Below are positions 1 to 64,000 of a stretch of DNA of 64,000 nucleotides, one piece after another (the stretch's first letter is position 1; each line of letters begins with the position of its first letter). Position numbers and translations under genes: made by a program. The notes beneath the pieces were generated by a model that ran no database searches, was not told where the DNA came from, and saw only the letters and a list, made by a program, of their open reading frames with translations. Source of the DNA: Candidatus Gastranaerophilales bacterium. GTDB taxonomy: Bacteria; Cyanobacteriota; Vampirovibrionia; Gastranaerophilales; Gastranaerophilaceae. The stretch covers positions 1-64,000 of the forward strand of contig CALUUH010000009.1 of assembly GCA_944323875.1 (NCBI GenBank). Direction: 5' to 3'.

Positions 1-23
1 TTGTAAAATAAGAATTTTGTACC

Positions 24-2849
24 TTATTGCATAGCTGTTAATTTTTCAAAATATTCTTTGTTTGCGGCAAGAGTATTTGGTGTTGCATTGATTGAATACA
101 CAGGTTTTGAATTAAATATATGATTTGCCGCATTGTATATATCGTCTGAGGTAATTGTGTCTATTATCTCCAGTATCTGATTTTCTTTTGACAGACCGTA
201 GTAGTCGTGTAAGCCTATATCAAGGCTTGCGGTTTTACCCCAACTGTCCTCATTGTCAGACAGGATTGAATTTTTGATATAGAGTTTTGCTTCTTCAAGT
301 TCTTTGTCAGATACTTTTTCGGTTTTAATCTTTTGTATATGTCTGTTAAAACCGTCAATTGCTTTTTGAACGTTATCGTAGCTTATTTCTCCGGTCTGCT
401 TGTTTTCTGTTGTTGTACCGATACGTAATTTCATAATACCTGTATTGTGATAATAATTTACACTTGAACGAACTGAATAAGCCAGTTTTTCTTTTTCTCT
501 TAAATCGCTAAACAATCTGGAGGAAGAATTTCCGCCAAGTATAATATTTAACAGATGTACTGTTACATCATCTTTTAAATTTCCGTTGTTTTTAAATTTA
601 AAAGCTTCGACTATATCGGCCTGATTTTTGTTGTGCGTATCTGTGAGGACTTTTGTTTGACTTACCGGAGTATAATTGTCCAGAATAGTCGGTTTTAATT
701 CTGCAAGCGGTTTAATGGAAGCTGTTTGTTTGATTATAGTATTCAGCAGTTCCGGCTGCCTTTTGAAAGGCGCTGAAATAACCATTGAGCCGGCCGGATT
801 TTTCATAATATATTCGTACAAGCCGCGAACATCAGCCAGTGTAACTTTCTTTAAGCTTGTACGGAAATCATCATCTGTTGCACCATAGTTATCATTAGGA
901 AACAGTTCCTTGTTTAGTTTTTCCATTGGTGTTTTATCAGAAATTTCCAGAGCTTCTAAAATCTGTTTTTTTGCCATCTCAAAAGTCGCTTCGGAAATAC
1001 GCGGATTGAATATCACTTCGTTAATTGCTTTGAGTGTTTTTTCCATGTCTTCTGCTGCAAACGAAGCTTTTGCCGAAATTACTCTTTCACTGCCGTTAAA
1101 TTTAATAGAAATAGCATCTTTGTCCATATCTGCAAGATAATCAAATTCATGGCGGAATGCAGAGCCTGCGTTCAACATTTTATGAAGAATAATCGGCGTT
1201 ACCGGATTAACGTCAGCAGGATATGGGGTATCAAATGTCATGGCTAATGTGCAATTATTTGTTTTGCTGTCATTAGTGACAATTCTAAAATTGTTTGGCA
1301 AGGTATATGATTTTACATTGTCCATATTAATAGCTGTTTTTTTAACGGTTTCTTTTGATGTCCCTGTGAAAGTAATATTTTGTGCCGCAATGTGGTTTTT
1401 TCTGATAATTGCTTCGTCAACAGTGTCAGGATGAACCAGAACAATTGAAGCTTTAGATGTATCGAGATATTTGGCTGCAGCACGGGATATATCTTCCGGA
1501 GTCAGGCTGTCTACTATTTTTTCGTACTCGTTAATACTGTCTAAAACACCGTCTAAAGCAGCTTCACCAATTAAATTATTCAAATCTGCAGAATATTCAA
1601 AGTAACTTCCGAAGTTCTTTTTCAAACTTTTCTTGATAAAACTCATTTCGTCCTGAGTCGGCGGCTTGTATTTAACTTCATCGATTGTATTCGCAAGGAT
1701 TTTTAAAACTTTTGCTGAATTTTCTTCTGTTGTATCACCGTTGAATACTATTGCCAGACCATCCTGCGGTTTTGTGCTTACGGTTTCTATATCCATATTT
1801 ATATCAGCATTGTAATCTCTTAATACCTGAGAAAGCCGTGCATTTTTAGAGCCGGTAAGAAGTTTGGAGAGAGCTTTTAATAAAATTTGGCCTTTAGCAT
1901 CATTGTTAGCAGGGCCGTTAAAGGCTGCGTAAATCCCTGTTGCATAAGCCTTATCAGAAATTATATCTTCCCTTGTTGCACTTTGGATAGGTGACATTTT
2001 TTCGTAATTTCTGCTTGCCGGCGGCATTTTGGTTGAATTGAAATATTTTGCAACGAGTTTCATTGTTTCTTCCGGATCAACTTCGCCTGTAATAACTGTA
2101 GTTGTATTTGCAGGATAGTAGTTCTGATTGAAATAATTGACAACATCTTCTCTTGTTAAATTGCTGATATTGCTTGTTGTTCCGCCGATTAAATCCACAG
2201 AGGTAGAATTAATATTATACAAATTCTTCAAGGCTCTGTTGAACCCGATATTATCCGGATTTGAGAGTATCATGTTTATTTCTGAATTAACAATTCCTTT
2301 TTCTTTTTCGAGTTTCTCTGTCAAAAAATAAGGAGATTGGAGCATTGATGCCTGAAGCTTAATTTTTTCTTCAAGGTCGCCTTTGCGCAGCAGATTTGAA
2401 TTTATATAGTAGTTAGTTTCTGCAAAGCCGGTTGCAGCATTACTTGCGGCGCCCATTTCGTTAACGCGGGCAAAAAATTCACCTTCTTCAAGTCCTTTAG
2501 AACCATTAAACAGATTATGCTCAATAAAATGACTTATCCCGCGCAAATTGTCAGGCTCATTCATTGAACCTGTTTTTACATAACTCTTAACAACGGTTGT
2601 TCCCTCTTTAGGAATAATAATTACATTTTGGCCGTTGGAAAGCTTGTAACAATGGCCTTTCAAATCATAAGGCAAATTTATATCTTTTATTTTCTGATAT
2701 TTTACAGGAACATTGACATTAAAATCAGGAGTAACCTCAGGCAAATTGTCAATTTGTTTGGCCGGCTGATTTTTAGCCGGTTTGTCTGCCGCCTGAGTCT
2801 GAATATTCATTTTTATTCTATCAAGATAATTAGTACTTATTTGCTGCAT
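24..2849 (-). CDS. M16 (insulinase/pitrilysin) family zinc metallopeptidase, tandem-domain
   Basis: The 941-residue protein is a double-length M16 peptidase. The inverted zinc motif HxxEH is intact (H107, E110, H111 in HFIEH), and the distal Glu ligand fits E190 in the segment GIVNSEINM, the usual 75-80 residues later. The second half (about residues 510-930) repeats the fold without the zinc motif, as in pitrilysin-type enzymes where it shapes the chamber for peptide substrates. No signal peptide is visible; the first 45 residues are polar and Lys/Gln/Pro-rich, so a cytoplasmic peptide-degrading role or non-classical export are both possible. The start ATG has a modest GGTAG ribosome site; an internal ATG at codon 14 has none. 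Family is sure, substrate is unknown. Confidence 0.93.
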   Translation of the reverse strand: MQQISTNYLDRIKMNIQTQAADKPAKNQPAKQIDNLPEVTPDFNVNVPVKYQKIKDINLPYDLKGHCYKLSNGQNVIIIPKEGTTVVKSYVKTGSMNEPDNLRGISHFIEHNLFNGSKGLEEGEFFARVNEMGAASNAATGFAETNYYINSNLLRKGDLEEKIKLQASMLQSPYFLTEKLEKEKGIVNSEINMILSNPDNIGFNRALKNLYNINSTSVDLIGGTTSNISNLTREDVVNYFNQNYYPANTTTVITGEVDPEETMKLVAKYFNSTKMPPASRNYEKMSPIQSATREDIISDKAYATGIYAAFNGPANNDAKGQILLKALSKLLTGSKNARLSQVLRDYNADINMDIETVSTKPQDGLAIVFNGDTTEENSAKVLKILANTIDEVKYKPPTQDEMSFIKKSLKKNFGSYFEYSADLNNLIGEAALDGVLDSINEYEKIVDSLTPEDISRAAAKYLDTSKASIVLVHPDTVDEAIIRKNHIAAQNITFTGTSKETVKKTAINMDNVKSYTLPNNFRIVTNDSKTNNCTLAMTFDTPYPADVNPVTPIILHKMLNAGSAFRHEFDYLADMDKDAISIKFNGSERVISAKASFAAEDMEKTLKAINEVIFNPRISEATFEMAKKQILEALEISDKTPMEKLNKELFPNDNYGATDDDFRTSLKKVTLADVRGLYEYIMKNPAGSMVISAPFKRQPELLNTIIKQTASIKPLAELKPTILDNYTPVSQTKVLTDTHNKNQADIVEAFKFKNNGNLKDDVTVHLLNIILGGNSSSRLFSDLREKEKLAYSVRSSVNYYHNTGIMKLRIGTTTENKQTGEISYDNVQKAIDGFNRHIQKIKTEKVSDKELEEAKLYIKNSILSDNEDSWGKTASLDIGLHDYYGLSKENQILEIIDTITSDDIYNAANHIFNSKPVYSINATPNTLAANKEYFEKLTAMQ

Positions 2850-2889
2850 GATACTACCTATATTACGATAAAAACCTTAAAAAAAGAAA

Positions 2890-2915
2890 AATTGCACATT
2901 TTTAAGTGTGCAATT
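2890..2915 (-). terminator. Intrinsic terminator of the zinc-ribbon gene
   Basis: A perfect 9-bp stem (AATTGCACA / TGTGCAATT) with an 8-base loop lies just past the stop of the minus-strand gene at 2944-3255. Read on the minus strand it is followed by a run of T (A-rich at 2878-2889 on the plus strand), as expected for a Rho-independent terminator. Confidence 0.75.
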
Positions 2916-2943
2916 TAATATAACTTAATAAGGAGGTAAAATT

Positions 2944-3255
2944 TTATTTTGGCAAATATTTTTGCCAATCAGAATCTAAATTTTGTATAAATCTATGCGC
3001 ATCAATAACATCATCATAATTAATTGCCTCAGGACCTTCACAAACTTCAAGTTCCATATCTTCAGGATTTTTAAGTTCTATATTGGTAAGTCCCAAAAAC
3101 GCTGCGCCGAATGATTTGCCGCAATGCTGGCAGGTCAGATGTACAACCAGAAGCCCTGCTTCTTCGCGTTTTATTTCTATAGAATCCTCATCAAACCCGT
3201 GTCTGCAAACAGAACAACATAGATTGTTGAATAATTGTTTCAGTTTCTTTTTCAT
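2944..3255 (-). CDS. Small zinc-ribbon protein of unknown function
   Basis: This 103-residue protein has two CxxC knuckles (C14/C17 and C42/C45, in CSVCRHG and CQHCGKSFG) about 25 residues apart, the layout of a structural zinc ribbon. The N-terminus is basic (MKKKLKQL) and the C-terminal half is acidic (NPEDMELEVCEGPEAINYDD). No enzymatic motif is seen. It is transcribed alone, with its own terminator downstream and a divergent small gene upstream. It could be a nucleic-acid or protein-binding adaptor; I do not recognise a named family. Confidence 0.75.
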   Translation of the reverse strand: MKKKLKQLFNNLCCSVCRHGFDEDSIEIKREEAGLLVVHLTCQHCGKSFGAAFLGLTNIELKNPEDMELEVCEGPEAINYDDVIDAHRFIQNLDSDWQKYLPK

Positions 3256-3372
3256 AAATCACTCTTTTCCCTTAAATTATACCATGAATTTTTAAAATTA
3301 GCTTTCAAATATGTTACAAAATATTACTTAACGGGCATAATATAATTGTAAACTATTTAGGAGAAGTTTATC

Positions 3373-3468
3373 ATGGAAGCTATCAACTTAATTTTGTTCG
3401 GATTCATCGTTTACACTGCTTTGATTGTTGTTCCTAGTATCTGGGAAGAACTCACTACAGAAGGATAA
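3373..3468 (+). CDS. 31-residue single-pass membrane peptide
   Basis: A short frame encodes 31 residues starting MEAINLILFGF and ending ELTTEG. Residues 4-22 are strongly hydrophobic (one transmembrane helix), followed by an acidic tail. Support for expression is good: AGGAGA lies about 8 bases before the ATG and a TATAAT box sits at 3341-3346. A weak hairpin follows. Its size and form recall the tiny single-helix subunits of membrane complexes, but I do not recognise it as any named one, and photosystem peptides would not be expected in this organism. Confidence 0.55.
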   Translation: MEAINLILFGFIVYTALIVVPSIWEELTTEG

Positions 3469-3496
3469 TCCATTACAATTAAAGACGTAAAGAATC

Positions 3497-3536
3497 GCAA
3501 TTTGTTGCAGAAGAAATTGCTTTCCTGAAATTTTTT
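3497..3536 (+). terminator. Weak terminator-like hairpin after the small membrane peptide
   Basis: A 7-bp stem GCAATTT / AAATTGC with a 10-base loop occurs 28 bases after the stop codon of the 31-residue gene. A T6 run follows, but only after 10 intervening bases, so termination is plausible rather than certain. The rest of 3469-3610 shows no gene or RNA. Confidence 0.35.
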
Positions 3537-3610
3537 ACCAAGAAGAAGATTATGGGCATTAAGAAGTGTAGAATATACGTTAATTATAAAACGTATAATT
3601 GTCGTGCAAA

Positions 3611-4969
3611 TTAATTACCCAGAACCTCCTGAAGGCATTTTAAGGCAATGTCGGTGACATGGTCCATTTCCTCAGGCTTGATAATTAATGGCGGGTTGAA
3701 GTACAGTACATCTCCGAGCGGTCTGAGAAGCACTCCGTTTTGTAGTGCTTTTTTGTAAATCTGATAACCTGTTCTCAGTTTGCTATCAAACACTTCTTTT
3801 GTATTTTTGTCTTTAACCAGTTCAATTGCGTTGATTAAACCGATTGAACGCACTTCGCCTACGTTTTTGTGCGGTAAAAATTTTTCTTTAATTATCCTGT
3901 TGAAATATTTCGCGTTCTCGTTCGCCTTTTCAATAATATGCTCATCTTCAAGTATGTTAAGCACTTCAATTGCCGCTGAACATGCAAGCGGGTTGCCGCT
4001 GTATGTATGGCTGTGCATAAACGCTTTTCCTTCGTTGTAATCAGCGTAAAAAGCATCATAAATCTTTTGTGTTGTGACAAACATTGCCATTGGCATATAG
4101 CCGCCTGTCAAACCTTTTGAAAGACACATAATATCAGGTGATACACCGGCATGATCAAACGCAAACATTTTGCCTGTGCGGCCGTAACCGGTTGCTATTT
4201 CGTCTGCAATTAAGTGTACATTATACTCATCACAAAGTTCACGTAATTTTTTCAGATATAAAGGCGGATAAACGCGCATGCCGGCCGAACCTTGCAAAAG
4301 CGGCTCAACAAGAAGTGCGCAGGTCTCTTTTCCGTATAATGCAAAGGTCTGTTCGGCTTTTGCAATACATTCACACTGGCAGTGTTCTCTGTCCTGACCA
4401 TACGGGCATCTGTAGCAGTCTGGCCCTTCTATTCTGGCAATATCAAGCAGAATAGGTTTGTATATTTCAGAATACAAGTCAACTCCGCCAACTGACAGTG
4501 CACCGATTGTTTCACCATGATAAGCGTCAGAAAGTGCCATAAAACGTTTCTTTTGCGGATTACCTGTCTGCGCGTGATATTGAAAACTAACTTTCATCGC
4601 GGCTTCTATGGCAGAAGATCCGTTGTCCGTAAAATTAAATTTACACAAACCCTTTGGCAAAACTTTTGACAGCTTTTCACATAGAGTTATTGCCGGTTTA
4701 TGAGAAAAATTTGCGAATATAACATGTTCAAGCGTATCTATCTGTTTTTTCACAGCCTCATTAATCCGCGGATTACAGTGCCCCAAAAGATTACACCACC
4801 AAGAACTTACAACGTCATAATACTCTTTGCCATTGATATCATAGAGTTTTATACCTTTTCCGCGTTCTATTACAATTGGCGGCAATTCTTCGTAATCCTT
4901 CATTTGAGAGCATGGATGCCAGATGTATTTTAAGTCTTTTTCAGACCAATTTTCAGTTAGTGTTTGCAT
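3611..4969 (-). CDS. bioA: Adenosylmethionine-8-amino-7-oxononanoate aminotransferase
   Basis: This 452-residue class III aminotransferase makes 7,8-diaminopelargonate (DAPA) from KAPA in biotin synthesis. The PLP site is clear: D256 in DEIATGYGRTG and the Schiff-base lysine K285 in SKGLTGGY. An N-terminal SSWWCNLLGH segment is typical of BioA. A Cys-rich insert, CxxCx8CxCxC at residues 185-201, resembles the insert of Bacillus-type BioA enzymes, some of which use lysine rather than SAM as amino donor, so the donor is uncertain. It starts two bases after the bioD stop, forming a bioD-bioA operon; bioF and bioB are not in the window. Confidence 0.95.
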   Translation of the reverse strand: MQTLTENWSEKDLKYIWHPCSQMKDYEELPPIVIERGKGIKLYDINGKEYYDVVSSWWCNLLGHCNPRINEAVKKQIDTLEHVIFANFSHKPAITLCEKLSKVLPKGLCKFNFTDNGSSAIEAAMKVSFQYHAQTGNPQKKRFMALSDAYHGETIGALSVGGVDLYSEIYKPILLDIARIEGPDCYRCPYGQDREHCQCECIAKAEQTFALYGKETCALLVEPLLQGSAGMRVYPPLYLKKLRELCDEYNVHLIADEIATGYGRTGKMFAFDHAGVSPDIMCLSKGLTGGYMPMAMFVTTQKIYDAFYADYNEGKAFMHSHTYSGNPLACSAAIEVLNILEDEHIIEKANENAKYFNRIIKEKFLPHKNVGEVRSIGLINAIELVKDKNTKEVFDSKLRTGYQIYKKALQNGVLLRPLGDVLYFNPPLIIKPEEMDHVTDIALKCLQEVLGN

Positions 4970-4971
4970 TT

Positions 4972-5655
4972 TTATACCTCTTTAAAAACCTTTTCCAAAA
5001 CAGTATTATCTATTGCTAAATCCTGTTGATTTTGTTCTACCGTTGCAATTACCGGAATTCCTGTCAAAAGTTCAACACACTTTTTGTTGTCAGTATGCAT
5101 AATATCATCAGGATTGTAGTTGTTTAAAATAATACCCTTTACCTTAAGACCTCTTTGTTTTGCATATTCAACGGTCAGAACAGTCGAGTTAATTGTGCCG
5201 AGCAGGGCTGATGCAACGATTAAGATATTGAGGTTTAAAGCTTTTATAACGTCCGGTAATAAAATATTTTCTTCAATATTAAACGGGCAAACAATACCTC
5301 CTGCGCCTTCTGTCACAATGTATTCGTATTGATTTTTTATTGATGCAAAATCTGATGCGATTTTATCAACTTTAATCGGATTATTTTCAAGTTGTGCGGC
5401 CAAATGAGGGGAGACGGCCGGCTTAAACATATAAGAAACACATTTTTCAGGAGGGACTTCAAGTCTGGCTGTTTTTACAACATACCTACAGTCGCCCGGA
5501 ATAAGTTTCCCGCTAATTAGTTCGGCGCCGCTTAATGCAGGTTTATAATATCCGCAATTATAGCCTATTTCTCGCATCTTTTTTACAAGTAATGCTGATA
5601 CATACGTTTTACCGACATCCGTGCCGGTCGCTGTTACAAATATCCCTTTTGTCAT
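4972..5655 (-). CDS. bioD: Dethiobiotin synthetase
   Basis: The 227-residue protein is an ATP-dependent ligase of the P-loop SIMIBI class that closes the ureido ring of dethiobiotin from DAPA and CO2. The N-terminal P-loop TGTDVGKT (G11-T17) is the BioD signature, and the central VTEGAGG and later LNN elements match the family. Length is normal. It is the first gene of the bioD-bioA pair, so two successive biotin steps are made together. Confidence 0.95.
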   Translation of the reverse strand: MTKGIFVTATGTDVGKTYVSALLVKKMREIGYNCGYYKPALSGAELISGKLIPGDCRYVVKTARLEVPPEKCVSYMFKPAVSPHLAAQLENNPIKVDKIASDFASIKNQYEYIVTEGAGGIVCPFNIEENILLPDVIKALNLNILIVASALLGTINSTVLTVEYAKQRGLKVKGIILNNYNPDDIMHTDNKKCVELLTGIPVIATVEQNQQDLAIDNTVLEKVFKEV

Positions 5656-5710
5656 TTTCGCTCTCTTTCCGTGGGGCTTAGCTCACTATTTCTGTTTTAT
5701 CTTTTCTTAT

Positions 5711-5746
5711 AAATATGCGATAACTTAAATAAGTTATCGCATATTT
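5711..5746. terminator. Strong inverted repeat between the TpsB gene and bioD
   Basis: A perfect 16-bp stem (arms 5711-5726 and 5731-5746) with a 4-base loop lies between the stop of the TpsB gene and the bioD start. T-rich sequence follows on the plus side; on the minus strand, where the TpsB gene ends, the 3' arm itself ends in T3. It probably ends the TpsB transcript. Confidence 0.65.
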
Positions 5747-5756
5747 TGTATATTTT

Positions 5757-7679
5757 TTAGAGGTTTCCGCCGCCACCGTCAAGATAGTAGTCATAGTGAC
5801 GTACGTCGTTGTAATTGTTAATGTATTCGGCTTCAACATGTTTTTCGACAGCCTGCGGAGCACCGTGTCTGCTTCTTAACAGAGCGTCAAAGTCAGGAGC
5901 CATTGTCAATTCAAAGTGGAAACGTCCGTATTTGTTTTCTTCATAACGTGTGTCGTTCAATATCGGGAAGCCCCAATATAATCTGGCACTTAAATCACCC
6001 GGTAACTGTACTCTGAGCCCCATACCAAGTGAAGCCATGAAGTAACTTCCGCCGTAAGGGTCATAACTTGCTGCAGGGAAGATACCGGCATGGTCTGCGA
6101 ATATCGCACCTTTAACATATTTTCCGATAAACGGTATTTTTTCACCTGAACGCGGACTTGTAATTTCTCTAGGCAATAACGGGAACATCAATTCACCACT
6201 GATGAAGTAACCATTTTTACCAATCATAAGACCTTCTGAGTAACCTCTGACTGTTGCTAAACCACCGGCTTGAATTTGATCAAGGTAAGGTACGTTCTGG
6301 CTGCCAGGAATGATTTGATAGTTACTTCTTAATTGACCGATAACACCGTGTGAGAAATCATGTAATCTTACGACTGCACCGCTGTATTTGAAGTAGTGGT
6401 TGTCGTTTTGTGAATTTAAGATTGGTATAGCATAATAAGCACTCTGGCTTGCGTACCAAATACCGTATTTTGTATCTTTACGCATATTCAATGCTGCTTC
6501 AATACTTGTAACATTATCTACACCAAGTTTGATGGCATCGTCAAATAAAGTTGTTCTCGCGCGTTTGTAGTTTAATGCCGCATAACCTTTTAATTCAAAT
6601 CCCGGTTTTCTTATAATTGGCTGTGTATAGTACAAACTATATTGATAAGATTTACTTTTCAAATCTAAAGGAGCAAATTCACCCCATTTAACTTTAGCGA
6701 AGCCGCTTGAGAATAAGAAACCAATACGACCGTCATGTTTGTTAACAGGAATGTTATAGTCAAAGAACGGGCTGGTTACACCGCCGCTTAAATATGTACC
6801 GACTGACATCTTATCTCGTAAACCGAATAAGCTGTCTGCATATAACATTGCACCGCCACGCAGGCTACCTGTAGTATAACGTCCCTGGTTATCCATTACA
6901 CCAACTAAATGGAACGGAAATTTTTCATCAGCTTTAAGTTCGATATCGGTTGTTCCCGGTTTTTCACCGGCTTTCAAATTAGCGGATAATTTTACACCTT
7001 CGTTGTAACGGTTAAAATCAAGTACGTCCTTTTCTAAATCTACAATATCAAACAGTTCACCTTCTTTTTGCGGCAATCTGTCTGTAATATACTTAGTACG
7101 AGTCCAGCGGTTTTCTTCAACTGAAATATTACCGATACGGCTTTCTATAACATCAATATATATATTACCGTCAGTAACTGTTTGTTCAGGTAGAAATGCC
7201 TTTGCCGTAACATAACCTTTATCAGCATATAATGTATTAATTTCATCTATAACAGCCTGAATATCGCTGATAAATACATTTCGGCCGACCAATTTTTGTA
7301 TAATCGGATCTGTTTCTTCTTTGGTCAATATTTCAGAAGGTGCCAACTGAACAGAATTGATATAAACCCCTTTTGTATCGAGTTCATCTACTGTTGCTTT
7401 TATAACATCTTGCGGAGCCTGAAACTGATCTTTATTTTCTACAGGGTCAGGATTATCTTTTACATGTTCTCTGTTCGTATAATCATCACGTATATAACGT
7501 TCTCTGTTTTGAAAACGCTCCAAATCCATATCATGCCTATAGTTCATACCGCCTTCTTGCAATGCATCATTCGGATTGAAATTTGGCGGCAAATCTACAG
7601 AAAATGCCGGAGTGCTAACGATACAGCAAACTGACATACATAATACGGCTTTTATAAGGGTTTTGCCAATCTTTTTCAT
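5757..7679 (-). CDS. TpsB-type outer-membrane transporter (ShlB/FhaC/HecB family)
   Basis: This 640-residue protein belongs to the Omp85 superfamily branch that exports large beta-helical TpsA proteins. It has a signal peptide (about residues 1-27, ending PAFS), a charged linker, a POTRA domain (about 105-180, ending GNIYIDVIESRI), a second POTRA-like segment to about 250, and a beta-barrel with the hallmark lid-loop motif VRGY at 477-480. Unlike most barrels it does not end in a terminal aromatic strand residue: a His/Tyr-rich tail of roughly 45 residues ending in GGGGNL follows the last strand. No TpsA partner is adjacent. It could instead insert or export another surface protein. Confidence 0.85.
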   Translation of the reverse strand: MKKIGKTLIKAVLCMSVCCIVSTPAFSVDLPPNFNPNDALQEGGMNYRHDMDLERFQNRERYIRDDYTNREHVKDNPDPVENKDQFQAPQDVIKATVDELDTKGVYINSVQLAPSEILTKEETDPIIQKLVGRNVFISDIQAVIDEINTLYADKGYVTAKAFLPEQTVTDGNIYIDVIESRIGNISVEENRWTRTKYITDRLPQKEGELFDIVDLEKDVLDFNRYNEGVKLSANLKAGEKPGTTDIELKADEKFPFHLVGVMDNQGRYTTGSLRGGAMLYADSLFGLRDKMSVGTYLSGGVTSPFFDYNIPVNKHDGRIGFLFSSGFAKVKWGEFAPLDLKSKSYQYSLYYTQPIIRKPGFELKGYAALNYKRARTTLFDDAIKLGVDNVTSIEAALNMRKDTKYGIWYASQSAYYAIPILNSQNDNHYFKYSGAVVRLHDFSHGVIGQLRSNYQIIPGSQNVPYLDQIQAGGLATVRGYSEGLMIGKNGYFISGELMFPLLPREITSPRSGEKIPFIGKYVKGAIFADHAGIFPAASYDPYGGSYFMASLGMGLRVQLPGDLSARLYWGFPILNDTRYEENKYGRFHFELTMAPDFDALLRSRHGAPQAVEKHVEAEYINNYNDVRHYDYYLDGGGGNL

Positions 7680-7867
7680 TTAATCACCTTTATTAAATTA
7701 AAACAATTTATCTCATCTATTTTTATTTTACTACCATTAACGTCAAATGAGAACGAAAAATGCGTTTTTGTTACTAAATTGTAATAAATGTTTAAACAAA
7801 TTTATATATTATAATGTTCGCCATTGATATTGTATCTGTTTTTTAGGATATTGTAAAGGAGATTTAC

Positions 7868-7900
7868 AAAAAATCAATCATTTAAGGTAGTTGATTTTTT
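7868..7900 (+). promoter_or_regulatory. Terminator-like leader hairpin upstream of the OmpH-like gene
   Basis: A perfect 10-bp stem (AAAAAATCAA / TTGATTTTTT) with a 13-base loop ends in a T6 run, 46 bases before the OmpH-like start codon. It could be an attenuator, or the end of a short RNA begun in the 7680-7860 region. Two AAGGAG-type sites, one before the hairpin (near 7856) and one just before the gene, are present. Confidence 0.4.
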
Positions 7901-7946
7901 CATAAAATTTAAGTATTGTAGATTTTGTTAAGATAAGGAGAAAAAT

Positions 7947-8417
7947 ATGAACAACAAAATGAAATTTTTAGCTGTAGGTTTAGCAGCATTTGTCATTGGA
8001 TTCGGGGTTAATAATTATGCAATTTCTGATGTACCTTCAAGAATTGCTGTTGTAGATGTACAAAAAGTTGTTAATTCATCCCCGCAGGTTGCGGCATTGA
8101 AAAAGGAACAGCAGACTAAAGCTCAAGAAGTTGTTACATTCATTGAGAAAGCGAGAAAAGATGTAATTGCGCAAACTGATCCTAAGAAAAAACAAGCACT
8201 TGAAGAAAAATATAATAAAGAATTAAAAGACAGAAGAGCAAAAATCGAAAAAGATTATACAACTAAATTGTCAGCTATTGATTCAAAAATTTCCTCTGTT
8301 ATAACAACAGAAGCAAAAGCGAGAAATTATGATGTAGTACTGGCAAAAGGTGCAGTACTTTACGGCGGAACAGATATTACAGAAGCTATATCAAAAGCAG
8401 TAAAAGAAAGTAAATAG
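7947..8417 (+). CDS. OmpH/Skp-family periplasmic chaperone
   Basis: This 156-residue protein has an N-terminal signal or signal-anchor helix (about residues 5-26), then the family opening RIAVVDVQKVVNSSPQ, a long Lys/Glu-rich helical hairpin (about 50-120), and a C-terminal beta segment (NYDVVLAKGAVLYGGTDIT). Skp trimers hold unfolded outer-membrane proteins between the translocon and the BAM complex. A good AAGGAG site precedes the ATG. It stands alone and is followed by repeat DNA. Its presence next to a TpsB gene fits an outer-membrane assembly role. Confidence 0.85.
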   Translation: MNNKMKFLAVGLAAFVIGFGVNNYAISDVPSRIAVVDVQKVVNSSPQVAALKKEQQTKAQEVVTFIEKARKDVIAQTDPKKKQALEEKYNKELKDRRAKIEKDYTTKLSAIDSKISSVITTEAKARNYDVVLAKGAVLYGGTDITEAISKAVKESK

Positions 8418-8771
8418 TTATCTGTGAACAGTTGTTATCAAAAGGCACTAAGTGACTAGGTGATTAAGTGACTAAGTGGTTACAAAATAGTAAACTGTGA
8501 ACGGTTGTATAAAAAGGCACTAAGGGGCTAAGGCACTAAGTATTTACAAAAATAGGGCAATGTGAGAATATTCTCGCTTTGCCTTATTTTGTAATAACAG
8601 TTCACTGTTTACTGTTTTGTAACCACTTAGTCACTAAAGCGGTCACTGTTAGATGTACAAAGTTATCCTGAAACAAGTTCAGCATGACGGAATAAAAGGC
8701 AACGAGAAAATTCTCACGTTACCTTATTCCTGTAATCACTTAATCACCCAGTCACTTACTCACTTAATCAC
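8418..8771. repeat. Intergenic repeat block: long imperfect inverted repeat plus short palindromes
   Basis: No gene is seen in these 354 bp. Units of the form GTGACTAAGTGATTAAG and GGCACTAAG are reiterated. The segment near 8463-8505 is repeated in reverse complement near 8591-8637 with few mismatches, flanking a central palindrome (about 8553-8581, GGCAATGTGAGAAT...TTCTCGCTTTGCC), so the whole could form one large hairpin. A second smaller palindrome of the same kind is at 8697-8726. An element with CTGAA-ACAAG-TTCAG and a TGACGG tail is at 8665-8690. The same families recur at 44925-45745. Confidence 0.8.
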
Positions 8772-10100
8772 TTAGTTGGAAATACACACAGCGCGGCCGT
8801 CGCTGTAGGACTTGTAGCCCCAGTTATTGTCACTGCCGCCCGTGTTGGTAGTGCCGAAGCCCCGGCGGTACGCGTAGCCAGCATCGTACTCCTCACTGGA
8901 CCAGTAGCGGTAGCCATTGTATTTGATTGGAGGATTTTGGCTGTATTCGTCCTTTACTTTGAGGTTGTATTTGGTTTCATTTGCTCCTATTGTTACTGCG
9001 TTGCCTTCGCTATCCACATATAAATTGCTAGCTAATTGTGCTAATTGCGCTCTCGTTGGTAGGCTCATGTTCTTTTGATCACATGCTTTTTTAGCTCCAG
9101 CCCAATAATTATTTGCACAGTAGCCGTTGCTGTCTCCTGTCTGGTCGTATGCTTTATCTTCTTCTGTTCCGTCGAAACATGTATTTATTGCTGTTGGAGC
9201 GAACTCTGTTGACCAGCACATGTCACCAATCGGGTTATCGCAAGTAGAGAATGCTACGCCAGAGCTTAATTGAATATCTTTTCCTACTCTATTCGGTCCT
9301 TTCTTACCGTTAACGTCTACCATATAACCCATGCAAGATACCTGTGAACCTGTATCTTCAATCGGGTCAGCATACGGGCATTCCGGCTGGTATGCCATAA
9401 TAACCGTTGTTCCGTCAGCAACAACAAAACTCATTGTATTAGTGTTAGTTTGCCAGTCGCTTAGGCCCATGCTTGATGCTGAGGTTAAAGAATCTGTTTC
9501 GACTTCCAAAGGTTCTTCGTTGCTTCCTGTTGTAACGACTTTAGGAGAGTAACATTTATTAATATCTGTGTTGTCACAGGTTTTAATAACTTTCATATAT
9601 TGTTTGAAAGTATCCATAAAATCTTCTGTAGTATTGTGGCCTGTCATAACGCCGTCGGTGTTCATTCTGCGAACTGTTTCAGTGAGTTTCTTTTCCCAGA
9701 GATCTTTAGCCGTAGACCATGCTTTCTCGTTATGATTTTGAATGAGCCCCGGAAGTGTCAGGGCGGCCACTATTCCGATAACTGCGAGAGTGATTAATAC
9801 TTCAGCCAAAGTGAAAGCGGCGCGCATTCCTCGCCCCTTGCGGGAGAGGATAGTTGGACTTAACGAGCGTTTAGCGAGTTTAGTCCTAACTTGGTGAGGG
9901 GTCATATCCTCAAGACTTGCAGCATGGTTAGATCCTGAAACAAGTTCAGGATGACGTAAAGACTCATGTGCGTCTTTAGCGGTTTCCAAAGTGTAAGAGC
10001 GGGTTACGTCCGCACCCTCATCCGGCCTCCGGCCACCTTCTCCCAACGGGAGAAGGGAATGCAACTGTTGTTGCTCTTTTTTAACATTTGGTTCAATCAT
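8772..10100 (-). CDS. Type IV prepilin-like protein with a C-type-lectin-like, DGR-style variable C-terminus
   Basis: From an ATG at 10100, preceded by AAAGGAG, this gene encodes 442 residues. Residues 1-91 are an odd leader made of in-frame repeat sequence (LPLGEGGRRPDEG, HPELVSGS, LSRKGRG). Residues 92-120 are the prepilin signature (MRAA, then FTLAEVLITL and a hydrophobic helix), cleaved by a prepilin peptidase after Ala rather than the usual Gly. The ectodomain is Cys-rich and ends with a DUF1566/C-type-lectin-like segment containing YWSSEE and a final AVC. The last ~120 bp are GC-rich and AAC-derived in codon style. An alternative start at 9827 (351 residues, leader MRAA) also has an SD-like AAGGGG. 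The protein is probably a surface pseudopilin or adhesin. Confidence 0.8.
   Translation of the reverse strand: MIEPNVKKEQQQLHSLLPLGEGGRRPDEGADVTRSYTLETAKDAHESLRHPELVSGSNHAASLEDMTPHQVRTKLAKRSLSPTILSRKGRGMRAAFTLAEVLITLAVIGIVAALTLPGLIQNHNEKAWSTAKDLWEKKLTETVRRMNTDGVMTGHNTTEDFMDTFKQYMKVIKTCDNTDINKCYSPKVVTTGSNEEPLEVETDSLTSASSMGLSDWQTNTNTMSFVVADGTTVIMAYQPECPYADPIEDTGSQVSCMGYMVDVNGKKGPNRVGKDIQLSSGVAFSTCDNPIGDMCWSTEFAPTAINTCFDGTEEDKAYDQTGDSNGYCANNYWAGAKKACDQKNMSLPTRAQLAQLASNLYVDSEGNAVTIGANETKYNLKVKDEYSQNPPIKYNGYRYWSSEEYDAGYAYRRGFGTTNTGGSDNNWGYKSYSDGRAVCISN
8793..8915 (-). other. Candidate DGR variable region (VR) at the 3' end of the prepilin gene
   Basis: Between the codon before YRYWSS and the last Arg codon, 27 of 41 codons end in C, and 23 of 41 are TAC, GGC, CGC, AAC, GAC or AGC, all reachable from AAC by changing its two adenines. 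In 8791-8910, 77 of 120 bases are G or C, whereas surrounding coding DNA is visibly AT-rich. Fixed residues (YWSSE, A, F, W, AVC) alternate with variable ones, as in known C-type-lectin DGR targets. No reverse transcriptase or template repeat lies in the window, so they would have to be elsewhere. Confidence 0.6.
9829..9903. repeat. Repeat unit (CCCCTCACC ... CGCAAGGGGCGAGG type), in frame in the prepilin leader
   Basis: On the minus strand the unit opens with GACCCCTCACC, has an internal palindromic core of about 45 bases, and closes with CGCAAGGGGCGAGG immediately before the codon-92 ATG of the prepilin. A second copy in opposite orientation is at 45535-45603, with the same ends and a different core. 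The unit is read in frame as part of the prepilin leader and also supplies an SD-like AAGGGG six bases before the internal ATG. Confidence 0.75.
9931..9956. repeat. Palindromic CTGAA-ACAAG-TTCAG element with TGACG tail
   Basis: The sequence GATCCTGAAACAAGTTCAGG followed by ATGACG is a widespread bacterial palindromic element often translated as HPELVSGS. Here it is in frame inside the prepilin leader. Related copies are at 8665-8690 and 45430-45460. Confidence 0.75.
9991..10057. repeat. Composite short repeat (GTGTAAGAGC-GGAC type plus PLGEGGRRPDEG palindrome)
   Basis: This stretch joins a GTGTAAGAGCGGG...GTCCGC mini-hairpin to a GGCCTCCGGCC / TTCTCCCAACGGGAGAA double palindrome. Variants of the first part recur near 10327-10350, 45513-45537 and 45682-45711. 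It is translated in frame in the prepilin leader as LPLGEGGRRPDEG. Confidence 0.65.
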
Positions 10101-10204
10101 AATTTGTTCTCCTTTCAGTTTTCTTTTGTAATCTATTTTTCTTTTATTCATTTTTTTGCAGCACAAGTTCCACAAGTTATAAATAACTTGTGTTCTTCAT
10201 TTGA

Positions 10205-10262
10205 GATCCCGCAAGGCAACAACTGTGGCGTATTGCACTCAAACCGCTGCGGGATGACGGAA
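10205..10262. repeat. Palindromic CCCGCAAGGCAAC ... TGCGGGATGACGG element, copy 1
   Basis: The unit opens GATCCCGCAAGGCAAC and closes CTGCGGGATGACGGAA, so its ends pair while the middle varies. Copy 2 is at 10347-10403 and copy 3 at 45344-45401. Confidence 0.75.
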
Positions 10263-10346
10263 AGATTTTGTATGTCTTTAGCGTTAAGCTGAGTGGTGGT
10301 GCAGGCTGGCCTGCCGGTCTGCCAATGTGTAAAAGTGGACTTGGCC

Positions 10347-10403
10347 ACCCCGCAAGGCAACAATTCTGGTGTGTTGCACTCAAACTGTTGCGGGATGACG
10401 GAA
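10347..10403. repeat. Palindromic CCCGCAAGGCAAC ... TGCGGGATGACGG element, copy 2
   Basis: Same ends and spacing as the copy at 10205-10262, in the same orientation and about 80 bases away, with several substitutions in the middle. Confidence 0.75.
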
Positions 10404-10470
10404 TGGTTTATATATATAATATTTCCATTTTTAGCAAAATCTAGTCGCTCAGCGGGCCTTAAATGTTTTA

Positions 10471-10481
10471 CCCCCCCCCCC
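10471..10481 (-). repeat. Homopolymer C11 (G11 on the coding strand)
   Basis: Eleven consecutive C lie inside the 159-codon frame, read on the minus strand as Gly-Gly-Gly. It is by far the longest G/C run noticed in this AT-rich window. Runs of this length slip during replication and commonly switch genes on and off. Confidence 0.85.
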
Positions 10482-10552
10482 GTAAAGCCAGTAATAGCAA
10501 GGGTTTCAGGCAATTGAGTGATTAAGTGGGTTTTCGAAATTTCTTCTGTTAA

Positions 10553-10600
10553 CACTTTCGTCACTTTACTCACATCACTCACTCTACTCACTCCACTCAC
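10553..10600. repeat. Tandem CACTCAC-type repeat
   Basis: Near-tandem units of ACTCACTCCACTCAC are present, giving a V-S-x repeat when translated on the minus strand. A second array is at 45641-45676 and has the same unit. Confidence 0.65.
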
Positions 10601-10713
10601 TTTTTTACTTCTCTGCGTTTCCGACATCCTATTTCCTCTTTTGCATACTTGTTATTTTTAGTTTAACATATCTCGCTTATATTTTCAAGACTGATAACAG
10701 CAAGAAGTAAACT

Positions 10714-11943
10714 TTATTCATAACGCAATGCATCAATAGGGTTCAGCAATGATGCCTTATATGCAGGGTAATACCCGAACAGGACACCAATCGCGCCGGA
10801 AAACCCGAGTGAAAGTATTATTGAAAAACTTGAGACAGAAACCGTCATTTCCGCAAATACCTCAAGGCATTTCGAGCCTAAAATACCTATTGCAACCCCT
10901 ACCAAACCGCCGATTATAGACAACAAAAAGGATTCAATCAAAAACTGTAGTCTGATATCTGATGCCTTGGCACCAATTGCCATACGTATACCTATTTCTT
11001 TGGTACGTTCTGTTACTGAGACCAGCATAATATTCATAATCCCGATACCGCCGACAAGCAGCGATACTGACGCAATTGCGCCCAGAAGCAAGGACATTGT
11101 GCGGGTTGAAGATTTGATTGTTTCCTGCATTTCTGTCAGGTTACGCACCTGAAAATCATCTTCCTGTGTTTTGCCGAGATGATGCCGTTTTCTAAGCAAT
11201 TCTGATATCTCTTCCTGGGCTGAGGCAAGATATTCCTCTGACTGCGCCTGAACATTTATCATTTTTACAGTTCCCGGAAAATCCGTTCCGAAAACCTTCT
11301 TCTGCGCTGTCGTTATAGGAATAAAGACTAAATCATCCTGATCCATTCCCATTCCGTTTTCACCTTTAACTTTAAGCGTTCCTATAACTTTAAAAGGAAT
11401 ATTCCCAATTCTTATTGTTTTATTTATCGGGTCCATGTCACCAAAAAGTTCTGTGGAAACCGTATTTCCTATTATCGCGACTTTTGTTGTGTTTTTTATA
11501 TCCTCCGGTATAAAATTACGTCCGGACATAATTTCCCAGTTGCGAATAACAAGGTAAGATGCCGTAGTTCCGGCAACAGAAGTAGACCAGTTCTGGTTGC
11601 CGTATGTAAGCTGCTGGGTTTCGGAGCTATACGGGGCAACCGCATAAATTCCATTCACCATTTTTTCTATGGCTTCGGCATCTTTAAGTGTCAAGGTTGG
11701 TTTTGTACCGCTTCCCATTCTGACACCGGCTGATGTTACAGAAGCCGAACGTATCATCAGAAGATTACTTCCCATTGATTCCATGTCTTTGGCTATTTTT
11801 TCGCTTGCGCCTGTTCCGACTGCAAGCATTATGATTACCGCACTGACACCAATTATAATCCCGAGACTTGTCAGCATAGAACGCATCTTGTTTATTTTTA
11901 ATGATATTATTGACATTTTGACAAGTGATTTAAAATCTATCAT
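10714..11943 (-). CDS. MacB-type ABC transporter permease (FtsX fold)
   Basis: This 409-residue protein has one N-terminal transmembrane helix (about 22-44), a large periplasmic MacB_PCD domain, and three C-terminal helices carrying the FtsX segment TKEIGIRMAIGAKASDI. It is the stand-alone membrane half of a MacB-like mechanotransmission transporter, whose ATPase is the adjoining gene; start and stop overlap as ATGA, implying translational coupling. With MacA-like and TolC-like partners upstream it forms a tripartite pump. Substrate could be a macrolide, peptide, lipid or siderophore and cannot be told from sequence. Confidence 0.92.
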   Translation of the reverse strand: MIDFKSLVKMSIISLKINKMRSMLTSLGIIIGVSAVIIMLAVGTGASEKIAKDMESMGSNLLMIRSASVTSAGVRMGSGTKPTLTLKDAEAIEKMVNGIYAVAPYSSETQQLTYGNQNWSTSVAGTTASYLVIRNWEIMSGRNFIPEDIKNTTKVAIIGNTVSTELFGDMDPINKTIRIGNIPFKVIGTLKVKGENGMGMDQDDLVFIPITTAQKKVFGTDFPGTVKMINVQAQSEEYLASAQEEISELLRKRHHLGKTQEDDFQVRNLTEMQETIKSSTRTMSLLLGAIASVSLLVGGIGIMNIMLVSVTERTKEIGIRMAIGAKASDIRLQFLIESFLLSIIGGLVGVAIGILGSKCLEVFAEMTVSVSSFSIILSLGFSGAIGVLFGYYPAYKASLLNPIDALRYE

Positions 11944-12626
11944 ACTTTGACCTCATCAGAGATTATATTGCCGTCTTTAAATCTTACAACACGCTTGCAG
12001 TATTCTGCAATATCGGGTTCGTGTGTTACAAGAACAATTGTTTTGCCGGTTTTAGCGTTCAAATTAACAAAGAATTCCATAACCTCAATACTCGTTTTAG
12101 TATCAAGATTACCGGTCGGCTCGTCGGCCAGAATTAAGGGCGGATCATTTATAATTGCACGTGCAATAGCCACACGCTGCTGCTGACCGCCTGACATCTG
12201 GTTAGGCATGTGGTTAGCGCGGCCTTCCAGCCCAACTATTTTTAGCGCGTGCATAGCTCTTTCATATCGTTCGTTTTCCGGCACTCCGTAATATATCATC
12301 GGAAGTTCCACATTTTCAACCGCTGATGTACGCGATATAAGATTGAACCCTTGAAATACAAATCCGATTTTTTGATTTCTTATTTTGGATAATTCATCTG
12401 AATTGAGCGAAAGAACGTCAATTCCGTCAAGATGGTAGCTGCCGGAATTTGGTTTGTCCAGTGTGCCCAGCATATTCATAAAGGTAGATTTACCGGAGCC
12501 GGAAGCGCCCATTATTGCTACGAATTCTCCTTCTTCAATCGAAAGCGAAACATTGTTAAGCGCATTGAATGAATCTTCGCCGGTTTGATATCTTTTTATA
12601 ACGTTTTTGACTTCTATCAGGCTCAA
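11940..12626 (-). CDS. MacB-type ABC transporter ATPase (LolD/MacB family)
   Basis: The 228-residue protein is a complete nucleotide-binding domain: Walker A GASGSGKST (40-48), signature SGGQQQR (145-151), Walker B LILADEP (164-170) and the D-loop NLD. It lacks any fused permease, so this is a split MacB system. It sits between the adaptor gene and the permease gene in the tolC-macA-macB order and is coupled to the permease by a 4-base overlap. Confidence 0.93.
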   Translation of the reverse strand: MSLIEVKNVIKRYQTGEDSFNALNNVSLSIEEGEFVAIMGASGSGKSTFMNMLGTLDKPNSGSYHLDGIDVLSLNSDELSKIRNQKIGFVFQGFNLISRTSAVENVELPMIYYGVPENERYERAMHALKIVGLEGRANHMPNQMSGGQQQRVAIARAIINDPPLILADEPTGNLDTKTSIEVMEFFVNLNAKTGKTIVLVTHEPDIAEYCKRVVRFKDGNIISDEVKV

Positions 12627-12638
12627 ATTTTATCCTTT

Positions 12639-13799
12639 CTAAAACATTCTCATCGGCGGCTTGTGTTCGGTTGATTTTTCTTTGCCTTTTATTCCGACGA
12701 TTACATTTGTACCTTCAGTAATCTTGTCAGAAATGATTTCCGTACGTGAATCGTCACTTGCGCCGGTTTCAATAGTTACACGTTCAGGCGTGCGTTTCTT
12801 TAAAATCCAGATACCTTTTGTTTTGTATTTTGTACCGTCAGTATTCGGGGTAAATTTCAAGGCAGTAGTCGGTGCACAAAGAACATTTTCACTTTTATCG
12901 GTTATTATAGAGACGTTTGCGGTCATACCCGGTTTAAGTTTCAAATCGTCATTCGCAACGTCAACGATAACTGAATAGGTAACAACATTTGAGGTATTTG
13001 TAGAAGCAAGTCTTACCTGAGTAACTTTACCTTCAAATACACTGTCTGCGTAACCGTCAAGAGTGTATTTAACATCCTGTCCTTCTTTTACTTTACCGAT
13101 ATCAGCTTCGGAGACATTAACTTCTATCTGCATCTTTGTCAAATCCTGAGCGATAGTGAAAAGTTCCGGAGCCTGAAAACTTGCGGCAACAGGCTGCCCT
13201 ACGTCTATTTCTCTTGAAATTACGGTTCCGTCAACAGGGGCAATGATTTTTGTATATCCTAAATTGGTCTGTGCTGTTTGTAAAGATGCGCGATATTGAT
13301 TAATTTGAGCGCGCGCTGCTGCTATCTGTGCCAAATCCGATTTATATGTGCTGTATGCCTGATCTAATTCACTTTTGGCAACGAAATTTTTTGCATACAG
13401 ATTTTTATATCTCTGGTAAGTTTTTTCATCATATTCTGCAACAGCCTGCATTCTGGCCAGATTTGCTTCTGCATTAGCGATTTGCGCCTCATTTTGTTTA
13501 ACGGTTGCCTCAAATGTTGCAGGATCAATTTGTGCAAGAATCTGCCCTTTCTTCACCTGCGCATTATAGTCAACATATATATCTTTAATCAGGCCTGATA
13601 CAGTTGAACCAACACTGACCGTATTAACAGGGTTAATAGTGCCTGATGCTTCTACAAATTGAGTTATTGTACAGCGTTTAATCTCTTTTGTTTCATAACT
13701 GACACGATTTTTAACTTTAGTTGTTATAAACATAGTCAGTATAAGAACAGCGATAATGCTTAACGGTATTAAATATTTTGGTTTGAGTAGTCTTTTCAT
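12639..13799 (-). CDS. MacA/HlyD-type periplasmic adaptor (membrane fusion protein)
   Basis: This 386-residue protein has an N-terminal signal-anchor helix (about 10-29), a first lipoyl half (SVGSTVSGLIKDIYVDYNAQVKKGQ), a long alpha-hairpin (about 85-180), the second lipoyl half (APVDGTVISREIDVGQPV) and beta-barrel and membrane-proximal domains. It would bridge the inner-membrane MacB-like complex to the TolC-like channel. Its ATG overlaps the stop of the preceding tolC gene by one base (TAATG). Confidence 0.93.
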   Translation of the reverse strand: MKRLLKPKYLIPLSIIAVLILTMFITTKVKNRVSYETKEIKRCTITQFVEASGTINPVNTVSVGSTVSGLIKDIYVDYNAQVKKGQILAQIDPATFEATVKQNEAQIANAEANLARMQAVAEYDEKTYQRYKNLYAKNFVAKSELDQAYSTYKSDLAQIAAARAQINQYRASLQTAQTNLGYTKIIAPVDGTVISREIDVGQPVAASFQAPELFTIAQDLTKMQIEVNVSEADIGKVKEGQDVKYTLDGYADSVFEGKVTQVRLASTNTSNVVTYSVIVDVANDDLKLKPGMTANVSIITDKSENVLCAPTTALKFTPNTDGTKYKTKGIWILKKRTPERVTIETGASDDSRTEIISDKITEGTNVIVGIKGKEKSTEHKPPMRMF

Positions 13800-15262
13800 T
13801 ATTTTTCATCCTCTAAGGTTGCTGTAACCGCTTGCGGCAAAGCCATTGCAAGTTCAAGATTGGCTCTTGCTACATTATAATTATACACGGCTTGAACATA
13901 TTCATGCTGTGCATTGTTATAATTTACTTTTGCGTCCTGAAGTTCTATATAATCTCCAAGTCCGACGCCGTAGCGTCCGTCAGCAAGTTCAAAGTTTTCT
14001 AAGGTTTGTTTTACTTTGACGGCGGCAAGCGGTATCTTTTTTTCTAATTGTATCATATCTACATAAGCTTTTTGCACTTCAAAATAAATGTTTTGCTTGT
14101 TGTTTTCAATTTCATTCTCGGCAAGTTTCACCTGCAATTTTCCGTTATCAATTTCAAACTTTTTACCGACAATATTTAGTGAAGTATTAAAACTTAAAGA
14201 CACGTTAAATGACTGGGTATTATTCGTATCCCTGTAACCATAACCGGCGCGGCCTTGAATTGACGGATAATATTCACGTTTAATATATAAAAGTGATTGT
14301 TTCATTGCCTCAAGTGTTGCATCAAAGGCTTTTAAATCCGGACGATTTTTGTATGCCAGTTCAACACTTTCTTCAAAAGTATAAGGAAACGGCACAAATT
14401 TATAACTGTCAATTATATCTATTTTTTCGACTTTTGAGGTCAAAAAAGCATCAGAAACATCCGGCGGAGGCTGGCTTATATCAACATTTTCATCTATTTT
14501 TTCCAAGCTGACCGGTGTATTTTCCGAAAAGTTAAAAGTTTCAGTGCTGGTAATTTCATATTCGGGCGCAAAAGCTATATACATAGAATTGTTTAATTGA
14601 ACAAGAGCATTTTGATATTCCTGTACCGCATTAACAAGAGAAACTTTTGCATCACTCAGGTTAACCTCTGCATTTACAAGGTCTATCTTGGATTTTATAC
14701 CTTCTTCAAAGTATGCCTTTGTTCTCTGGTAATTTCTTTCATTAATCTGAACATTTGCTTTGTTGATATCAACAGAAGCCTTTGCGGCAAGTACGCCGTA
14801 GTAATTGGTTTTAACACTAAAAATAGTATCAAGTACAGTATCATCAAAAGTATAAACAGCCGCAATTGTATTAAATTTATTCATCCTGATATTTGCGTTT
14901 GTTTTGCCGAAATCCCAGATAAGCTGTGTCAGAGAAGCTTCTGCACTGTAATAGTTATTTCTTCCCTGACGCATTAAACTGTTACTTGTCGCGTTTTCAG
15001 TTGCATAATATCCTGTGCCGACACCGATTGTCGGGAAGTAATCAGATTTAGCTATACTTGTTTGATTTTTCGAAACACCGTAATTATAACGTGCCTTTTT
15101 GACAGCAGGACTATTATCCAGAGCCATCCGAATACAATCATTTATAGAAAGTATTGCGTTCTTTTCGATTGTCGCATTTTCCACGGCGTTTGCCTGTAAC
15201 ATCGTTACAGACATCACAGTTAATACAAGAAGCTTTTTCAAATGTATATTTAAAATTTTCAA
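13799..15262 (-). CDS. TolC-family outer-membrane efflux channel
   Basis: The protein has two repeated OEP halves (about residues 40-215 and 300-475) with the usual helical content, giving the trimeric channel through the outer membrane and periplasm. I place the start at a TTG at 15262: it has AAGGA at 15270-15274 with a 7-base spacer and yields a normal signal peptide ending LQANA. A longer frame begins with another TTG at 15289 but has no such site. It is the first gene of a tolC-macA-macB operon that follows trkH after a 58-85 bp gap. Confidence 0.9.
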   Translation of the reverse strand: MKILNIHLKKLLVLTVMSVTMLQANAVENATIEKNAILSINDCIRMALDNSPAVKKARYNYGVSKNQTSIAKSDYFPTIGVGTGYYATENATSNSLMRQGRNNYYSAEASLTQLIWDFGKTNANIRMNKFNTIAAVYTFDDTVLDTIFSVKTNYYGVLAAKASVDINKANVQINERNYQRTKAYFEEGIKSKIDLVNAEVNLSDAKVSLVNAVQEYQNALVQLNNSMYIAFAPEYEITSTETFNFSENTPVSLEKIDENVDISQPPPDVSDAFLTSKVEKIDIIDSYKFVPFPYTFEESVELAYKNRPDLKAFDATLEAMKQSLLYIKREYYPSIQGRAGYGYRDTNNTQSFNVSLSFNTSLNIVGKKFEIDNGKLQVKLAENEIENNKQNIYFEVQKAYVDMIQLEKKIPLAAVKVKQTLENFELADGRYGVGLGDYIELQDAKVNYNNAQHEYVQAVYNYNVARANLELAMALPQAVTATLEDEK

Positions 15263-15347
15263 GGTTAAATCCTTAATATCGTTGCGCAATTATATAACGA
15301 TTTAACCATATTTAGTGTTCATTTTAATCATATATAAAGATTAAATA

Positions 15348-16817
15348 TTAACCTTTTTTTATTGTCCAGAAATCCCTCTGGAAAAAGACTAAAAACGGAA
15401 TTATTTCAAGACGTCCGATGAGCATACTTGCTGTCATTACTATTTTTGAAACATTATGTAAACTACTAAAAGACCCCATTGGACCGGTTATAGCCCCAAA
15501 GCCAGGGCCTATATTTCCTAAAGCTGTTATTGATCCGGATAATCCGATCACGACATCTTTTTCTGCTATTGTAATAATCAATGCCCCTGCTGCAAAAATT
15601 AAAAAGTAGAAATAGATGAAAACAAATATTTGCCTCAAAACTTCCGGCGGCACTACGCTGTTATCAATTTTGATATTCATTACAGCATTCGGATGTAATA
15701 TTCTGACCAGTTCACTTTTAAGAGATTTAAAAACTAGAATCCAACGTGTCATTTTTATACCGCCGCCGGCCGAACTGGAACAAGACCCCATAAACATAAC
15801 AATAAACAGCAGCACTTGCGCCGTAAAATCCCACTGAACAAAATCTTTACTTGCATTACCTGTTGAGGTAGTTATACTTATTACCTGATAAAAACCAGAT
15901 GTGACAGCCTCAAAAATAGAATATTTGTCATTCACGAACAACACACCGGCTATAGCAAGAGAAAACAGACATACCATAGTAAAATAAACTCTAAATTCTT
16001 CATTTTTAAAAAACAAAAGCAGGTTCCTTTTTGTAACAACTCTATATTGAAGAATAAAGCTCGCTCCTGCGAAGAACATAAAAAATATTATAATCCAGTT
16101 AATCAAATTTGAGTGATAGCCCATAATACTTTGCGGATTTGGGGAGAAACCGCCGGCAGAAAGTGTCGAGAAAGAATTGCAAACCGCATCAAATAAAGGC
16201 ATTCCCGCTAACTTTAACAGGATTATTTCAATAACAGTCATTGCACCGTATATCTTCCACAATGCAGAAGCAGTGTTGCGAATACGCGGTGTAATCTTAT
16301 CCTCAGTCGGTCCCGGCGCTTCGGCAAAAAACATCTGGCGTCCGGCAACGGCAAATTGCGGTAAAATAGCAATAAACAAGACTATAATTCCCAAACCTCC
16401 CAGCCATTGTGTAAGTGAGCGCCAGAAAAAGAATGCTTTCTCGTAATTGTAATGAGTCAGGATAGTAGCACCCGTTGTAGTAATACCGGAAACAGATTCA
16501 AACAAACTATCCAGAAAATTAAAACCGTAAAACATATACGGTACTGCAGACAATACACCGAATATTATCCATGAAACGGCCACTACAAACAGAGCTTCGG
16601 ATTTTTTTATGTCATTTATATTCTCGACCCTTGATGCATCCGGCACAAATTTTCTCAAAGAATAGCCGCCTACAATTCCAATCAGACTTGAGGTTAAAAA
16701 CGGTAATATGCTATGAGTTTCATGATAATACAACCCTATAGGAATTGGCGCAAGAACTACAATCCCTATATAAATCATTATCAAACCAATTGCATTTGCC
16801 AGATAGTTTAAACGCAT
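15348..16817 (-). CDS. trkH: Potassium uptake protein TrkH
   Basis: The 489-residue protein is a multi-pass ion channel of the TrkH/KtrB superfamily. All four pore-filter glycine motifs are visible in order: TTGAT, SAGGF, STGNA and NIGPG. Length and hydrophobic pattern are normal. Its start directly follows the trkA stop, so the gating subunit and the pore are made as one unit. Confidence 0.95.
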   Translation of the reverse strand: MRLNYLANAIGLIMIYIGIVVLAPIPIGLYYHETHSILPFLTSSLIGIVGGYSLRKFVPDASRVENINDIKKSEALFVVAVSWIIFGVLSAVPYMFYGFNFLDSLFESVSGITTTGATILTHYNYEKAFFFWRSLTQWLGGLGIIVLFIAILPQFAVAGRQMFFAEAPGPTEDKITPRIRNTASALWKIYGAMTVIEIILLKLAGMPLFDAVCNSFSTLSAGGFSPNPQSIMGYHSNLINWIIIFFMFFAGASFILQYRVVTKRNLLLFFKNEEFRVYFTMVCLFSLAIAGVLFVNDKYSIFEAVTSGFYQVISITTSTGNASKDFVQWDFTAQVLLFIVMFMGSCSSSAGGGIKMTRWILVFKSLKSELVRILHPNAVMNIKIDNSVVPPEVLRQIFVFIYFYFLIFAAGALIITIAEKDVVIGLSGSITALGNIGPGFGAITGPMGSFSSLHNVSKIVMTASMLIGRLEIIPFLVFFQRDFWTIKKG

Positions 16818-18155
16818 CTACTTTACCTTAAAAAATTCTTTTATTATATCTGCTTTGGCCGCTGTCGTAAATATTATCAGGGTATCGTCAGTCCTCAACT
16901 CGGTATTTCCCTGAGGAATTATTACCTGATTTTTGCGTTGGATAACACCGATTATCGCATGCTGCGGAAATCTTAAATCCATAATTCTGCGTTTATTAAA
17001 TTCGGGCAGAACATTAATTTCCAACACTTCACCCTGACCCTGCTCTACAGTTGCGAGAATATCGACATCGTTTTCAGCCAGATCATTTCTTACTTCATTT
17101 ATCGCTGAATTTTTAGGAGAAATTGCAATATCAATACCTACTTTTTCAAACAGCGGAATATTCAAGACCTTGGACACTCTTGCAATAACCCGCTTTACGC
17201 CGAGTTGTTTTGCCAGAAGTGAGCATAATAAATTCTTTTCGTCATTATTTGTAACGCTTATAACAACGTCACTATTACCAATTTCTTCTTCATCCAACAG
17301 TTTAAGATTTGTACCGTCACCGTTTATTACAAGTGTACTGTTAAGCTGTTCGCACAGGCACTGACAGCGTGCATAATCTCTTTCGATAATTTTAGTTTTA
17401 ATTTTCAGCGCTTCAAGGTTTTTGGCAAGCATCATTCCGACGGTACCGCCGCCTATAATTGCAGCAGATTTAACGTATTCCTTTTCATGGAAAAATGTTC
17501 CGGCAAGAATATCCAGTGAATATGGTGTGCCCATAAAGATAAGTTTGTCATCTTCCAGCAAAACCGTTTCGCCGTTCGGAATAAAAAGTTCACTGTTTCT
17601 TGTTATACCAACAATCAAAGTTCCATTTGTAAACCCGCAATCCTTTACCTTTTTATTAACTATAGAATGGCGTGCGCTTATTTTATATTCAAGTAATCTT
17701 GCACGGCCGTCAGCAAAATTTTCAACATCAAGCGCATGGGCAACGGTTACAATCCTAAAAATTTCCTGTGTTAACAATTCTTCCGGCCAAATAATATAAT
17801 CAATAAAGAAATCACCGGTTGAATCATTACGTTCAAAATTAAGCGTATTTTTATATTCTTCTTTAGTTACAAAACATATAGTCTTAACATGTCCGACACG
17901 TTTGGCAGAAAGGCATGCGACTATATTTGCTTCATCTATGGCGGTGCACGCAATAAAAATATCTGCATTTTCTATATCAGCGCATTTTAAAACATTTATA
18001 TCAGAGGCGTTTCCCTGAATAAAACTGATATCTAACTGATTAAATTCATCAGTTCGATTTTCTTCTTTATCAATTATCGTTATATCGTGGTCTTCAAAAA
18101 ATTCCGTTGCCAGAAGGCATCCTATTTCTGTTGCACCGTAAATTATAATCTTCAT
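16818..18155 (-). CDS. trkA: Trk system potassium transporter subunit TrkA
   Basis: This 445-residue cytoplasmic protein has the duplicated TrkA layout: two Rossmann NAD-binding domains (opening near residues 4-16 and at IIGGGTVGMMLA, near 232-243) each followed by a TrkA_C ligand domain. It gates TrkH in response to nucleotides. The first glycine motif is GATEIGCLLA, slightly unlike the usual GxGxxG. It is the first gene of the trkA-trkH unit and is divergent from the kinase-like gene. Confidence 0.94.
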   Translation of the reverse strand: MKIIIYGATEIGCLLATEFFEDHDITIIDKEENRTDEFNQLDISFIQGNASDINVLKCADIENADIFIACTAIDEANIVACLSAKRVGHVKTICFVTKEEYKNTLNFERNDSTGDFFIDYIIWPEELLTQEIFRIVTVAHALDVENFADGRARLLEYKISARHSIVNKKVKDCGFTNGTLIVGITRNSELFIPNGETVLLEDDKLIFMGTPYSLDILAGTFFHEKEYVKSAAIIGGGTVGMMLAKNLEALKIKTKIIERDYARCQCLCEQLNSTLVINGDGTNLKLLDEEEIGNSDVVISVTNNDEKNLLCSLLAKQLGVKRVIARVSKVLNIPLFEKVGIDIAISPKNSAINEVRNDLAENDVDILATVEQGQGEVLEINVLPEFNKRRIMDLRFPQHAIIGVIQRKNQVIIPQGNTELRTDDTLIIFTTAAKADIIKEFFKVK

Positions 18156-18233
18156 GATGAGTGCATTCTAAACCAAAGAAAACTTTTTTACAAGTTTAAG
18201 CAAATTTATATATTTACATGTTTTACAAAAACT

Positions 18234-19241
18234 ATGCTCCACAAAATCTCATCACTCAAATATAGTTATGAAAAGTGCCCGCTTTCGCGCCTAAAAAGGG
18301 TATTTCAATCAGATATAAATTATAAGACTTATGACAAATTTGTACCTTCGGCCAAAAATCAAGTAGTCGGAAATCTGCCGCCTGAGATGATTAAATATAT
18401 TGTCACTAATTTCACGGACAGAAAAGCTGAAATGATAAAAAAGTTTCATAAAGGTCTTGCTCTCACGGCAATGTTTTCCCGTGTGCATTTACGAAAAATG
18501 AAGCAGACAGGCTCCATCGGGGAAGATGAGAATATGCAAATTCTGTTAACCCAGATGAAAAACATCTTGCGGTCAAATATTTCGGAAATTCTTCCTAAAA
18601 ATTCAAGCGTACACTTTAAATACACAGGAAGCGGCGCAATGGGGAATGTTTTCCAACTCTCAATAAAAGATGAAAACGGACAAAGATTAATGCCGGATTC
18701 TGCAATGAAAATATTCCATGATGTCCAAAATGACATTGTTCCACATATGCATGGAAGCTATGCTGAGGCAAATATTTCCACATTTTTAAAAAAAGCTATG
18801 GGGCACAAAATGGAGAAATCTGAATTTGCACGACACTATATGTCTGATTTGAAAAGCGGATACTCCTTAAGCGAATTTATTCACCACGATGGTGATTATA
18901 ATTTTAAATTTTTGGATTATGCAAGGATATATGGGGTAAACAGCATGGATGCCGTTAAAAGTCTGATAAACGGTAAAATATATGACATGGGCGGTTTTCT
19001 CAAAATATGGAATTTTACACCCGACAAAGTCACAAGACGATATTTTAAAAAGCTTGTAAACAATCCGCAAGCCTCCACGCAATTATTAAACCAATATCAA
19101 ACGCTCCTTGACAATCCCAAAACTCCGCACCGAGATAAAATTCTTAATGCCATAGACTTGTATTATTTGCACATAATAAACAAACGTAACTATATTCAGG
19201 AATATCAAGACGTATGGGCTCGTATATCAACGCAGGAATAA
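18234..19241 (+). CDS. Protein-kinase-like protein of unknown function
   Basis: I start this gene at the ATG at 18234 (335 residues); an upstream ATG at 18087 would overlap trkA and its first 49 residues look unconstrained. No named family is recognised, but a kinase N-lobe is suggested: glycine loop TGSGAMGNVFQL (131-142), AMK with K159, and a helix Glu in SYAEANIS (E178). Later YDMGGF (D251) resembles a DFG motif. I see no HRD catalytic loop, so it may be a pseudokinase or a divergent kinase. The N-terminal 120 residues are basic and helical. There is no signal peptide or strong ribosome site. It converges with yggT, with a 15-base overlap. Confidence 0.6.
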   Translation: MLHKISSLKYSYEKCPLSRLKRVFQSDINYKTYDKFVPSAKNQVVGNLPPEMIKYIVTNFTDRKAEMIKKFHKGLALTAMFSRVHLRKMKQTGSIGEDENMQILLTQMKNILRSNISEILPKNSSVHFKYTGSGAMGNVFQLSIKDENGQRLMPDSAMKIFHDVQNDIVPHMHGSYAEANISTFLKKAMGHKMEKSEFARHYMSDLKSGYSLSEFIHHDGDYNFKFLDYARIYGVNSMDAVKSLINGKIYDMGGFLKIWNFTPDKVTRRYFKKLVNNPQASTQLLNQYQTLLDNPKTPHRDKILNAIDLYYLHIINKRNYIQEYQDVWARISTQE

Positions 19242-19496
19242 CAATAAATAAATCACTGCATATGCAAGCAATTGTAACACAAGAATTGCCACAATCGGTG
19301 AAAAATCAAGTCCGCCAATAGGCGGTATAATCCTTCTGAATATTCCAAGATACGGATCTACAATTGCTCTGAGTGTATGCCACGGCTGGTTTTCCCAGTT
19401 TACACTCGGAATCCACGTTAAAAATATCCTTAAAATTATCAGGAATAAATATAAGTTTACAAGATTATTTATACCGAAAATTATACCGCCTATCAT
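19227..19496 (-). CDS. YggT family membrane protein
   Basis: The 89-residue protein has the two-helix YggT/Ycf19 pattern with the conserved loop DPYLGIFRRIIPPIGGLDFSPI between helices. In cyanobacteria and plastids this family is linked to membrane or division-associated functions, but the molecular role is not settled. It follows the MTA phosphorylase gene by 12 bases. Confidence 0.9.
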   Translation of the reverse strand: MIGGIIFGINNLVNLYLFLIILRIFLTWIPSVNWENQPWHTLRAIVDPYLGIFRRIIPPIGGLDFSPIVAILVLQLLAYAVIYLLLFLR

Positions 19497-19508
19497 ATTA
19501 ATTTATCC

Positions 19509-20312
19509 TTATAGTTGAGAATTTTTCTTTGTCATTGCACAAGAACAATTATTACGTTCTGCAGGAATTTTTTCAATCATCTTGAAGAGTAAATTTTTCA
19601 AATTTTCAACATTAGAATTGAATACCTGAATAACTTCATGGTGTGAAACAGGCGGAACATCACCGACAAGACCTGCATCATAATCTGTAATAAGTGAAAT
19701 ATTAAGCGGGCACATATCCATTTCTTTTACAAGGTATGCTTCCGGAAAAGCTGTCATATTAATGACTTCCCATCCTTGATTAGTAAAGAATTTAGATTCT
19801 GCTTTTGTTGAAAAACGAGGGCCGTTGATAACAACAACAGTTCCCTGTTCATGAATAGTAATACCTAAATCTTTGCCTGTTTCAACAGCGAGTTTTCTTA
19901 ATTCCGGACAGTAAGTTTCCGCAGCAGACGGGTGGGTTACAACAGGGCCTTCAAAGAATGTTGATTTTCTGCCGTCAGTCCAGTCTACAAATTGATCACA
20001 AACAACAAAATCGCCCGGTTTAACATGTTTTTGCAAGCTTCCTGCTGCACACGGAGAAATAACTCTCTGGCATCCGATTGATTTCATTGCCCAAACATTA
20101 GCACGATAATTAATCAAGTGCGGCAAAATTGTATGGTTACGTCCATGACGCGGCATAAATGCTACTTTATGTTCTCCGACAGAACCTATAAAAACATTAT
20201 CGCTCGGCATGCCATAAGGTGTTTCTATTTTAACTTCTTCAATATTGTCTAAAAATTTATAAAATCCGGATCCGCCAAATACGCCGATCGTTGCTAAATT
20301 CTTGTTTTCCAT
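19509..20312 (-). CDS. mtnP: S-methyl-5'-thioadenosine phosphorylase
   Basis: The 267-residue protein is a PNP/MTAP family nucleoside phosphorylase that splits methylthioadenosine, a by-product of polyamine or SAM-radical chemistry, into adenine and methylthioribose-1-phosphate. Visible features are IGVFGGSGFYKF at the N-terminus, RHGRNH, the NGPRFSTKAE phosphate-site segment, and INMTAFPEAYLVKEM, where NMT is the MTAP-type substrate loop. A short C-terminal Cys-rich tail (NNCSCAM) is unusual. Specificity for MTA rather than inosine is inferred. Confidence 0.9.
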   Translation of the reverse strand: MENKNLATIGVFGGSGFYKFLDNIEEVKIETPYGMPSDNVFIGSVGEHKVAFMPRHGRNHTILPHLINYRANVWAMKSIGCQRVISPCAAGSLQKHVKPGDFVVCDQFVDWTDGRKSTFFEGPVVTHPSAAETYCPELRKLAVETGKDLGITIHEQGTVVVINGPRFSTKAESKFFTNQGWEVINMTAFPEAYLVKEMDMCPLNISLITDYDAGLVGDVPPVSHHEVIQVFNSNVENLKNLLFKMIEKIPAERNNCSCAMTKKNSQL

Positions 20313-20375
20313 TTTTATTTCTCCTATTTACCTATGTATTGAGTATAGCATAAAAAATAGGAAAAACTAAAATAA

Positions 20376-20744
20376 TTATCCGATAAATTCAGGGACAAAC
20401 AGCAAAAGTCCGATAGTCACAGCAATAGCGGTAATAAACATTACAGCGCCTGCCGATATATCTTTTGCCATACCCACAAGTCTTGAAAATCGATTGTGAA
20501 AAACAGCATCCAACGCGAATTCTATTGCGGAATTAAGCATTTCAGCCGTAATAACCATTCCTATTGTCAAAAGCAATATGCATAACTTTTCAACACTAAA
20601 TTGCAAATATGCACCGGCTATCAACACAAGAATTCCCGCACAAAAATGTATTCTTATATTAACTTCAGACTTTAAAGCCAGTCTTAATCCCTTCCGTGCA
20701 TTTCTGAATGTATTTCTAAATCCCTGTTGTTTAAATCTGCTCAT
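20376..20744 (-). CDS. dgkA: Diacylglycerol kinase family protein (DgkA-type, possibly undecaprenol kinase)
   Basis: This 122-residue integral membrane kinase has the family core AEMLNSAIEFALDAV followed by KDISAGAV, with three hydrophobic helices. It lies 9 bases after ybeY and the 7TMR-HD gene, the same arrangement as in many Firmicutes and cyanobacteria, where the enzyme phosphorylates undecaprenol for envelope synthesis. Substrate (diacylglycerol or undecaprenol) cannot be assigned from sequence. Confidence 0.92.
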   Translation of the reverse strand: MSRFKQQGFRNTFRNARKGLRLALKSEVNIRIHFCAGILVLIAGAYLQFSVEKLCILLLTIGMVITAEMLNSAIEFALDAVFHNRFSRLVGMAKDISAGAVMFITAIAVTIGLLLFVPEFIG

Positions 20745-20753
20745 TTTATCCCT

Positions 20754-21263
20754 TTATTTTATTGTCTCCAAAGCCTCCCTTTGAAGCCCGACAACAAAAT
20801 TATAATCTTCCTCGCTCTGGTGGTCAAATCCCAGCAAATGCATAATTCCATGGCTTATTAAAAACGCCAGTTCATCTTCTTTTGTACACTGTTTTTTTTC
20901 TGCTTCTTCAATAACTTTGTCCAGAGCGATTATAACTTCACCGAGATTAATCTCTCCGTCAAACACAAATTTTTCTTCACTATCTGCAAATATCGCAAAC
21001 GTAATTATATCAGCAGGATAGTCCTTTTCTCTGTACTCTCTGTTTATTTCGTGCGTTTTGACACTATCGCAATAAAGAAAATCAAATGAAATTGTGTCAA
21101 AATCAAATCCACTCAAACAGCTTGCAGAATATACATCCGGCTTTGACATATAATACCGCAAAATCTTTTTTGCAATATTAATGAATTTAAGTTCATCTAC
21201 CGGCCAGTTTTCGTATATGTTTTCACTGAAAATATTTAATTTTACGGTCTTATTTTTGGTCAT
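20754..21263 (-). CDS. ybeY: Endoribonuclease/rRNA maturation factor YbeY
   Basis: The zinc motif HGIMHLLGFDH (H138, H142, H148 from the chosen start) is complete, as in all YbeY proteins that mature 16S rRNA 3' ends. I choose the ATG at 21263 (169 residues): it has GGAAGTG just upstream and overlaps the 3' end of the 7TMR-HD gene by 14 bases, so the two are probably coupled. Longer frames start inside the upstream gene. Confidence 0.93.
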   Translation of the reverse strand: MTKNKTVKLNIFSENIYENWPVDELKFINIAKKILRYYMSKPDVYSASCLSGFDFDTISFDFLYCDSVKTHEINREYREKDYPADIITFAIFADSEEKFVFDGEINLGEVIIALDKVIEEAEKKQCTKEDELAFLISHGIMHLLGFDHQSEEDYNFVVGLQREALETIK

Positions 21264-23484
21264 CACTTCCATTATCTTTTTCTTTGTTTTCAGGCTGCTT
21301 TTGAGTTCCTTCAAGTTCTTTTATCTTGTTTTCAAGATCTTCATCAAGAACTTTACCCATATTAATTTTATTTTTATTAAATTCTTCAACGATATTTTCC
21401 TGATATTTAATTCTGTTGTGCTGCATACCGCGCAAAATCCTTGAGAAGGTCGCCGCTATTGTTTTGATATCACGCAATGTCAGCGGACTGTCGGCAAGCT
21501 GAGTATCGTTCAAGCGTTCCACGATAATTTTGTTGATAATAGCTTCTATTTCTTCCGGAGTCGGATTTTTCAGGGAACGTACCGCTGATTCAACAGCATC
21601 TGCTATCATCAATATTGCAGTTTCTTTAGTATTTGGTTTAGGGCCTGTATAACGGAATTGTTCTTCTTTAACATTTTCAATTCCTTCTTCTTTTACTGCT
21701 TGATTGTAAAAATAGCTTGCCAGACCTTCGCCGTGGTGCTGCAAAATAAAACTGTAAATTATTGGCGGAAGTCCGTATTCTTTAGCTATTTCAACACCGT
21801 CTTTCGGGTGCGCGGTAATAACCATTTTGCTTAATCTCGGGTTTAATTTGGTGTGCGGATTTTCTATTCCGAAGTAAGATTGGTTTTCGACAAAGAACAA
21901 CGGTCTTTTCAATTTACCTATATCGTGATAAAAAGCACCGACTCTGGCAAGTATCGGATTTGCGCCTATTGCTTCCGCTGCCGCTTCACAAAGATTTGCT
22001 ACCATCAAACTGTGATGATAAGTTCCCGGAGCCTCAAACTGCAAACGTTTTAACAACGGTTGGTTGTGATCGGCAAGTTCAGCCAATCCGTATGGTGTAA
22101 TAATTTTAGACGCACTTTCAAACAGAGGAAGTGTACCCAGCGCAATAATAGCACTCAGAACACCATTTATCAGCATCAAGCCGACATTTGTCAAAATAAG
22201 CATGTTACTTACATCTATCAGGCATTTTTCTAACAAATAGATACTAAATACAATAATAACGCCGGCCAGTGATATTTCAAAGCCTGTTTTTATTAAGTCA
22301 ATACGTTTGGAAAATCTTATACGAGATATTGCAATTGTAGAAACTAGGTTCAAGAACACAAATGCTGATAAAAATTGTATATTATACTGGTGTCCGATAG
22401 TCAAAACAGCAAGCAGCATGGTTGATGCAACAAATGCGACTCTTGAATTTGTAAAAATTGCAAGAATAAATATAAAAGCAGGAAACGGAAGTATATAAGG
22501 CGGAAATCCCACAGGCATTAATGTCGATATCAATGCCATTATTATTGCAAGAACTCCGGATATACTCAGATAATTTTCTTCCAAAAACTGCTTTTCAAAA
22601 TGTTTCATATACAAAAGGAAGAGCAATGTTGCAATAAATACAAGTACGTACATTGCGGCAAGGCCCTGCCAGTTGAGTTCATAAACGTTATATCCTGCTT
22701 TTCTCAAAGCATCGCGTTTCAAACGGGTTACAGGTTCACCCTCAAAAACGATTTTTTCTCCTTTTTGAAAAGTAATAATATATGGTTTAACTGAATTCAT
22801 TGCGTTACGGCGCGCATTTTCTGTCGCAACTTCATCTTCCACCAGATTAGGAACAATAACCTGTTCCAGCAATGCGCGTATTACTGAAATCTGGCGTCTT
22901 GATACATTAGAAACCATATTATTTATTATTATACGGTCAATATCTCCGTTTTCATAATCTTTTTCGGTTATGCCTTTATTTAGAATATTTGTAAGTGTCA
23001 GGGAGGCTTTTTCAAATATTTCATTCAATGCTGTATCGTCAGAATGCATCAGTACATTTATAACAAAATCTTTTTTATAGGTATCTGTAATATCAAACAG
23101 TAATCCTAATTCTTCTTTTTTTACATCGGCTGTAACATCTTTTTTGCGGATTTGAATGATAGATGTTCTGAGTGTTTGCAGGTTGTTTTCAATAAAACCG
23201 TCCTCAGCCGGAACAAGAACGGGATCAACTTTTTGCATCACGTCTTTTCTGTGCTGTTCTGTCTTTTTAACATCTTCCACCGTCAAAGTTTTCTGGGCTA
23301 TAATATCGCGTTTGCTTATACCGTTTTCAATAATATCTTGAAAAAAGTAATTTTGAGAAGCTATTATTGCAGTCATCAGCAGAGTAAAAAATGCAAATGC
23401 ACTAATCTTTTTAACCTGTGATGATCTGAAAAAATCTTTAACCGCGCTTTTTATATTTGCAATTTTCATTAAATTTATCCTCAT
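21250..23484 (-). CDS. 7TM receptor-HD hydrolase (PgpH-type, likely cyclic-di-AMP phosphodiesterase)
   Basis: The 744-residue protein has an N-terminal helix (about 28-46), a 7TMR-HDED extracytoplasmic domain (about 50-270), a block of seven membrane helices (about 273-455), and a cytoplasmic HD domain with H490/H491 and H520-D521 in YHDIGKLKRP. A Lys/Glu-rich tail of about 35 residues follows. PgpH enzymes of this architecture degrade cyclic-di-AMP, which controls potassium and osmotic balance; the Trk system in this window would be a natural target, though that link is inference. It follows a GT2 gene by 10 bases and runs into ybeY and dgkA. Confidence 0.9.
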   Translation of the reverse strand: MRINLMKIANIKSAVKDFFRSSQVKKISAFAFFTLLMTAIIASQNYFFQDIIENGISKRDIIAQKTLTVEDVKKTEQHRKDVMQKVDPVLVPAEDGFIENNLQTLRTSIIQIRKKDVTADVKKEELGLLFDITDTYKKDFVINVLMHSDDTALNEIFEKASLTLTNILNKGITEKDYENGDIDRIIINNMVSNVSRRQISVIRALLEQVIVPNLVEDEVATENARRNAMNSVKPYIITFQKGEKIVFEGEPVTRLKRDALRKAGYNVYELNWQGLAAMYVLVFIATLLFLLYMKHFEKQFLEENYLSISGVLAIIMALISTLMPVGFPPYILPFPAFIFILAIFTNSRVAFVASTMLLAVLTIGHQYNIQFLSAFVFLNLVSTIAISRIRFSKRIDLIKTGFEISLAGVIIVFSIYLLEKCLIDVSNMLILTNVGLMLINGVLSAIIALGTLPLFESASKIITPYGLAELADHNQPLLKRLQFEAPGTYHHSLMVANLCEAAAEAIGANPILARVGAFYHDIGKLKRPLFFVENQSYFGIENPHTKLNPRLSKMVITAHPKDGVEIAKEYGLPPIIYSFILQHHGEGLASYFYNQAVKEEGIENVKEEQFRYTGPKPNTKETAILMIADAVESAVRSLKNPTPEEIEAIINKIIVERLNDTQLADSPLTLRDIKTIAATFSRILRGMQHNRIKYQENIVEEFNKNKINMGKVLDEDLENKIKELEGTQKQPENKEKDNGSDDQK

Positions 23485-23494
23485 ATTTTTGCAA

Positions 23495-24466
23495 CTATTT
23501 TATAACTTCCTGATTATTTTTCAAGTCTAACTGCTTAATACGTTTTTGTACATCCTCTAACAGCCTCCTGTTTATTGAAATAAGTTCAGCCAACACTGCA
23601 ATCAATCCTATCTGAATACCTGCAAGAAGTAATATAGAAGCGAGTATCAATGATTGAATATGGCCGTTTCCCTGACCGGAAAAGAAAAACCACAAAAAAC
23701 GCCCGCCGATTACAAATCCGAAAAACAAACTTATACATGCCAGTATTGAGAAAAATCTGAAAGGTCTATACACAATAAACATCCTGAGCATGGTAAAAAT
23801 TGAACGTCTTATATAATCAAATATACTTCTCACAAGTCTTGATTTGCGCAATTCTGGATTTACATGAACAGGAACACAGGTAAGCTGCAGCCCCTTTGCT
23901 TTGGCCTGAATAATGGTTTCAAGTGTATAAGTATAATTGTCAAAAACATTCAACTGCAAAGCTGCATTTCTTGAAAACGCCCTAAATCCGCTCGGTGCAT
24001 CCTCAACCGAAGTTGATGACACAAAACGCATGACAGCAGACCCGAGTTTTTGTAAAAACTTTTTCATCAGAGAAAAATGTTGTATCTTCTCTACAGGTCG
24101 TGTTCCGATTACGATATCTGCCTCATGATTTAATATTGGTTTGATTAAGTTTTCTATATCAGCAGAATCATATTGATTATCCGCGTCAGTGTTGACAATA
24201 ATATCGGCCCCTATTTCAAGAGATTTTTCCAAACCTGCAATAAAAGCCTTTGCAAGTCCTCTGTTAGGCGACAAAACCGCAAAATGCTTTACACCCAACT
24301 GTCTTGCTGTTTCAACAGTATTATCTGTTGAACCGTCGTCTATCACAACAACTTCTATCTCATCTATCCCGTCTATATGCTTTGGCAGTGCGTTCAATAC
24401 CACCGGTAATGACTTTTCTTCGTTATAACATGGAATTTGTATCACTAATTTCATAAATATCACCAA
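23495..24466 (-). CDS. Polyprenyl-phosphate glycosyltransferase, GT2 family
   Basis: This 323-residue enzyme has a DPM1/ArnC-type GT-A domain: VIDDGSTDNT near residue 45 and the metal-binding NTDADNQYD near 95, then a fixed segment EDAPSGFRAFS. Two membrane helices (about 238-262 and 273-297) close the protein. Such enzymes load a sugar onto polyprenyl phosphate. The divergent neighbour at 24509 is a membrane glycosyltransferase of the class that uses such lipid-linked sugars, so the two may act in sequence. Confidence 0.88.
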   Translation of the reverse strand: MVIFMKLVIQIPCYNEEKSLPVVLNALPKHIDGIDEIEVVVIDDGSTDNTVETARQLGVKHFAVLSPNRGLAKAFIAGLEKSLEIGADIIVNTDADNQYDSADIENLIKPILNHEADIVIGTRPVEKIQHFSLMKKFLQKLGSAVMRFVSSTSVEDAPSGFRAFSRNAALQLNVFDNYTYTLETIIQAKAKGLQLTCVPVHVNPELRKSRLVRSIFDYIRRSIFTMLRMFIVYRPFRFFSILACISLFFGFVIGGRFLWFFFSGQGNGHIQSLILASILLLAGIQIGLIAVLAELISINRRLLEDVQKRIKQLDLKNNQEVIK

Positions 24467-24508
24467 TTTTATTTTTTTATTATATAATTAAAATGGAGTT
24501 TTATCAAA

Positions 24509-26140
24509 TTGTTAAATATGAACAGATTAGGCTTAATTTTAATAGTAATTGCAGGTGTGTTTTTAAGGCTGGTTGCCATTGATAAAGGTGAAGGGCTCTG
24601 GAATGATGAATATGTAAGTTATATGATTTCTGCACAGCCTCTGTTTTCGGGATTTATCGACAGTGTAAAATCTCAATGTCACATGCCGCTTTATTATATT
24701 TATCTTAAAACCTTTATGACTCTGTTCAATGACAGTGATTTAGTTCTTCGATTAAGCTCTGTTTTTGCAGGATTTTTATCAATAATAGCAATGTATTTTG
24801 CAGGACTGGAAAAAGATAAAAGCACAGGCATGCTTTGTGCAGGTTTCACGGCCATTAGTTCTTTTCTTATCTATTATTCACAGGAAGTGCGATTATACTC
24901 ATTATTATTCCTGTTTTCTGCATTAACTCTATTATTTACTTTAAGACTGATTAAGCAGACTAACAAAAAAAATTTCATACTGTTTATAATATCTTCATTT
25001 CTTGTCCTATTGACCCATACAATAGGATTTGTTTTTGTGTTTTTTAACCTGATTTTTGTAAGCTGTAAACTTTTTAAAGAACATAAACAAATCATCTTGA
25101 AGCTCTGGGGCATCCTTGCCGTGCTTCTGTTATTGATTAGTCCGCAGCTTGTCGGAATTTTGTTCAAAAAGACTTTTTCTCAATGGTGGGGAGTGTTTTC
25201 GCCATCAGCACTCGGATTTTTAATCACGGATTATTTTTCACCTGTTTTAACAAACTTTACAGGTGCGCCTCCTAATTTCTTTTACAATTTCAAATCAGGA
25301 TTTATCATCTTTGCGATGATACCGTCTGTTATTGCAGTGGTATTTTTAGGCAGATCTTTAAAAGAAAAATTAAACCGTGAATTGTTTTATGTGGCGCTTG
25401 CAACTGTTGCCGTGCTTGTTATTGCGGCACTATCAGGAAAACTCGTTTTTGTCACAAAATACTCAATAGAAATATACCCTGTTCTTATCTATCTGGCATG
25501 TTCAGGCGCTTCATCTATGAACAACAAAATTATAAAAAACACGCTTATAACAATATTTTGTTTTCTGAGCCTGTTATTCCTGTTTGTAAGCCCTCTGGCG
25601 GCAAATAAAATATTCAGAAAAGAAGGTCATAAACTTGCTGCTGATTTAATAGAAAACGCAAATCTTAAAAAGGGGGATATCGTAATTATTCAATATTATG
25701 ATCAGTACAGATTTAACAAGTATTATGATTTTTCTGATGTAAAAGTCATCTCAATGAACAAGGCAAATTTTGCGGAATACATCCGGCCGGATGCTTCTTA
25801 TGCAAAAGTCTACAATGACAAAAATGTTTTACGTGAGGCTTTTGCAAGTAATGAAAATAAAAGTTTTGAGAATAGATTACTTAAAGATTTGAATTTAAAA
25901 GAAAATCAAAATGTTCTGGTTTTGAGTCTAAATAGTGTAAGCTTTTTCAATACACCTACAATTGAAAAAATTGCACAAAATAATGCTTATTATGAACAAA
26001 CACCTTTATTCTTTATGGTTTTCTCGTATCTCAAAAATCAGACATATAAAGCACTTATGAGTGAGTATAAATTAGAGTCAGCAATGAAAAAAGGAGAATG
26101 GGTTGCAGCAAAGTTTACAAAAGTTAACAATAAAGATTAA
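24509..26140 (+). CDS. GT39/ArnT-like integral membrane glycosyltransferase
   Basis: The 543-residue protein has about 11-12 hydrophobic helices and the GT-C hallmark GLWNDEYVSYMISAQP in the first loop, where the acidic pair is catalytic. The C-terminal 150 residues are a soluble extracytoplasmic domain. It would move a sugar from a polyprenyl-phosphate carrier to a lipid or protein acceptor. The start is uncertain: a TTG at 24509 lies 10 bases after GGAG, whereas the first ATG at 24518 lies 19 bases after it; I prefer the TTG. A hairpin overlaps its stop codon. Confidence 0.85.
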   Translation: MLNMNRLGLILIVIAGVFLRLVAIDKGEGLWNDEYVSYMISAQPLFSGFIDSVKSQCHMPLYYIYLKTFMTLFNDSDLVLRLSSVFAGFLSIIAMYFAGLEKDKSTGMLCAGFTAISSFLIYYSQEVRLYSLLFLFSALTLLFTLRLIKQTNKKNFILFIISSFLVLLTHTIGFVFVFFNLIFVSCKLFKEHKQIILKLWGILAVLLLLISPQLVGILFKKTFSQWWGVFSPSALGFLITDYFSPVLTNFTGAPPNFFYNFKSGFIIFAMIPSVIAVVFLGRSLKEKLNRELFYVALATVAVLVIAALSGKLVFVTKYSIEIYPVLIYLACSGASSMNNKIIKNTLITIFCFLSLLFLFVSPLAANKIFRKEGHKLAADLIENANLKKGDIVIIQYYDQYRFNKYYDFSDVKVISMNKANFAEYIRPDASYAKVYNDKNVLREAFASNENKSFENRLLKDLNLKENQNVLVLSLNSVSFFNTPTIEKIAQNNAYYEQTPLFFMVFSYLKNQTYKALMSEYKLESAMKKGEWVAAKFTKVNNKD

Positions 26141-26160
26141 ACTAGCAATTTTTAATCTTT
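26132..26160 (+). terminator. Hairpin overlapping the stop codon of the GT39-like gene
   Basis: A 10-bp perfect stem (AAAGATTAAA / TTTAATCTTT) with a 9-base loop spans the stop codon. No T run follows, so it may end transcription weakly or protect the 3' end. Confidence 0.45.
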
Positions 26161-26207
26161 ACGGGTGTCTATAAATATAGAAGGTTATATTTTTTGGAAG
26201 TGTAGTC

Positions 26208-27662
26208 ATGAAAGTAGAAAAAGCAAATCTTAATCTTCAAGCAATGCCGGTACATAACAATAAAATACCGGTACAGAAAGGAAAATTATCCGGTTTATCC
26301 GACACAAGTTTTACCGGCAGATACACTTCTACTGATATTTATCAAGAGCTTATGCACTACATGCCGGGATCCGTTAAATTTATGATGAAGATCAAAGAAT
26401 GGACAGGTGAAGTTCAAAATATTGTTATTAATTCAGTCGGTACCGGATTAATTGCTCCGATATTCATCAAATATAATCCGTTATCCAAAACCGATGAAGA
26501 TACGAGAACATATTCAGCATGGAGACAACCTGTTTCTGCTGCACTTGCAATTTTAACTCAGGTAGGCGCAACTATTCCGTTTAACAATAAAGTAAACAAT
26601 ATGGCTCACCAAGGTAAATTGGGTCAGGATTACAACATGACTCCGTTTATGAACGACAAATATTTACAAAAACTTGTAAAACACCAGCATCCTGATTTTA
26701 CACCTGCTCAAATAGCTGAACGAGCCGCACAACTGAGAGATGAACAGTTTGATGAATTAATAAAAGACTTAAAAACCAAAAATACCGTAATGTTTATCGA
26801 AGACGGACAGCCTAACAAAGTTCCGATGAATCCTAAACGTTATCAGGAAACATTACTTAAAACAATAACGAATTTAATCAAAGAAGAAACTGCTGAAAAA
26901 AATAAAAGTAACGAAACAAAACGTGAATTCAGAATAAGAAGAAGTGAATATTACAGAACGCATCCTGAAAAAGCAAACGCGCATCTTGACTCTTTACTGG
27001 AAATTTTTAGTTCAGGAGATATTGAAAAAGTTAAAAAAGATCTTGCGACAAAAATCAGTCAGATGAAATCCCATAAAGAAGATAAAGAATTAATCCTCTT
27101 TACTAAAGAAATATTTAAACTGGGAAATAAATCTAATGATAACAAAACAATAAACAGTATGCGAGAAAAGGTTGAACGTGCCAAAGGCTATGTTCATGAC
27201 TACAGCGCAATGACAAGCAAAGAACAGGTTATTGAGCGTGTAAACCGCAGTATTGACGGCCGCGTAACCGATATTGATAAAGAACTTAAATTCTTTGATA
27301 AAGTCAAAGATGCAATATTGGAGAACAAAACTGTACACGAAATAGAAACAATGTTCAACGAAGAAATACTAACGAACAGACGACTTCAGGAAAAACCTGT
27401 AAAATTTGCAGAGCAGGTTGCTAAGCAATTAAAAAATCAAACAAAAAGCTGCATAAACGGATATAAACAGGTCGGCGGTATATTTGTTTCACTCGTTACC
27501 TTATTTATTTCTTGTCCGCTATTGAACTGGGTATATCCTAAATTTATGGCTGCAGTATTCCCTAATCTCTCAAACGGAAAACACGTCAAAGATACAACCA
27601 GCTTAATTCTGCAAGCAAGCAATCCGGCAGAATTTCAAAAGAAAGCTGAGGTGAAATCATGA
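26208..27662 (+). CDS. Large member of a coupled membrane-protein pair, unknown function
   Basis: The 484-residue protein is unrecognised by name. It opens with a polar leader containing SFTGRY (34-39), has two hydrophobic segments (about 71-90 and 108-125) around the motif KYNPLSKTDEDTRTYSAWRQP, a charged, helical, probably coiled middle (about 150-400), and a C-terminal helix pair (about 415-445, with FISCPLLNWVYPKFM). There is no signal peptide. Its stop overlaps the next ORF's start as ATGA, so the two products are probably partners. I believe similar proteins recur in Gastranaerophilales; that is recall, not a search. Confidence 0.7.
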   Translation: MKVEKANLNLQAMPVHNNKIPVQKGKLSGLSDTSFTGRYTSTDIYQELMHYMPGSVKFMMKIKEWTGEVQNIVINSVGTGLIAPIFIKYNPLSKTDEDTRTYSAWRQPVSAALAILTQVGATIPFNNKVNNMAHQGKLGQDYNMTPFMNDKYLQKLVKHQHPDFTPAQIAERAAQLRDEQFDELIKDLKTKNTVMFIEDGQPNKVPMNPKRYQETLLKTITNLIKEETAEKNKSNETKREFRIRRSEYYRTHPEKANAHLDSLLEIFSSGDIEKVKKDLATKISQMKSHKEDKELILFTKEIFKLGNKSNDNKTINSMREKVERAKGYVHDYSAMTSKEQVIERVNRSIDGRVTDIDKELKFFDKVKDAILENKTVHEIETMFNEEILTNRRLQEKPVKFAEQVAKQLKNQTKSCINGYKQVGGIFVSLVTLFISCPLLNWVYPKFMAAVFPNLSNGKHVKDTTSLILQASNPAEFQKKAEVKS

Positions 27663-28426
27663 TAAAAATTTCATCTATAACAAATGCTACAAAGCCATAT
27701 CTCAAGAAGTTTAACAATATCTGTGAAAAACCTTATAAAGCACTGGCTAATTTTAAAATCGGTAATCACAGACCAATGGATATCGTTAACGACAATTACA
27801 TTGCTGATAATACGAAATTCATTACCGGACTCGGAGTTGCATCCATCGTATTGAAAGACGGTGTCGGCTGCTATATGTATGTTACCCAGAGTTTGAATAA
27901 CAAAGAAATTCCGGAGGATAAACGTAAATTCGTTGCAGCCCTTGACCTTGCAAACGGCGGGTTAATGATATTATTACAACTGGCAATGTTCTTTACAATA
28001 TCTAATAAAAAAGTTCAGGAAAAGATGTTTAATACCTTCTTTGGCAAACACTTTGACAGAGCCGCATCAAAAGGATATCAGGCAATGCTTAAAAACAATG
28101 ATCTGCTCAAAGATATGAAAGGTTCTGACTTCCACCCTGTATTAAATCAGGCGAGAAAAGATGTAAAAGCAGCATTTGAAAACGTAACTTCTCTATTTGC
28201 AGCATCTGTTGTCGCAAAAAGAATGCTGGTACCGTTTATCGCAACTCCGCTGGCTGATAAAACAAAAGCCTGGATGAGCAGAAATGATAAACCGGTCGAA
28301 GTAAGCAAAGAAACACAAAACACTTACAATACTCAAAAAGCAGGTATTGACAACAAAGAATCTGAAAAGACACAGGATGTAAGTGAAAAAGGTAATCTTT
28401 TAGATAAATTTAAACCAAAACATTAA
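27659..28426 (+). CDS. Small member of a coupled membrane-protein pair, unknown function
   Basis: This 255-residue protein follows the previous gene with a 4-base overlap (ATGA). It has hydrophobic segments near 54-75 (FITGLGVASIVLKDGVGCYM), 92-112 and 175-195, separated by basic linkers, and a polar Lys/Thr/Asn-rich tail from about 210 that looks disordered. No domain is recognised. The topology mirrors that of its larger neighbour, suggesting a membrane complex. Confidence 0.7.
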   Translation: MIKISSITNATKPYLKKFNNICEKPYKALANFKIGNHRPMDIVNDNYIADNTKFITGLGVASIVLKDGVGCYMYVTQSLNNKEIPEDKRKFVAALDLANGGLMILLQLAMFFTISNKKVQEKMFNTFFGKHFDRAASKGYQAMLKNNDLLKDMKGSDFHPVLNQARKDVKAAFENVTSLFAASVVAKRMLVPFIATPLADKTKAWMSRNDKPVEVSKETQNTYNTQKAGIDNKESEKTQDVSEKGNLLDKFKPKH

Positions 28427-28447
28427 AATAAATGACTTTGAAAATAT

Positions 28448-28493
28448 AAAAAAATCAGCAACGTAATTTTTATTTTTGCGTTGCCGATTTTTT
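28448..28493. terminator. Bidirectional terminator between convergent genes
   Basis: An inverted repeat with GCAACG / CGTTGC at its core, extended by A7 on one side and T6 on the other (one mismatch), lies between the genes ending at 28426 (+) and 28517 (-). It gives T runs in both directions. Confidence 0.75.
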
Positions 28494-28516
28494 ATATTTG
28501 TATATCTGTGTACCGG

Positions 28517-28834
28517 TTATTTTAGTGCATCTTTTTGAGTTTGCAGTCTGTTCATCTTTATTTCACGAATCATATTTTTGAGCTGCTCAATTCTGTATTC
28601 CAATCTATCGCTTTGCGTATATAAAATATCCAAAACATTGAAGGATAAATTCTTCTTCGTCTGTATATATTGATTTATTTTATAGTGTTCAAGTTCTATA
28701 CGATTAATATCTTCCTGCAAAGCGGCTATTTTTGTCTTATCTTCTTTTGTCAATTTCAAAAGCGGCCCTTTATATTTGTTTGCCGGTATCAGTGCTCCAA
28801 AACTCATGGTATAATTTGTATTAGTTATCAGCAT
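28517..28834 (-). CDS. Small coiled-coil protein with an N-terminal S-F-G-A motif
   Basis: The start at 28834 (105 residues) is chosen because AAAGGA lies six bases upstream; a longer frame has no site. Residues 10-14 read MSFGA, the same S-F-x-[G/A] pattern seen near the N-termini of the proteins at 26208 and 54082. Residues 30-100 are a charged, heptad-like helix rich in Lys, Glu, Ile and Leu. No function is recognised. Confidence 0.65.
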   Translation of the reverse strand: MLITNTNYTMSFGALIPANKYKGPLLKLTKEDKTKIAALQEDINRIELEHYKINQYIQTKKNLSFNVLDILYTQSDRLEYRIEQLKNMIREIKMNRLQTQKDALK

Positions 28835-28922
28835 AATCGTCCTTTCTTGATTATAGAAAAACCCGACAAAATAAATTTTGCTATCAATTTTATGATATAA
28901 TCTAAACAAAACAGAGGTGACT

Positions 28923-29435
28923 ATGGCGAACAGGATTATAATATTTTCAGGTAAACAATATTCCGGTAAAGATACAGCGGCAAAAATTATGCTGGAAAAA
29001 ATGCCTGAATACAGACGCTGTGCAATGGGTGATATAATAAAACTTACTTATGGCAGACAAAAAGGATTAACTTACGACGAAATAGAAAAAAACAAAGCGA
29101 TTTACCGGCAGGATTTAATTAATTTAGGCAATTGGGGCCGTGAACAGTCACCTGATTACTGGCTGGAAAAAATCATTGAACAAGAAGGAAATATAATTGT
29201 AACTGACGTAAGGGTTCAGCACGAATATGATGTATTTAAAGCTGCCGGAGCAATAACAATAAGAGTTGAAGCTTCACGCGAAACACGTGCCAAAAGAGGT
29301 CAACTCATAGGTGAAAATGACATTACGGAAGTCGGGCTTGACAATGTAAAAGATTGGGATTACGTAATTGACAACAATGGCGATTATGAAAATCTTACAC
29401 GTCAGGTAGAAAAAATCATTGAGGATCTGAAATAA
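28923..29435 (+). CDS. P-loop nucleotide kinase (deoxynucleoside-monophosphate or dephospho-CoA kinase-like)
   Basis: The 170-residue protein starts with IIIFSGKQYSGKDTAAK, a P-loop of the GKxxSGKDT form used by phage T4 deoxynucleotide kinases and relatives. Later VTDVRVQHEYDVFKAAGAITIRVEA matches the strand-lid region of the same fold. It may phosphorylate a nucleotide or a related metabolite; the exact substrate is open. The ATG at 28923 has AGAGG five bases upstream and a TATAAT box lies about 25 bases before it. Confidence 0.75.
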   Translation: MANRIIIFSGKQYSGKDTAAKIMLEKMPEYRRCAMGDIIKLTYGRQKGLTYDEIEKNKAIYRQDLINLGNWGREQSPDYWLEKIIEQEGNIIVTDVRVQHEYDVFKAAGAITIRVEASRETRAKRGQLIGENDITEVGLDNVKDWDYVIDNNGDYENLTRQVEKIIEDLK

Positions 29436-29495
29436 CGGTGAACGGTGAATAGTGAAATGTGAACAGTGCATTACCTCAAAAGGTAATGAGAAATT
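29436..29495. repeat. Short repeat-derived stretch
   Basis: GTGAACGGTGAATAGTG-type units and an 8-bp perfect hairpin (CATTACCT / AGGTAATG) match the repeat families of the 8.4-8.8 and 44.9-45.3 kb blocks. Confidence 0.5.
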
Positions 29496-29516
29496 CTGCA
29501 CACAGCCTTCAATGTA

Positions 29517-29558
29517 TACAGTTCTTTGAGGAAGATCCTTCCCGGGTTCTGTATTTTT
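29517..29558 (+). terminator. Terminator of the nucleotide kinase gene
   Basis: Two nested stems (TACAG / CTGTA outside, GGAAG / CTTCC inside) are followed by T5. It lies after the repeat stretch that follows the kinase gene and just before the end of the convergent hydG. Confidence 0.5.
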
Positions 29559-29579
29559 GCGACCTTGCCCACTCATTTA

Positions 29580-30998
29580 CTAGAACTTATAATCCCGGCC
29601 GCCCTGCTCTATCTTTTTAAGGTCGTCGATTACAGTCTTTTTAATATTTTCATCTTCAATTTTTTCAACTTCTGCTGCTATTAATTTTTCTCCGATAGCT
29701 TTTGTTTCATCTGATGCGTAATCAACCAGATATTCTTTCAGGGTTAAGATAGCATTCGGATGACAGAAGTTGTGGATTTGCTGAGATTTACAAACCTCCA
29801 TAAATCTGTCGCCTGTTCGCCCGCTTCTATAACAAGCTGTACAGAAACTAGGAAGATACCCTAATTCCATAAGCCATTTTAAGACTTCATCAAGCGGACG
29901 TCTGTCTGAAATATCGAACTGTGCAGAATCTTCATCTTCCGGCATCGGGTTAAAATAGCCGCCTACACTGGTCTTAGAACCGCCGCTGATTTGAGAAACG
30001 CCCAGATGCAATAATTTCTTACGAACTTCTTCACTTTCACGTGTAGAAATTATCATGCCTGTATAAGGAACAGCTATTCTGATACACGCAACGATTTTGG
30101 CAAAAGTATCGTCATCAATGCCATTGTCAAAAGTTGACGGATCTATATCGTCAGCCTTACGGATACGCGGAACACTTATGGCATGAGGACCTACACCATA
30201 AGTTGCCTCAAGGTGTTCTGCATGCATTAACAGTGCGGAAAATTCATATCTGTACAGTTCCAGACCGAATAAAACACCTAAACTTACGTCATCAATTCCG
30301 GCCTGCATTGCTCTGTCCATTGCTTCCGTATGATATTTGTAATTATGTTTAGGGCCGGTCGGATGTAATCTTTCGTAAGTTTCCTTGTTATATGTTTCCT
30401 GAAACAGAATATACGTACCAATTCCGATATCGTGCAATTTCTTATAATTTTCTACTGTTGTTGCTGCAATGTTAACATTCACACGGCGGATTGACCCATT
30501 TTTGTGCTTAACACTGTAGATTGTTTTTATAGAGTCAAGAATATATTCAATCGGATTATTTACAGGATCTTCGCCTGCTTCTATGGCAATACGTTTATGC
30601 CCCATATCCTGTAATGCTTCGACTTCTTTTCTTATTTCCTCCTGAGTAAGTTTGCGGCGGGGAATATGTTTATTTTTTGCGTGATAAGGGCAATAAACAC
30701 AGCCGTTTACACAGTAATTTGAAAGATATAACGGAGCAAATAATACAATTCTGTTTCCGTAGTAATCCTGTTTTATTTTTTCTGCAAGCGCAAAAATTTC
30801 TTTGTTTTTTTCTTCAATATCACAGTCAAGCAATACGGCTGCTTCGCGGTGGGTTAAACCTTTGCCGAGTTTTGCTTTTGCTAAAATTTTGTCTATTACT
30901 TCTACATTATTTTTATTTTCTTCTGCGTATTTTAAAGAAGCCAACACTTCTTCATGGTCTATAAATTCTTCAGCCAGTTTTGATTTTGGATTATACAT
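29580..30998 (-). CDS. hydG: [FeFe]-hydrogenase maturation radical SAM enzyme HydG
   Basis: HydG cleaves tyrosine to provide CO and CN ligands for the hydrogenase H-cluster. The radical-SAM motif is CX3CX2C (C96, C100, C103 in CVNGCVYC), and the second-cluster motif near the C-terminus is exactly CX2CX22C (from FCTACYRSG), which separates HydG from ThiH. The start at 30998 (472 residues) has GGGGA eight bases upstream; a longer frame adds nine residues without support. HydE, HydF and a hydrogenase are not in the window. mnmA precedes it by 55 bases on the same strand. Confidence 0.95.
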   Translation of the reverse strand: MYNPKSKLAEEFIDHEEVLASLKYAEENKNNVEVIDKILAKAKLGKGLTHREAAVLLDCDIEEKNKEIFALAEKIKQDYYGNRIVLFAPLYLSNYCVNGCVYCPYHAKNKHIPRRKLTQEEIRKEVEALQDMGHKRIAIEAGEDPVNNPIEYILDSIKTIYSVKHKNGSIRRVNVNIAATTVENYKKLHDIGIGTYILFQETYNKETYERLHPTGPKHNYKYHTEAMDRAMQAGIDDVSLGVLFGLELYRYEFSALLMHAEHLEATYGVGPHAISVPRIRKADDIDPSTFDNGIDDDTFAKIVACIRIAVPYTGMIISTRESEEVRKKLLHLGVSQISGGSKTSVGGYFNPMPEDEDSAQFDISDRRPLDEVLKWLMELGYLPSFCTACYRSGRTGDRFMEVCKSQQIHNFCHPNAILTLKEYLVDYASDETKAIGEKLIAAEVEKIEDENIKKTVIDDLKKIEQGGRDYKF

Positions 30999-31053
30999 GA
31001 TATTTTCCCCTCTCTGTGCTACCATGATAAATCCGTAAAAAATAAATGTAAAG

Positions 31054-32106
31054 TTATCTGCAAATCCATCCGCCGCCTATCAAATGCAAATCGTTTATGT
31101 CGTAAATAACACATGCCTGCCCTGTTGTCACAGAATTTACAGGTTCATAAAATTCTACATCAACACAGTCACCGCAAATACAAACATGCGCTTTTTTCGG
31201 CTGCATATTATAGCGGATTTTCACCATTGCATCAAATTCTTTTTTGCTTAACGGATAAACAAGATTTAAGTCTTTTGCTTTTAAATTCGTCTTATAATTA
31301 TCTTCTTCACGTCCAAGATATACGATATTTTTAGCCGCATCAATATCTATAACATATAACGGATAAGGGGCTGCAATACCTATACCTTTGCGCTGACCGA
31401 TTGTATACTGATAACAGCCGTTATGTTCGCCCCATTTTTTTCCTGTCAAAATATCTATAAAATCACCGCGCTTTTCTCCGAGTTTATCCAGCAAATATTT
31501 TTTTGTTGTAAGCGGCTTGTGGATAAAACAAATATCCTGACTTTCTTTTGATGATTTTGGCGGAAGATCATATTCACAGGCAAGTTTTCTCACATCCTCT
31601 TTTTTATAGTCAGACAACGGGAAAACTGTTTTTGCTAACTGGTATTGTTTCAATCTGTATAGAAAATACAACTGGTCTTTGTGCTCATCACTTGCAGGAT
31701 AAAGTTTATAAACATTATCTGCAAATTTAATTTTTGCATAATGCCCTGTTGCATAAATATCCGCCCCCAGATCTTTTATGGCGTAGTCAAAAATATCGCC
31801 CCATTTTATAAACTGGTTGCATTTTATACATGGATTAGGGGTTTTTCCTTCTTCATAAGAAGTTTTGAAATAATTAATAACCTCTTTTTTAAATTTACCG
31901 GTCAAATCCAGAACAACATGCCTGATGCCTAATTTATCAGCGACATTTTTAGCATTCTGACAAATCATATCAGCATTTTCGGTATTAACCATTTTACCGG
32001 TAATCCCGATTACTTCATACCCTTGTTGTTGTAAAAGCAAAGCAGAAACAGAACTGTCAACTCCGCCGCTCAATGCAACTGCCGCAATTTTCTTCCTGTT
32101 TTCCAT
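31054..32106 (-). CDS. mnmA: tRNA-specific 2-thiouridylase
   Basis: The 350-residue enzyme adds sulfur to U34 of Lys, Glu and Gln tRNAs. It has the PP-loop SGGVDSS (13-19) and both catalytic cysteines: C93 in NPCIKCN and C193 in SQDICFI. The C-terminal beta-barrel region is present. It is divergent from glmU, with a 64-bp gap that must hold both promoters. Confidence 0.95.
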   Translation of the reverse strand: MENRKKIAAVALSGGVDSSVSALLLQQQGYEVIGITGKMVNTENADMICQNAKNVADKLGIRHVVLDLTGKFKKEVINYFKTSYEEGKTPNPCIKCNQFIKWGDIFDYAIKDLGADIYATGHYAKIKFADNVYKLYPASDEHKDQLYFLYRLKQYQLAKTVFPLSDYKKEDVRKLACEYDLPPKSSKESQDICFIHKPLTTKKYLLDKLGEKRGDFIDILTGKKWGEHNGCYQYTIGQRKGIGIAAPYPLYVIDIDAAKNIVYLGREEDNYKTNLKAKDLNLVYPLSKKEFDAMVKIRYNMQPKKAHVCICGDCVDVEFYEPVNSVTTGQACVIYDINDLHLIGGGWICR

Positions 32107-32170
32107 AACAACAAAATATCACAAAAACATTCTTGTGGTAAAATATTTTCAGGTAATTAAGGAGTCAATT

Positions 32171-33448
32171 ATGGAAATAAAATCAGTAATATTAGCAGCC
32201 GGCAAAGGCACAAGAATGAAATCCAACACACCAAAGGTTTTGCACAAAATCATGGATAAACCGCTTCTGGGGTATGTACTGGATAATGTAAAACCACTCG
32301 TCAATGAATCTTTTGTAATTGTGGGACACCATGCTGATAAGGTTACTGATTTTGTAGAAAAAAATTATCATTCTGCAAGAACGGTACTCCAGAGCCCTCA
32401 GCTTGGTACAGGACATGCCGTTTCTATGGTTTGCCCTTATCTGGAAAATTTTGACGGGCTTGTTATTATTCTTTGCGGCGATACTCCGCTCATAAGAGAA
32501 GCTACTCTGAAAAATTTTATTGAATATCACATTTCTTGCGGTTCTGATTTAACGGTTATGAGTGCTATTTTTGAAAACCCGACAAACTACGGCCGTATTA
32601 TCCGCGAAAAAGACAACTCTCTCAAATGTATTGTCGAAGAAAAAGATGCTGATGCCGAACAAAAAGCCGTAAAAGAAATCAATGCCGGAATTTATTGCGT
32701 TAACTGGAGAAAAATCAAACCTGCATTTTCACAGCTTACAAGCAACAATGCACAGGGTGAATACTATTTAACCGATATAATTTCCTGGGGTAAAAAGCAA
32801 AATCTGAATGTTAATGCATATATCTTAGAAAATAATGAAGAAATATACGGCATAAATTCACGTATGCAGCTTGCCGAAGCAGCAAAACTTATGAACGAAA
32901 GAAAGCTTGTTTCACTTATGGACAACGGTGTAACAATTGTTGATCCTGCAAGCACCTGGATATCAGAAGATACTGAAATAGGGCAGGATACAATTATTTA
33001 CCCTGCAACATACATAGAAGGTAAAAATATAATAGGCCGGAACTGTAAAATCGGCCCTTGCGCGCATTTAAGAGGTGGAGTTGAGATAGAGGACAACTGT
33101 AAAATAGGCAACTTTGTCGAAGTCAAAAAAGCAAAAATCGGTCATCATACAAATGCAGGCCATTTAAGCTATATCGGCGACAGCGAATTCGGTTCACACA
33201 TAAACATCGGTGCAGGAACGATTACAGCAAACTTTAATCCGCTGAACAATGTAAAAAGTAGAACCATTCTCGGTGACAATGTAAAAATCGGTTCAAATAC
33301 CGTTCTTGTTGCCCCGTTAGAAGTTAAAGAGGGCGCTAATATAGGTGCAGGAAGTGTTGTTACAAAAAATATTCCGGCATGGGCGCTCGGACTCACACGT
33401 GCTCCTTTAAAAATTCTGGAAAATTGGGTTAAAGGGAAAATCAACTAA
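32171..33448 (+). CDS. glmU: Bifunctional UDP-N-acetylglucosamine pyrophosphorylase / GlcN-1-P acetyltransferase
   Basis: I start at the ATG at 32171, which has GGAG six bases before it and gives 425 residues. The N-terminal half has LAAGKGTRMKS (8-18) and the Gly/Asn substrate residues of the uridyltransferase; the C-terminal half is a left-handed beta-helix with the catalytic His (H331 in AGHLSYIG). It makes UDP-GlcNAc for peptidoglycan and LPS. One oddity: the CoA-side loop normally written NYDG is NFNP here (354-357), and the protein is about 30 residues shorter than E. coli GlmU at its C-terminus. Confidence 0.93.
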   Translation: MEIKSVILAAGKGTRMKSNTPKVLHKIMDKPLLGYVLDNVKPLVNESFVIVGHHADKVTDFVEKNYHSARTVLQSPQLGTGHAVSMVCPYLENFDGLVIILCGDTPLIREATLKNFIEYHISCGSDLTVMSAIFENPTNYGRIIREKDNSLKCIVEEKDADAEQKAVKEINAGIYCVNWRKIKPAFSQLTSNNAQGEYYLTDIISWGKKQNLNVNAYILENNEEIYGINSRMQLAEAAKLMNERKLVSLMDNGVTIVDPASTWISEDTEIGQDTIIYPATYIEGKNIIGRNCKIGPCAHLRGGVEIEDNCKIGNFVEVKKAKIGHHTNAGHLSYIGDSEFGSHINIGAGTITANFNPLNNVKSRTILGDNVKIGSNTVLVAPLEVKEGANIGAGSVVTKNIPAWALGLTRAPLKILENWVKGKIN

Positions 33449-33449
33449 A

Positions 33450-34358
33450 CTATTTCCACCAACCATCTTTATACAACTTTAAGCCGCTCATCTCAAGAGC
33501 ATTGCCATCTTTGCAGCCAATAACAAGAGTCATTGTTTTTGCATCTTTGGCAATAATTTTTCCGGCCGGTGCTTTTACATCCGAAATTATTCTCAATTTA
33601 TACGGATTTGGAATAAAAAACTTATTTCCGATTGTCACGTAACACGGCAGCCATGGATGAAGCGCACGTATATGCGCATGCATTTCAAAGGCTGTTTTTT
33701 GTGTAAAATCCAGCATCATTTCGTCAGGCGAAATATGATGATAGTAGCTAGCGCGGCTTTCATCTTGAGGTATTGGCTTAATAATATCAAATTGCAGGCG
33801 TTTTAAAACTTCTGTTATCAAAATTCTTGCTGCAAAAACTGTTTTTTCTTTCAGTTCTTTTCCCGTGTCGCAAGGCAAAATATCGACTTTTTTCTGTGCA
33901 AGTATCGGGCCTGTGTCAAAGTTTTCATCAAGCAAATGAAAGGTGACGCCGGAATATTTTTCCAGATGTTTTATTGTCTGCAAATACGGATTAGGCCCTC
34001 TGTATGCAGGTAATAACGACGGATGAACATTAATACTTGCGATAACAGGAATGTCGTAAACAGATTTTTTAATCCGTTCATGCCAGGATCCGATAAACAT
34101 TACATCCGCATTTAATCTCAGCAATTCACGCCGAAAAGCTTCCAAATTGGCGGAACGGCATTTTATTTCATGTAATTTATATTGTTTTATTAGTGTTAAA
34201 TCATGCGAAGTCGTAAAAAAATCGTAAAAAAATAATTTTAAAGGAGAAAAACAGGTTTGTTCATATCTGAATACACCGACAATATCTGCTCCGGCCTCTA
34301 TTGCGCCTTCTATCAGATTTGCAAGCATTTCACCTTTTCCAAGTATAACGACTTTCAA
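33450..34358 (-). CDS. Formyltransferase family protein (methionyl-tRNA or sugar formyltransferase-like)
   Basis: The 302-residue protein has the formyltransferase catalytic triad: Asn and His in INVHPSLLPAYRG and Asp in ENFDTGPIL. A C-terminal domain of about 90 residues follows. HPSLLPAYRGPNP is closer to the wording in sugar N-formyltransferases and related enzymes than to typical Fmt (HASLLP RWRGA), so it may formylate a sugar nucleotide. It is downstream of smpB in a same-strand run, a location that does not settle the matter. Confidence 0.75.
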   Translation of the reverse strand: MKVVILGKGEMLANLIEGAIEAGADIVGVFRYEQTCFSPLKLFFYDFFTTSHDLTLIKQYKLHEIKCRSANLEAFRRELLRLNADVMFIGSWHERIKKSVYDIPVIASINVHPSLLPAYRGPNPYLQTIKHLEKYSGVTFHLLDENFDTGPILAQKKVDILPCDTGKELKEKTVFAARILITEVLKRLQFDIIKPIPQDESRASYYHHISPDEMMLDFTQKTAFEMHAHIRALHPWLPCYVTIGNKFFIPNPYKLRIISDVKAPAGKIIAKDAKTMTLVIGCKDGNALEMSGLKLYKDGWWK

Positions 34359-34425
34359 TATCCTGTGCCCCTGATTTTTACTTACTAAATATTTTATAAT
34401 TATATTTATCTTTTGGGCAAGTTTT

Positions 34426-34878
34426 TTACCATTTTATTTTTGATGCGCGATCTATTTCACGGTTAATTGTTTTCTTTGCAATATCATCCCGTTTGTCATG
34501 CAGCTTTTTACCTTTTGCAAGTCCTATTTCAACTTTTGCAAATCCTCTTGATATAAATACTTCCAGCGGCACAATTGTATAGTTATCTTTTTTAACTTTT
34601 GTGTGCATTTTAAGTATTTCTTTTTTTGTCAAAAGCAGTTTTCTTGTTCTATCGGCTTTGTGATTGTAACGGTTCCCCTGTTCGTACGGCGAAATATGAC
34701 AATTATAGAGAAAAATTTCACCGTCCTCAATTTTGCAAAAACTATCTTTTAAATTTATTGCGTTTTTACGTATTGATTTTATTTCTGTTCCGGTCAGCAC
34801 AATACCGGCTACATATTTTTCAAGTATTGTGTAGTCGTGAAAAGCTTTTCTGTTGGTTGTTACAATTTTTCGTTCCAT
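34426..34878 (-). CDS. smpB: SsrA-binding protein SmpB
   Basis: The 150-residue protein carries the standard SmpB core (NRKAFHDYTILEKYVAGIVLTGTEIKS and the basic C-terminal tail KLHDKRDDIAKK). It binds tmRNA for rescue of stalled ribosomes. The start at 34878 (MERKIV) matches the family; the longer frame adds six residues. The ssrA RNA is not in this window. Confidence 0.94.
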   Translation of the reverse strand: MERKIVTTNRKAFHDYTILEKYVAGIVLTGTEIKSIRKNAINLKDSFCKIEDGEIFLYNCHISPYEQGNRYNHKADRTRKLLLTKKEILKMHTKVKKDNYTIVPLEVFISRGFAKVEIGLAKGKKLHDKRDDIAKKTINREIDRASKIKW

Positions 34879-34907
34879 AAAACCATCATACCACAAACAA
34901 AAAACGC

Positions 34908-35879
34908 TTAACTGTCCTGATTATTATATAAAAAACATTTAACACAGCGGCTGTCACTGATTTTTACAACCGGCGGCTCAGACTCACGGCATACCGGCAT
35001 AACCTTAGGGCATCTGGTATGAAATTTGCATCCTTGAGGCAAATTTTCAGGAGAAGGCAAATCACCTGTCAGCATATTTGAAGTGTTCAAACGTTTACCG
35101 ATTTTTGGGACAGCGTTTAACAGCGCCTTTGTATAAGGGTGTTTAGGGTTGTTAAAAATACTGAAAGTATTACCTATTTCAACTATCTCGCCCAGATACA
35201 TTATTGCAACTCTGTCAGCCAGATATTTAATCACGCTCATATCGTGTGTAATCAGTAAAAATGTAAGATTAAATTTTTCTTTTAATTCTTTAATCAGGTT
35301 GATAATTTGCGCCTGAATACTTACATCAAGTGCGCTTACCGGTTCATCTGCAAGTATAAATTCAGGATTAAGCACAAGAGCCCGCGCTATTGCTATACGC
35401 TGCCGCTGACCGCCGGAAAATTCATGCGGATAAAGGCAAAGACAACTTTTATCAAGCCCGACAAGTTCTATTTTTTCTTCAACGATTTTTTCTATTTCTG
35501 CGTTAGAAAGCTTTGTATTTATTTGCAGCGGCTCTTTCAATGTGTCGATTATTTTCATTTTAGGATTAAGGCTTGAATACGGATTTTGAAAAACCATTTG
35601 CACATGTTTTCTGAAATTTTTCAACTCTTTTCGGCCGAATTTCAGAGTGTTTTGACCTTCAAAAATAATTTCTCCGGATTTTGCCGGCTCTAACTGTATA
35701 ATCGCTTTTGCAAGCGTTGATTTTCCGCAGCCGGATTCTCCGGCTATAGCAAGAATTTCGCCTTTTTTTATATCTAAAGAAACGCCGTTCACGGCATGAA
35801 CAATTTGCTTTTTACCCAAAATACCTTTGTCAGAAGTATATTCTACATATAAATCTTTTACGCTTAATATTTCATCCAT
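34908..35879 (-). CDS. Oligopeptide/dipeptide ABC transporter ATPase (OppF/DppF type)
   Basis: The 323-residue ATPase has Walker A GESGCGKST, signature LSGGQRQR, Walker B FILADEP and the OppF-type C-terminal region (HPYTKALLNAVP, then a four-Cys segment CKFHTRCPKVMPVC). OppF normally pairs with OppD, two permeases and a binding protein; none is present here, so it is either an orphan or works with a remote set. It lies between gatD and smpB on the same strand. Confidence 0.9.
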   Translation of the reverse strand: MDEILSVKDLYVEYTSDKGILGKKQIVHAVNGVSLDIKKGEILAIAGESGCGKSTLAKAIIQLEPAKSGEIIFEGQNTLKFGRKELKNFRKHVQMVFQNPYSSLNPKMKIIDTLKEPLQINTKLSNAEIEKIVEEKIELVGLDKSCLCLYPHEFSGGQRQRIAIARALVLNPEFILADEPVSALDVSIQAQIINLIKELKEKFNLTFLLITHDMSVIKYLADRVAIMYLGEIVEIGNTFSIFNNPKHPYTKALLNAVPKIGKRLNTSNMLTGDLPSPENLPQGCKFHTRCPKVMPVCRESEPPVVKISDSRCVKCFLYNNQDS

Positions 35880-35926
35880 AACCTAAGTATAACGTGCATT
35901 TACCTTAATGGCAATAGTTAAATATA

Positions 35927-36652
35927 CTAATATGACTTGTTTATCAGTGAATTATGTGTTTGATACTCAAGCGCATCATCAAGTTTATCAAGTGTAATTT
36001 TATCGTTATAACGTTTTTCGAGCGCAAGTTCAATCAAATAATCGGCGAAATGCGGATTTTTCGGAAGCAGTGACCCGTGAAGATATGTTCCGAAAACATT
36101 TTTATATCTTCCGCCCTCAGTTTTATCCTGTCCGTTGTTGCCGTTTCCTGTTGTAACAGTGGCGAGCGGTTTAGTTTCACCTTGCAAATATGTAAGTCCG
36201 CTATGGTTTTCAAACCCGACAAGTGTTCGAGGTTCTAAAAAATCCGTAACTGCAGTTACATTTCCGATAAATCTTTTTTTACCTGCAACAGTATATGCAT
36301 CCAACAACGAAATTCCGTTCAACTGTTCTGCATCAAATGGTCTGTAATAGTGTCCCATAAGTTGATATCCACCGCAAATTCCAAGGAACACTGCTCCTTT
36401 ATCACGCTGGTCTGTCAGATTATTTTTTTGAAGATAAAGTTCGCCGGCAACTTCAATCTGCTGTTTGTCCTGTCCGCCTCCGATAAAATACAGGTCATGG
36501 TCTTTTATACTGTCGCCAGTATTAATTTCTTCAAATTCAACTTCTATACAGCGCCATTCGCAGCGTTTAATAAGGGTGATAACATTGCCTCTGTCCCCGT
36601 ACAAATTCAACAGTTTCGGATATAAATGCGCAATTGAAATTTTAAGGCTCAT
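35927..36652 (-). CDS. GatD-like glutamine amidotransferase (lipid II isoglutaminyl synthase subunit)
   Basis: This 241-residue class I (triad) amidotransferase of the CobB/CobQ type has catalytic C93 in GICGGYQ and the partner His in GTYLHGS near 190, positions almost identical to Staphylococcus GatD as I recall them. GatD supplies ammonia to MurT to amidate the Glu of lipid II. The ATG at 36652 has GGAG six bases upstream. No murT is adjacent, which is unusual because the two genes are normally neighbours. Confidence 0.82.
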   Translation of the reverse strand: MSLKISIAHLYPKLLNLYGDRGNVITLIKRCEWRCIEVEFEEINTGDSIKDHDLYFIGGGQDKQQIEVAGELYLQKNNLTDQRDKGAVFLGICGGYQLMGHYYRPFDAEQLNGISLLDAYTVAGKKRFIGNVTAVTDFLEPRTLVGFENHSGLTYLQGETKPLATVTTGNGNNGQDKTEGGRYKNVFGTYLHGSLLPKNPHFADYLIELALEKRYNDKITLDKLDDALEYQTHNSLINKSY

Positions 36653-36705
36653 AACTTTCTCCAAAGGGATTATAACACAAATCTTGTGCGTGGTATAATT
36701 TTTTT

Positions 36706-37479
36706 ATGAGTAACATTCGTTTAATTGATACACATTCGCATATAGACATGATTGAACAAATCAGTCTTGATGAAGTTATTGCCAATGCTGCGGCAAATGA
36801 CGTTGAGAAAATCATTCTGCCTTGTGCTTACCCGAAAGATATTGATAAAATCATAGATATCACGGAAAAATACGTTAATGTTTATGCGTATTTGGGAGTT
36901 CACCCTTCTGAAGCACGCGATTGGAATGACAGTTTATCTGAAAAAATAACGAATTACGTTTCTTCCGGTAAAAAAGTCGTCGGAATTGGCGAAATAGGTT
37001 TGGATTATTACTGGGATAAAAGTTTTAATAATATTCAAAAGGAAGTTTTTATCAAACAAATTCGTCTGGCAAATGAACTTAATCTTCCGATAAATATTCA
37101 TGACAGAGAAGCGCACAAGGATACCTTTGACATTATTCAGGCAAACAATGAAAATTCCACGGTCATAATGCATTGTTTTTCAGGCAGTGTAGAATTTGCA
37201 CGTGAATGTATTAAAGCAGGATATTACATTGCACTTGGCGGAGTTGTAACTTTTAAAAATGCAATAAAAATGAAAGAAGTTGCAGCAGACATTCCGATTG
37301 ACAGGCTTCTTCTGGAAACAGATGCCCCGTATCTTACGCCAGTGCCTTACCGCGGAAAAGAAAACCAGCCTGCTTACGTACGATTTGTTGCTGAGGAAAT
37401 AGCCAAAATCCGCGGTATCGAATTAGAAGAACTTGCTGCACTGACGACTCAAAACGCTGAAAGGATTTTTAATTTTTAG
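36706..37479 (+). CDS. tatD: TatD family metal-dependent hydrolase (nuclease)
   Basis: The 257-residue protein is a TIM-barrel hydrolase with IDTHSHIDM at the N-terminus, GEIGLDYYWD in the middle, INIHDREAH, MHCFSGS and LETDAPYLTP, all metal-site motifs of TatD. Members act as 3'-5' exonucleases or tRNA-editing hydrolases. It is followed one base later by the tlyA-like gene. Confidence 0.93.
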   Translation: MSNIRLIDTHSHIDMIEQISLDEVIANAAANDVEKIILPCAYPKDIDKIIDITEKYVNVYAYLGVHPSEARDWNDSLSEKITNYVSSGKKVVGIGEIGLDYYWDKSFNNIQKEVFIKQIRLANELNLPINIHDREAHKDTFDIIQANNENSTVIMHCFSGSVEFARECIKAGYYIALGGVVTFKNAIKMKEVAADIPIDRLLLETDAPYLTPVPYRGKENQPAYVRFVAEEIAKIRGIELEELAALTTQNAERIFNF

Positions 37480-37480
37480 T

Positions 37481-38290
37481 ATGAACAAAGAACGTCTGGA
37501 TAAATATTTAGTTGATTTAGGATACTTTGAAACAAAAAGTAAGGCTTCGGCCGCAATTCTTGCAGGACATGTAAAAATTAACGACGAATATATTACAAAA
37601 GCCGGATTTCAAATTAATCCGCAAAAAGAATACGATATTCAGGTAAAGTCAATGCCTTATGTTTCACGCGGAGGATTTAAACTCAAAAAAGCACTTGATA
37701 CTTTCCCTGTTCTTGTAAAGGATAGGATTTGTTTTGATGCCGGAGCCTCAACTGGCGGATTTACGGATTGTCTTTTGCAAAACGGTGCAAAATTTGTTTA
37801 TGCTGTTGATGTCGGCTACGGGCAGCTTGACTGGAAAATCCGTTCGGACAATCGTGTCAAAACAATAGAACGTACAAATCTAAAAATCTGCAATTATGAC
37901 GATATTTATGCCGACGATGAACCTGTAGCAAATCTTCTTGTGAGCGACCTGTCTTTTATTTCGCTTACAAGAGTTCTGGCAAATCTCAAAAAACTTCTCG
38001 CACCTGACTTTCATGAGATGATTTGTCTTATCAAGCCGCAATTTGAAGCAGGCAAAGAAAATGTAGAAAAGGGCGGAGTTGTAAAAGACAAAAAAGTTCA
38101 CTGCAAAGTTATCGAAAATGTTCTGGATTTTGCAAAGCAAACCGGCTACTGTGTAAAAGGTCTGACATTTTCCTCAATAAAAGGGCCTTCCGGCAACATC
38201 GAATATCTTGTATGGCTTGCAACATCAGATGAAAATATCACATACAGTATTGAAGATGTTGTAAATACTGCATTTGCCACTCTCAATTAA
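37481..38290 (+). CDS. TlyA family rRNA 2'-O-methyltransferase (S4 domain plus FtsJ-like)
   Basis: The 269-residue protein joins an S4 RNA-binding domain (about 1-60: RLDKYLVDLGYFETKSKASAAI) to an FtsJ-like methyltransferase domain with DAGASTGGFTDCLLQNGA near residue 85. TlyA enzymes methylate 16S and 23S rRNA. It starts one base after tatD stops, so the two are co-transcribed. Confidence 0.92.
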   Translation: MNKERLDKYLVDLGYFETKSKASAAILAGHVKINDEYITKAGFQINPQKEYDIQVKSMPYVSRGGFKLKKALDTFPVLVKDRICFDAGASTGGFTDCLLQNGAKFVYAVDVGYGQLDWKIRSDNRVKTIERTNLKICNYDDIYADDEPVANLLVSDLSFISLTRVLANLKKLLAPDFHEMICLIKPQFEAGKENVEKGGVVKDKKVHCKVIENVLDFAKQTGYCVKGLTFSSIKGPSGNIEYLVWLATSDENITYSIEDVVNTAFATLN

Positions 38291-38709
38291 CTGCGTGCAG
38301 GGATTTGTGACAACGGTTCAAGAGAGTTTAAATCAATATATTTAAAAAGATTAAGTACAATCCCCGGTTGAAAATAGTAAATATTATCAGCAGGCGTAAC
38401 TTTTAATATAGAACGGTTGTTATCTATTTTTATCACACTTGCCAGAAACTGTTTTTCAACAGCCGTAAACAGTATGTACCCGGTTTTGGTCTGTATTTCG
38501 TCCACAGTAAAGCGGTTTGCATTAATACCTGCAATAGTAAAATAAAACAATTTTTCAGCCGGCATTTTGAACAACCTGTTACACTCTTCAAGGTTCATCC
38601 GCTGCGGAGTGACAAGTGTACTAAGGCTCATTGCTTCTTCACTCTTTACAGGTTGTATAAAACACAACAGACCAATAATTATCGCAAATATTTTAACTAT
38701 TCTTCCCAT
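38287..38709 (-). CDS. Small secreted protein of unknown function, coupled to polA
   Basis: The 140-residue protein has a signal peptide (about 1-23, ending QPVKS) and a mature region of about 115 residues without recognised motifs; hydrophobic and charged residues alternate in a beta-like way. Its start overlaps the 3' end of polA by 13 bases, implying co-translation, and its 3' end overlaps the tlyA-like gene by 4 bases in convergent orientation. Function unknown. Confidence 0.6.
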   Translation of the reverse strand: MGRIVKIFAIIIGLLCFIQPVKSEEAMSLSTLVTPQRMNLEECNRLFKMPAEKLFYFTIAGINANRFTVDEIQTKTGYILFTAVEKQFLASVIKIDNNRSILKVTPADNIYYFQPGIVLNLFKYIDLNSLEPLSQIPARS

Positions 38710-41531
38710 GATTCACCTGTACTTATGTCAACAACAAGCGGCACTTTGAAAGGCTGGCCGTATTCCATTGCTTCTTTCACTATCTTTTTAACAATTTCAA
38801 GTTCTTCTTTGCAAGTTTCAACAACAATTTCATCATGAACCTGCATTATCATCTTGGATTTCAGACCTTCTTCCACAAAGCGTTTATGGCAGACAAGCAT
38901 TGCTTTTTTCATCAAATCAGCAGCTGTTCCCTGAATTGGGAAATTGATTGCCGCACGTTTTGCAAACTCTCTTATCGGTGCATAACTCGATTCTAATTCA
39001 TTTGCAAGATAGCGGCGTCTGCCAAAAAGTGTTTCGCAATATCCTATCTTTTTAGTCTGATTAACCGTATTTTCCATATAGTCTTTTACATTAGGATATG
39101 TGTTAAAATAACGTTCTATAAAGCTTTCTGCCTCTGCATTTTGTATTCCCAGAGATTTTGCCAATCCATACTTTGTCTGACCGTAAATAATACCAAAGTT
39201 AACCGCCTTGGCTCTATAGCGCATCTCTTTTGTTACTTTATCTAACGGGATGTCAAACACTTTAGAAGCTGTCAGGGTATGAATATCGCCTCTATGCTTA
39301 AATGCCTGAATTAGATTTTCATCATTGGCTATATGTGCAAGCAGCCGCAATTCAATTTGCGAATAATCAGCAGAAAGAATACAATAATTCAGCCTGTCAC
39401 CCGGAACAAAAGCTTGTCTTAATTTACTACCCAGCGCCGTTTTAACAGGAATACTCTGCAGGTTAGGATTTGTTGAGGACAAACGGCCGGTAACTGTAGT
39501 TGTCAAATTGTATGTTGTATGAACACGTTTGTCTTTTGGATCAAGTAATTCTGTAATACCTTCAACATAAGCACTTTTAAGTTTATGAACCTGTCGATAA
39601 TCCAATATTAACTTACATATTTCATGATCTTTTGCAAGTTCCTCAAGAACATCTGCACTTGTTGTCCGTTTTTTTCGGTCTGTAAGTTTTAATTTATTGT
39701 AAATTATATTCGCAATCTGTCTTGGCGAATTCAAATTAAAAACCTCACCGGCAATATTATAAATACTGCGTTCAATCTTTAACATAGATCCTGATAACAT
39801 TCTACCGAAATTTTGGAGCATATCAAGATCAATTGCGGCCCCTGTAAACTCCATATCAGCAAGAACAAAGGAAAGAGGTAGATCTATTTCTGCCATCAAT
39901 TTCCATTCTGCAGCGGTTAATTTTTGAGGCCAAAATTTTGTCAACTTCAAAATTGTATCAACAGTATCGCCGATATAATCTTTAACTGTATTTATCTCCA
40001 CCCCGCCAAAGACAACCTGTTCGCGTTTTTTCCCCTGAAGTTCCGTATAATCAGCCAGGGTATGTCCAAGATATTCCAGAGATTGGTATAACAATTCATG
40101 CTTTTTAGCCGCATTTTTTTCATAGCTTGCCAGCATTATATCCATAACAAAGCCATCTGCATTTATACCGTAATCACGTAAAATTCCGTATTGGGCTTTC
40201 ACATTATAAGCTGTTTTCTTGATCTCCGGATTTTCCAAAATCGGTTTTATCATCGCAACAATATCTATCAGCTTCATTTGCGGGGACATGTTCAAATGAT
40301 TTACAGGAATATAATAAATATGAGATATGCTTTCTTTATCCTGCATAACAATATTGTCATCTTTATAAGTTATGGCCTCATTATAGCCTATCGCAATTCC
40401 ATATAAATTTGAACTTGTTATATTTTTTACCTGAGCTTCGGAATAAATCGCCAGCAGAGATTGTTTTCTCAGTACTTGCAGAGCGGCCATCATTTGATCT
40501 TTTGTTTGTACAAGTTTTACATCAAACGGTTTTTCTTGAGACTTCCCCGGTGCAGAGAAAAAATTAAGCTGCAAAAGTTCTTGTGAAGCTGAAGTATGCC
40601 CGAGAATATCCGCTTTTGTGCATGGCGTCCCCTTGTTAAATACAGTCATAATACTGTTTAAGTTCTTCAAAAACGTAAGAAAATCCATCTTTTTCAAGAA
40701 TTCAGTGACTTTAGCAACATCCGGAATTTCAATACATGCTTTGTCAAAATCAAAATCAATGTCAACATCGCAAACAATTGTCGCAAGTTCTTTACTTAAT
40801 TTGGCATTATCAACCCCATCTTCAATCTTTTTTCTCAACGCAGGCTGGGGAATATCTGCCGTATGCGCCAAAAGATTTTCCAGAGTTCCAAAATCCGCCA
40901 AAAGCTTAACCGCCGTCTTTTCACCTATTCCGAAAACTCCGGGTATATTATCGGACTGGTCGCCGCGCAATGATTTGTAATCAACAATCTGTTCAGGATA
41001 CACGCTAAGCTTTTCGTAAACCATATCCCAATCATAAATCATCATCTCGCCACGTGCCGGAATAACAACTTTGACCCGCCCTTCTTTATCAATCAATTGA
41101 AAAGCATCTTGATCACCGGTTAAAATAAGCACATTATGTCCCAATTCTGATGCGCGTTTACTAATCGTACCGATTACATCATCAGCCTCAAACCCCTCTT
41201 TTGTATAAATCGGGATATTAAAAGCCTCTAGTCCTTCCATTATCAAAGGCATCTGTGCACGCATCGGATCCGGCATCGCGCGGCGATTAGATTTATACTC
41301 ACTGTATTTTTCAAGTCTGAAAGTCTGATGGCTTACATCAAACGCAACAGCAATAGCATCAGATGTGATTTTTTTGTTTTTCAACAAATCAAATATAGCC
41401 TTGAAAAAACCATAAACCGCCCAGGTCGGCACTCCGGCAGAATTACTCATAAAAGTTCGTTCTAAAGCATAATACTGACGAAACGCAAGTGCATGTCCGT
41501 CTATAAGAATAAGAGTCTTCTGCTTTGTCAT
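38697..41531 (-). CDS. polA: DNA polymerase I
   Basis: The 944-residue enzyme has the 5'-3' exonuclease domain (about 1-290, with EADD 115-118 and GDQD 139-142), a central exonuclease-like domain, and the polymerase domain with motif A DYSQIELRLLA, motif B RYRAKAVNFGIIYG and motif C QVHDEIVVE. The proofreading site is degenerate: where active enzymes read DTET, this one reads IYSEAQ (361-366), so the metal-binding Asp is lost, as in Taq and Bacillus Pol I. It follows clpX by 29 bases and overlaps a small secreted-protein gene at its 3' end. Confidence 0.95.
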   Translation of the reverse strand: MTKQKTLILIDGHALAFRQYYALERTFMSNSAGVPTWAVYGFFKAIFDLLKNKKITSDAIAVAFDVSHQTFRLEKYSEYKSNRRAMPDPMRAQMPLIMEGLEAFNIPIYTKEGFEADDVIGTISKRASELGHNVLILTGDQDAFQLIDKEGRVKVVIPARGEMMIYDWDMVYEKLSVYPEQIVDYKSLRGDQSDNIPGVFGIGEKTAVKLLADFGTLENLLAHTADIPQPALRKKIEDGVDNAKLSKELATIVCDVDIDFDFDKACIEIPDVAKVTEFLKKMDFLTFLKNLNSIMTVFNKGTPCTKADILGHTSASQELLQLNFFSAPGKSQEKPFDVKLVQTKDQMMAALQVLRKQSLLAIYSEAQVKNITSSNLYGIAIGYNEAITYKDDNIVMQDKESISHIYYIPVNHLNMSPQMKLIDIVAMIKPILENPEIKKTAYNVKAQYGILRDYGINADGFVMDIMLASYEKNAAKKHELLYQSLEYLGHTLADYTELQGKKREQVVFGGVEINTVKDYIGDTVDTILKLTKFWPQKLTAAEWKLMAEIDLPLSFVLADMEFTGAAIDLDMLQNFGRMLSGSMLKIERSIYNIAGEVFNLNSPRQIANIIYNKLKLTDRKKRTTSADVLEELAKDHEICKLILDYRQVHKLKSAYVEGITELLDPKDKRVHTTYNLTTTVTGRLSSTNPNLQSIPVKTALGSKLRQAFVPGDRLNYCILSADYSQIELRLLAHIANDENLIQAFKHRGDIHTLTASKVFDIPLDKVTKEMRYRAKAVNFGIIYGQTKYGLAKSLGIQNAEAESFIERYFNTYPNVKDYMENTVNQTKKIGYCETLFGRRRYLANELESSYAPIREFAKRAAINFPIQGTAADLMKKAMLVCHKRFVEEGLKSKMIMQVHDEIVVETCKEELEIVKKIVKEAMEYGQPFKVPLVVDISTGESWEE

Positions 41532-41560
41532 ATCTTAACCCCTGATTTTATTATGTAAAA

Positions 41561-42865
41561 CTATGCAATACTTTCATTAGTATTGGAATTACCTGTAGGC
41601 AATTTGATAAGTTCAGCCTTGTTACGGTTTTTAACCATTTCTTCTGTTACAACAAACTTTTTGATATCCGCTTTTGTCGGCACATCATACATAACATCAA
41701 GCATAATTTCTTCAACAATAGAGCGCAAAGCACGAGCACCTGTCTTACGCTTCATTGCCTCTTGTGCAATCAAATCAACTGCCGCCGGCTCAAATTCCAA
41801 ATCCACGCCGTCCATTTCCAACAAACATTTATACTGTTTTAATACAGCATTCTTTGGCTCTGTCAAAATCATTTTCAGTGTTTTTTCATTCAACTGATCC
41901 AGAACAGCATATATCGGAACACGACCGATAAATTCAGGTATCAAACCAAATTTTAACAAATCTTCCGGCTGCAGTTTTTTAAGCATCTTAACTGCATTTG
42001 CTTCTTTTTCAGCCTGAGTCAAAGGAGCTTTAGCCCCAAATCCTACGCTTGTGCCCTCTCCGGCTCTGCGTTCAACAATCTTTTCAAGTCCGACAAATGC
42101 ACCGCCCACAATAAATAATATATTGCTTGTGTCAATTTCAATAAATTCCTGATGCGGGTGTTTTCTGCCGCCTTGAGGCGGAACATGTGCAACAGTACCT
42201 TCAATCATTTTTAACAAAGCCTGCTGTACACCTTCACCCGATACATCACGTGTTATTGATGTATTTTCAGATTTTCTTGAGATTTTATCAATTTCATCAA
42301 TATAAATAATGCCGCGCTCAGCTTTTGCAGAATCAAATTCAGCGTTCTGATAAAGGCGAAGCAGAATGTTTTCAACATCATCACCGACATAACCGGCTTC
42401 TGTTAATGTAGTTGCATCCGCAACCGCAAACGGAACATCAAGCATTTTTGCAAGTGTTTGCGCCAGAAGCGTTTTACCGGAACCGGTCGGGCCGACAAGA
42501 AGAATGTTGGATTTTTGAATTTCAACACCTTCTTTATCGGTTGACTTGTTATGTTTTAATCTTTTGTAGTGATTATAAACAGCAACAGACAAAACTTTTT
42601 TAGCATCATCCTGTCCTACTATATACTGGTCGAGATATGCTTTGATTTCATGCGGTTTTGGAATAGGTTTTTCAGCCTTTTCAACATTTTCTTCTCCGCC
42701 GTCTTTTTCCTTTGATTCAAAAAATTCTTCATCAAGAATTTCGTTACAAAGTTCAACGCATTCATCGCAAATATATACTTCAGGGCCGGCAATTAATTTT
42801 TTTACCTGATCCTGTGTTTTTCCGCAAAATGAACATTTTAGTCTGCTGTCATCATGTTTAGGCAT
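41561..42865 (-). CDS. clpX: ClpX ATPase subunit
   Basis: The 434-residue AAA+ unfoldase has the N-terminal C4 zinc domain (C11, C14, C33, C36), Walker A GPTGSGKT (125-132), Walker B IIYIDEID and the [19 protein letters not shown] loop with the pore segment. It feeds substrates to ClpP. Gene order tig-clpP-clpX with gaps of 49 and 20 bases is the classical operon. Confidence 0.97.
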
Positions 42866-42885
42866 TATTTATAATCTCCGATAGT

Positions 42886-43476
42886 TTATTTGATTTCATC
42901 ACGGGTAATGACTTTGTCAATCATACCGTATTCAAGCGCTTCTTGAGGTGTCATGATATAATCACGATCAGTATCTTTTTCGATTTTTTTCAAAGACTGA
43001 CCGGTATTAGAAGCAAGAATTTCATTCAATGCTTTTTTAATTCTGACAATTTCAGCCGCCTGAATTTCAATATCAGTAGCCTGACCTTGTGCACCGCCTA
43101 AAGGCTGGTGAATTAATACACGGGAATGCGGCAGCGCAAGACGCTTTCCTTTAGCACCTGAAGATAACAGGAATGCACCCATTGAAGCTGCTTGCCCCAG
43201 GCAGATTGTTGAAACATCTGCTCTGATATGCTGCATTGTATCATAGATTGCAAAACCTGCGGTTACACTTCCGCCAGGGCTGTTGATATACAACATAATA
43301 TCTTTTTCCGGATTTTCACTGTCCAACAATAACAATTGTGCGACAACCAGATTTGCCACCATGTCATCTATCGGTGTTCCGAGAAAAATAATTCTTTCTC
43401 TCAACAATCTTGAAAAGATATCAAATGATCTTTCTCCGCGACTGGATTGTTCAATTACCACAGGTACAAAACTCAT
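42886..43476 (-). CDS. clpP: ClpP protease subunit
   Basis: The 196-residue serine protease has a full catalytic triad: S98 in QAASMGA, H123 in VLIHQP and D172 in TDRDYIM. The processing-type N-terminus is short. It is the second gene of the tig-clpP-clpX run, so the barrel and its unfoldase are produced together. Confidence 0.97.
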
Positions 43477-43525
43477 GATTTATTTCCCTTTCTTATTTCA
43501 TTATAAAACTACTTTTTGTTTTAGT

Positions 43526-44842
43526 CTACTTTTCTTCTTTTTTTGCCGGTTCAACAAATTCTACTTTGTTGTGTTCTGCAAGAAAATCTCTGATTTTGTC
43601 ATTCAGTGCCTGCTGTGATATTGAAGCCAAAAAGTCAGGATTTTTGCCGAAATGTTTGATTACATCCTGCGGCTGCATACCGTATGCACTGCCTAATTCA
43701 TAGAATTTCTTTTCTAAATCAGCCTGATCAAGTTTAATATTTTCTTCTTTAGCTATTTTATCAATAACCAGAGAGTTTTTAATTCTTACAGCGGCATCGT
43801 CTTTAATATTTTTCAATATTTCATCTTCGCCTTCGGATTTTACAAGAGTTTCCCATGCAATACCCTGAGCAGCCAATCTGTGTTTGTAATCTTCTGTCAA
43901 AGAAGCAGCTTCTCTGTCAATCATAGTTTGCGGAATATCAACTTTTGCCGCATCAACTACAGTTTTGAACAGTTGATTTTCAGAATTTGTTTTGTTAGTG
44001 CGTTCTCTTTGCTGATCAAGATATTTTTGAATATCAGCTTTTAATTCATCAACAGTTTTGAAGTTACCTACTTTTTGTGCAAATTCATCATTTAATTCCG
44101 GAGTTTTTCTTTCCTTAATCTCATTGATTTTAATTTTGAAAGTTGCTTTTTGGCCTTTCAATTTTTCATCATGATATTCTTCAGGGAAAGTTACATCAAT
44201 ATCAAATTCGTCATTCAGATTGTGTCCTACGATTTGATCTGCAAATCCCGGAATAAAGTTTGAATGCCCTAAATCAAGCGGATAATTTTTTGCTTCGCCG
44301 CCTTTGATTTTTTCACCGTTAGAAAAACCTTCAAAATCAATTACAGCCGTATCAGTAGCATTAGCCGGTCTGTCAACAACAAGTTCTAATGTAGAATGTT
44401 GTCTTAATAATGCGTCTAATGATTTGTCGAGCGCATCAGCAGGTGTAACAGTATCTTCCACTTTTACGGTTAAATCTTTATATTGGCCCAGAGTTACTTC
44501 CGGTCTTAATTCAGCTTTAGCAACGACTTTTACATCTTCACCGACATTAAAATCATAAGACGTAATATAAGGCTGCGCAATTACATCCAGTTTATTTTCA
44601 ATAATCGCTTCGCTTATGGCTTTAGGCATAAGTCTTTCCATAGCTTCCTGTTTAATTCTTTCAACACCTACATGTCTTTCTACCACTGCACGCGGTGCTT
44701 TACCTTTTCTGAAACCGTCGATATTAACATATTGAGAAATAGTTCTAACAGCCTGATTATAAGCATCAACGGCATCTTTTGCCGGAATAGTAATATCTAA
44801 TTTTACTAAATTTTCTTGTTCTTTTTCTAATGTTACTTTCAT
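43526..44842 (-). CDS. tig: Trigger factor
   Basis: The 438-residue ribosome-bound chaperone has the ribosome-binding signature GFRKGKAPRAVVE near residue 44-56, a PPIase domain (about 150-245; DTAVIDFEGFSNGEKIKGG, then PGFADQIVG) and the helical C-terminal arms. It opens the operon that encodes ClpP and ClpX. Confidence 0.96.
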   Translation of the reverse strand: MKVTLEKEQENLVKLDITIPAKDAVDAYNQAVRTISQYVNIDGFRKGKAPRAVVERHVGVERIKQEAMERLMPKAISEAIIENKLDVIAQPYITSYDFNVGEDVKVVAKAELRPEVTLGQYKDLTVKVEDTVTPADALDKSLDALLRQHSTLELVVDRPANATDTAVIDFEGFSNGEKIKGGEAKNYPLDLGHSNFIPGFADQIVGHNLNDEFDIDVTFPEEYHDEKLKGQKATFKIKINEIKERKTPELNDEFAQKVGNFKTVDELKADIQKYLDQQRERTNKTNSENQLFKTVVDAAKVDIPQTMIDREAASLTEDYKHRLAAQGIAWETLVKSEGEDEILKNIKDDAAVRIKNSLVIDKIAKEENIKLDQADLEKKFYELGSAYGMQPQDVIKHFGKNPDFLASISQQALNDKIRDFLAEHNKVEFVEPAKKEEK

Positions 44843-44924
44843 TTCATAATCCTTTATTATACATGTATCTTTATAAATAATAGCGCAAAAAAGAATTTGT
44901 GCAAGTCATCACGGATACTATCTA

Positions 44925-45345
44925 CGGTGAACAGTGATCTGTGAACAGTGAACTGTTGTTATCAAAAGGCACTAGCGGATTTGCGGACGGACGGAACGAA
45001 GTGAGTCCGGATAGCGAACGGAACGAGCCGGCTGGAGCAACGCTCCTCAGGCGAGTCTCCGTGAGCGTGGAGAGCGAGTGAGCGAAGAGTTAAAGCGTAA
45101 GCGTACTCGTTATTCGCGAACGATGCGACAGGCAAATCCAAGACAGGGGGTAAGGCACTAAGGCACTGTGATTGTGACTAAGTGATTAGGTGATTAAGTG
45201 ACTAAGGGGTTACAAAATTGTGACCTGTGAACAGTAAACAGTGAACTGTTGTTACAAATCAGGCAATGAGAAAATTCCCACATTGCCTGATTTTTGTAAA
45301 TACTTAGTGCCATAGTGCCTTAGTAACTTAGTGCCTTTTGGGAGA
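44925..45345. repeat. Repeat island part 1: GC-rich hairpin chain plus GTGACTAAGTGATT/GGCAATGAGAA palindrome
   Basis: No gene is seen. From about 44985 to 45145 the DNA is a run of short palindromes (CGGACGGAACGAAGTGAGTCCG, GGAGC-AAC-GCTCC, TCTCC...GGAGA), richer in GC than its surroundings. From 45155 to 45340 it is a variant of the 8.4-8.7 kb block, with GTGACTAAGTGATTAGG units and a core GGCAATGAGAAAAT...CCCACATTGCC followed by T5, and then GGCACTAAG units in inverse orientation. Confidence 0.75.
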
Positions 45346-45745
45346 TCCCGCAAGGCAACGACTATGGCAAGCCGCCGCGAAACTGTTGCGGGACGACGGA
45401 ACGGCGTTGGTAAGACGCATTTTAGCTTAGACTCTGAAACAATTTCAGGGTGACGGAAAGAGTTTGGCTAAAGATATAAAATCACAATGTCCTCCCCTTG
45501 CGACTCTCCCGAGGTGTAAGAGCAGACTTGTCTGCCCCTCACCCGAATTTCTAAGCTCACATTCGTTCGCTAACAAATTCGTCCTCTCACGCAAGGGGCG
45601 AGGAAATTCTAGCGATTGTTGTGCGCCTTGTTTCGACATCTTACTCACTTCACTCACTGTACTCACTTCACTCACCTTTGATGTGTATGAGCGGACTTGT
45701 ACGCCCAGCAAGGTGGCAACTGAGGCTAGATGCATTTAAAATCAA
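45344..45745. repeat. Repeat island part 2: same mosaic families as at 9.8-10.6 kb
   Basis: In order: CCCGCAAGGCAAC...TTGCGGGACGACGG (45344-45401), CTGAAACAATTTCAG element (45430-45460), GTGTAAGAGCAGACTTGTCTGC hairpin (45513-45537), the CCCCTCACC...CGCAAGGGGCGAGG unit (45535-45603), a CACTCACTT tandem array (45641-45676) and another GTGTATGAGCGGACTTG copy (45682-45711). An open frame at 45445-45735 on the minus strand is only translation of these units. Confidence 0.75.
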
Positions 45746-45753
45746 CCAACAAA

Positions 45754-45783
45754 AAGGCGGGCAGCTGTTTGGCCGCCCGCCTT
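45754..45783 (-). terminator. Terminator of rpsP
   Basis: A 9-bp G/C-rich stem (AAGGCGGGC / GCCCGCCTT) with a 12-base loop is followed, on the minus strand, by T5. It lies 14 bases after the rpsP stop codon. Confidence 0.9.
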
Positions 45784-45796
45784 AAACACCATTCTC

Positions 45797-46192
45797 TTAC
45801 GCTTCAGCGGTTGCTTCTGCAGAAGTTTCGCTTGCAGCTGCTTCAGCAGCAGCTTTTGCTTCTTCTTCAGCTTTTGCCTTAGCTTCTGCTTCGGCCTGAG
45901 CTTTTGCCTGTGCTTTTTTAGACAATTTTACGGTTTCTGATTTTTTGTAGTTCAAAGTACCGTCATCATTACAATTTTTGATTAAGTAAGCAACAGTTTC
46001 AGTCGGTTGTGCACCTTTTTTAACCCAATCCAATGCAGCAGCTTTGTCCAACTGCATAACTTTTGTTTTTGGGTTGTAGTGGCCCAATTCCTGAATAGGT
46101 TTGCCTTCGCGTTTTGTTGTTGAATTAATTACAATAATTCGGTATGTCGGAGCTTTTTTAGCACCCAATCTTTTTAATCTGATTTTTAACAT
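45797..46192 (-). CDS. rpsP: 30S ribosomal protein S16 with Ala/Lys/Glu-rich C-terminal extension
   Basis: Residues 1-90 are a normal S16 (MLKIRLKRLGAKKAPTYRI, then KREGKPIQELGHYNP). About 35-40 further residues are a repetitive Ala/Lys/Glu/Gln tail (AKAQAEAEAKAKAEEE...), predicted helical. The gene stands alone: the usual neighbours rimM and trmD are absent, and its upstream flank is shared with divergent proB. A 190-bp leader precedes it, with no gene seen in 46193-46384. Confidence 0.95.
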   Translation of the reverse strand: MLKIRLKRLGAKKAPTYRIIVINSTTKREGKPIQELGHYNPKTKVMQLDKAAALDWVKKGAQPTETVAYLIKNCNDDGTLNYKKSETVKLSKKAQAKAQAEAEAKAKAEEEAKAAAEAAASETSAEATAEA

Positions 46193-46384
46193 TATAGTTT
46201 TTCCTTCTCTTTATATTATTTTAGTGACATTTCGGACATCCGGCCGCCGCTTGCCGTAAATCCTTGAACAAGGCTAAAGAGGAATTACCCGTTCCAAAAT
46301 TATCAAAGCATAAACCCGAAGGATAATCAAGTCATATTAAAAAAGATTACGCACAACAAAATATTTTCGTGCTAAGATAACATT

Positions 46385-47527
46385 ATGGACAGAAAAGAAT
46401 TTATAAATGCAAAACGTATAGTTATAAAACTTGGAACAAATGTATTAAGGAATGATGACGGCAATGTTTCACTGCCGCGTGTATTTTCATTTATCGAAGA
46501 TATGTCAGCACTGGTAAAACAGGGAAAAGAAGTCATTCTCATCACCTCCGGCGCTGTCGGAATGGGCAAAAAACGACTCGGGCTTGACAGCACGGAAGGC
46601 ATGGCGATGAAGCAGGCATGTGCGGCCATCGGGCAAGGGAAATTAATGTCGGTTTATGAAAGCGGCTTTGAATCATACGGACTTGTTGCGGCACAAATTT
46701 TGCTTACTGAGGACGATTTCTCTATCCGTACAAGATATTTAAGTCTCAGAACAACTTTGAACAAACTTCTGGAACTCGGCACTGTACCGATTATAAATCA
46801 AAATGACACGGTTTCTACACTGGAAATTTCCCAGCGTTATCAGAACAAACTGGTTTGTTTTTCTGATAATGACAAGCTTTCCGCGCTTGTTGCAAGTGAG
46901 TTGGATGCAGATTTATTAATTATTTTGTCTGATATTGAAGGACTTTATGACGCAAACCCTAAAGACAACCCTCAGGCAAAACTTATCAAATCTGTTCCGG
47001 AAGTAACAGATGAAATTTTATCTCTGGCGCAGGGTGTATCATCAGGCGGACGCGGCGGTATGGCAACAAAACTTGAAGCCGCAAGGCTCGTTACGCGTTT
47101 TGGCGGCAAAGTTCTTATTGCTAACGGAAAAATCCCTTATGTCATCAAAAAAATATTTGCCGGTGAAGAATTAGGAACTATGTTCCTTCCGCAGGGTGAA
47201 TTTTTGTCTGACAAAAAACGCTGGATTGGATATGCAACAAACATAATCGGCAAAATTGTAGTCAATAACGGGGCAAAAAAAGCGCTTATTGAAAAACGTA
47301 AAAGTCTGTTGCCTATAGGTGTGCTTAAAGTAATCAATAAGTTTGATAAAGGAGATGTTATATCAATCCTTGACGAAAATGAAAAAGAATTTGCACGCGG
47401 CATTGTAAACTACAATTCCGAAGCCTGCAAAAAGGTTATCGGATGCCATTCTGACAACATTCTTGAAATATTAGGGTTCAAAAATTACGACGCCATTATT
47501 ACGCGCGACAATATTACAATTCTATAA
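46385..47527 (+). CDS. proB: Glutamate 5-kinase
   Basis: The 380-residue enzyme has the amino-acid kinase domain (VIKLGTNVLRNDDG, then ITSGAVGMGKKRLGL, and PIINQNDTVSTLE) and a C-terminal PUA domain (from about residue 280). It starts proline synthesis by phosphorylating glutamate. It is followed 12 bases later by proA. Confidence 0.96.
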   Translation: MDRKEFINAKRIVIKLGTNVLRNDDGNVSLPRVFSFIEDMSALVKQGKEVILITSGAVGMGKKRLGLDSTEGMAMKQACAAIGQGKLMSVYESGFESYGLVAAQILLTEDDFSIRTRYLSLRTTLNKLLELGTVPIINQNDTVSTLEISQRYQNKLVCFSDNDKLSALVASELDADLLIILSDIEGLYDANPKDNPQAKLIKSVPEVTDEILSLAQGVSSGGRGGMATKLEAARLVTRFGGKVLIANGKIPYVIKKIFAGEELGTMFLPQGEFLSDKKRWIGYATNIIGKIVVNNGAKKALIEKRKSLLPIGVLKVINKFDKGDVISILDENEKEFARGIVNYNSEACKKVIGCHSDNILEILGFKNYDAIITRDNITIL

Positions 47528-47539
47528 AAGGAACACGTT

Positions 47540-48787
47540 ATGGATTTTATTGAAATAGCAAAATCAGCCCAACAGGCCGCATTAGAAATTGCTGATATTA
47601 AGACTGAATTAAAAAATGAAGCACTAAACAAAATTGCCGATGCTCTTGAAAAGGCTACAGATGAAATATTTGAGGCTAATCAAAAGGATTTAGAGGCCGC
47701 AAAAGGGCTTGTTGAGTCAGGCGAAATTACTCAATCTACCTACAACAGGCTGAAACTTGATGATAACAAAATGCGTGATATGATATCAGGAATACGGGAT
47801 GTTGCCAATCTTCAAGACCCTATTAACAAAACACTTCTGGCGCGTGAGCTTGATGAAGGCTTGATTTTGTATAAAGTTTCCTGTCCTATCGGTGTTTTAG
47901 GCATAATCTTTGAGGCAAGACCCGATGTAATTGCGCAGATATCTTCTCTTGCAATAAAATCCTCCAATGCCGTTATTCTCAAAGGCGGAAAAGAATCTGT
48001 CAACACTAACAAAACTATTCTTGGGATAATAAATTCAACGCTTGAAAAAATAAGCGGATTTCCAAAGAATGTATTAAATCAGGTATTTACGCGTGATGAT
48101 GTGGCCGAAATGTTAAAATGTGACAAATATATTAATCTGATAATTCCGCGCGGCGGAAACAAACTCGTAAAATTTATCAAAGAAAACACCAAAATTCCTG
48201 TTTTAGGCCATGCTGACGGAATTTGCCACATATTTGTTGACCAATCCGCAAACTTTGAAATGGCAAAAAAAGTTATCATTGATGCAAAAACGCAATATCC
48301 GAGTGCGTGTAATGCTGTGGAAACACTTCTTATTCATCAGGAGTTTTCTGCAAAAGATGAACTTCTGAACGCACTGGAGCAGGCCGGTATAAAATTAGTA
48401 TTTAATCCTGATAGCTGGGCTTTTGAGTATGGTGACAAAATACTTGCCGTAAAAACGGTTGCCGGATTGGATGAGGCCATAGAGCATATCAACACTTATG
48501 GTTCAGGGCATACTGACAGTATTCTTACATCTGACGTACAAAATGCTGAAAAATTTATGAACAAAGTAGACTCAGCAGGTGTATATTTTAATGCATCAAC
48601 GCGTTTTGCAGATGGTTTCAGATACGGGTTTGGAGCAGAAGTCGGTATTTCCACAAATAAAACTAATGCCAGAGGTCCTGTCGGGCTTGAAGGGCTGACG
48701 ATTTATAAGTATAAACTCAAAGGTTCAGGGCAAATAGTTGCCGACTACGTAAGCGGAGAAAAACATTTTACGCACAAGGATCTGTAA
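47540..48787 (+). CDS. proA: Gamma-glutamyl phosphate reductase
   Basis: The 415-residue aldehyde-dehydrogenase-fold enzyme has the catalytic Cys in YPSACNAVETLL and the C-terminal GRGPxGLEGLT-type segment (NARGPVGLEGLTIYKY). It reduces the ProB product to glutamate semialdehyde. It completes the proBA operon. Confidence 0.96.
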   Translation: MDFIEIAKSAQQAALEIADIKTELKNEALNKIADALEKATDEIFEANQKDLEAAKGLVESGEITQSTYNRLKLDDNKMRDMISGIRDVANLQDPINKTLLARELDEGLILYKVSCPIGVLGIIFEARPDVIAQISSLAIKSSNAVILKGGKESVNTNKTILGIINSTLEKISGFPKNVLNQVFTRDDVAEMLKCDKYINLIIPRGGNKLVKFIKENTKIPVLGHADGICHIFVDQSANFEMAKKVIIDAKTQYPSACNAVETLLIHQEFSAKDELLNALEQAGIKLVFNPDSWAFEYGDKILAVKTVAGLDEAIEHINTYGSGHTDSILTSDVQNAEKFMNKVDSAGVYFNASTRFADGFRYGFGAEVGISTNKTNARGPVGLEGLTIYKYKLKGSGQIVADYVSGEKHFTHKDL

Positions 48788-48794
48788 AATCGGC

Positions 48795-48835
48795 TTGACA
48801 TTTGGCAGGTTTTACCCTACAATAAAGTAAGGGTA
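48795..48835 (+). promoter_or_regulatory. Promoter with overlapping operator-like palindrome for the higBA pair
   Basis: TTGACA (48795-48800) is separated by exactly 17 bases from TACAAT (48818-48823). An inverted repeat TACCCT...AGGGTA (48813-48818 and 48830-48835) overlaps the -10 box and the likely transcription start, the normal place for an antitoxin operator. Confidence 0.75.
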
Positions 48836-48842
48836 TATATTT

Positions 48843-49166
48843 ATGCACAAAGTAATTTATTATCGCACTCAGAATAACAAGTGTCCGTTTGATGAATGGG
48901 TCTCATCACTGGATAATTCTATACAAATACGGATAATTAAACGTATCAACAGAATTTATGATAACAATTTTGGCGATTATAAAAAAATTGACAACGATTT
49001 ATATGAAATGAGATTTAGCTATGGCGCAGGTTACAGAATATATTATTCTATTATTAATAATATAATTGTCATACTTATCTCCGGTGGAGATAAATCTTCA
49101 CAACCAAAAGATATTCAAAAAGCTAAAGAATATTTACAAGATATAAAGGAACGCTACAATGGATAA
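48843..49166 (+). CDS. HigB/RelE-like toxin
   Basis: The 107-residue basic protein is of the RelE/ParE superfamily, HigB or 'addiction module killer' branch: it ends in a long helix and has DLYEMRFSYGAGYRIYY and IISGGDKSSQPKDIQKAKEYL, typical of that group. It would cleave mRNA at the ribosome. It precedes its antitoxin, the reversed order usual for HigBA, and overlaps it by 8 bases. Confidence 0.85.
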   Translation: MHKVIYYRTQNNKCPFDEWVSSLDNSIQIRIIKRINRIYDNNFGDYKKIDNDLYEMRFSYGAGYRIYYSIINNIIVILISGGDKSSQPKDIQKAKEYLQDIKERYNG

Positions 49167-49488
49167 AATAAATGTAGATAAAATGTTAAAAGATTTCAAA
49201 TCACATGAAGAATATTTATCAGAAAAACTTCAAGATGAAATGTTTCAGAAGGAATTTCTCAGAATAAGTATAGAAGAATATGCAGAAGATGGAGATTTCA
49301 AAGAATTTTTTCGCTCTCTTGAACAAGTAATTAAAGCACGCGGATCAGTCAGAAGTTTTGCTGAAAAAATAGATATAGATCGCTCTAATCTTTGTGACAT
49401 TCTCAATGGTAAAACAATACCGCGGATAGATACTTTAAACAAAATTTTAAAAGGATTGGGAGCTTCTATAACAATAAAAACAGCATAA
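49159..49488 (+). CDS. HigA-like antitoxin (HTH protein)
   Basis: The 109-residue protein has an acidic N-terminal half and a C-terminal XRE-type helix-turn-helix (SVRSFAEKIDIDRSNLCDILNGKTIPRIDTLNKILKGLG). It should neutralise the toxin encoded just upstream and repress the shared promoter through the TACCCT/AGGGTA repeat. Confidence 0.85.
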   Translation: MDKINVDKMLKDFKSHEEYLSEKLQDEMFQKEFLRISIEEYAEDGDFKEFFRSLEQVIKARGSVRSFAEKIDIDRSNLCDILNGKTIPRIDTLNKILKGLGASITIKTA

Positions 49489-49503
49489 AATAAGGGATAC
49501 AGC

Positions 49504-50262
49504 ATGCAAAAAATAGGAATAATAGGATTGGGGCTGATCGGCGGCTCAATATTTAAAGATTTGACAAAACTCGGATATGATGTTAAGGCGGTATCTAAAT
49601 CGCAAACAGGAGAAAATATTTATAAAAACCTTAGCGATCTGAATGACCGCGATCTGATTTTTGTATGTTCTCCGATGAATAAAACGCTTTCCATATTGGA
49701 TGAATTAGAAACTATTTTGCCTCCGCAAACAATAGTCACGGATGTTTGCAGTCTTAAAGAATTTGTCAGCAAAAAAGAGCGGCCTTATGTTTTTATTCCG
49801 TCTCATCCAATGGCCGGCACTGAACACAAAGGATATGAGAACTCTTTTTCCGGACTTTTCAAAGGAGCAAAGTGGGTTATTACCAAACAATGCCAGCAGA
49901 CTGAGGTTTTAACAGATATTATCCAAAAGCTCGGCGCAACCCCTGTATTCATGAGTGCAAAAGAACATGATCAGGCTGCAGCAATGATATCTCACATGCC
50001 AATGGTTGTAGCGCAGGCACTTTTTCTTGCCGCATCAAAAAATCCGCAAAATCTTGATATTGCCGCAAGCGGATTTCGTGATATGACCCGTCTTGCTATG
50101 TCAAATGAAGAAATGGCAACGGATATGGTGACGATGAATGCAGAAAATATTCAACAGGCTATTCTTAAACTTTATCAGGCTCTGGGCGAATTAACAACGG
50201 GAGACTATCCTGAAATAATCTCCCGTATAAAAGAAGAACGAACAACAATGTTTAACAACTAA
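49504..50262 (+). CDS. tyrA: Prephenate/arogenate dehydrogenase
   Basis: The 252-residue protein has the NAD(P) motif GLGLIGGS at the N-terminus and the PDH signature SHPMAGTE with a downstream EHD motif. It makes the tyrosine precursor. It lacks a fused chorismate mutase or ACT domain, as in cyanobacterial and Firmicutes-type enzymes. It starts 15 bases after the antitoxin stop. Confidence 0.92.
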   Translation: MQKIGIIGLGLIGGSIFKDLTKLGYDVKAVSKSQTGENIYKNLSDLNDRDLIFVCSPMNKTLSILDELETILPPQTIVTDVCSLKEFVSKKERPYVFIPSHPMAGTEHKGYENSFSGLFKGAKWVITKQCQQTEVLTDIIQKLGATPVFMSAKEHDQAAAMISHMPMVVAQALFLAASKNPQNLDIAASGFRDMTRLAMSNEEMATDMVTMNAENIQQAILKLYQALGELTTGDYPEIISRIKEERTTMFNN

Positions 50263-50837
50263 ACGTTTTTAACATCAGTTTTCAGTACATTATAGGCCAC
50301 TGCCGCAGTGAAGCCTAAAAATGCACCTAAACCGACAAATCCCGGACGTATACGTTTTGTTACGCCGACTTCATACGCTGTTACATAGCGTTTATACATT
50401 TTGGAGGCAAAATCATTCACGCTTGATACGATATTACGCAATTCCAGTTTGTCCTCTCTGGAAAGATTTTTCATTACTTTCAATTTTGCCGCGGTATTGA
50501 ACATGCTTTTATCCGGCGGAACTTCAACACCTTTCATGTTAACTACTTTTTCTGGCATAGGGGCACTTTGCGCATCAACCATTTTGATAAAAGTATCCTG
50601 TGCAAGTGTTTTGTTCGGAAGATTTCTGATTTTTTCAATAACCACGCCTTTTACATTACTCGTTTCTTTTTTGATGATATTCATCGCGGTTTGATATTCT
50701 TTTGTCTCTCTTTCAGGCTCTGTAACAGGCAAAAGATATTTTGAAACATAACCTGTAACGCCGCCAACTGTAACCCCTTTAATTACATTACTCAACATAG
50801 AGTTGTCATTTTGATGTACTGCACTTACTGTCGCCAT
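50259..50837 (-). CDS. Small membrane protein with glycine-rich helices, unknown function
   Basis: The 192-residue protein has a glycine-rich hydrophobic segment near 15-35 (VIKGVTVGGVTGYVSKYLL) and another near the C-terminus (about 165-185, GFVGLGAFLGFTAAVAYNV), with a charged helical region between. It lacks a signal peptide. The pattern suggests two membrane helices with the middle exposed on one side. It converges with tyrA, overlapping by 4 bases. I do not recognise the family. Confidence 0.65.
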   Translation of the reverse strand: MATVSAVHQNDNSMLSNVIKGVTVGGVTGYVSKYLLPVTEPERETKEYQTAMNIIKKETSNVKGVVIEKIRNLPNKTLAQDTFIKMVDAQSAPMPEKVVNMKGVEVPPDKSMFNTAAKLKVMKNLSREDKLELRNIVSSVNDFASKMYKRYVTAYEVGVTKRIRPGFVGLGAFLGFTAAVAYNVLKTDVKNV

Positions 50838-51027
50838 AGCTAAACCTCACTATTTAACTAATACCTCGTAACACTACACGAATAAGTTCAATTTTTGTTC
50901 AAAAAAACTAAACTTACTAACCGTATAATATAGCAGATTTACACTTAAATATTTTAAAACTCTTGTAGCAGAAAACACTAAATTTTAAAACTGAGTAATT
51001 AAATCCATTGAGAATTATATCAGACTT

Positions 51028-52059
51028 TTATTTTTTTGTCAAGACCTTTATGAAGTTTAGTAACAACATTATGACAACGAGTACTGCAATGGCTATAAAA
51101 TAGTATTTTATAACACCTACAAATAATGTTGCCATAGCGCCTGCAATAATTGCAAAAGAAGCTAAAATAACAACTGTCTTTTTCTGTGAAAATCCGGCAT
51201 GAAGCAATTTGTGATGGATATGTTCCGCATCAGCCACAAACGGAGATTTACCTTTCCATATTCTGCGCAAACTTGAATATGTTATATCCATAATCGGTAC
51301 GGCAAGTACAACAAACGGAAGCAATATTGCAAGAGTTGCAGCTTTCATAACTCCGGTAATGGAAATTGCAGCGAGTAAAAATCCTGAAAACAGCGCACCT
51401 GAATCCCCCATAAATATCTTGGCTGGATTATAGTTGTAAGTTAAAAAAGCAAGCATTGAACCGGCTAGTATAAATCCGATAAGAGCACTTATCGGACTTG
51501 ACGGATGTATTGAAACTGCAATAATAGCAAGAGTAACAGCGTTAATTGTTACAACTGACCCCGCTAAACCGTCCACTCCGTCTATAAAGTTAAAAGCGTT
51601 ACTTATTCCGACGAGCCACAGTACAGTAATCGGATATGACCACACCCCCAGATCCAATCCGCCAAAAAACGGAATATGATTTATCTGGACTCCCAGAAGA
51701 TACACTAATGTTGATATTGCTATCTGAATAAACAACTTAAATTTAGCGTCAAGGTTATAAATATCATCAATTAACCCCAACAGAAACATCAATGAACTTC
51801 CAAGCAATATTCCTGACAAAAGACTGCCATAAGGATAATAACTTAAAAACACAAGGCACAAGAAAGAAAGCATGGCGCTAAGCCAAATTGCAACGCCGCC
51901 AATTCTCGAAATTGGTTTGGTATGTATTTTTCTTTCGTTAGGCACATCCACAAGTCCTTCTTTTTTAGAAAAACTTATGACCAGCGGCACCAGAAAAACA
52001 CCGAAAATATACGCAATTACTGTTCCGAGAATATGTGCATGTGTAAGTTTTATAATCAT
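51028..52059 (-). CDS. WecA/TagO-type undecaprenyl-phosphate sugar-1-phosphate transferase
   Basis: The 343-residue polytopic protein has the family motifs GLIDDIYNLDAKFKL, NAFNFIDGVDGLA, FMGDSGALF and HIHHKLLHAG. It transfers a HexNAc-1-phosphate to undecaprenyl phosphate, the first step of O-antigen, teichoic-type polymer or other envelope glycan assembly. It follows glyA by 16 bases. Confidence 0.92.
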   Translation of the reverse strand: MIIKLTHAHILGTVIAYIFGVFLVPLVISFSKKEGLVDVPNERKIHTKPISRIGGVAIWLSAMLSFLCLVFLSYYPYGSLLSGILLGSSLMFLLGLIDDIYNLDAKFKLFIQIAISTLVYLLGVQINHIPFFGGLDLGVWSYPITVLWLVGISNAFNFIDGVDGLAGSVVTINAVTLAIIAVSIHPSSPISALIGFILAGSMLAFLTYNYNPAKIFMGDSGALFSGFLLAAISITGVMKAATLAILLPFVVLAVPIMDITYSSLRRIWKGKSPFVADAEHIHHKLLHAGFSQKKTVVILASFAIIAGAMATLFVGVIKYYFIAIAVLVVIMLLLNFIKVLTKK

Positions 52060-52075
52060 CTTTTAGCCTTTGATT

Positions 52076-53320
52076 TTATTCCTGATACAGCGGGTATTTT
52101 TTGCAAAGTTTAAGAGAACGTTCTCTCAAATTTTTCAATCCCAATTCATTATCTGATGAAAATATTGCAGATGCAATAATTTTTGCAACTTCAACCATAT
52201 CATCTTCTTTAAAACCTCTTGTTGTTACAGCCGGCGTACCTAATCTTATACCGCTGGTAACAAAAGGACTCTGCGGGTCATTAGGCACGGTATTTTTATT
52301 CGCGGTAATACCAACACGTTCAAGAACATTCGCCATATCTTTTCCGGTTTTACCTGTTTTTCTCAAATCCAGCGTCATCAAGTGGTTTTCCGTCATGCCG
52401 CCGACAATGTCCATGCCCTCATCCATAAGTCCTTGTGCAAGCGCTCTGGCATTTTTAACAATTTGTTCCGCATAAGTCTTAAATTCAGGTTTAGAAGCCT
52501 CGAGCAATGCCACTGCTTTTGCTGCAATAATATGTTCAAGAGGGCCGCCTTGCATCCCCGGAAATACAGCCTTATCAATGCCCTGAGCATGTTCTGACTT
52601 GCACATAATAATACCGCCGCGCGGGCCTCTGAGAGATTTATGTGTTGTGGTTGTAACAAAGTCCGCATAAGGCGCAGGTGACGGGTGTAATCCGGCAACA
52701 ACAAGACCAGCAATATGTGCGATATCTGCAAGTAAATATGCGCCGACTTCATCCGCAATTTCTCTGAAGCGTTTAAAATCTATAATCTTTGAGTAGTTAC
52801 TTGCACCGCAAATAATTAATTTAGGCTTATGTTCACGTGCCATCTCAAGAACATTGTCGTAATCAATATTGCCTTCTGCATCAACCCCGTAACTTTTTAC
52901 ATTAAAATATAATCCTGAAAAATTAACAGGTGCCCCATGAGAAAGATGTCCGCCATTCGACAAATCCATGCCAAGAACATTATCCCCCGGTTTTAAGCAG
53001 TACATGAATACTGCCATATTAGCCTGCGCTCCGCTATGCGGCTGAACATTGGCATGCTCCATGTGGAAAAGCTCACAAGCACGTTTTTGTGCTATTTCTT
53101 CAATGATATCAACATGTTCACACCCGTTATAAAATCTTTTGTGCGGCTTACCTTCTGCGTATTTATTGGTTAAAACACTTCCGGCAGCTTCCATTACGGC
53201 AAGAGAAGTGATATTTTCGCTTGCAATTAATTCAATTGTTTCCTGTTGCCTTTTTAATTCCTGTTCAATTTGTTCCGCAACAAGCGGGTCCGTTTCCTTA
53301 ATATGTTCCAAGTGCATCAT
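52076..53320 (-). CDS. glyA: Serine hydroxymethyltransferase
   Basis: The 414-residue PLP enzyme interconverts serine and glycine with tetrahydrofolate. Visible motifs are [21 protein letters not shown] and the Schiff-base lysine in [14 protein letters not shown]. Two ATGs are adjacent (53320 and 53317); GGGAGG lies just upstream of both. A glycine riboswitch was looked for in 53321-53411 and not seen. Confidence 0.97.
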
Positions 53321-53411
53321 CTTACCTCCCTGCTTAATTTAAACTACAAAAATATTACCTTAAATAAAACATAAAAACAAGAAGGTTAAAAAAGGTTAAG
53401 TTAGCTCAAAA

Positions 53412-53954
53412 CTAAAATAAAACTTTTAAATCACCGTCAAAAATAAAGGTAACTGATTGAACTTTGTCAATATCCAATCCCATAGCAAGGATTCTCAACG
53501 ATTCACCTTTCTTTATTACATAATTCTTAGGAAAGTCATACAAATAAGGAGTCTTTTCTATATCACCTTTTACGCCGTTGTATTCTCCAATTAATGGTAT
53601 ATATGTCTGCCAGTATTTAAGATATCTTGCATTGACGCGGGTCCAGTGGCTTTTCCTGGTAATATTCTTATTCGCATGATAGTCTGAATCCACACCCTTT
53701 AATAATAAGTCTTTGTCTGTATTATTGGTAATAACATATTCATACGGATTCCCTTCTTTATATGAATACTGAAATTTGAACATATTCTTTTCTATTTTTA
53801 TACCACCTTTATCGTAAACATCACTAAAGACCTTTTTTAACTCTATGGATTTATCATACTCCTGATAAGGATTAGTGTTAAACCAGGTGTCAATTGCTCC
53901 AAAAGCAGGTATTGAGGTAATCATTAGTATCATAATTGCGAATATCTTTTTCAT
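53412..53954 (-). CDS. Secreted protein of unknown function
   Basis: The 180-residue protein starts with a clear signal peptide (MKKIFAIMILMITSIPAFGA). The mature part is mixed, rich in Tyr, Lys and Asn, with no recognised motif and no Cys; it looks like a beta-sandwich-type soluble domain. It lies 91 bases upstream of glyA and about 130 bases downstream of the 949-residue gene. Confidence 0.6.
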   Translation of the reverse strand: MKKIFAIMILMITSIPAFGAIDTWFNTNPYQEYDKSIELKKVFSDVYDKGGIKIEKNMFKFQYSYKEGNPYEYVITNNTDKDLLLKGVDSDYHANKNITRKSHWTRVNARYLKYWQTYIPLIGEYNGVKGDIEKTPYLYDFPKNYVIKKGESLRILAMGLDIDKVQSVTFIFDGDLKVLF

Positions 53955-54081
53955 ATTTTGCTCCTTTTCTTTTTATATATTGTTACACAAGTAACAGAAA
54001 AATGCTCTCCTTAATATCAGTTATCTTTACAAAAATTATCAATAACAGAATCAGACTTAGCAAGTAAAACCGGATATAAAG

Positions 54082-56931
54082 CTAGAACTTCAAGTCTGAG
54101 TCTTGTGCGACCCTGCGTTCAAAATCAACAACAAGCATTTCGGCCAATCTGTCTTTTCCATCATCGGAAACAGTGTCCTCCTGCATAAGTTTTATAAAAG
54201 CACTTCTATCCGCCAAATATTGGGTTAACCTTTCTTCCATTACACTATCTTTTGCATTAAGAGCACCCAGAATAAGTTTTTGCACCCGTTCAAAGTTTTC
54301 AGCATTGTCAATATTTTCATATTCAACGCCAGCCTCAAAAATATCCAACATCATAGGCCGGAAAGCAGAGTCATAAAATTCGTGAATTTCCTCTGACGAA
54401 AGCGGCTCTATATATTGCTCATATTTTTGCATAATAATATCTTTACTGTTAGAAACTTTTTTATCAAGATATTTGTTTTTTATAAATTTGGCTGTATCAA
54501 TCGGATTTTGCGCAAGGACTTCAGGATTACCGGTAATGTCATATAACACATAATTAAGCGCAGCATGGTTAGCATTTGCCATCAGCGGTTCTGCCTTTTC
54601 AAAACCCTTGTGCAGCATTAACTGCATAGTATTTTCTATTATACGGGCATTCTTTTGCTCTCTTGAATTTAAGTTTTTCAGTATTGGTCTGTATTTTTCA
54701 AAATTTATAGCAAAGAATATTTGAAGTGCTTCATTGGTTAAATAGTCTTGTTTAGGTACCAACTCCAAAAATTTCTTTTCTGCCTGCGGAACCCAATATT
54801 TTGTTTCGTTTTTATGCAGATACTGCTGCAAACCGCGTTTGAGAGAATACTCTGAGTTTAAATCTATATCATAGTTTTTATCCAGTTCGTTAAGCATTTC
54901 ATCCTGTGGCGCATCTGGCTTAGGACCGACTCTTTTTTCTTTCTTCGACAGCCAATTGATATAATCAACAATCAGATGTTCCATTATTACAACTTTTGCT
55001 ATTTTATCAGTTTTTGGATTATTGTAATACTTTATTACCGCATTATAATTTTTTAAAAATTCTTTATAAGCATCAGGCTTTTGATTTTCCAAATCTAAAG
55101 CATAGGCAGTTTGTTGCAATTCTAAACTCACCTCATGGTAATATTTAAACCCATTTTTTATATGCGAAATAAGCTCTGTATTAAAATCAGTTTTAGCAAA
55201 AGCATCCAATTCTTTGGATGGTGATGTTACTGCTAATTTTTTCATTTCAGCATTCAAACTGTTATGAAGTTCCAAAACTTTCTGCTCCAGCCCGCGCTCT
55301 TCTATGTAGTCCATTATATCTCCTCTTTCAAACATAAATATCTGAGGCTCACCGGTCAAGTTATACAGAAGTTTATTGAGGACAAAATCATTAGTTTTTG
55401 CTGTCAGTATATATGTACGGTTGAAACGATCATTTAACTCCTCTTTTGCGTCAGCCAGTTTATTTGCTATTGCATTAAATTCTTCATCATCAACATTGAG
55501 CAGTTTTTGTGGTTCAGGCTGACAAAAAGCAACTATTTCTTTTCTTGTCTGCTGGTTGGTGTTTCTCATTAAAAAGTCGATAAATGCCATTTTAAAGCTA
55601 TCAGTAAACAGTTTCATTGCATTCATCTCATACTTTCTAAACAGTTTATTAACTGTATTAGATGAATCAAGGTTTATAGATTTGTCATCGGATACTGGAG
55701 AAGTATTCTGTTGCGGAGGCTTTGTTGTTTGAGCGAGTTTCTGCATTTCACGTCTTACTCGTTGTTTTTCCTGTGCCTTGTTCAAAACTTTTGCTTTTAA
55801 ATCCAGAGCTTTATTCAACAATTGTTCAAGCTGTGTTTTGTCCTCGCTATAGTATGCGTTTTCAAACTCTGAAATAGTGTCTTGCAAGGCCTGTGAATAT
55901 TTTGTTCTAAATTCAGGGTCTTTATTCCAGAATTCCAGCATAATTTCTCTTTGCTGTTCTGAAAATGTAGGAAAATCCACTGCAAAATCTTCATCTGAAT
56001 ATTTTTCCGCAAAAATATCAGACAATTTTTCGCTGAACTCCATTTGTGCTGCGGCTATCGTCATAATCTGTCCCTGATATTTTGAAAATATTGAATCGGA
56101 CATTTCTTTGCCGTTAAGCATTTTTTGAATTTGTTCGCTGCGTTCTGTTTCATTTAAGCCGGCCCACCATTTAGTCATTGCAGAAGAAAGTTTTTCTCGA
56201 GTTTCTTCTGAAACCGTCACGCCGGATTTTCTGACAGGCGGAATATATTCTTTGTCGTTTCTGGTTGCCAGAAATGAATTATAATAAGGTAATTTCGGAT
56301 ATCTTATGCCCAGAGTATAAATATTTGAATGAGAAAAATACTTTTTATCTTTTACCCCCAGTTCGCGTTTAATTTCATCCGTTACATCATTATCAAAATC
56401 GTTATTAAGTTCCTCAATTGTTTTACCTTCAAGGTAGACTTTTTTCAAAAGATAAGTTGTTAAATCTTTATTATCTTTGTCTTTAAAAACAGGTGTTTGG
56501 GAAGTTTGAGCATCCCATTTTAAAAGTAACAAAATACCGGTATTAGGTTTTACATCTTTTAATTCTTTTAGGTTGGCGAACAAAGGTTCATCAGGATACA
56601 TGTCTTTAATATCCTGCACGCTGTCCGCAAGTTTCAAATATTCAAAGGCCTGTCTTTGAAGCTGTGCCGGCGGCATGTGCCGCCTTTGTTCAAAATCTTC
56701 GAACAAATACTTTTTAACAGTAACAGGCATGTTATCAATATTGAATTTTTGCGCATAAAAATCTTCCGGTGTTCTGTTAAGACGAGCCACAAAACTTATA
56801 TTATAATCCTTATATGCAAACAAAGGATGACTTGGCCGCTGCATAGAATTTGTTGAATAATCAGCCGTCTTAGCCTGATTTTGGTTATTTAATTTGCCGG
56901 TATATAAAGGATTTATTACTTGAACGCGCAT
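54082..56931 (-). CDS. 949-residue protein of unknown function with internal duplication
   Basis: No named family is recognised. The start (MRVQVINPLYTGK) leads to YNISFVARLNRTPEDFYAQ (43-61), with the S-F-x-[G/A] pattern seen in two other unnamed proteins. Residues 240-271 (SEETREKLSSAMTKWWAGL...) resemble a NUMOD3-like helical DNA-binding motif. A Gln/Thr/Pro linker lies near 395-425. Two copies of LNxxLYxxTGxP occur at 518-529 and 792-803, each followed by an acidic helical stretch with Asp and Ile at similar distances, so an ancient duplication is likely. It is mostly charged and helical, without signal peptide or membrane helix. Confidence 0.6.
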   Translation of the reverse strand: MRVQVINPLYTGKLNNQNQAKTADYSTNSMQRPSHPLFAYKDYNISFVARLNRTPEDFYAQKFNIDNMPVTVKKYLFEDFEQRRHMPPAQLQRQAFEYLKLADSVQDIKDMYPDEPLFANLKELKDVKPNTGILLLLKWDAQTSQTPVFKDKDNKDLTTYLLKKVYLEGKTIEELNNDFDNDVTDEIKRELGVKDKKYFSHSNIYTLGIRYPKLPYYNSFLATRNDKEYIPPVRKSGVTVSEETREKLSSAMTKWWAGLNETERSEQIQKMLNGKEMSDSIFSKYQGQIMTIAAAQMEFSEKLSDIFAEKYSDEDFAVDFPTFSEQQREIMLEFWNKDPEFRTKYSQALQDTISEFENAYYSEDKTQLEQLLNKALDLKAKVLNKAQEKQRVRREMQKLAQTTKPPQQNTSPVSDDKSINLDSSNTVNKLFRKYEMNAMKLFTDSFKMAFIDFLMRNTNQQTRKEIVAFCQPEPQKLLNVDDEEFNAIANKLADAKEELNDRFNRTYILTAKTNDFVLNKLLYNLTGEPQIFMFERGDIMDYIEERGLEQKVLELHNSLNAEMKKLAVTSPSKELDAFAKTDFNTELISHIKNGFKYYHEVSLELQQTAYALDLENQKPDAYKEFLKNYNAVIKYYNNPKTDKIAKVVIMEHLIVDYINWLSKKEKRVGPKPDAPQDEMLNELDKNYDIDLNSEYSLKRGLQQYLHKNETKYWVPQAEKKFLELVPKQDYLTNEALQIFFAINFEKYRPILKNLNSREQKNARIIENTMQLMLHKGFEKAEPLMANANHAALNYVLYDITGNPEVLAQNPIDTAKFIKNKYLDKKVSNSKDIIMQKYEQYIEPLSSEEIHEFYDSAFRPMMLDIFEAGVEYENIDNAENFERVQKLILGALNAKDSVMEERLTQYLADRSAFIKLMQEDTVSDDGKDRLAEMLVVDFERRVAQDSDLKF

Positions 56932-57171
56932 AGAATTCCACTCATAAGTATTTAACGTATTTTATAGAATACACAAACAAGATTTTTTTTGCCAGCCCAA
57001 AGAAAAAAAGTTATTTTTTGTAATAAATTCTATTTTAATGTATTTTAAAAAAGAAGAGAGGCGCCTGAGCGTCCGGTGTACAATGTAAGTGCAGTTTTAT
57101 ATTCCAGTTCAATGTTTTGCCGGCTTTCATTTTGTGGTTATTTAGTGTATGATTAAGAAAAAAGGAGGTTA
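56932..57171. other. Intergenic region with divergent promoters, nothing else seen
   Basis: The 240-bp gap between the divergent genes at 54082-56931 (-) and 57178 (+) is AT-rich. A TATGAT box at 57148-57153 and an AGGAGG site at 57163-57168 serve the plus-strand gene. No convincing RNA or small ORF was found. Confidence 0.4.
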
Positions 57172-57177
57172 GTGGTT

Positions 57178-57801
57178 ATGAAAGTCTTATTATTCAATGG
57201 CAGCGGCAATGAAAAAGGATGTACATTTACAGCACTTGCGACGGTCGCCGAAAGTTTAAATAAAAATGGTATTGAAACCGAAATTATTCAGGTCGGCAAA
57301 CATGCAATACGGGATTGTATAGGCTGCGGAGCTTGCAGAAAACTTGACGGTATGTGCGTATTCAAAGACGATATTGTAAACGAATGCATTGAAAAAGCAA
57401 AAGAAGCCGACGGATTTATTTTCGGCTCTCCTGTATATTACGCTCACCCGAGCGGCAGATTGCTTTCATTCATGGATAGATTATTCTATGCCGGCGGATC
57501 CGTTTTTGCTTATAAACCTGCAGCGGCTATTGTGTCCGCAAGACGAGCAGGTACGACGGCTTCTTTAGATGCTATTACAAAACATTTTACAATAAACAAC
57601 ATGCCTGTCGTATCTTCAAATTACTGGAACATGGTTCACGGAAACAAGCCGGAACAGGTAATGCAGGATTTGGAAGGGCTTCAAATTATGCGTGTTCTCG
57701 GAAACAATATGGCGTGGCTGTTAAAATGTATTGAAGCCGGAACAGCTGCAGGTATTGTTCCGGTTAAAGAGGATAAAGTCTGGACGAATTTTATTCGCTG
57801 A
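57178..57801 (+). CDS. Flavodoxin-like NAD(P)H-dependent oxidoreductase
   Basis: The 207-residue protein is a flavodoxin-fold FMN reductase. The FMN loop is near the N-terminus (LLFNGSGNEKGCTF) and IFGSPVYYAHPSG marks the second flavin contact. A cluster CIGCGACRKLDGMC (near residues 47-60) resembles the Cys motif of iron-sulfur flavoproteins. The ATG at 57178 is chosen because AGGAGG is nine bases upstream; a GTG six bases earlier is too close. It overlaps the sensor kinase by 11 bases in convergent orientation. Confidence 0.85.
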   Translation: MKVLLFNGSGNEKGCTFTALATVAESLNKNGIETEIIQVGKHAIRDCIGCGACRKLDGMCVFKDDIVNECIEKAKEADGFIFGSPVYYAHPSGRLLSFMDRLFYAGGSVFAYKPAAAIVSARRAGTTASLDAITKHFTINNMPVVSSNYWNMVHGNKPEQVMQDLEGLQIMRVLGNNMAWLLKCIEAGTAAGIVPVKEDKVWTNFIR

Positions 57802-59206
57802 CCGGTAAAATAATTTCAAATTTACACCCCTGATTAGGTTTAGTTTCAAGGTTAATTGTGCCGTTATGGATTGTAACGATACTTTTAACTATGGCTAAAC
57901 CGAGTCCTGTGCCACCTAATGCACGGCTTCGCGCTTTGTCTATCCTGTAAAATCGTTCGAAAATATGCGGCGCATCCTCTGCTGGAATTCCAATGCCGTA
58001 GTCCTGTATTATAATTTTTACCAGATTGTTTTCCTTTATCAGTTTTATGTCAATAAATTCGCTCTGTGAATATTTTACAGCATTGGTTATGAGATTATTT
58101 ACTGCTTGCTCTATTAAATGCTCGTCTCCGTATATAAAAAAAGCATTTTTCTGTTGATATCTTATCTGTGTATTATGCGTACTACATAAATTCTCCAGCG
58201 CGTCAGCAATATATTCAATTGTGTTACTCAGGTCAAAGTATTCAAAATGTTTTTCGCTCATAGAAGAACGACTTTCCAGTAACGCAAGACCTAAAATATC
58301 ATTGACAAGAGCATTTAGCCGGCTGGCATGGTCTGATATTATTTTGAAACATTTTATCTCTTGTTCACTGTAATGTGAAAATGTGTTTTCAAGATATTCT
58401 ATTGCTGAAAGTATCGCTGTGAGAGGCGTTTTAATTTCATGTGACACATTTGCTATAAAATCTTTTCGAAAATTTTCAAGCTGCTGTAAATCGTTTATCT
58501 GATTTTTAAGTCGTTTTGCCATGGTGCTTATTGCAACAGCAAGTTCATGCAATATACCGGTTTTCGGCACAAAGATGTTTTCAGATAAATCCCCTTTGGC
58601 AATTTTTGTTGCACTATTTTGGAGTTCGTTAAACGGAATTTTTACCATTAATGTTATGTATACAGAAAGCGTTAAAACAAGGATAAATCCGCCGATAAAA
58701 AATAATATGATGTTATATTGCGCTTTTAAAAGAGTATTCATTACGTCGGCTTCGGATACTGTCAATTGCAATTGATATTTCCCGCTTGCAGAATTTATTT
58801 CAGTTTCATAACTTATCATTTTATCTTTGACTGTTTCTTTGTAATTGCTGATTTGTTCTGAAACGCCAGCGTTGTTAATATCTTTAGGTATATTGTGATC
58901 TGCAAAGATAAGATGACTCTTTGAGTCTGCAACTATCTTGTTATTTGCATCCTTAATCGTTATTCGTATCTCATCCTCGTTAAAGTCATTGCAATATTTA
59001 TTGAGAGTAAGATAATCTTTCCGGTCAAGAATAGGGGTAATTGCCCAGATAATCTGTTTCGTGAAAAGTTGAAGTTCATCTTTTTCTTCCTGCATATAGG
59101 ATCTGTTAAATTGTATCAAATGCAGAAATTGTAAGAACATTGCAATGAGAACGAGTCCGGCAAGACATAGCGGTAAAAGAGAAAGAAGTTTATCACGCCT
59201 GTTCAT
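57791..59206 (-). CDS. Sensor histidine kinase (PhoR-like)
   Basis: The 471-residue membrane kinase has two transmembrane helices (about 12-33 and 165-187) around an extracytoplasmic sensor domain of about 130 residues, a HAMP domain (about 188-240), HisKA with phospho-acceptor H256 in NVSHEIKTPL, and a HATPase with NLITNAVKYS and GTGLGLAI. It follows the response regulator with a 14-base overlap, so the pair is coupled. The signal is not known; the PhoB/PhoR-type architecture allows, but does not prove, phosphate sensing. Confidence 0.93.
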   Translation of the reverse strand: MNRRDKLLSLLPLCLAGLVLIAMFLQFLHLIQFNRSYMQEEKDELQLFTKQIIWAITPILDRKDYLTLNKYCNDFNEDEIRITIKDANNKIVADSKSHLIFADHNIPKDINNAGVSEQISNYKETVKDKMISYETEINSASGKYQLQLTVSEADVMNTLLKAQYNIILFFIGGFILVLTLSVYITLMVKIPFNELQNSATKIAKGDLSENIFVPKTGILHELAVAISTMAKRLKNQINDLQQLENFRKDFIANVSHEIKTPLTAILSAIEYLENTFSHYSEQEIKCFKIISDHASRLNALVNDILGLALLESRSSMSEKHFEYFDLSNTIEYIADALENLCSTHNTQIRYQQKNAFFIYGDEHLIEQAVNNLITNAVKYSQSEFIDIKLIKENNLVKIIIQDYGIGIPAEDAPHIFERFYRIDKARSRALGGTGLGLAIVKSIVTIHNGTINLETKPNQGCKFEIILPVSE

Positions 59207-59894
59207 ATTGCTCCTCTTTCACTCTATAGCCTATTCCGCGAATAGTTTCGATATACTTGCCATATTCTCCCAGTTTTTTTCTTAAATTTACTATCTGTAC
59301 ATCAATCGCACGTTCTGCAACATCAAAACCGCTGTCACCTCTAAGTGCTGATAGTAATTGTGAGCGTGTATAAACCTTTCCCGGATGGCGCGCGAAAATA
59401 CTTAGAATTTCAAATTCGCTATATGTTAGATCAATTGTAACATCACTGATTTTTACATTACGCTGTTCAAAATTTATTGAAAGATTTTTATAATTTAATA
59501 TGTCATCTGTGGAACTGGTTGTATTTCTCAACTGGGATTTTATTCTTGCAAGAAGAATTTTATTGCTGAAGGGTTTGGTAATATAGTCATTAGCTCCGGC
59601 TTCTAATCCTTCTACAATGTCATTTTCACGGCTTTTGGCACTCAGGATTATTACAGGAATATTTGATGTCGCAGGAGAATTTTTTAGGCGCTTGCAGATT
59701 GTCAGACCATCAATTTTAGGCAGCATCCAATCAAGCAATATTAAATCAGGCAGCCAGTCAAAAATTAATTTCAAAGCGCTTTCTCCATCGTTAGCTGTTT
59801 GGATATTGGAATATCCGCCAGCCTCTAAATTCATTTTTATGAGTTCGCATATTGCAAATTCGTCATCTATTACCAGTATCTTTTCTTCCGCCAT
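59193..59894 (-). CDS. OmpR/PhoB-family response regulator
   Basis: The 233-residue protein has a receiver domain (D10, D11, phospho-acceptor D55 in LILLDWMLPK, and Lys in ITKPFS) and a winged-helix DNA-binding domain (about 130-230). It is the DNA-binding partner of the sensor kinase just downstream. Confidence 0.95.
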   Translation of the reverse strand: MAEEKILVIDDEFAICELIKMNLEAGGYSNIQTANDGESALKLIFDWLPDLILLDWMLPKIDGLTICKRLKNSPATSNIPVIILSAKSRENDIVEGLEAGANDYITKPFSNKILLARIKSQLRNTTSSTDDILNYKNLSINFEQRNVKISDVTIDLTYSEFEILSIFARHPGKVYTRSQLLSALRGDSGFDVAERAIDVQIVNLRKKLGEYGKYIETIRGIGYRVKEEQYEQA

Positions 59895-59915
59895 AATAAT
59901 TCCTGTTTAGTCGTG

Positions 59916-60701
59916 TTAATTTAATTTATGAAAGGCCGGCTGCATTTTGTCAAATGTGCAAAAATACTTGTATCCAAGGTATCTTAGCTGTTCGTGAATA
60001 AAAGGTATTTTGTAGCCGATTTGTTCTTCTCTGTGTGAATCAGAACCAACAGTAATAATTTCTCCGCCAAGCTTTTTATATAATTTCAGCACATCGCGTG
60101 AGGGCATAAGGTCTTGCAGCCCGTATCTGAATGAAGATGTATTAACTTCAATACCTTTGCCGTTTTCAATTACAACACGCAGAATTTTTTCAATTCTGTC
60201 CTGCACATATTCAAACGGACATTCGCTTACGGTTTCATAGCGCCTGATTAAATCCATGTGTCCAAGAACGCTGTAGTCATTATAATTATTCACGATGTTT
60301 AAAAGCTCATCATAGTATTCACAGTTGTATTGAAGTTGTGATTTCCCGTGTTGAAATTCATGGTTCCACAAATCAAGATTATTAATCAAATGGATCGACA
60401 ACAATATAAAATCAAAATCGTACCGGCGGAATATATCTTCATAATAAGAGCACAACTGTGATTGTAAACCAAACTCCATGCCGAATTTAATTTTTATTTT
60501 GTCATCAAAAAGCCGGCGGCAGCGATTTATTTCTTTCAGGTACGCCTCACAATCGCAGTCATCATAAGAATGAACAGCATTAATATGATCGGTGAAACAA
60601 ATTTCATCCAGACCTATTGCAATTGCTCTTTCTACAGCATCTTGCATTGGCAAAACAGAATCATCGCTAAAAGATGTGTGCATGTGATAATCAGCCAGCA
60701 T
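59916..60701 (-). CDS. Histidinol-phosphatase-like PHP-domain phosphatase (HisJ type)
   Basis: The 261-residue protein starts LADYHMHTSFSDDS, the first metal motif of PHP phosphatases, followed by EICFTDH and GMEFGL and a late VGSDSHREEQ. HisJ enzymes dephosphorylate histidinol phosphate. It lies 21 bases upstream of the response regulator gene and 32 bases after the ABC exporter, so it belongs to the same run of minus-strand genes; whether its role is in histidine synthesis is inferred. Confidence 0.85.
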   Translation of the reverse strand: MLADYHMHTSFSDDSVLPMQDAVERAIAIGLDEICFTDHINAVHSYDDCDCEAYLKEINRCRRLFDDKIKIKFGMEFGLQSQLCSYYEDIFRRYDFDFILLSIHLINNLDLWNHEFQHGKSQLQYNCEYYDELLNIVNNYNDYSVLGHMDLIRRYETVSECPFEYVQDRIEKILRVVIENGKGIEVNTSSFRYGLQDLMPSRDVLKLYKKLGGEIITVGSDSHREEQIGYKIPFIHEQLRYLGYKYFCTFDKMQPAFHKLN

Positions 60702-60733
60702 TCTTGCCTCCCGACTATATTATACAGCAAAAA

Positions 60734-62566
60734 TTATACATTTGTCAGCATTTCTTCCTGCTTTTTAAACTGCATTTCATAAAGTGCTCTGTACTGGCCG
60801 TTTGGAATTGACATTAATTCGTCATGATTACCGAGTTCAACGAGTTCACCTTCATTGATAACAGCAATTCTGTCCGCATTTTTAATAGTGGATAATCTAT
60901 GTGCAATAACAAATACTGTTTTATTTTGAATAAGGTTATCAAGAGCTTTTTGAACAATAGCTTCAGATTTGTTATCAAGAGCGGAGGTTGCTTCATCCAA
61001 TATAACAATAGGCGTATTTTTTATCATAGCTCTTGCAATTGCAACGCGTTGTCTCTGTCCTCCGGAAAGTGTCAGTCCGCGTTCACCAAGCAAAGTGTCC
61101 AGTCCGTCAGGAAGATCCGCTATCATTTCCTGCAAGTGTGCAGATTCAATGGCCTGTTCTAACTCTGCTTCTGTTGCATTCGGATTACCCATCATAATAT
61201 TTTCTCTGATAGTGCCGGAGAATAAGAAATTATCCTGAAATACCATTGCTATGTTGTGGCGTAAAGAGCTTATTGTTAAATCTCTGATATCAACGCCGTC
61301 ATACTTTATGGAACCTGATTTTATATCATAAAATCTAGGAAGTAAGTTGACAATCGTTGATTTGCCGCCGCCGGAATTACCGACAATGGCAAGGGTTTCG
61401 TCCTTTTTAATAGTCAGATTAATGTTTTTTAATACCGGATGTCCCGGAATGTATTCGAAACAAACATTTTGGAACTCAATTTTGTCGTTAAGACCTGACA
61501 TTTGCACAGCGTTTTCTCTTTCAGTGATAGACGGGTATAAGTCAAATAATTCAAAAACACGTCCCATTGCAACGAAGATGTTTTGGATACTTGTGAGAGT
61601 GTTTCCGAGAGTTTTTACAGGCTTATACAGAAGTAACAGAGAGGTTACAAAAGATGCGAACGCTCCTGCTGTCATCTGCCCGCTTGTGATTAAATGTGTA
61701 CCGTAACCTAGAACTATTGCAATACCGCAGGATGCGATTAGATACATAAACGGACTCATCCAGGCTGCACGCTTTGTCAGTGACATATTTACATTAAAAG
61801 ACTGCCAGATCTGATCTCTAAAATAGTTTTCCTGTCTCTGTTGGAGTTCGTAGGCCGCCATAACTTTGTTGCCATTGTATGTTTCATTTATGTTAGTTGT
61901 AATGTTTCCGCCAATAACCATGTTTTTGTTAGAAGCGGCTTTAATTCGTTTTCTGATAAGAGCCACCGGCACAAACGCAATTCCAAGAACAAGAACGCCG
62001 ATAACTGCAAGTTTCCAGGAACTGTAGAGCATAACGCCAATAAGTCCGAGAGCCCCGAACAAACTTGTTGTGATTGTTTTAATCTGTTCAACAATACCGA
62101 CAGAGGCTGTCTGCGGGTCGCTCATATAACGGGAAATTATGATACCGGACGGGTTTTCGTCAAAGAATTGCGGATCCATATAGATTAACTTGTGGAATAA
62201 ATTCATTTTAACATCGTTGGTTATTCTTTGACTGGTCCATGCTGAAATATAGTCATTGAGGTAGCGTAGAACACCTTGAAACGCAGCAAAGAGGATTACA
62301 CCGAACGGGATAATGAATGCGAATAATTGCCAAGAAAGAGTAAATTCATGCCCGAGAATGTGGAATACCCAGTCTTGCTTGCCAACAACATAGTCCATAT
62401 ATGGTTTTAGTGCGAAAGCGGTGACGCCATCAAGTAAACCGAGAGGAATTGCGACTAAAAAGCCGCAGATAATCCTGAATAGATACGGCTTGATGTAAGG
62501 AAAAATCCTTGAGAGTAACCAACCATACTTGAACGAATTTTGTGCTTGCGTTGTACTTAGTTTCAT
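60734..62566 (-). CDS. MsbA-like ABC exporter (half-transporter)
   Basis: The 610-residue protein has six membrane helices (about 1-320) and an ATPase domain with Walker A GNSGGGKST, signature LSGGQRQR and Walker B VILDEATSALD. It forms a homodimeric exporter of the lipid-flippase/MsbA type. In a diderm bacterium next to an FkbM methyltransferase and glycan genes, lipid A or a lipid-linked glycan is a likely load. Confidence 0.9.
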   Translation of the reverse strand: MKLSTTQAQNSFKYGWLLSRIFPYIKPYLFRIICGFLVAIPLGLLDGVTAFALKPYMDYVVGKQDWVFHILGHEFTLSWQLFAFIIPFGVILFAAFQGVLRYLNDYISAWTSQRITNDVKMNLFHKLIYMDPQFFDENPSGIIISRYMSDPQTASVGIVEQIKTITTSLFGALGLIGVMLYSSWKLAVIGVLVLGIAFVPVALIRKRIKAASNKNMVIGGNITTNINETYNGNKVMAAYELQQRQENYFRDQIWQSFNVNMSLTKRAAWMSPFMYLIASCGIAIVLGYGTHLITSGQMTAGAFASFVTSLLLLYKPVKTLGNTLTSIQNIFVAMGRVFELFDLYPSITERENAVQMSGLNDKIEFQNVCFEYIPGHPVLKNINLTIKKDETLAIVGNSGGGKSTIVNLLPRFYDIKSGSIKYDGVDIRDLTISSLRHNIAMVFQDNFLFSGTIRENIMMGNPNATEAELEQAIESAHLQEMIADLPDGLDTLLGERGLTLSGGQRQRVAIARAMIKNTPIVILDEATSALDNKSEAIVQKALDNLIQNKTVFVIAHRLSTIKNADRIAVINEGELVELGNHDELMSIPNGQYRALYEMQFKKQEEMLTNV

Positions 62567-62635
62567 TTGCTATCCTCTTCTATACTGTCATATTCATAAT
62601 TATAGCATTGAAAAAACAGATTTGCAAAAAAGTAA

Positions 62636-63775
62636 TTACAATTTCTTTTCACAAATCAGAAGAGTTTCAAATATTGGGTAGCGTGATACAGGTTCATCAA
62701 AATCATACCTGTATTCGAACTGTGAATCTTGCATGATTTCTTCAACCATTGGTTTGATAGTGAAAAAGTCATCGGTGCTGTGATAAATACTTAACAATAA
62801 TGTAGGTGCTTGACTTCTTATGGTTTCTTTAGCTCCTTCAAGAAACTTTTTCTCAAACCCTTCTATATCAACTTTAATAAGTCCGACATTGATATTGTTC
62901 TTATTTACATAATCGTCAAGAGTTGTTATATTAACCTGTTGTTTGCTATATTCTTTTATTTTAGCAGCTCCGCCTGTTCCATCAATATATGTAGAATATT
63001 TTTTATCCCCAAGCCCGAGTTTTTCTACAATAATTTTTTGCGAATTATTTAATTTTAATGTTTCAAGACATAAATTGTAATTTTTTTCTTCTGGCTCAAA
63101 ACAAATTATTTGATTATCCGGAAATTCATCTCTGAAAAAAATAGCTGAATCGCCAATGAATGCTCCAACATCCAAAATAGCATCTTGTATAGTTTCTTTA
63201 TGCCTTAAAATATTAAGCCCATATTTATGTATAAAGATTTGAGACCCAAAAGAATTTATCGGAAGTTTAAAATTTTTCCATTGATAATAATTATCTTGTT
63301 GCTCTATTTCTTTGTGAAATTTTTGTACTTTTTCTAATTCATTTATTTCCTCATTTGTATATACATCTTTTATCCAAGGATCTGTATAATGCTTCTTTTT
63401 CTGTTGTATAATTCTTGAGTTACGTGATAATAAATTATCTAAATTGCTTCGGGCATCGTTGTCCAAATTCTTGTAAAGATTTTCTACAAGTAATCTGTTT
63501 TCCGGTTTTTCGCTTTCTAATCTTTCCTGTATATAAAAATTTCCAAAAACATAATTTTCTCTAGAATTCATTTTACAACTTTTATGGATATTGGTAAGTT
63601 GATTAATTAAATTATTTTCAAATTTAGAAAACTTTCGTTTAAGTTTAACTTTTAACCCTAAAAAACAGATTTGTTTATGAATAGATGTTATGACTTCATA
63701 TTCATTAGTTTGATAAATATTTTTTATAGAGAAAATTTTATTTAAAAGCTTTCTTTCTGTTAATTGATTGTTCAT
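62636..63775 (-). CDS. FkbM family methyltransferase
   Basis: I start at the ATG at 63775 (379 residues), with GGGAG five bases upstream. The N-terminal 150 residues are a charged helical region; the C-terminal part is the SAM-dependent FkbM fold: ILDVGAFIGDSAIFF, then ICFEPEEKNYNLC and IKVDIEGFEKKFLEGA. Such enzymes often O-methylate sugars in surface glycans. It is 69 bases upstream of the exporter gene, suggesting a shared role in envelope glycan decoration. Confidence 0.88.
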   Translation of the reverse strand: MNNQLTERKLLNKIFSIKNIYQTNEYEVITSIHKQICFLGLKVKLKRKFSKFENNLINQLTNIHKSCKMNSRENYVFGNFYIQERLESEKPENRLLVENLYKNLDNDARSNLDNLLSRNSRIIQQKKKHYTDPWIKDVYTNEEINELEKVQKFHKEIEQQDNYYQWKNFKLPINSFGSQIFIHKYGLNILRHKETIQDAILDVGAFIGDSAIFFRDEFPDNQIICFEPEEKNYNLCLETLKLNNSQKIIVEKLGLGDKKYSTYIDGTGGAAKIKEYSKQQVNITTLDDYVNKNNINVGLIKVDIEGFEKKFLEGAKETIRSQAPTLLLSIYHSTDDFFTIKPMVEEIMQDSQFEYRYDFDEPVSRYPIFETLLICEKKL

Positions 63776-64000
63776 GATAACTCCCATTTTAATTTATCTC
63801 TCTTACAATTGTAATGCGGGTGGAATCTTTGTATCAGAAATTATACAATATTCACACGCTCTCATGTATTCTTTTGAATAAAAATAAAAAATTTGATATA
63901 TTGTATTTTTCTATTCCGATATCGTTAAGCGTTCTCTTCTCTGTCGCTCATAGCTGTTCTCCTTTAATAATTTTGTATCTATATTTTATGTTTTAACCGT
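63776..64000. other. Upstream flank with a frameshifted small-gene remnant
   Basis: The gap upstream of the FkbM gene is AT-rich. It holds the remnant described separately and a -10-like TATAAT on the minus strand near 63840. No other gene was seen. Confidence 0.35.
63852..63951 (-). pseudogene. Frameshifted short gene or leader peptide (MSDREE...)
   Basis: An ATG at 63951 has a perfect AAAGGAG seven bases upstream, yet the frame stops after eight residues (MSDREENA). In the next frame the codons continue as RTLNDIGIEKYNISNFLFLF up to a stop at 63852-63854, so removing one base in the AGAGAAGAGAA run would give a protein of about 33 residues. It could be a pseudogene, a programmed frameshift, an assembly error or simply a tiny leader peptide. 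Confidence 0.3.

What the first reader, a model, noticed from the sequence alone, without database searches (positions are those of the whole stretch)
26208..28834. Recurrent N-terminal S-F-x-[G/A] motif in unrelated unnamed proteins
Three unnamed proteins have a short polar leader, no signal peptide, and then SFTG (34-37 of the 26208 protein), SFGA (11-14 of the 28834 protein) or SFVA (46-49 of the 54082 protein). The rest of each protein is unrelated. This may be a lineage-specific sorting or export tag, or an effector-like handle.
Basis: partly seen in the sequence, partly recalled or inferred. Interest (0 to 1): 0.55.

Follow-up and report, generated by a model that had tools for sequence, protein, structure and literature searches.

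The report
N-terminal FxG tag in Gastranaerophilales
Many otherwise unrelated, mostly unstudied proteins of these gut bacteria (non-photosynthetic relatives of cyanobacteria) begin with the same kind of short floppy tag ending in phenylalanine-x-glycine, which looks like an address label, perhaps for an export machine that the bacterial family keeps.

Summary
The three motifs lie where stated. S-F-x-[GA] alone is only weakly enriched at N-termini (1.6-fold). Better is a bipartite tag: M-x-[I/V]-x-x-[I/V/L]-[N/S], a polar, acid-poor, disordered leader, then x-F-x-[G/A]. In the 26208 family the leaders diverge, yet 62 of 74 keep F-x-[GA] (shuffled mean 18.6, maximum 31). In 1.26 Mb of the family, 42 of 1151 N-termini fit against 55 of 4731 internal-Met controls (P 6e-8); 34 of 825 against 34 of 3225 after removing paralogues. 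Six other families of the class show no excess. The lineage is Candidatus Gastranaerophilales. Tagged proteins are mostly orphans. All 20 genomes tested carry FlhA/SctV and FliP; 13 of 20 lack flagellin. Leader composition resembles published type III signals. I favour a lineage-specific export signal for that system (0.38). Against: some bearers also have Sec- or lipoprotein-like signal peptides, tagged genes do not cluster near export genes, the rule was tuned on seen data, and no secretion was shown. A docking tag for an unidentified hub is the main rival.

The parts
26208..27662 (+). Tagged orphan protein, 484 aa, mostly helical body; restricted to the family
26208..26318 (+). Its disordered leader (residues 1-37) including the closing motif
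26307..26318 (+). SFTG, residues 34-37
27659..28426 (+). Overlapping downstream gene (255 aa); its family carries the tag in 10 of 80 members under one rule, not in the window copy
28517..28834 (-). Tagged orphan protein, 105 aa, ATG at 28834
28793..28804 (-). SFGA, residues 11-14
54082..56931 (-). Tagged orphan protein, 949 aa; relatives in 23 of 60 family genomes
56785..56796 (-). SFVA, residues 46-49

Best explanation
The motif is the end of a bipartite, intrinsically disordered N-terminal sorting signal of the Gastranaerophilaceae: a start element M-x-[I/V]-x-x-[I/V/L]-[N/S/Q], a variable polar leader, and a closing x-F-x-[G/A] (in some orthologs S, N, E or K at the last place) just before the body of the protein. 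Shown: it exists, the Phe motif is kept while the leader around it diverges, and it recurs in unrelated lineage-specific proteins. Inferred: it is read by the flagellin-independent type III-type export apparatus found in this family (SctI, J, L, Q, R, S, T and V genes seen in the window's genome), which moves the tagged proteins to the envelope or out of the cell. The leader would work like a type III secretion signal with an added consensus anchor. A soluble FlhA_C-like protein seen in every family genome examined is a candidate adaptor (speculative).
For: Ortholog conservation: 62 of 74 leaders keep F-x-[GA]; 23 of 28 readable 54082-family members (by eye). Sample count: 42/1151 against 55/4731, P 6e-8; 34/825 against 34/3225 without paralogues. 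Leader disordered. Composition like type III signals: residues 2-25 L+E+D+A 12.8% in 42 curated tagged proteins against 26.9% in 1109 others (P 4e-17) and 26.2% in 633 polar-start others (P 2e-15); S+T+P 22.7% against 14.8% (P 2e-9); Ile at position 3 in 22 of 42 against 110 of 1109, matching the biases reported in PMC2669295 and PMC2668754 (passages). Export gate: FHIPEP in 20 of 20 and FliP in 20 of 20 family genomes while flagellin is in 7 of 20; SctV 90-94% identical among 19 of 19 family genomes. A FlhA_C-only protein in 19 of 19 lies beside a GH77 gene with a tag-like start in 10 of 12 family genomes.
Against: Five tagged proteins (L005) have a signal-peptide- or lipobox-like segment after the tag (by eye), which suggests Sec export. 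Tagged genes are not enriched near export-gate loci: 7 of 269 against 47 of 1151, P 0.29. The GH77 beside the FlhA_C protein has F-x-[R/E], so 0 of 11 fit F-x-[GA]. Families f3, f8 and f9 have a 59-66% SctV relative but no tag excess. In the soluble FlhA_C protein two of three recalled substrate-dimple residues are replaced (read by eye). FlhB/SctU, the ATPase and a secretin were not looked for with profiles. No secretion data.
Confidence: 0.38

Rival explanations
1. Docking short linear motif: the tag stays on the protein and binds a cytoplasmic or membrane hub of this family (scaffold, protease adaptor, or the soluble FlhA_C protein), so it localises or assembles proteins inside the cell and is not an export signal.
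For: One conserved Phe with a small residue two places on, at variable distance from the start, is typical of binding motifs; bearers include likely cytosolic enzymes (GH77, CheR-type methyltransferase) and, by eye, membrane proteins.
Against: Does not explain the type III-like composition of the whole leader. No hub identified.
Confidence: 0.32
2. Not a real signal: A+T-rich, polar starts plus chance matches, enhanced by a rule tuned on the data.
For: F-x-G is not among the 45 strongest N-terminal gapped tripeptides. First rule: 9 of 356 in the first relatives sample against shuffled mean 6.0. Second rule: 103 of 500 shuffles reach the count in that sample. With families counted once, one rule gave 30 families against shuffled mean 19.1 and maximum 30. 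A head-free test shows no excess in the own genome (P 0.38) and a false excess in f4+f6.
Against: 62 of 74 ortholog leaders, shuffled maximum 31; bipartite excess over internal-Met controls with and without paralogues; acidic depletion was not part of the selection.
Confidence: 0.12
3. Cleavable leader: a dedicated protease recognises the start element and cuts at or after F-x-[G/A], releasing the body (leader-peptide or pro-peptide logic), with or without transport.
For: The motif lies at the border of a disordered leader and the body, and leader sequence is free to drift.
Against: The residue after the motif varies widely. No candidate protease was sought.
Confidence: 0.1

Closest known systems
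Type III secretion N-terminal signals (injectisome effectors; flagellar late substrates)
   Same: Disordered, polar, Ser/Pro-rich, Leu/Glu/Asp/Ala-poor start with Ile favoured at position 3; an export gate is present
   Different: Has a recognisable closing Phe-x-Gly/Ala motif; some bearers also carry Sec- or lipoprotein-like signal peptides; no secretion shown
Signal peptides with a conserved extension (YSIRK-G/S in Gram-positives, ESPR of autotransporters; recalled, no call)
   Same: In the L005 proteins a conserved N-terminal element precedes a hydrophobic signal-peptide-like core
   Different: Most tagged proteins in the list have no such core (by eye)
Host-targeting motifs such as PEXEL or RxLR (recalled, no call)
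   Same: Short motif at variable distance near the N-terminus of unrelated lineage-specific proteins
   Different: Not downstream of a signal peptide; different residues; bacterial
FlhA/SctV cytoplasmic domain
   Same: The FlhA_C-only protein matches PF00771 (6.8e-46) and its model fits FlhA_C structures (3myd, Foldseek E 1.5e-20)
   Different: The match covers only the cytoplasmic part; it has its own N-terminal domain and coiled region

Membership tests
Type III secretion substrates | Type III-like N-terminal composition and disorder | tested here: met
   composition of 42 curated proteins; disorder, one protein only
Type III secretion substrates | No Sec or lipoprotein signal peptide | tested here: not met
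   five L005 proteins have such a segment (by eye, no predictor); most other bearers do not
Type III secretion substrates | Enrichment of substrates near the system's genes | tested here: not met
   7 of 269 near against 47 of 1151 elsewhere
Type III secretion substrates | Gate-dependent secretion in an assay | not testable with these tools
   no experiment possible
Non-flagellar type III system (injectisome) | Export gate present without flagellin | tested here: met
   FHIPEP and FliP in 20 of 20, flagellin in 7 of 20 genomes
Non-flagellar type III system (injectisome) | Components score above injectisome rather than flagellar models | tested here: not met
   SctV 597.5 of 692.25, SctR 196.1 of 208.6, FliP 229.9 above its 217.45 cut-off; most components below both kinds of cut-off
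Non-flagellar type III system (injectisome) | Secretin, needle, ATPase, FlhB/SctU | not tested

The most novel reading that the evidence does not exclude
A consensus-based type III export code: in Gastranaerophilaceae a bipartite MxI...FxG tag routes about 3% of the proteome to a flagellum-related, filament-less type III machine, with a soluble FlhA_C homologue as its reader; a related dialect (RFxG) may exist in family f3, which has a related gate.
Probability: 0.15. Interest if true: 0.88.

Novelty: new variant of a known kind. Interest (0 to 1): 0.62.

Why it matters
Type III signals are usually described as composition-based, so a conserved anchor residue would make signal recognition directly testable. 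It would also reinterpret genes that a 2014 survey called an incomplete flagellar set in most gut Melainabacteria then known (Soo et al., PMC4040986, passages) as a kept export machine, and would give a list of candidate exported proteins for a mostly uncultured animal-gut lineage. Even if the route is different, an address-like tag on dozens of unrelated proteins of one bacterial family is unusual.

Tried and rejected
Unbiased gapped-tripeptide scan of N-termini: F-x-G not in the top 45. First bipartite rule: own genome 18 of 410 (shuffled mean 5.7, maximum 15), first relatives sample 9 of 356 (shuffled mean 6.0, maximum 14; internal-Met 31 of 1435). Rule used on all loci: 88 of 2133 proteins, 30 families, shuffled families mean 19.1 and maximum 30. 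Next rule: own 2 of 500 shuffles reach the count, sample 1 103 of 500, sample 2 28 of 500, other families 298 of 500. Head-free polar-context test: own P 0.38, samples 1 and 2 P 5e-3 and 4e-4, f3 P 0.19, f4+f6 P 5e-3 from motifs mostly inside domains by eye, so not discriminating. Post hoc RF[QEA]G version in f3: 6/26040 N-terminal against 4/96729 internal, P 0.009, kept only as a lead. Contractile injection as general route: sheath family in 2 of 20 genomes, one over the cut-off. Fold search of the 26208 model: no match at E 0.001. Rfam on the window: none. misread minus-strand loci; redone. One search failed on a script error; redone, whose crude export-gate motif scan gave one FliP-like hit and was replaced by the profile search. 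Stretch L205 (the only f5 stretch) turned out to be all N, so the other-family sample is 19 readable stretches of six families.

Full report
WHERE. The window is G000:C9:1-64000 of a 1.94 Mb genome, 97.1% complete, 36.8% G+C in the window. Loci related to the 26208 protein in named genomes are mostly Candidatus Gastranaerophilales / Melainabacteria records, with others titled uncultured bacterium or, oddly, Fusobacterium, Brachyspira, Clostridiaceae or Heliobacteriaceae (80 loci kept of 123 confirmed). Below, f1 is the window's taxonomic family and f2-f9 are other families of the class, as the tool labels them.

OBSERVATION. The three proteins and motif positions are as described. The pattern S-F-x-[GA] by itself is weakly enriched at N-termini (own sample 22/20048 against 50/82686, P 0.017; f1 all 54/46200 against 132/185049, P 2e-3; other families 15/17136 against 56/72817, P 0.37).

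WHAT THE TAG IS. Listing N-termini showed a second element: the protein starts M-x-[I/V]-x-x-[I/V/L]-[N/S/Q] and the Phe motif closes a polar leader. Orthologs are the strongest evidence. Of 80 members of the 26208 family in the held loci, 74 could be anchored; their leaders differ in sequence and length, yet 62 have F-x-[GA] (shuffled leaders: mean 18.6, maximum 31 in 1000), and 61 of 74 have I/V at residue 2 or 3. By eye, the six that were not anchored also show F-x-[GA], and the 12 misses read F-x-[S/N]. These sequences are related and were not deduplicated. For the 54082 family 28 of 29 loci could be read: 23 have F-x-[GA] where the leader meets the conserved body, five have F-x-[E/K] (by eye; several are paralogues of one genome). 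For the 28834 family 6 of 10 readable members have it (by eye).

SAMPLE-WIDE COUNT. From 1.26 Mb of f1 (the window plus 60 stretches; 1151 called proteins of 75 aa or more), 42 fit the bipartite rule against 55 of 4731 internal-methionine starts (P 6e-8; given the start element P 4e-7). In the other families (336 proteins from 19 readable stretches of f2, f3, f4, f6, f8 and f9; the f5 stretch was masked) it is 5 against 11 of 1161 (P 0.28). With paralogues removed, f1 gives 34 of 825 against 34 of 3225 (P 4e-8). The rule was shaped on these samples; earlier rules were weaker and failed in the first relatives sample, and a family-level count under one rule was reached by shuffles (30 families, shuffled maximum 30). 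Some of the 42 are ordinary proteins by eye: in the own genome I judge 13 of 16 plausible in 456 kb, which would scale to some 55 per genome (inference).

WHAT CARRIES IT. Separately, I curated 43 bearers by eye (39 from the samples, the three window proteins, one GH77); this set overlaps the 42 rule hits but is not the same. Aligned, the 43 share one near-invariant column, the tag Phe, and the consensus M-x-I; they were chosen for the motif, so this illustrates and does not test. A length-matched random set of 43 shares nothing beyond M1. The tagged set hits six Pfam families, one member each: GH77, CheR, PGI, Methyltransf_31, HicA, DUF6805; the control hits 99 families. So the tag mostly sits on orphans. 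By eye, five L005 proteins have a signal-peptide- or lipobox-like segment after the tag, and several others have hydrophobic segments.

THE LEADER. In 42 of the 43 (one without a scorable match was dropped) the 693 leader residues are 17.0% Asn, 12.8% Ser, 12.1% Ile, with Glu 1.0%, Asp 2.3%, Leu 3.9% (the Phe was chosen by a simple rule and may be the wrong one in a few). In residues 2-25 of the 42 curated sample and window proteins, L+E+D+A is 12.8% against 26.9% in 1109 others and 26.2% in 633 polar-start others (P 4e-17, 2e-15); S+T+P 22.7% against 14.8% and 15.9%; Ile at position 3 in 22 of 42 against 110 of 1109. Position 3 is partly selected by the rule; acidic depletion is not. Arnold et al. 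report Ser, Thr and Pro enrichment and treat Leu, Glu, Asp and Ala as the depleted group in type III signals (PMC2669295, passages). Samudrala et al. name Ile at position 3 among shared features and few charged residues (PMC2668754, passages).

THE CANDIDATE MACHINE. In 20 f1 genomes FHIPEP (FlhA/SctV) is in 20 and FliP/SctR in 20. Flagellin is in 7, the same seven that have a second FliP and a higher-scoring FHIPEP. The lower-scoring full-length FHIPEP is in 19 of 20; G004 (75% complete) shows only the flagellar type and a partial match. So 13 of 20, the window's genome included, have a gate without flagellin, and flagellated genomes have a second gate. In the window's genome I saw FliE/SctI, FliF/SctJ, a 340-aa protein without family above cut-off, FliH/SctL and SctV (L232:13235-19206), and SctQ, FliO, SctR, SctS, SctT (L306:13612-17164). 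Most score below the cut-offs of both flagellar and injectisome models; FliP passes the flagellar one. SctV is 90-94% identical to the window's in the 18 other f1 genomes; f3, f8 and f9 have a 59-66% relative, f4, f5 and f6 42-48% (best full-length matches), f2 and f7 none. Soo et al. 2014 describe six of nine Gastranaerophilales genomes as having only a subset of flagellar genes and infer loss (PMC4040986, passages).

A LINK AND ITS LIMITS. All 19 f1 genomes also have a FlhA_C-only match of about 495 aa. In other families that call gave partial matches only; one of them (G090) lies in a 563-aa frame that I did not read, and one f3 genome has a 289-aa reading frame with a weak match beside its SctV, so restriction to f1 is likely but not proven. 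Full frames were recovered in 20 of 20 f1 regions chosen from such matches, and the model fits FlhA_C structures (3myd, E 1.5e-20). By match coordinates it lies beside a second GH77 (4-alpha-glucanotransferase) gene in 10 of the 12 f1 genomes (not in G009; on different contigs in G103). This GH77 starts like a tagged protein (M-[K/R/L]-[I/V], short leader, Phe) in 11 of 11 read, while the two housekeeping GH77 paralogues I read do not. But its motif is F-x-[R/E], so none of the 11 fits F-x-[GA]. Chlamydial MalQ carries a functional type III signal in a heterologous assay (PMC4829429, passages), an analogy only. Tagged genes are not enriched near the export loci (7 of 269 against 47 of 1151). 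A tagged 141-148 aa family lies near the SctT-SctQ genes in three of six genomes viewed (by eye).

JUDGEMENT. Existence of a lineage-specific N-terminal tag: about 0.85. Export signal for the type III-type machine: 0.38. Docking tag for another hub: 0.32. I do not file the proteins as type III substrates, because one defining feature (no Sec signal) fails for some bearers, gene clustering was not met, and the decisive assay is missing.

IN PRINT. In the held open-access library I searched Gastranaerophilales with N-terminal and motif (4 papers), with short linear motif (none), Melainabacteria with secretion system (2), with type III secretion and flagella (2), with effector and type III secretion (1), and with non-flagellar type III secretion or Cyanobacteria (10 listed of 329). 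No title or abstract start shown describes this tag. I saw passages of PMC3787301, PMC4040986 and PMC5877343 and listings of the rest. Subscription papers and preprints are not covered.

Noticed in passing
L234:11853-13328 (own contig C25); L315-L334: A soluble protein made of a small N-terminal domain, a coiled region and a FlhA-type cytoplasmic domain, in 19 of 19 family genomes, usually beside a second GH77 gene.
   Followed up: partly
L232:13235-19206 and L306:13612-17164 (own contigs C19 and C4): Genes of a type III-type export apparatus in a genome without a flagellin match; scores lie between flagellar and injectisome models.
   Followed up: partly
L313:740-4381 (f3 genome): Three reading frames near an f3 SctV gene begin with F-x-G motifs (FGG, FAG, FSG), two of them with a similar following stretch; and RF[QEA]G is N-terminally enriched in f3 post hoc. 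A possible dialect of the tag.
   Followed up: partly
window 8772-10175 and 45445-45735; L008:13500; L307:10418: Reading frames share low-complexity stretches such as VSEVSKMSKQGEQQSL and SLLPLGEGGRRPDEG near their starts: a dispersed DNA repeat read into proteins, it seems.
   Followed up: no
window 42886-43476 and G000:C8:9682-10257: The family genomes mostly have two ClpP paralogues, the second about 70-77% identical to the first.
   Followed up: no
L308:17954-18394, L309:9483-9908, L310:7753-8199: A small tagged family (141-148 aa, one hydrophobic segment by eye) close to the SctT-SctQ genes in three of six genomes viewed.
   Followed up: partly
L005:10482-13739: Three tandem tagged paralogues whose tag precedes a conserved signal-peptide-like segment (PLA...AMSP).
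   Followed up: no
window 26208-28426: The tagged 26208 gene and the overlapping 255-aa gene lie together, and both families had 80 members in the held loci.
   Followed up: no
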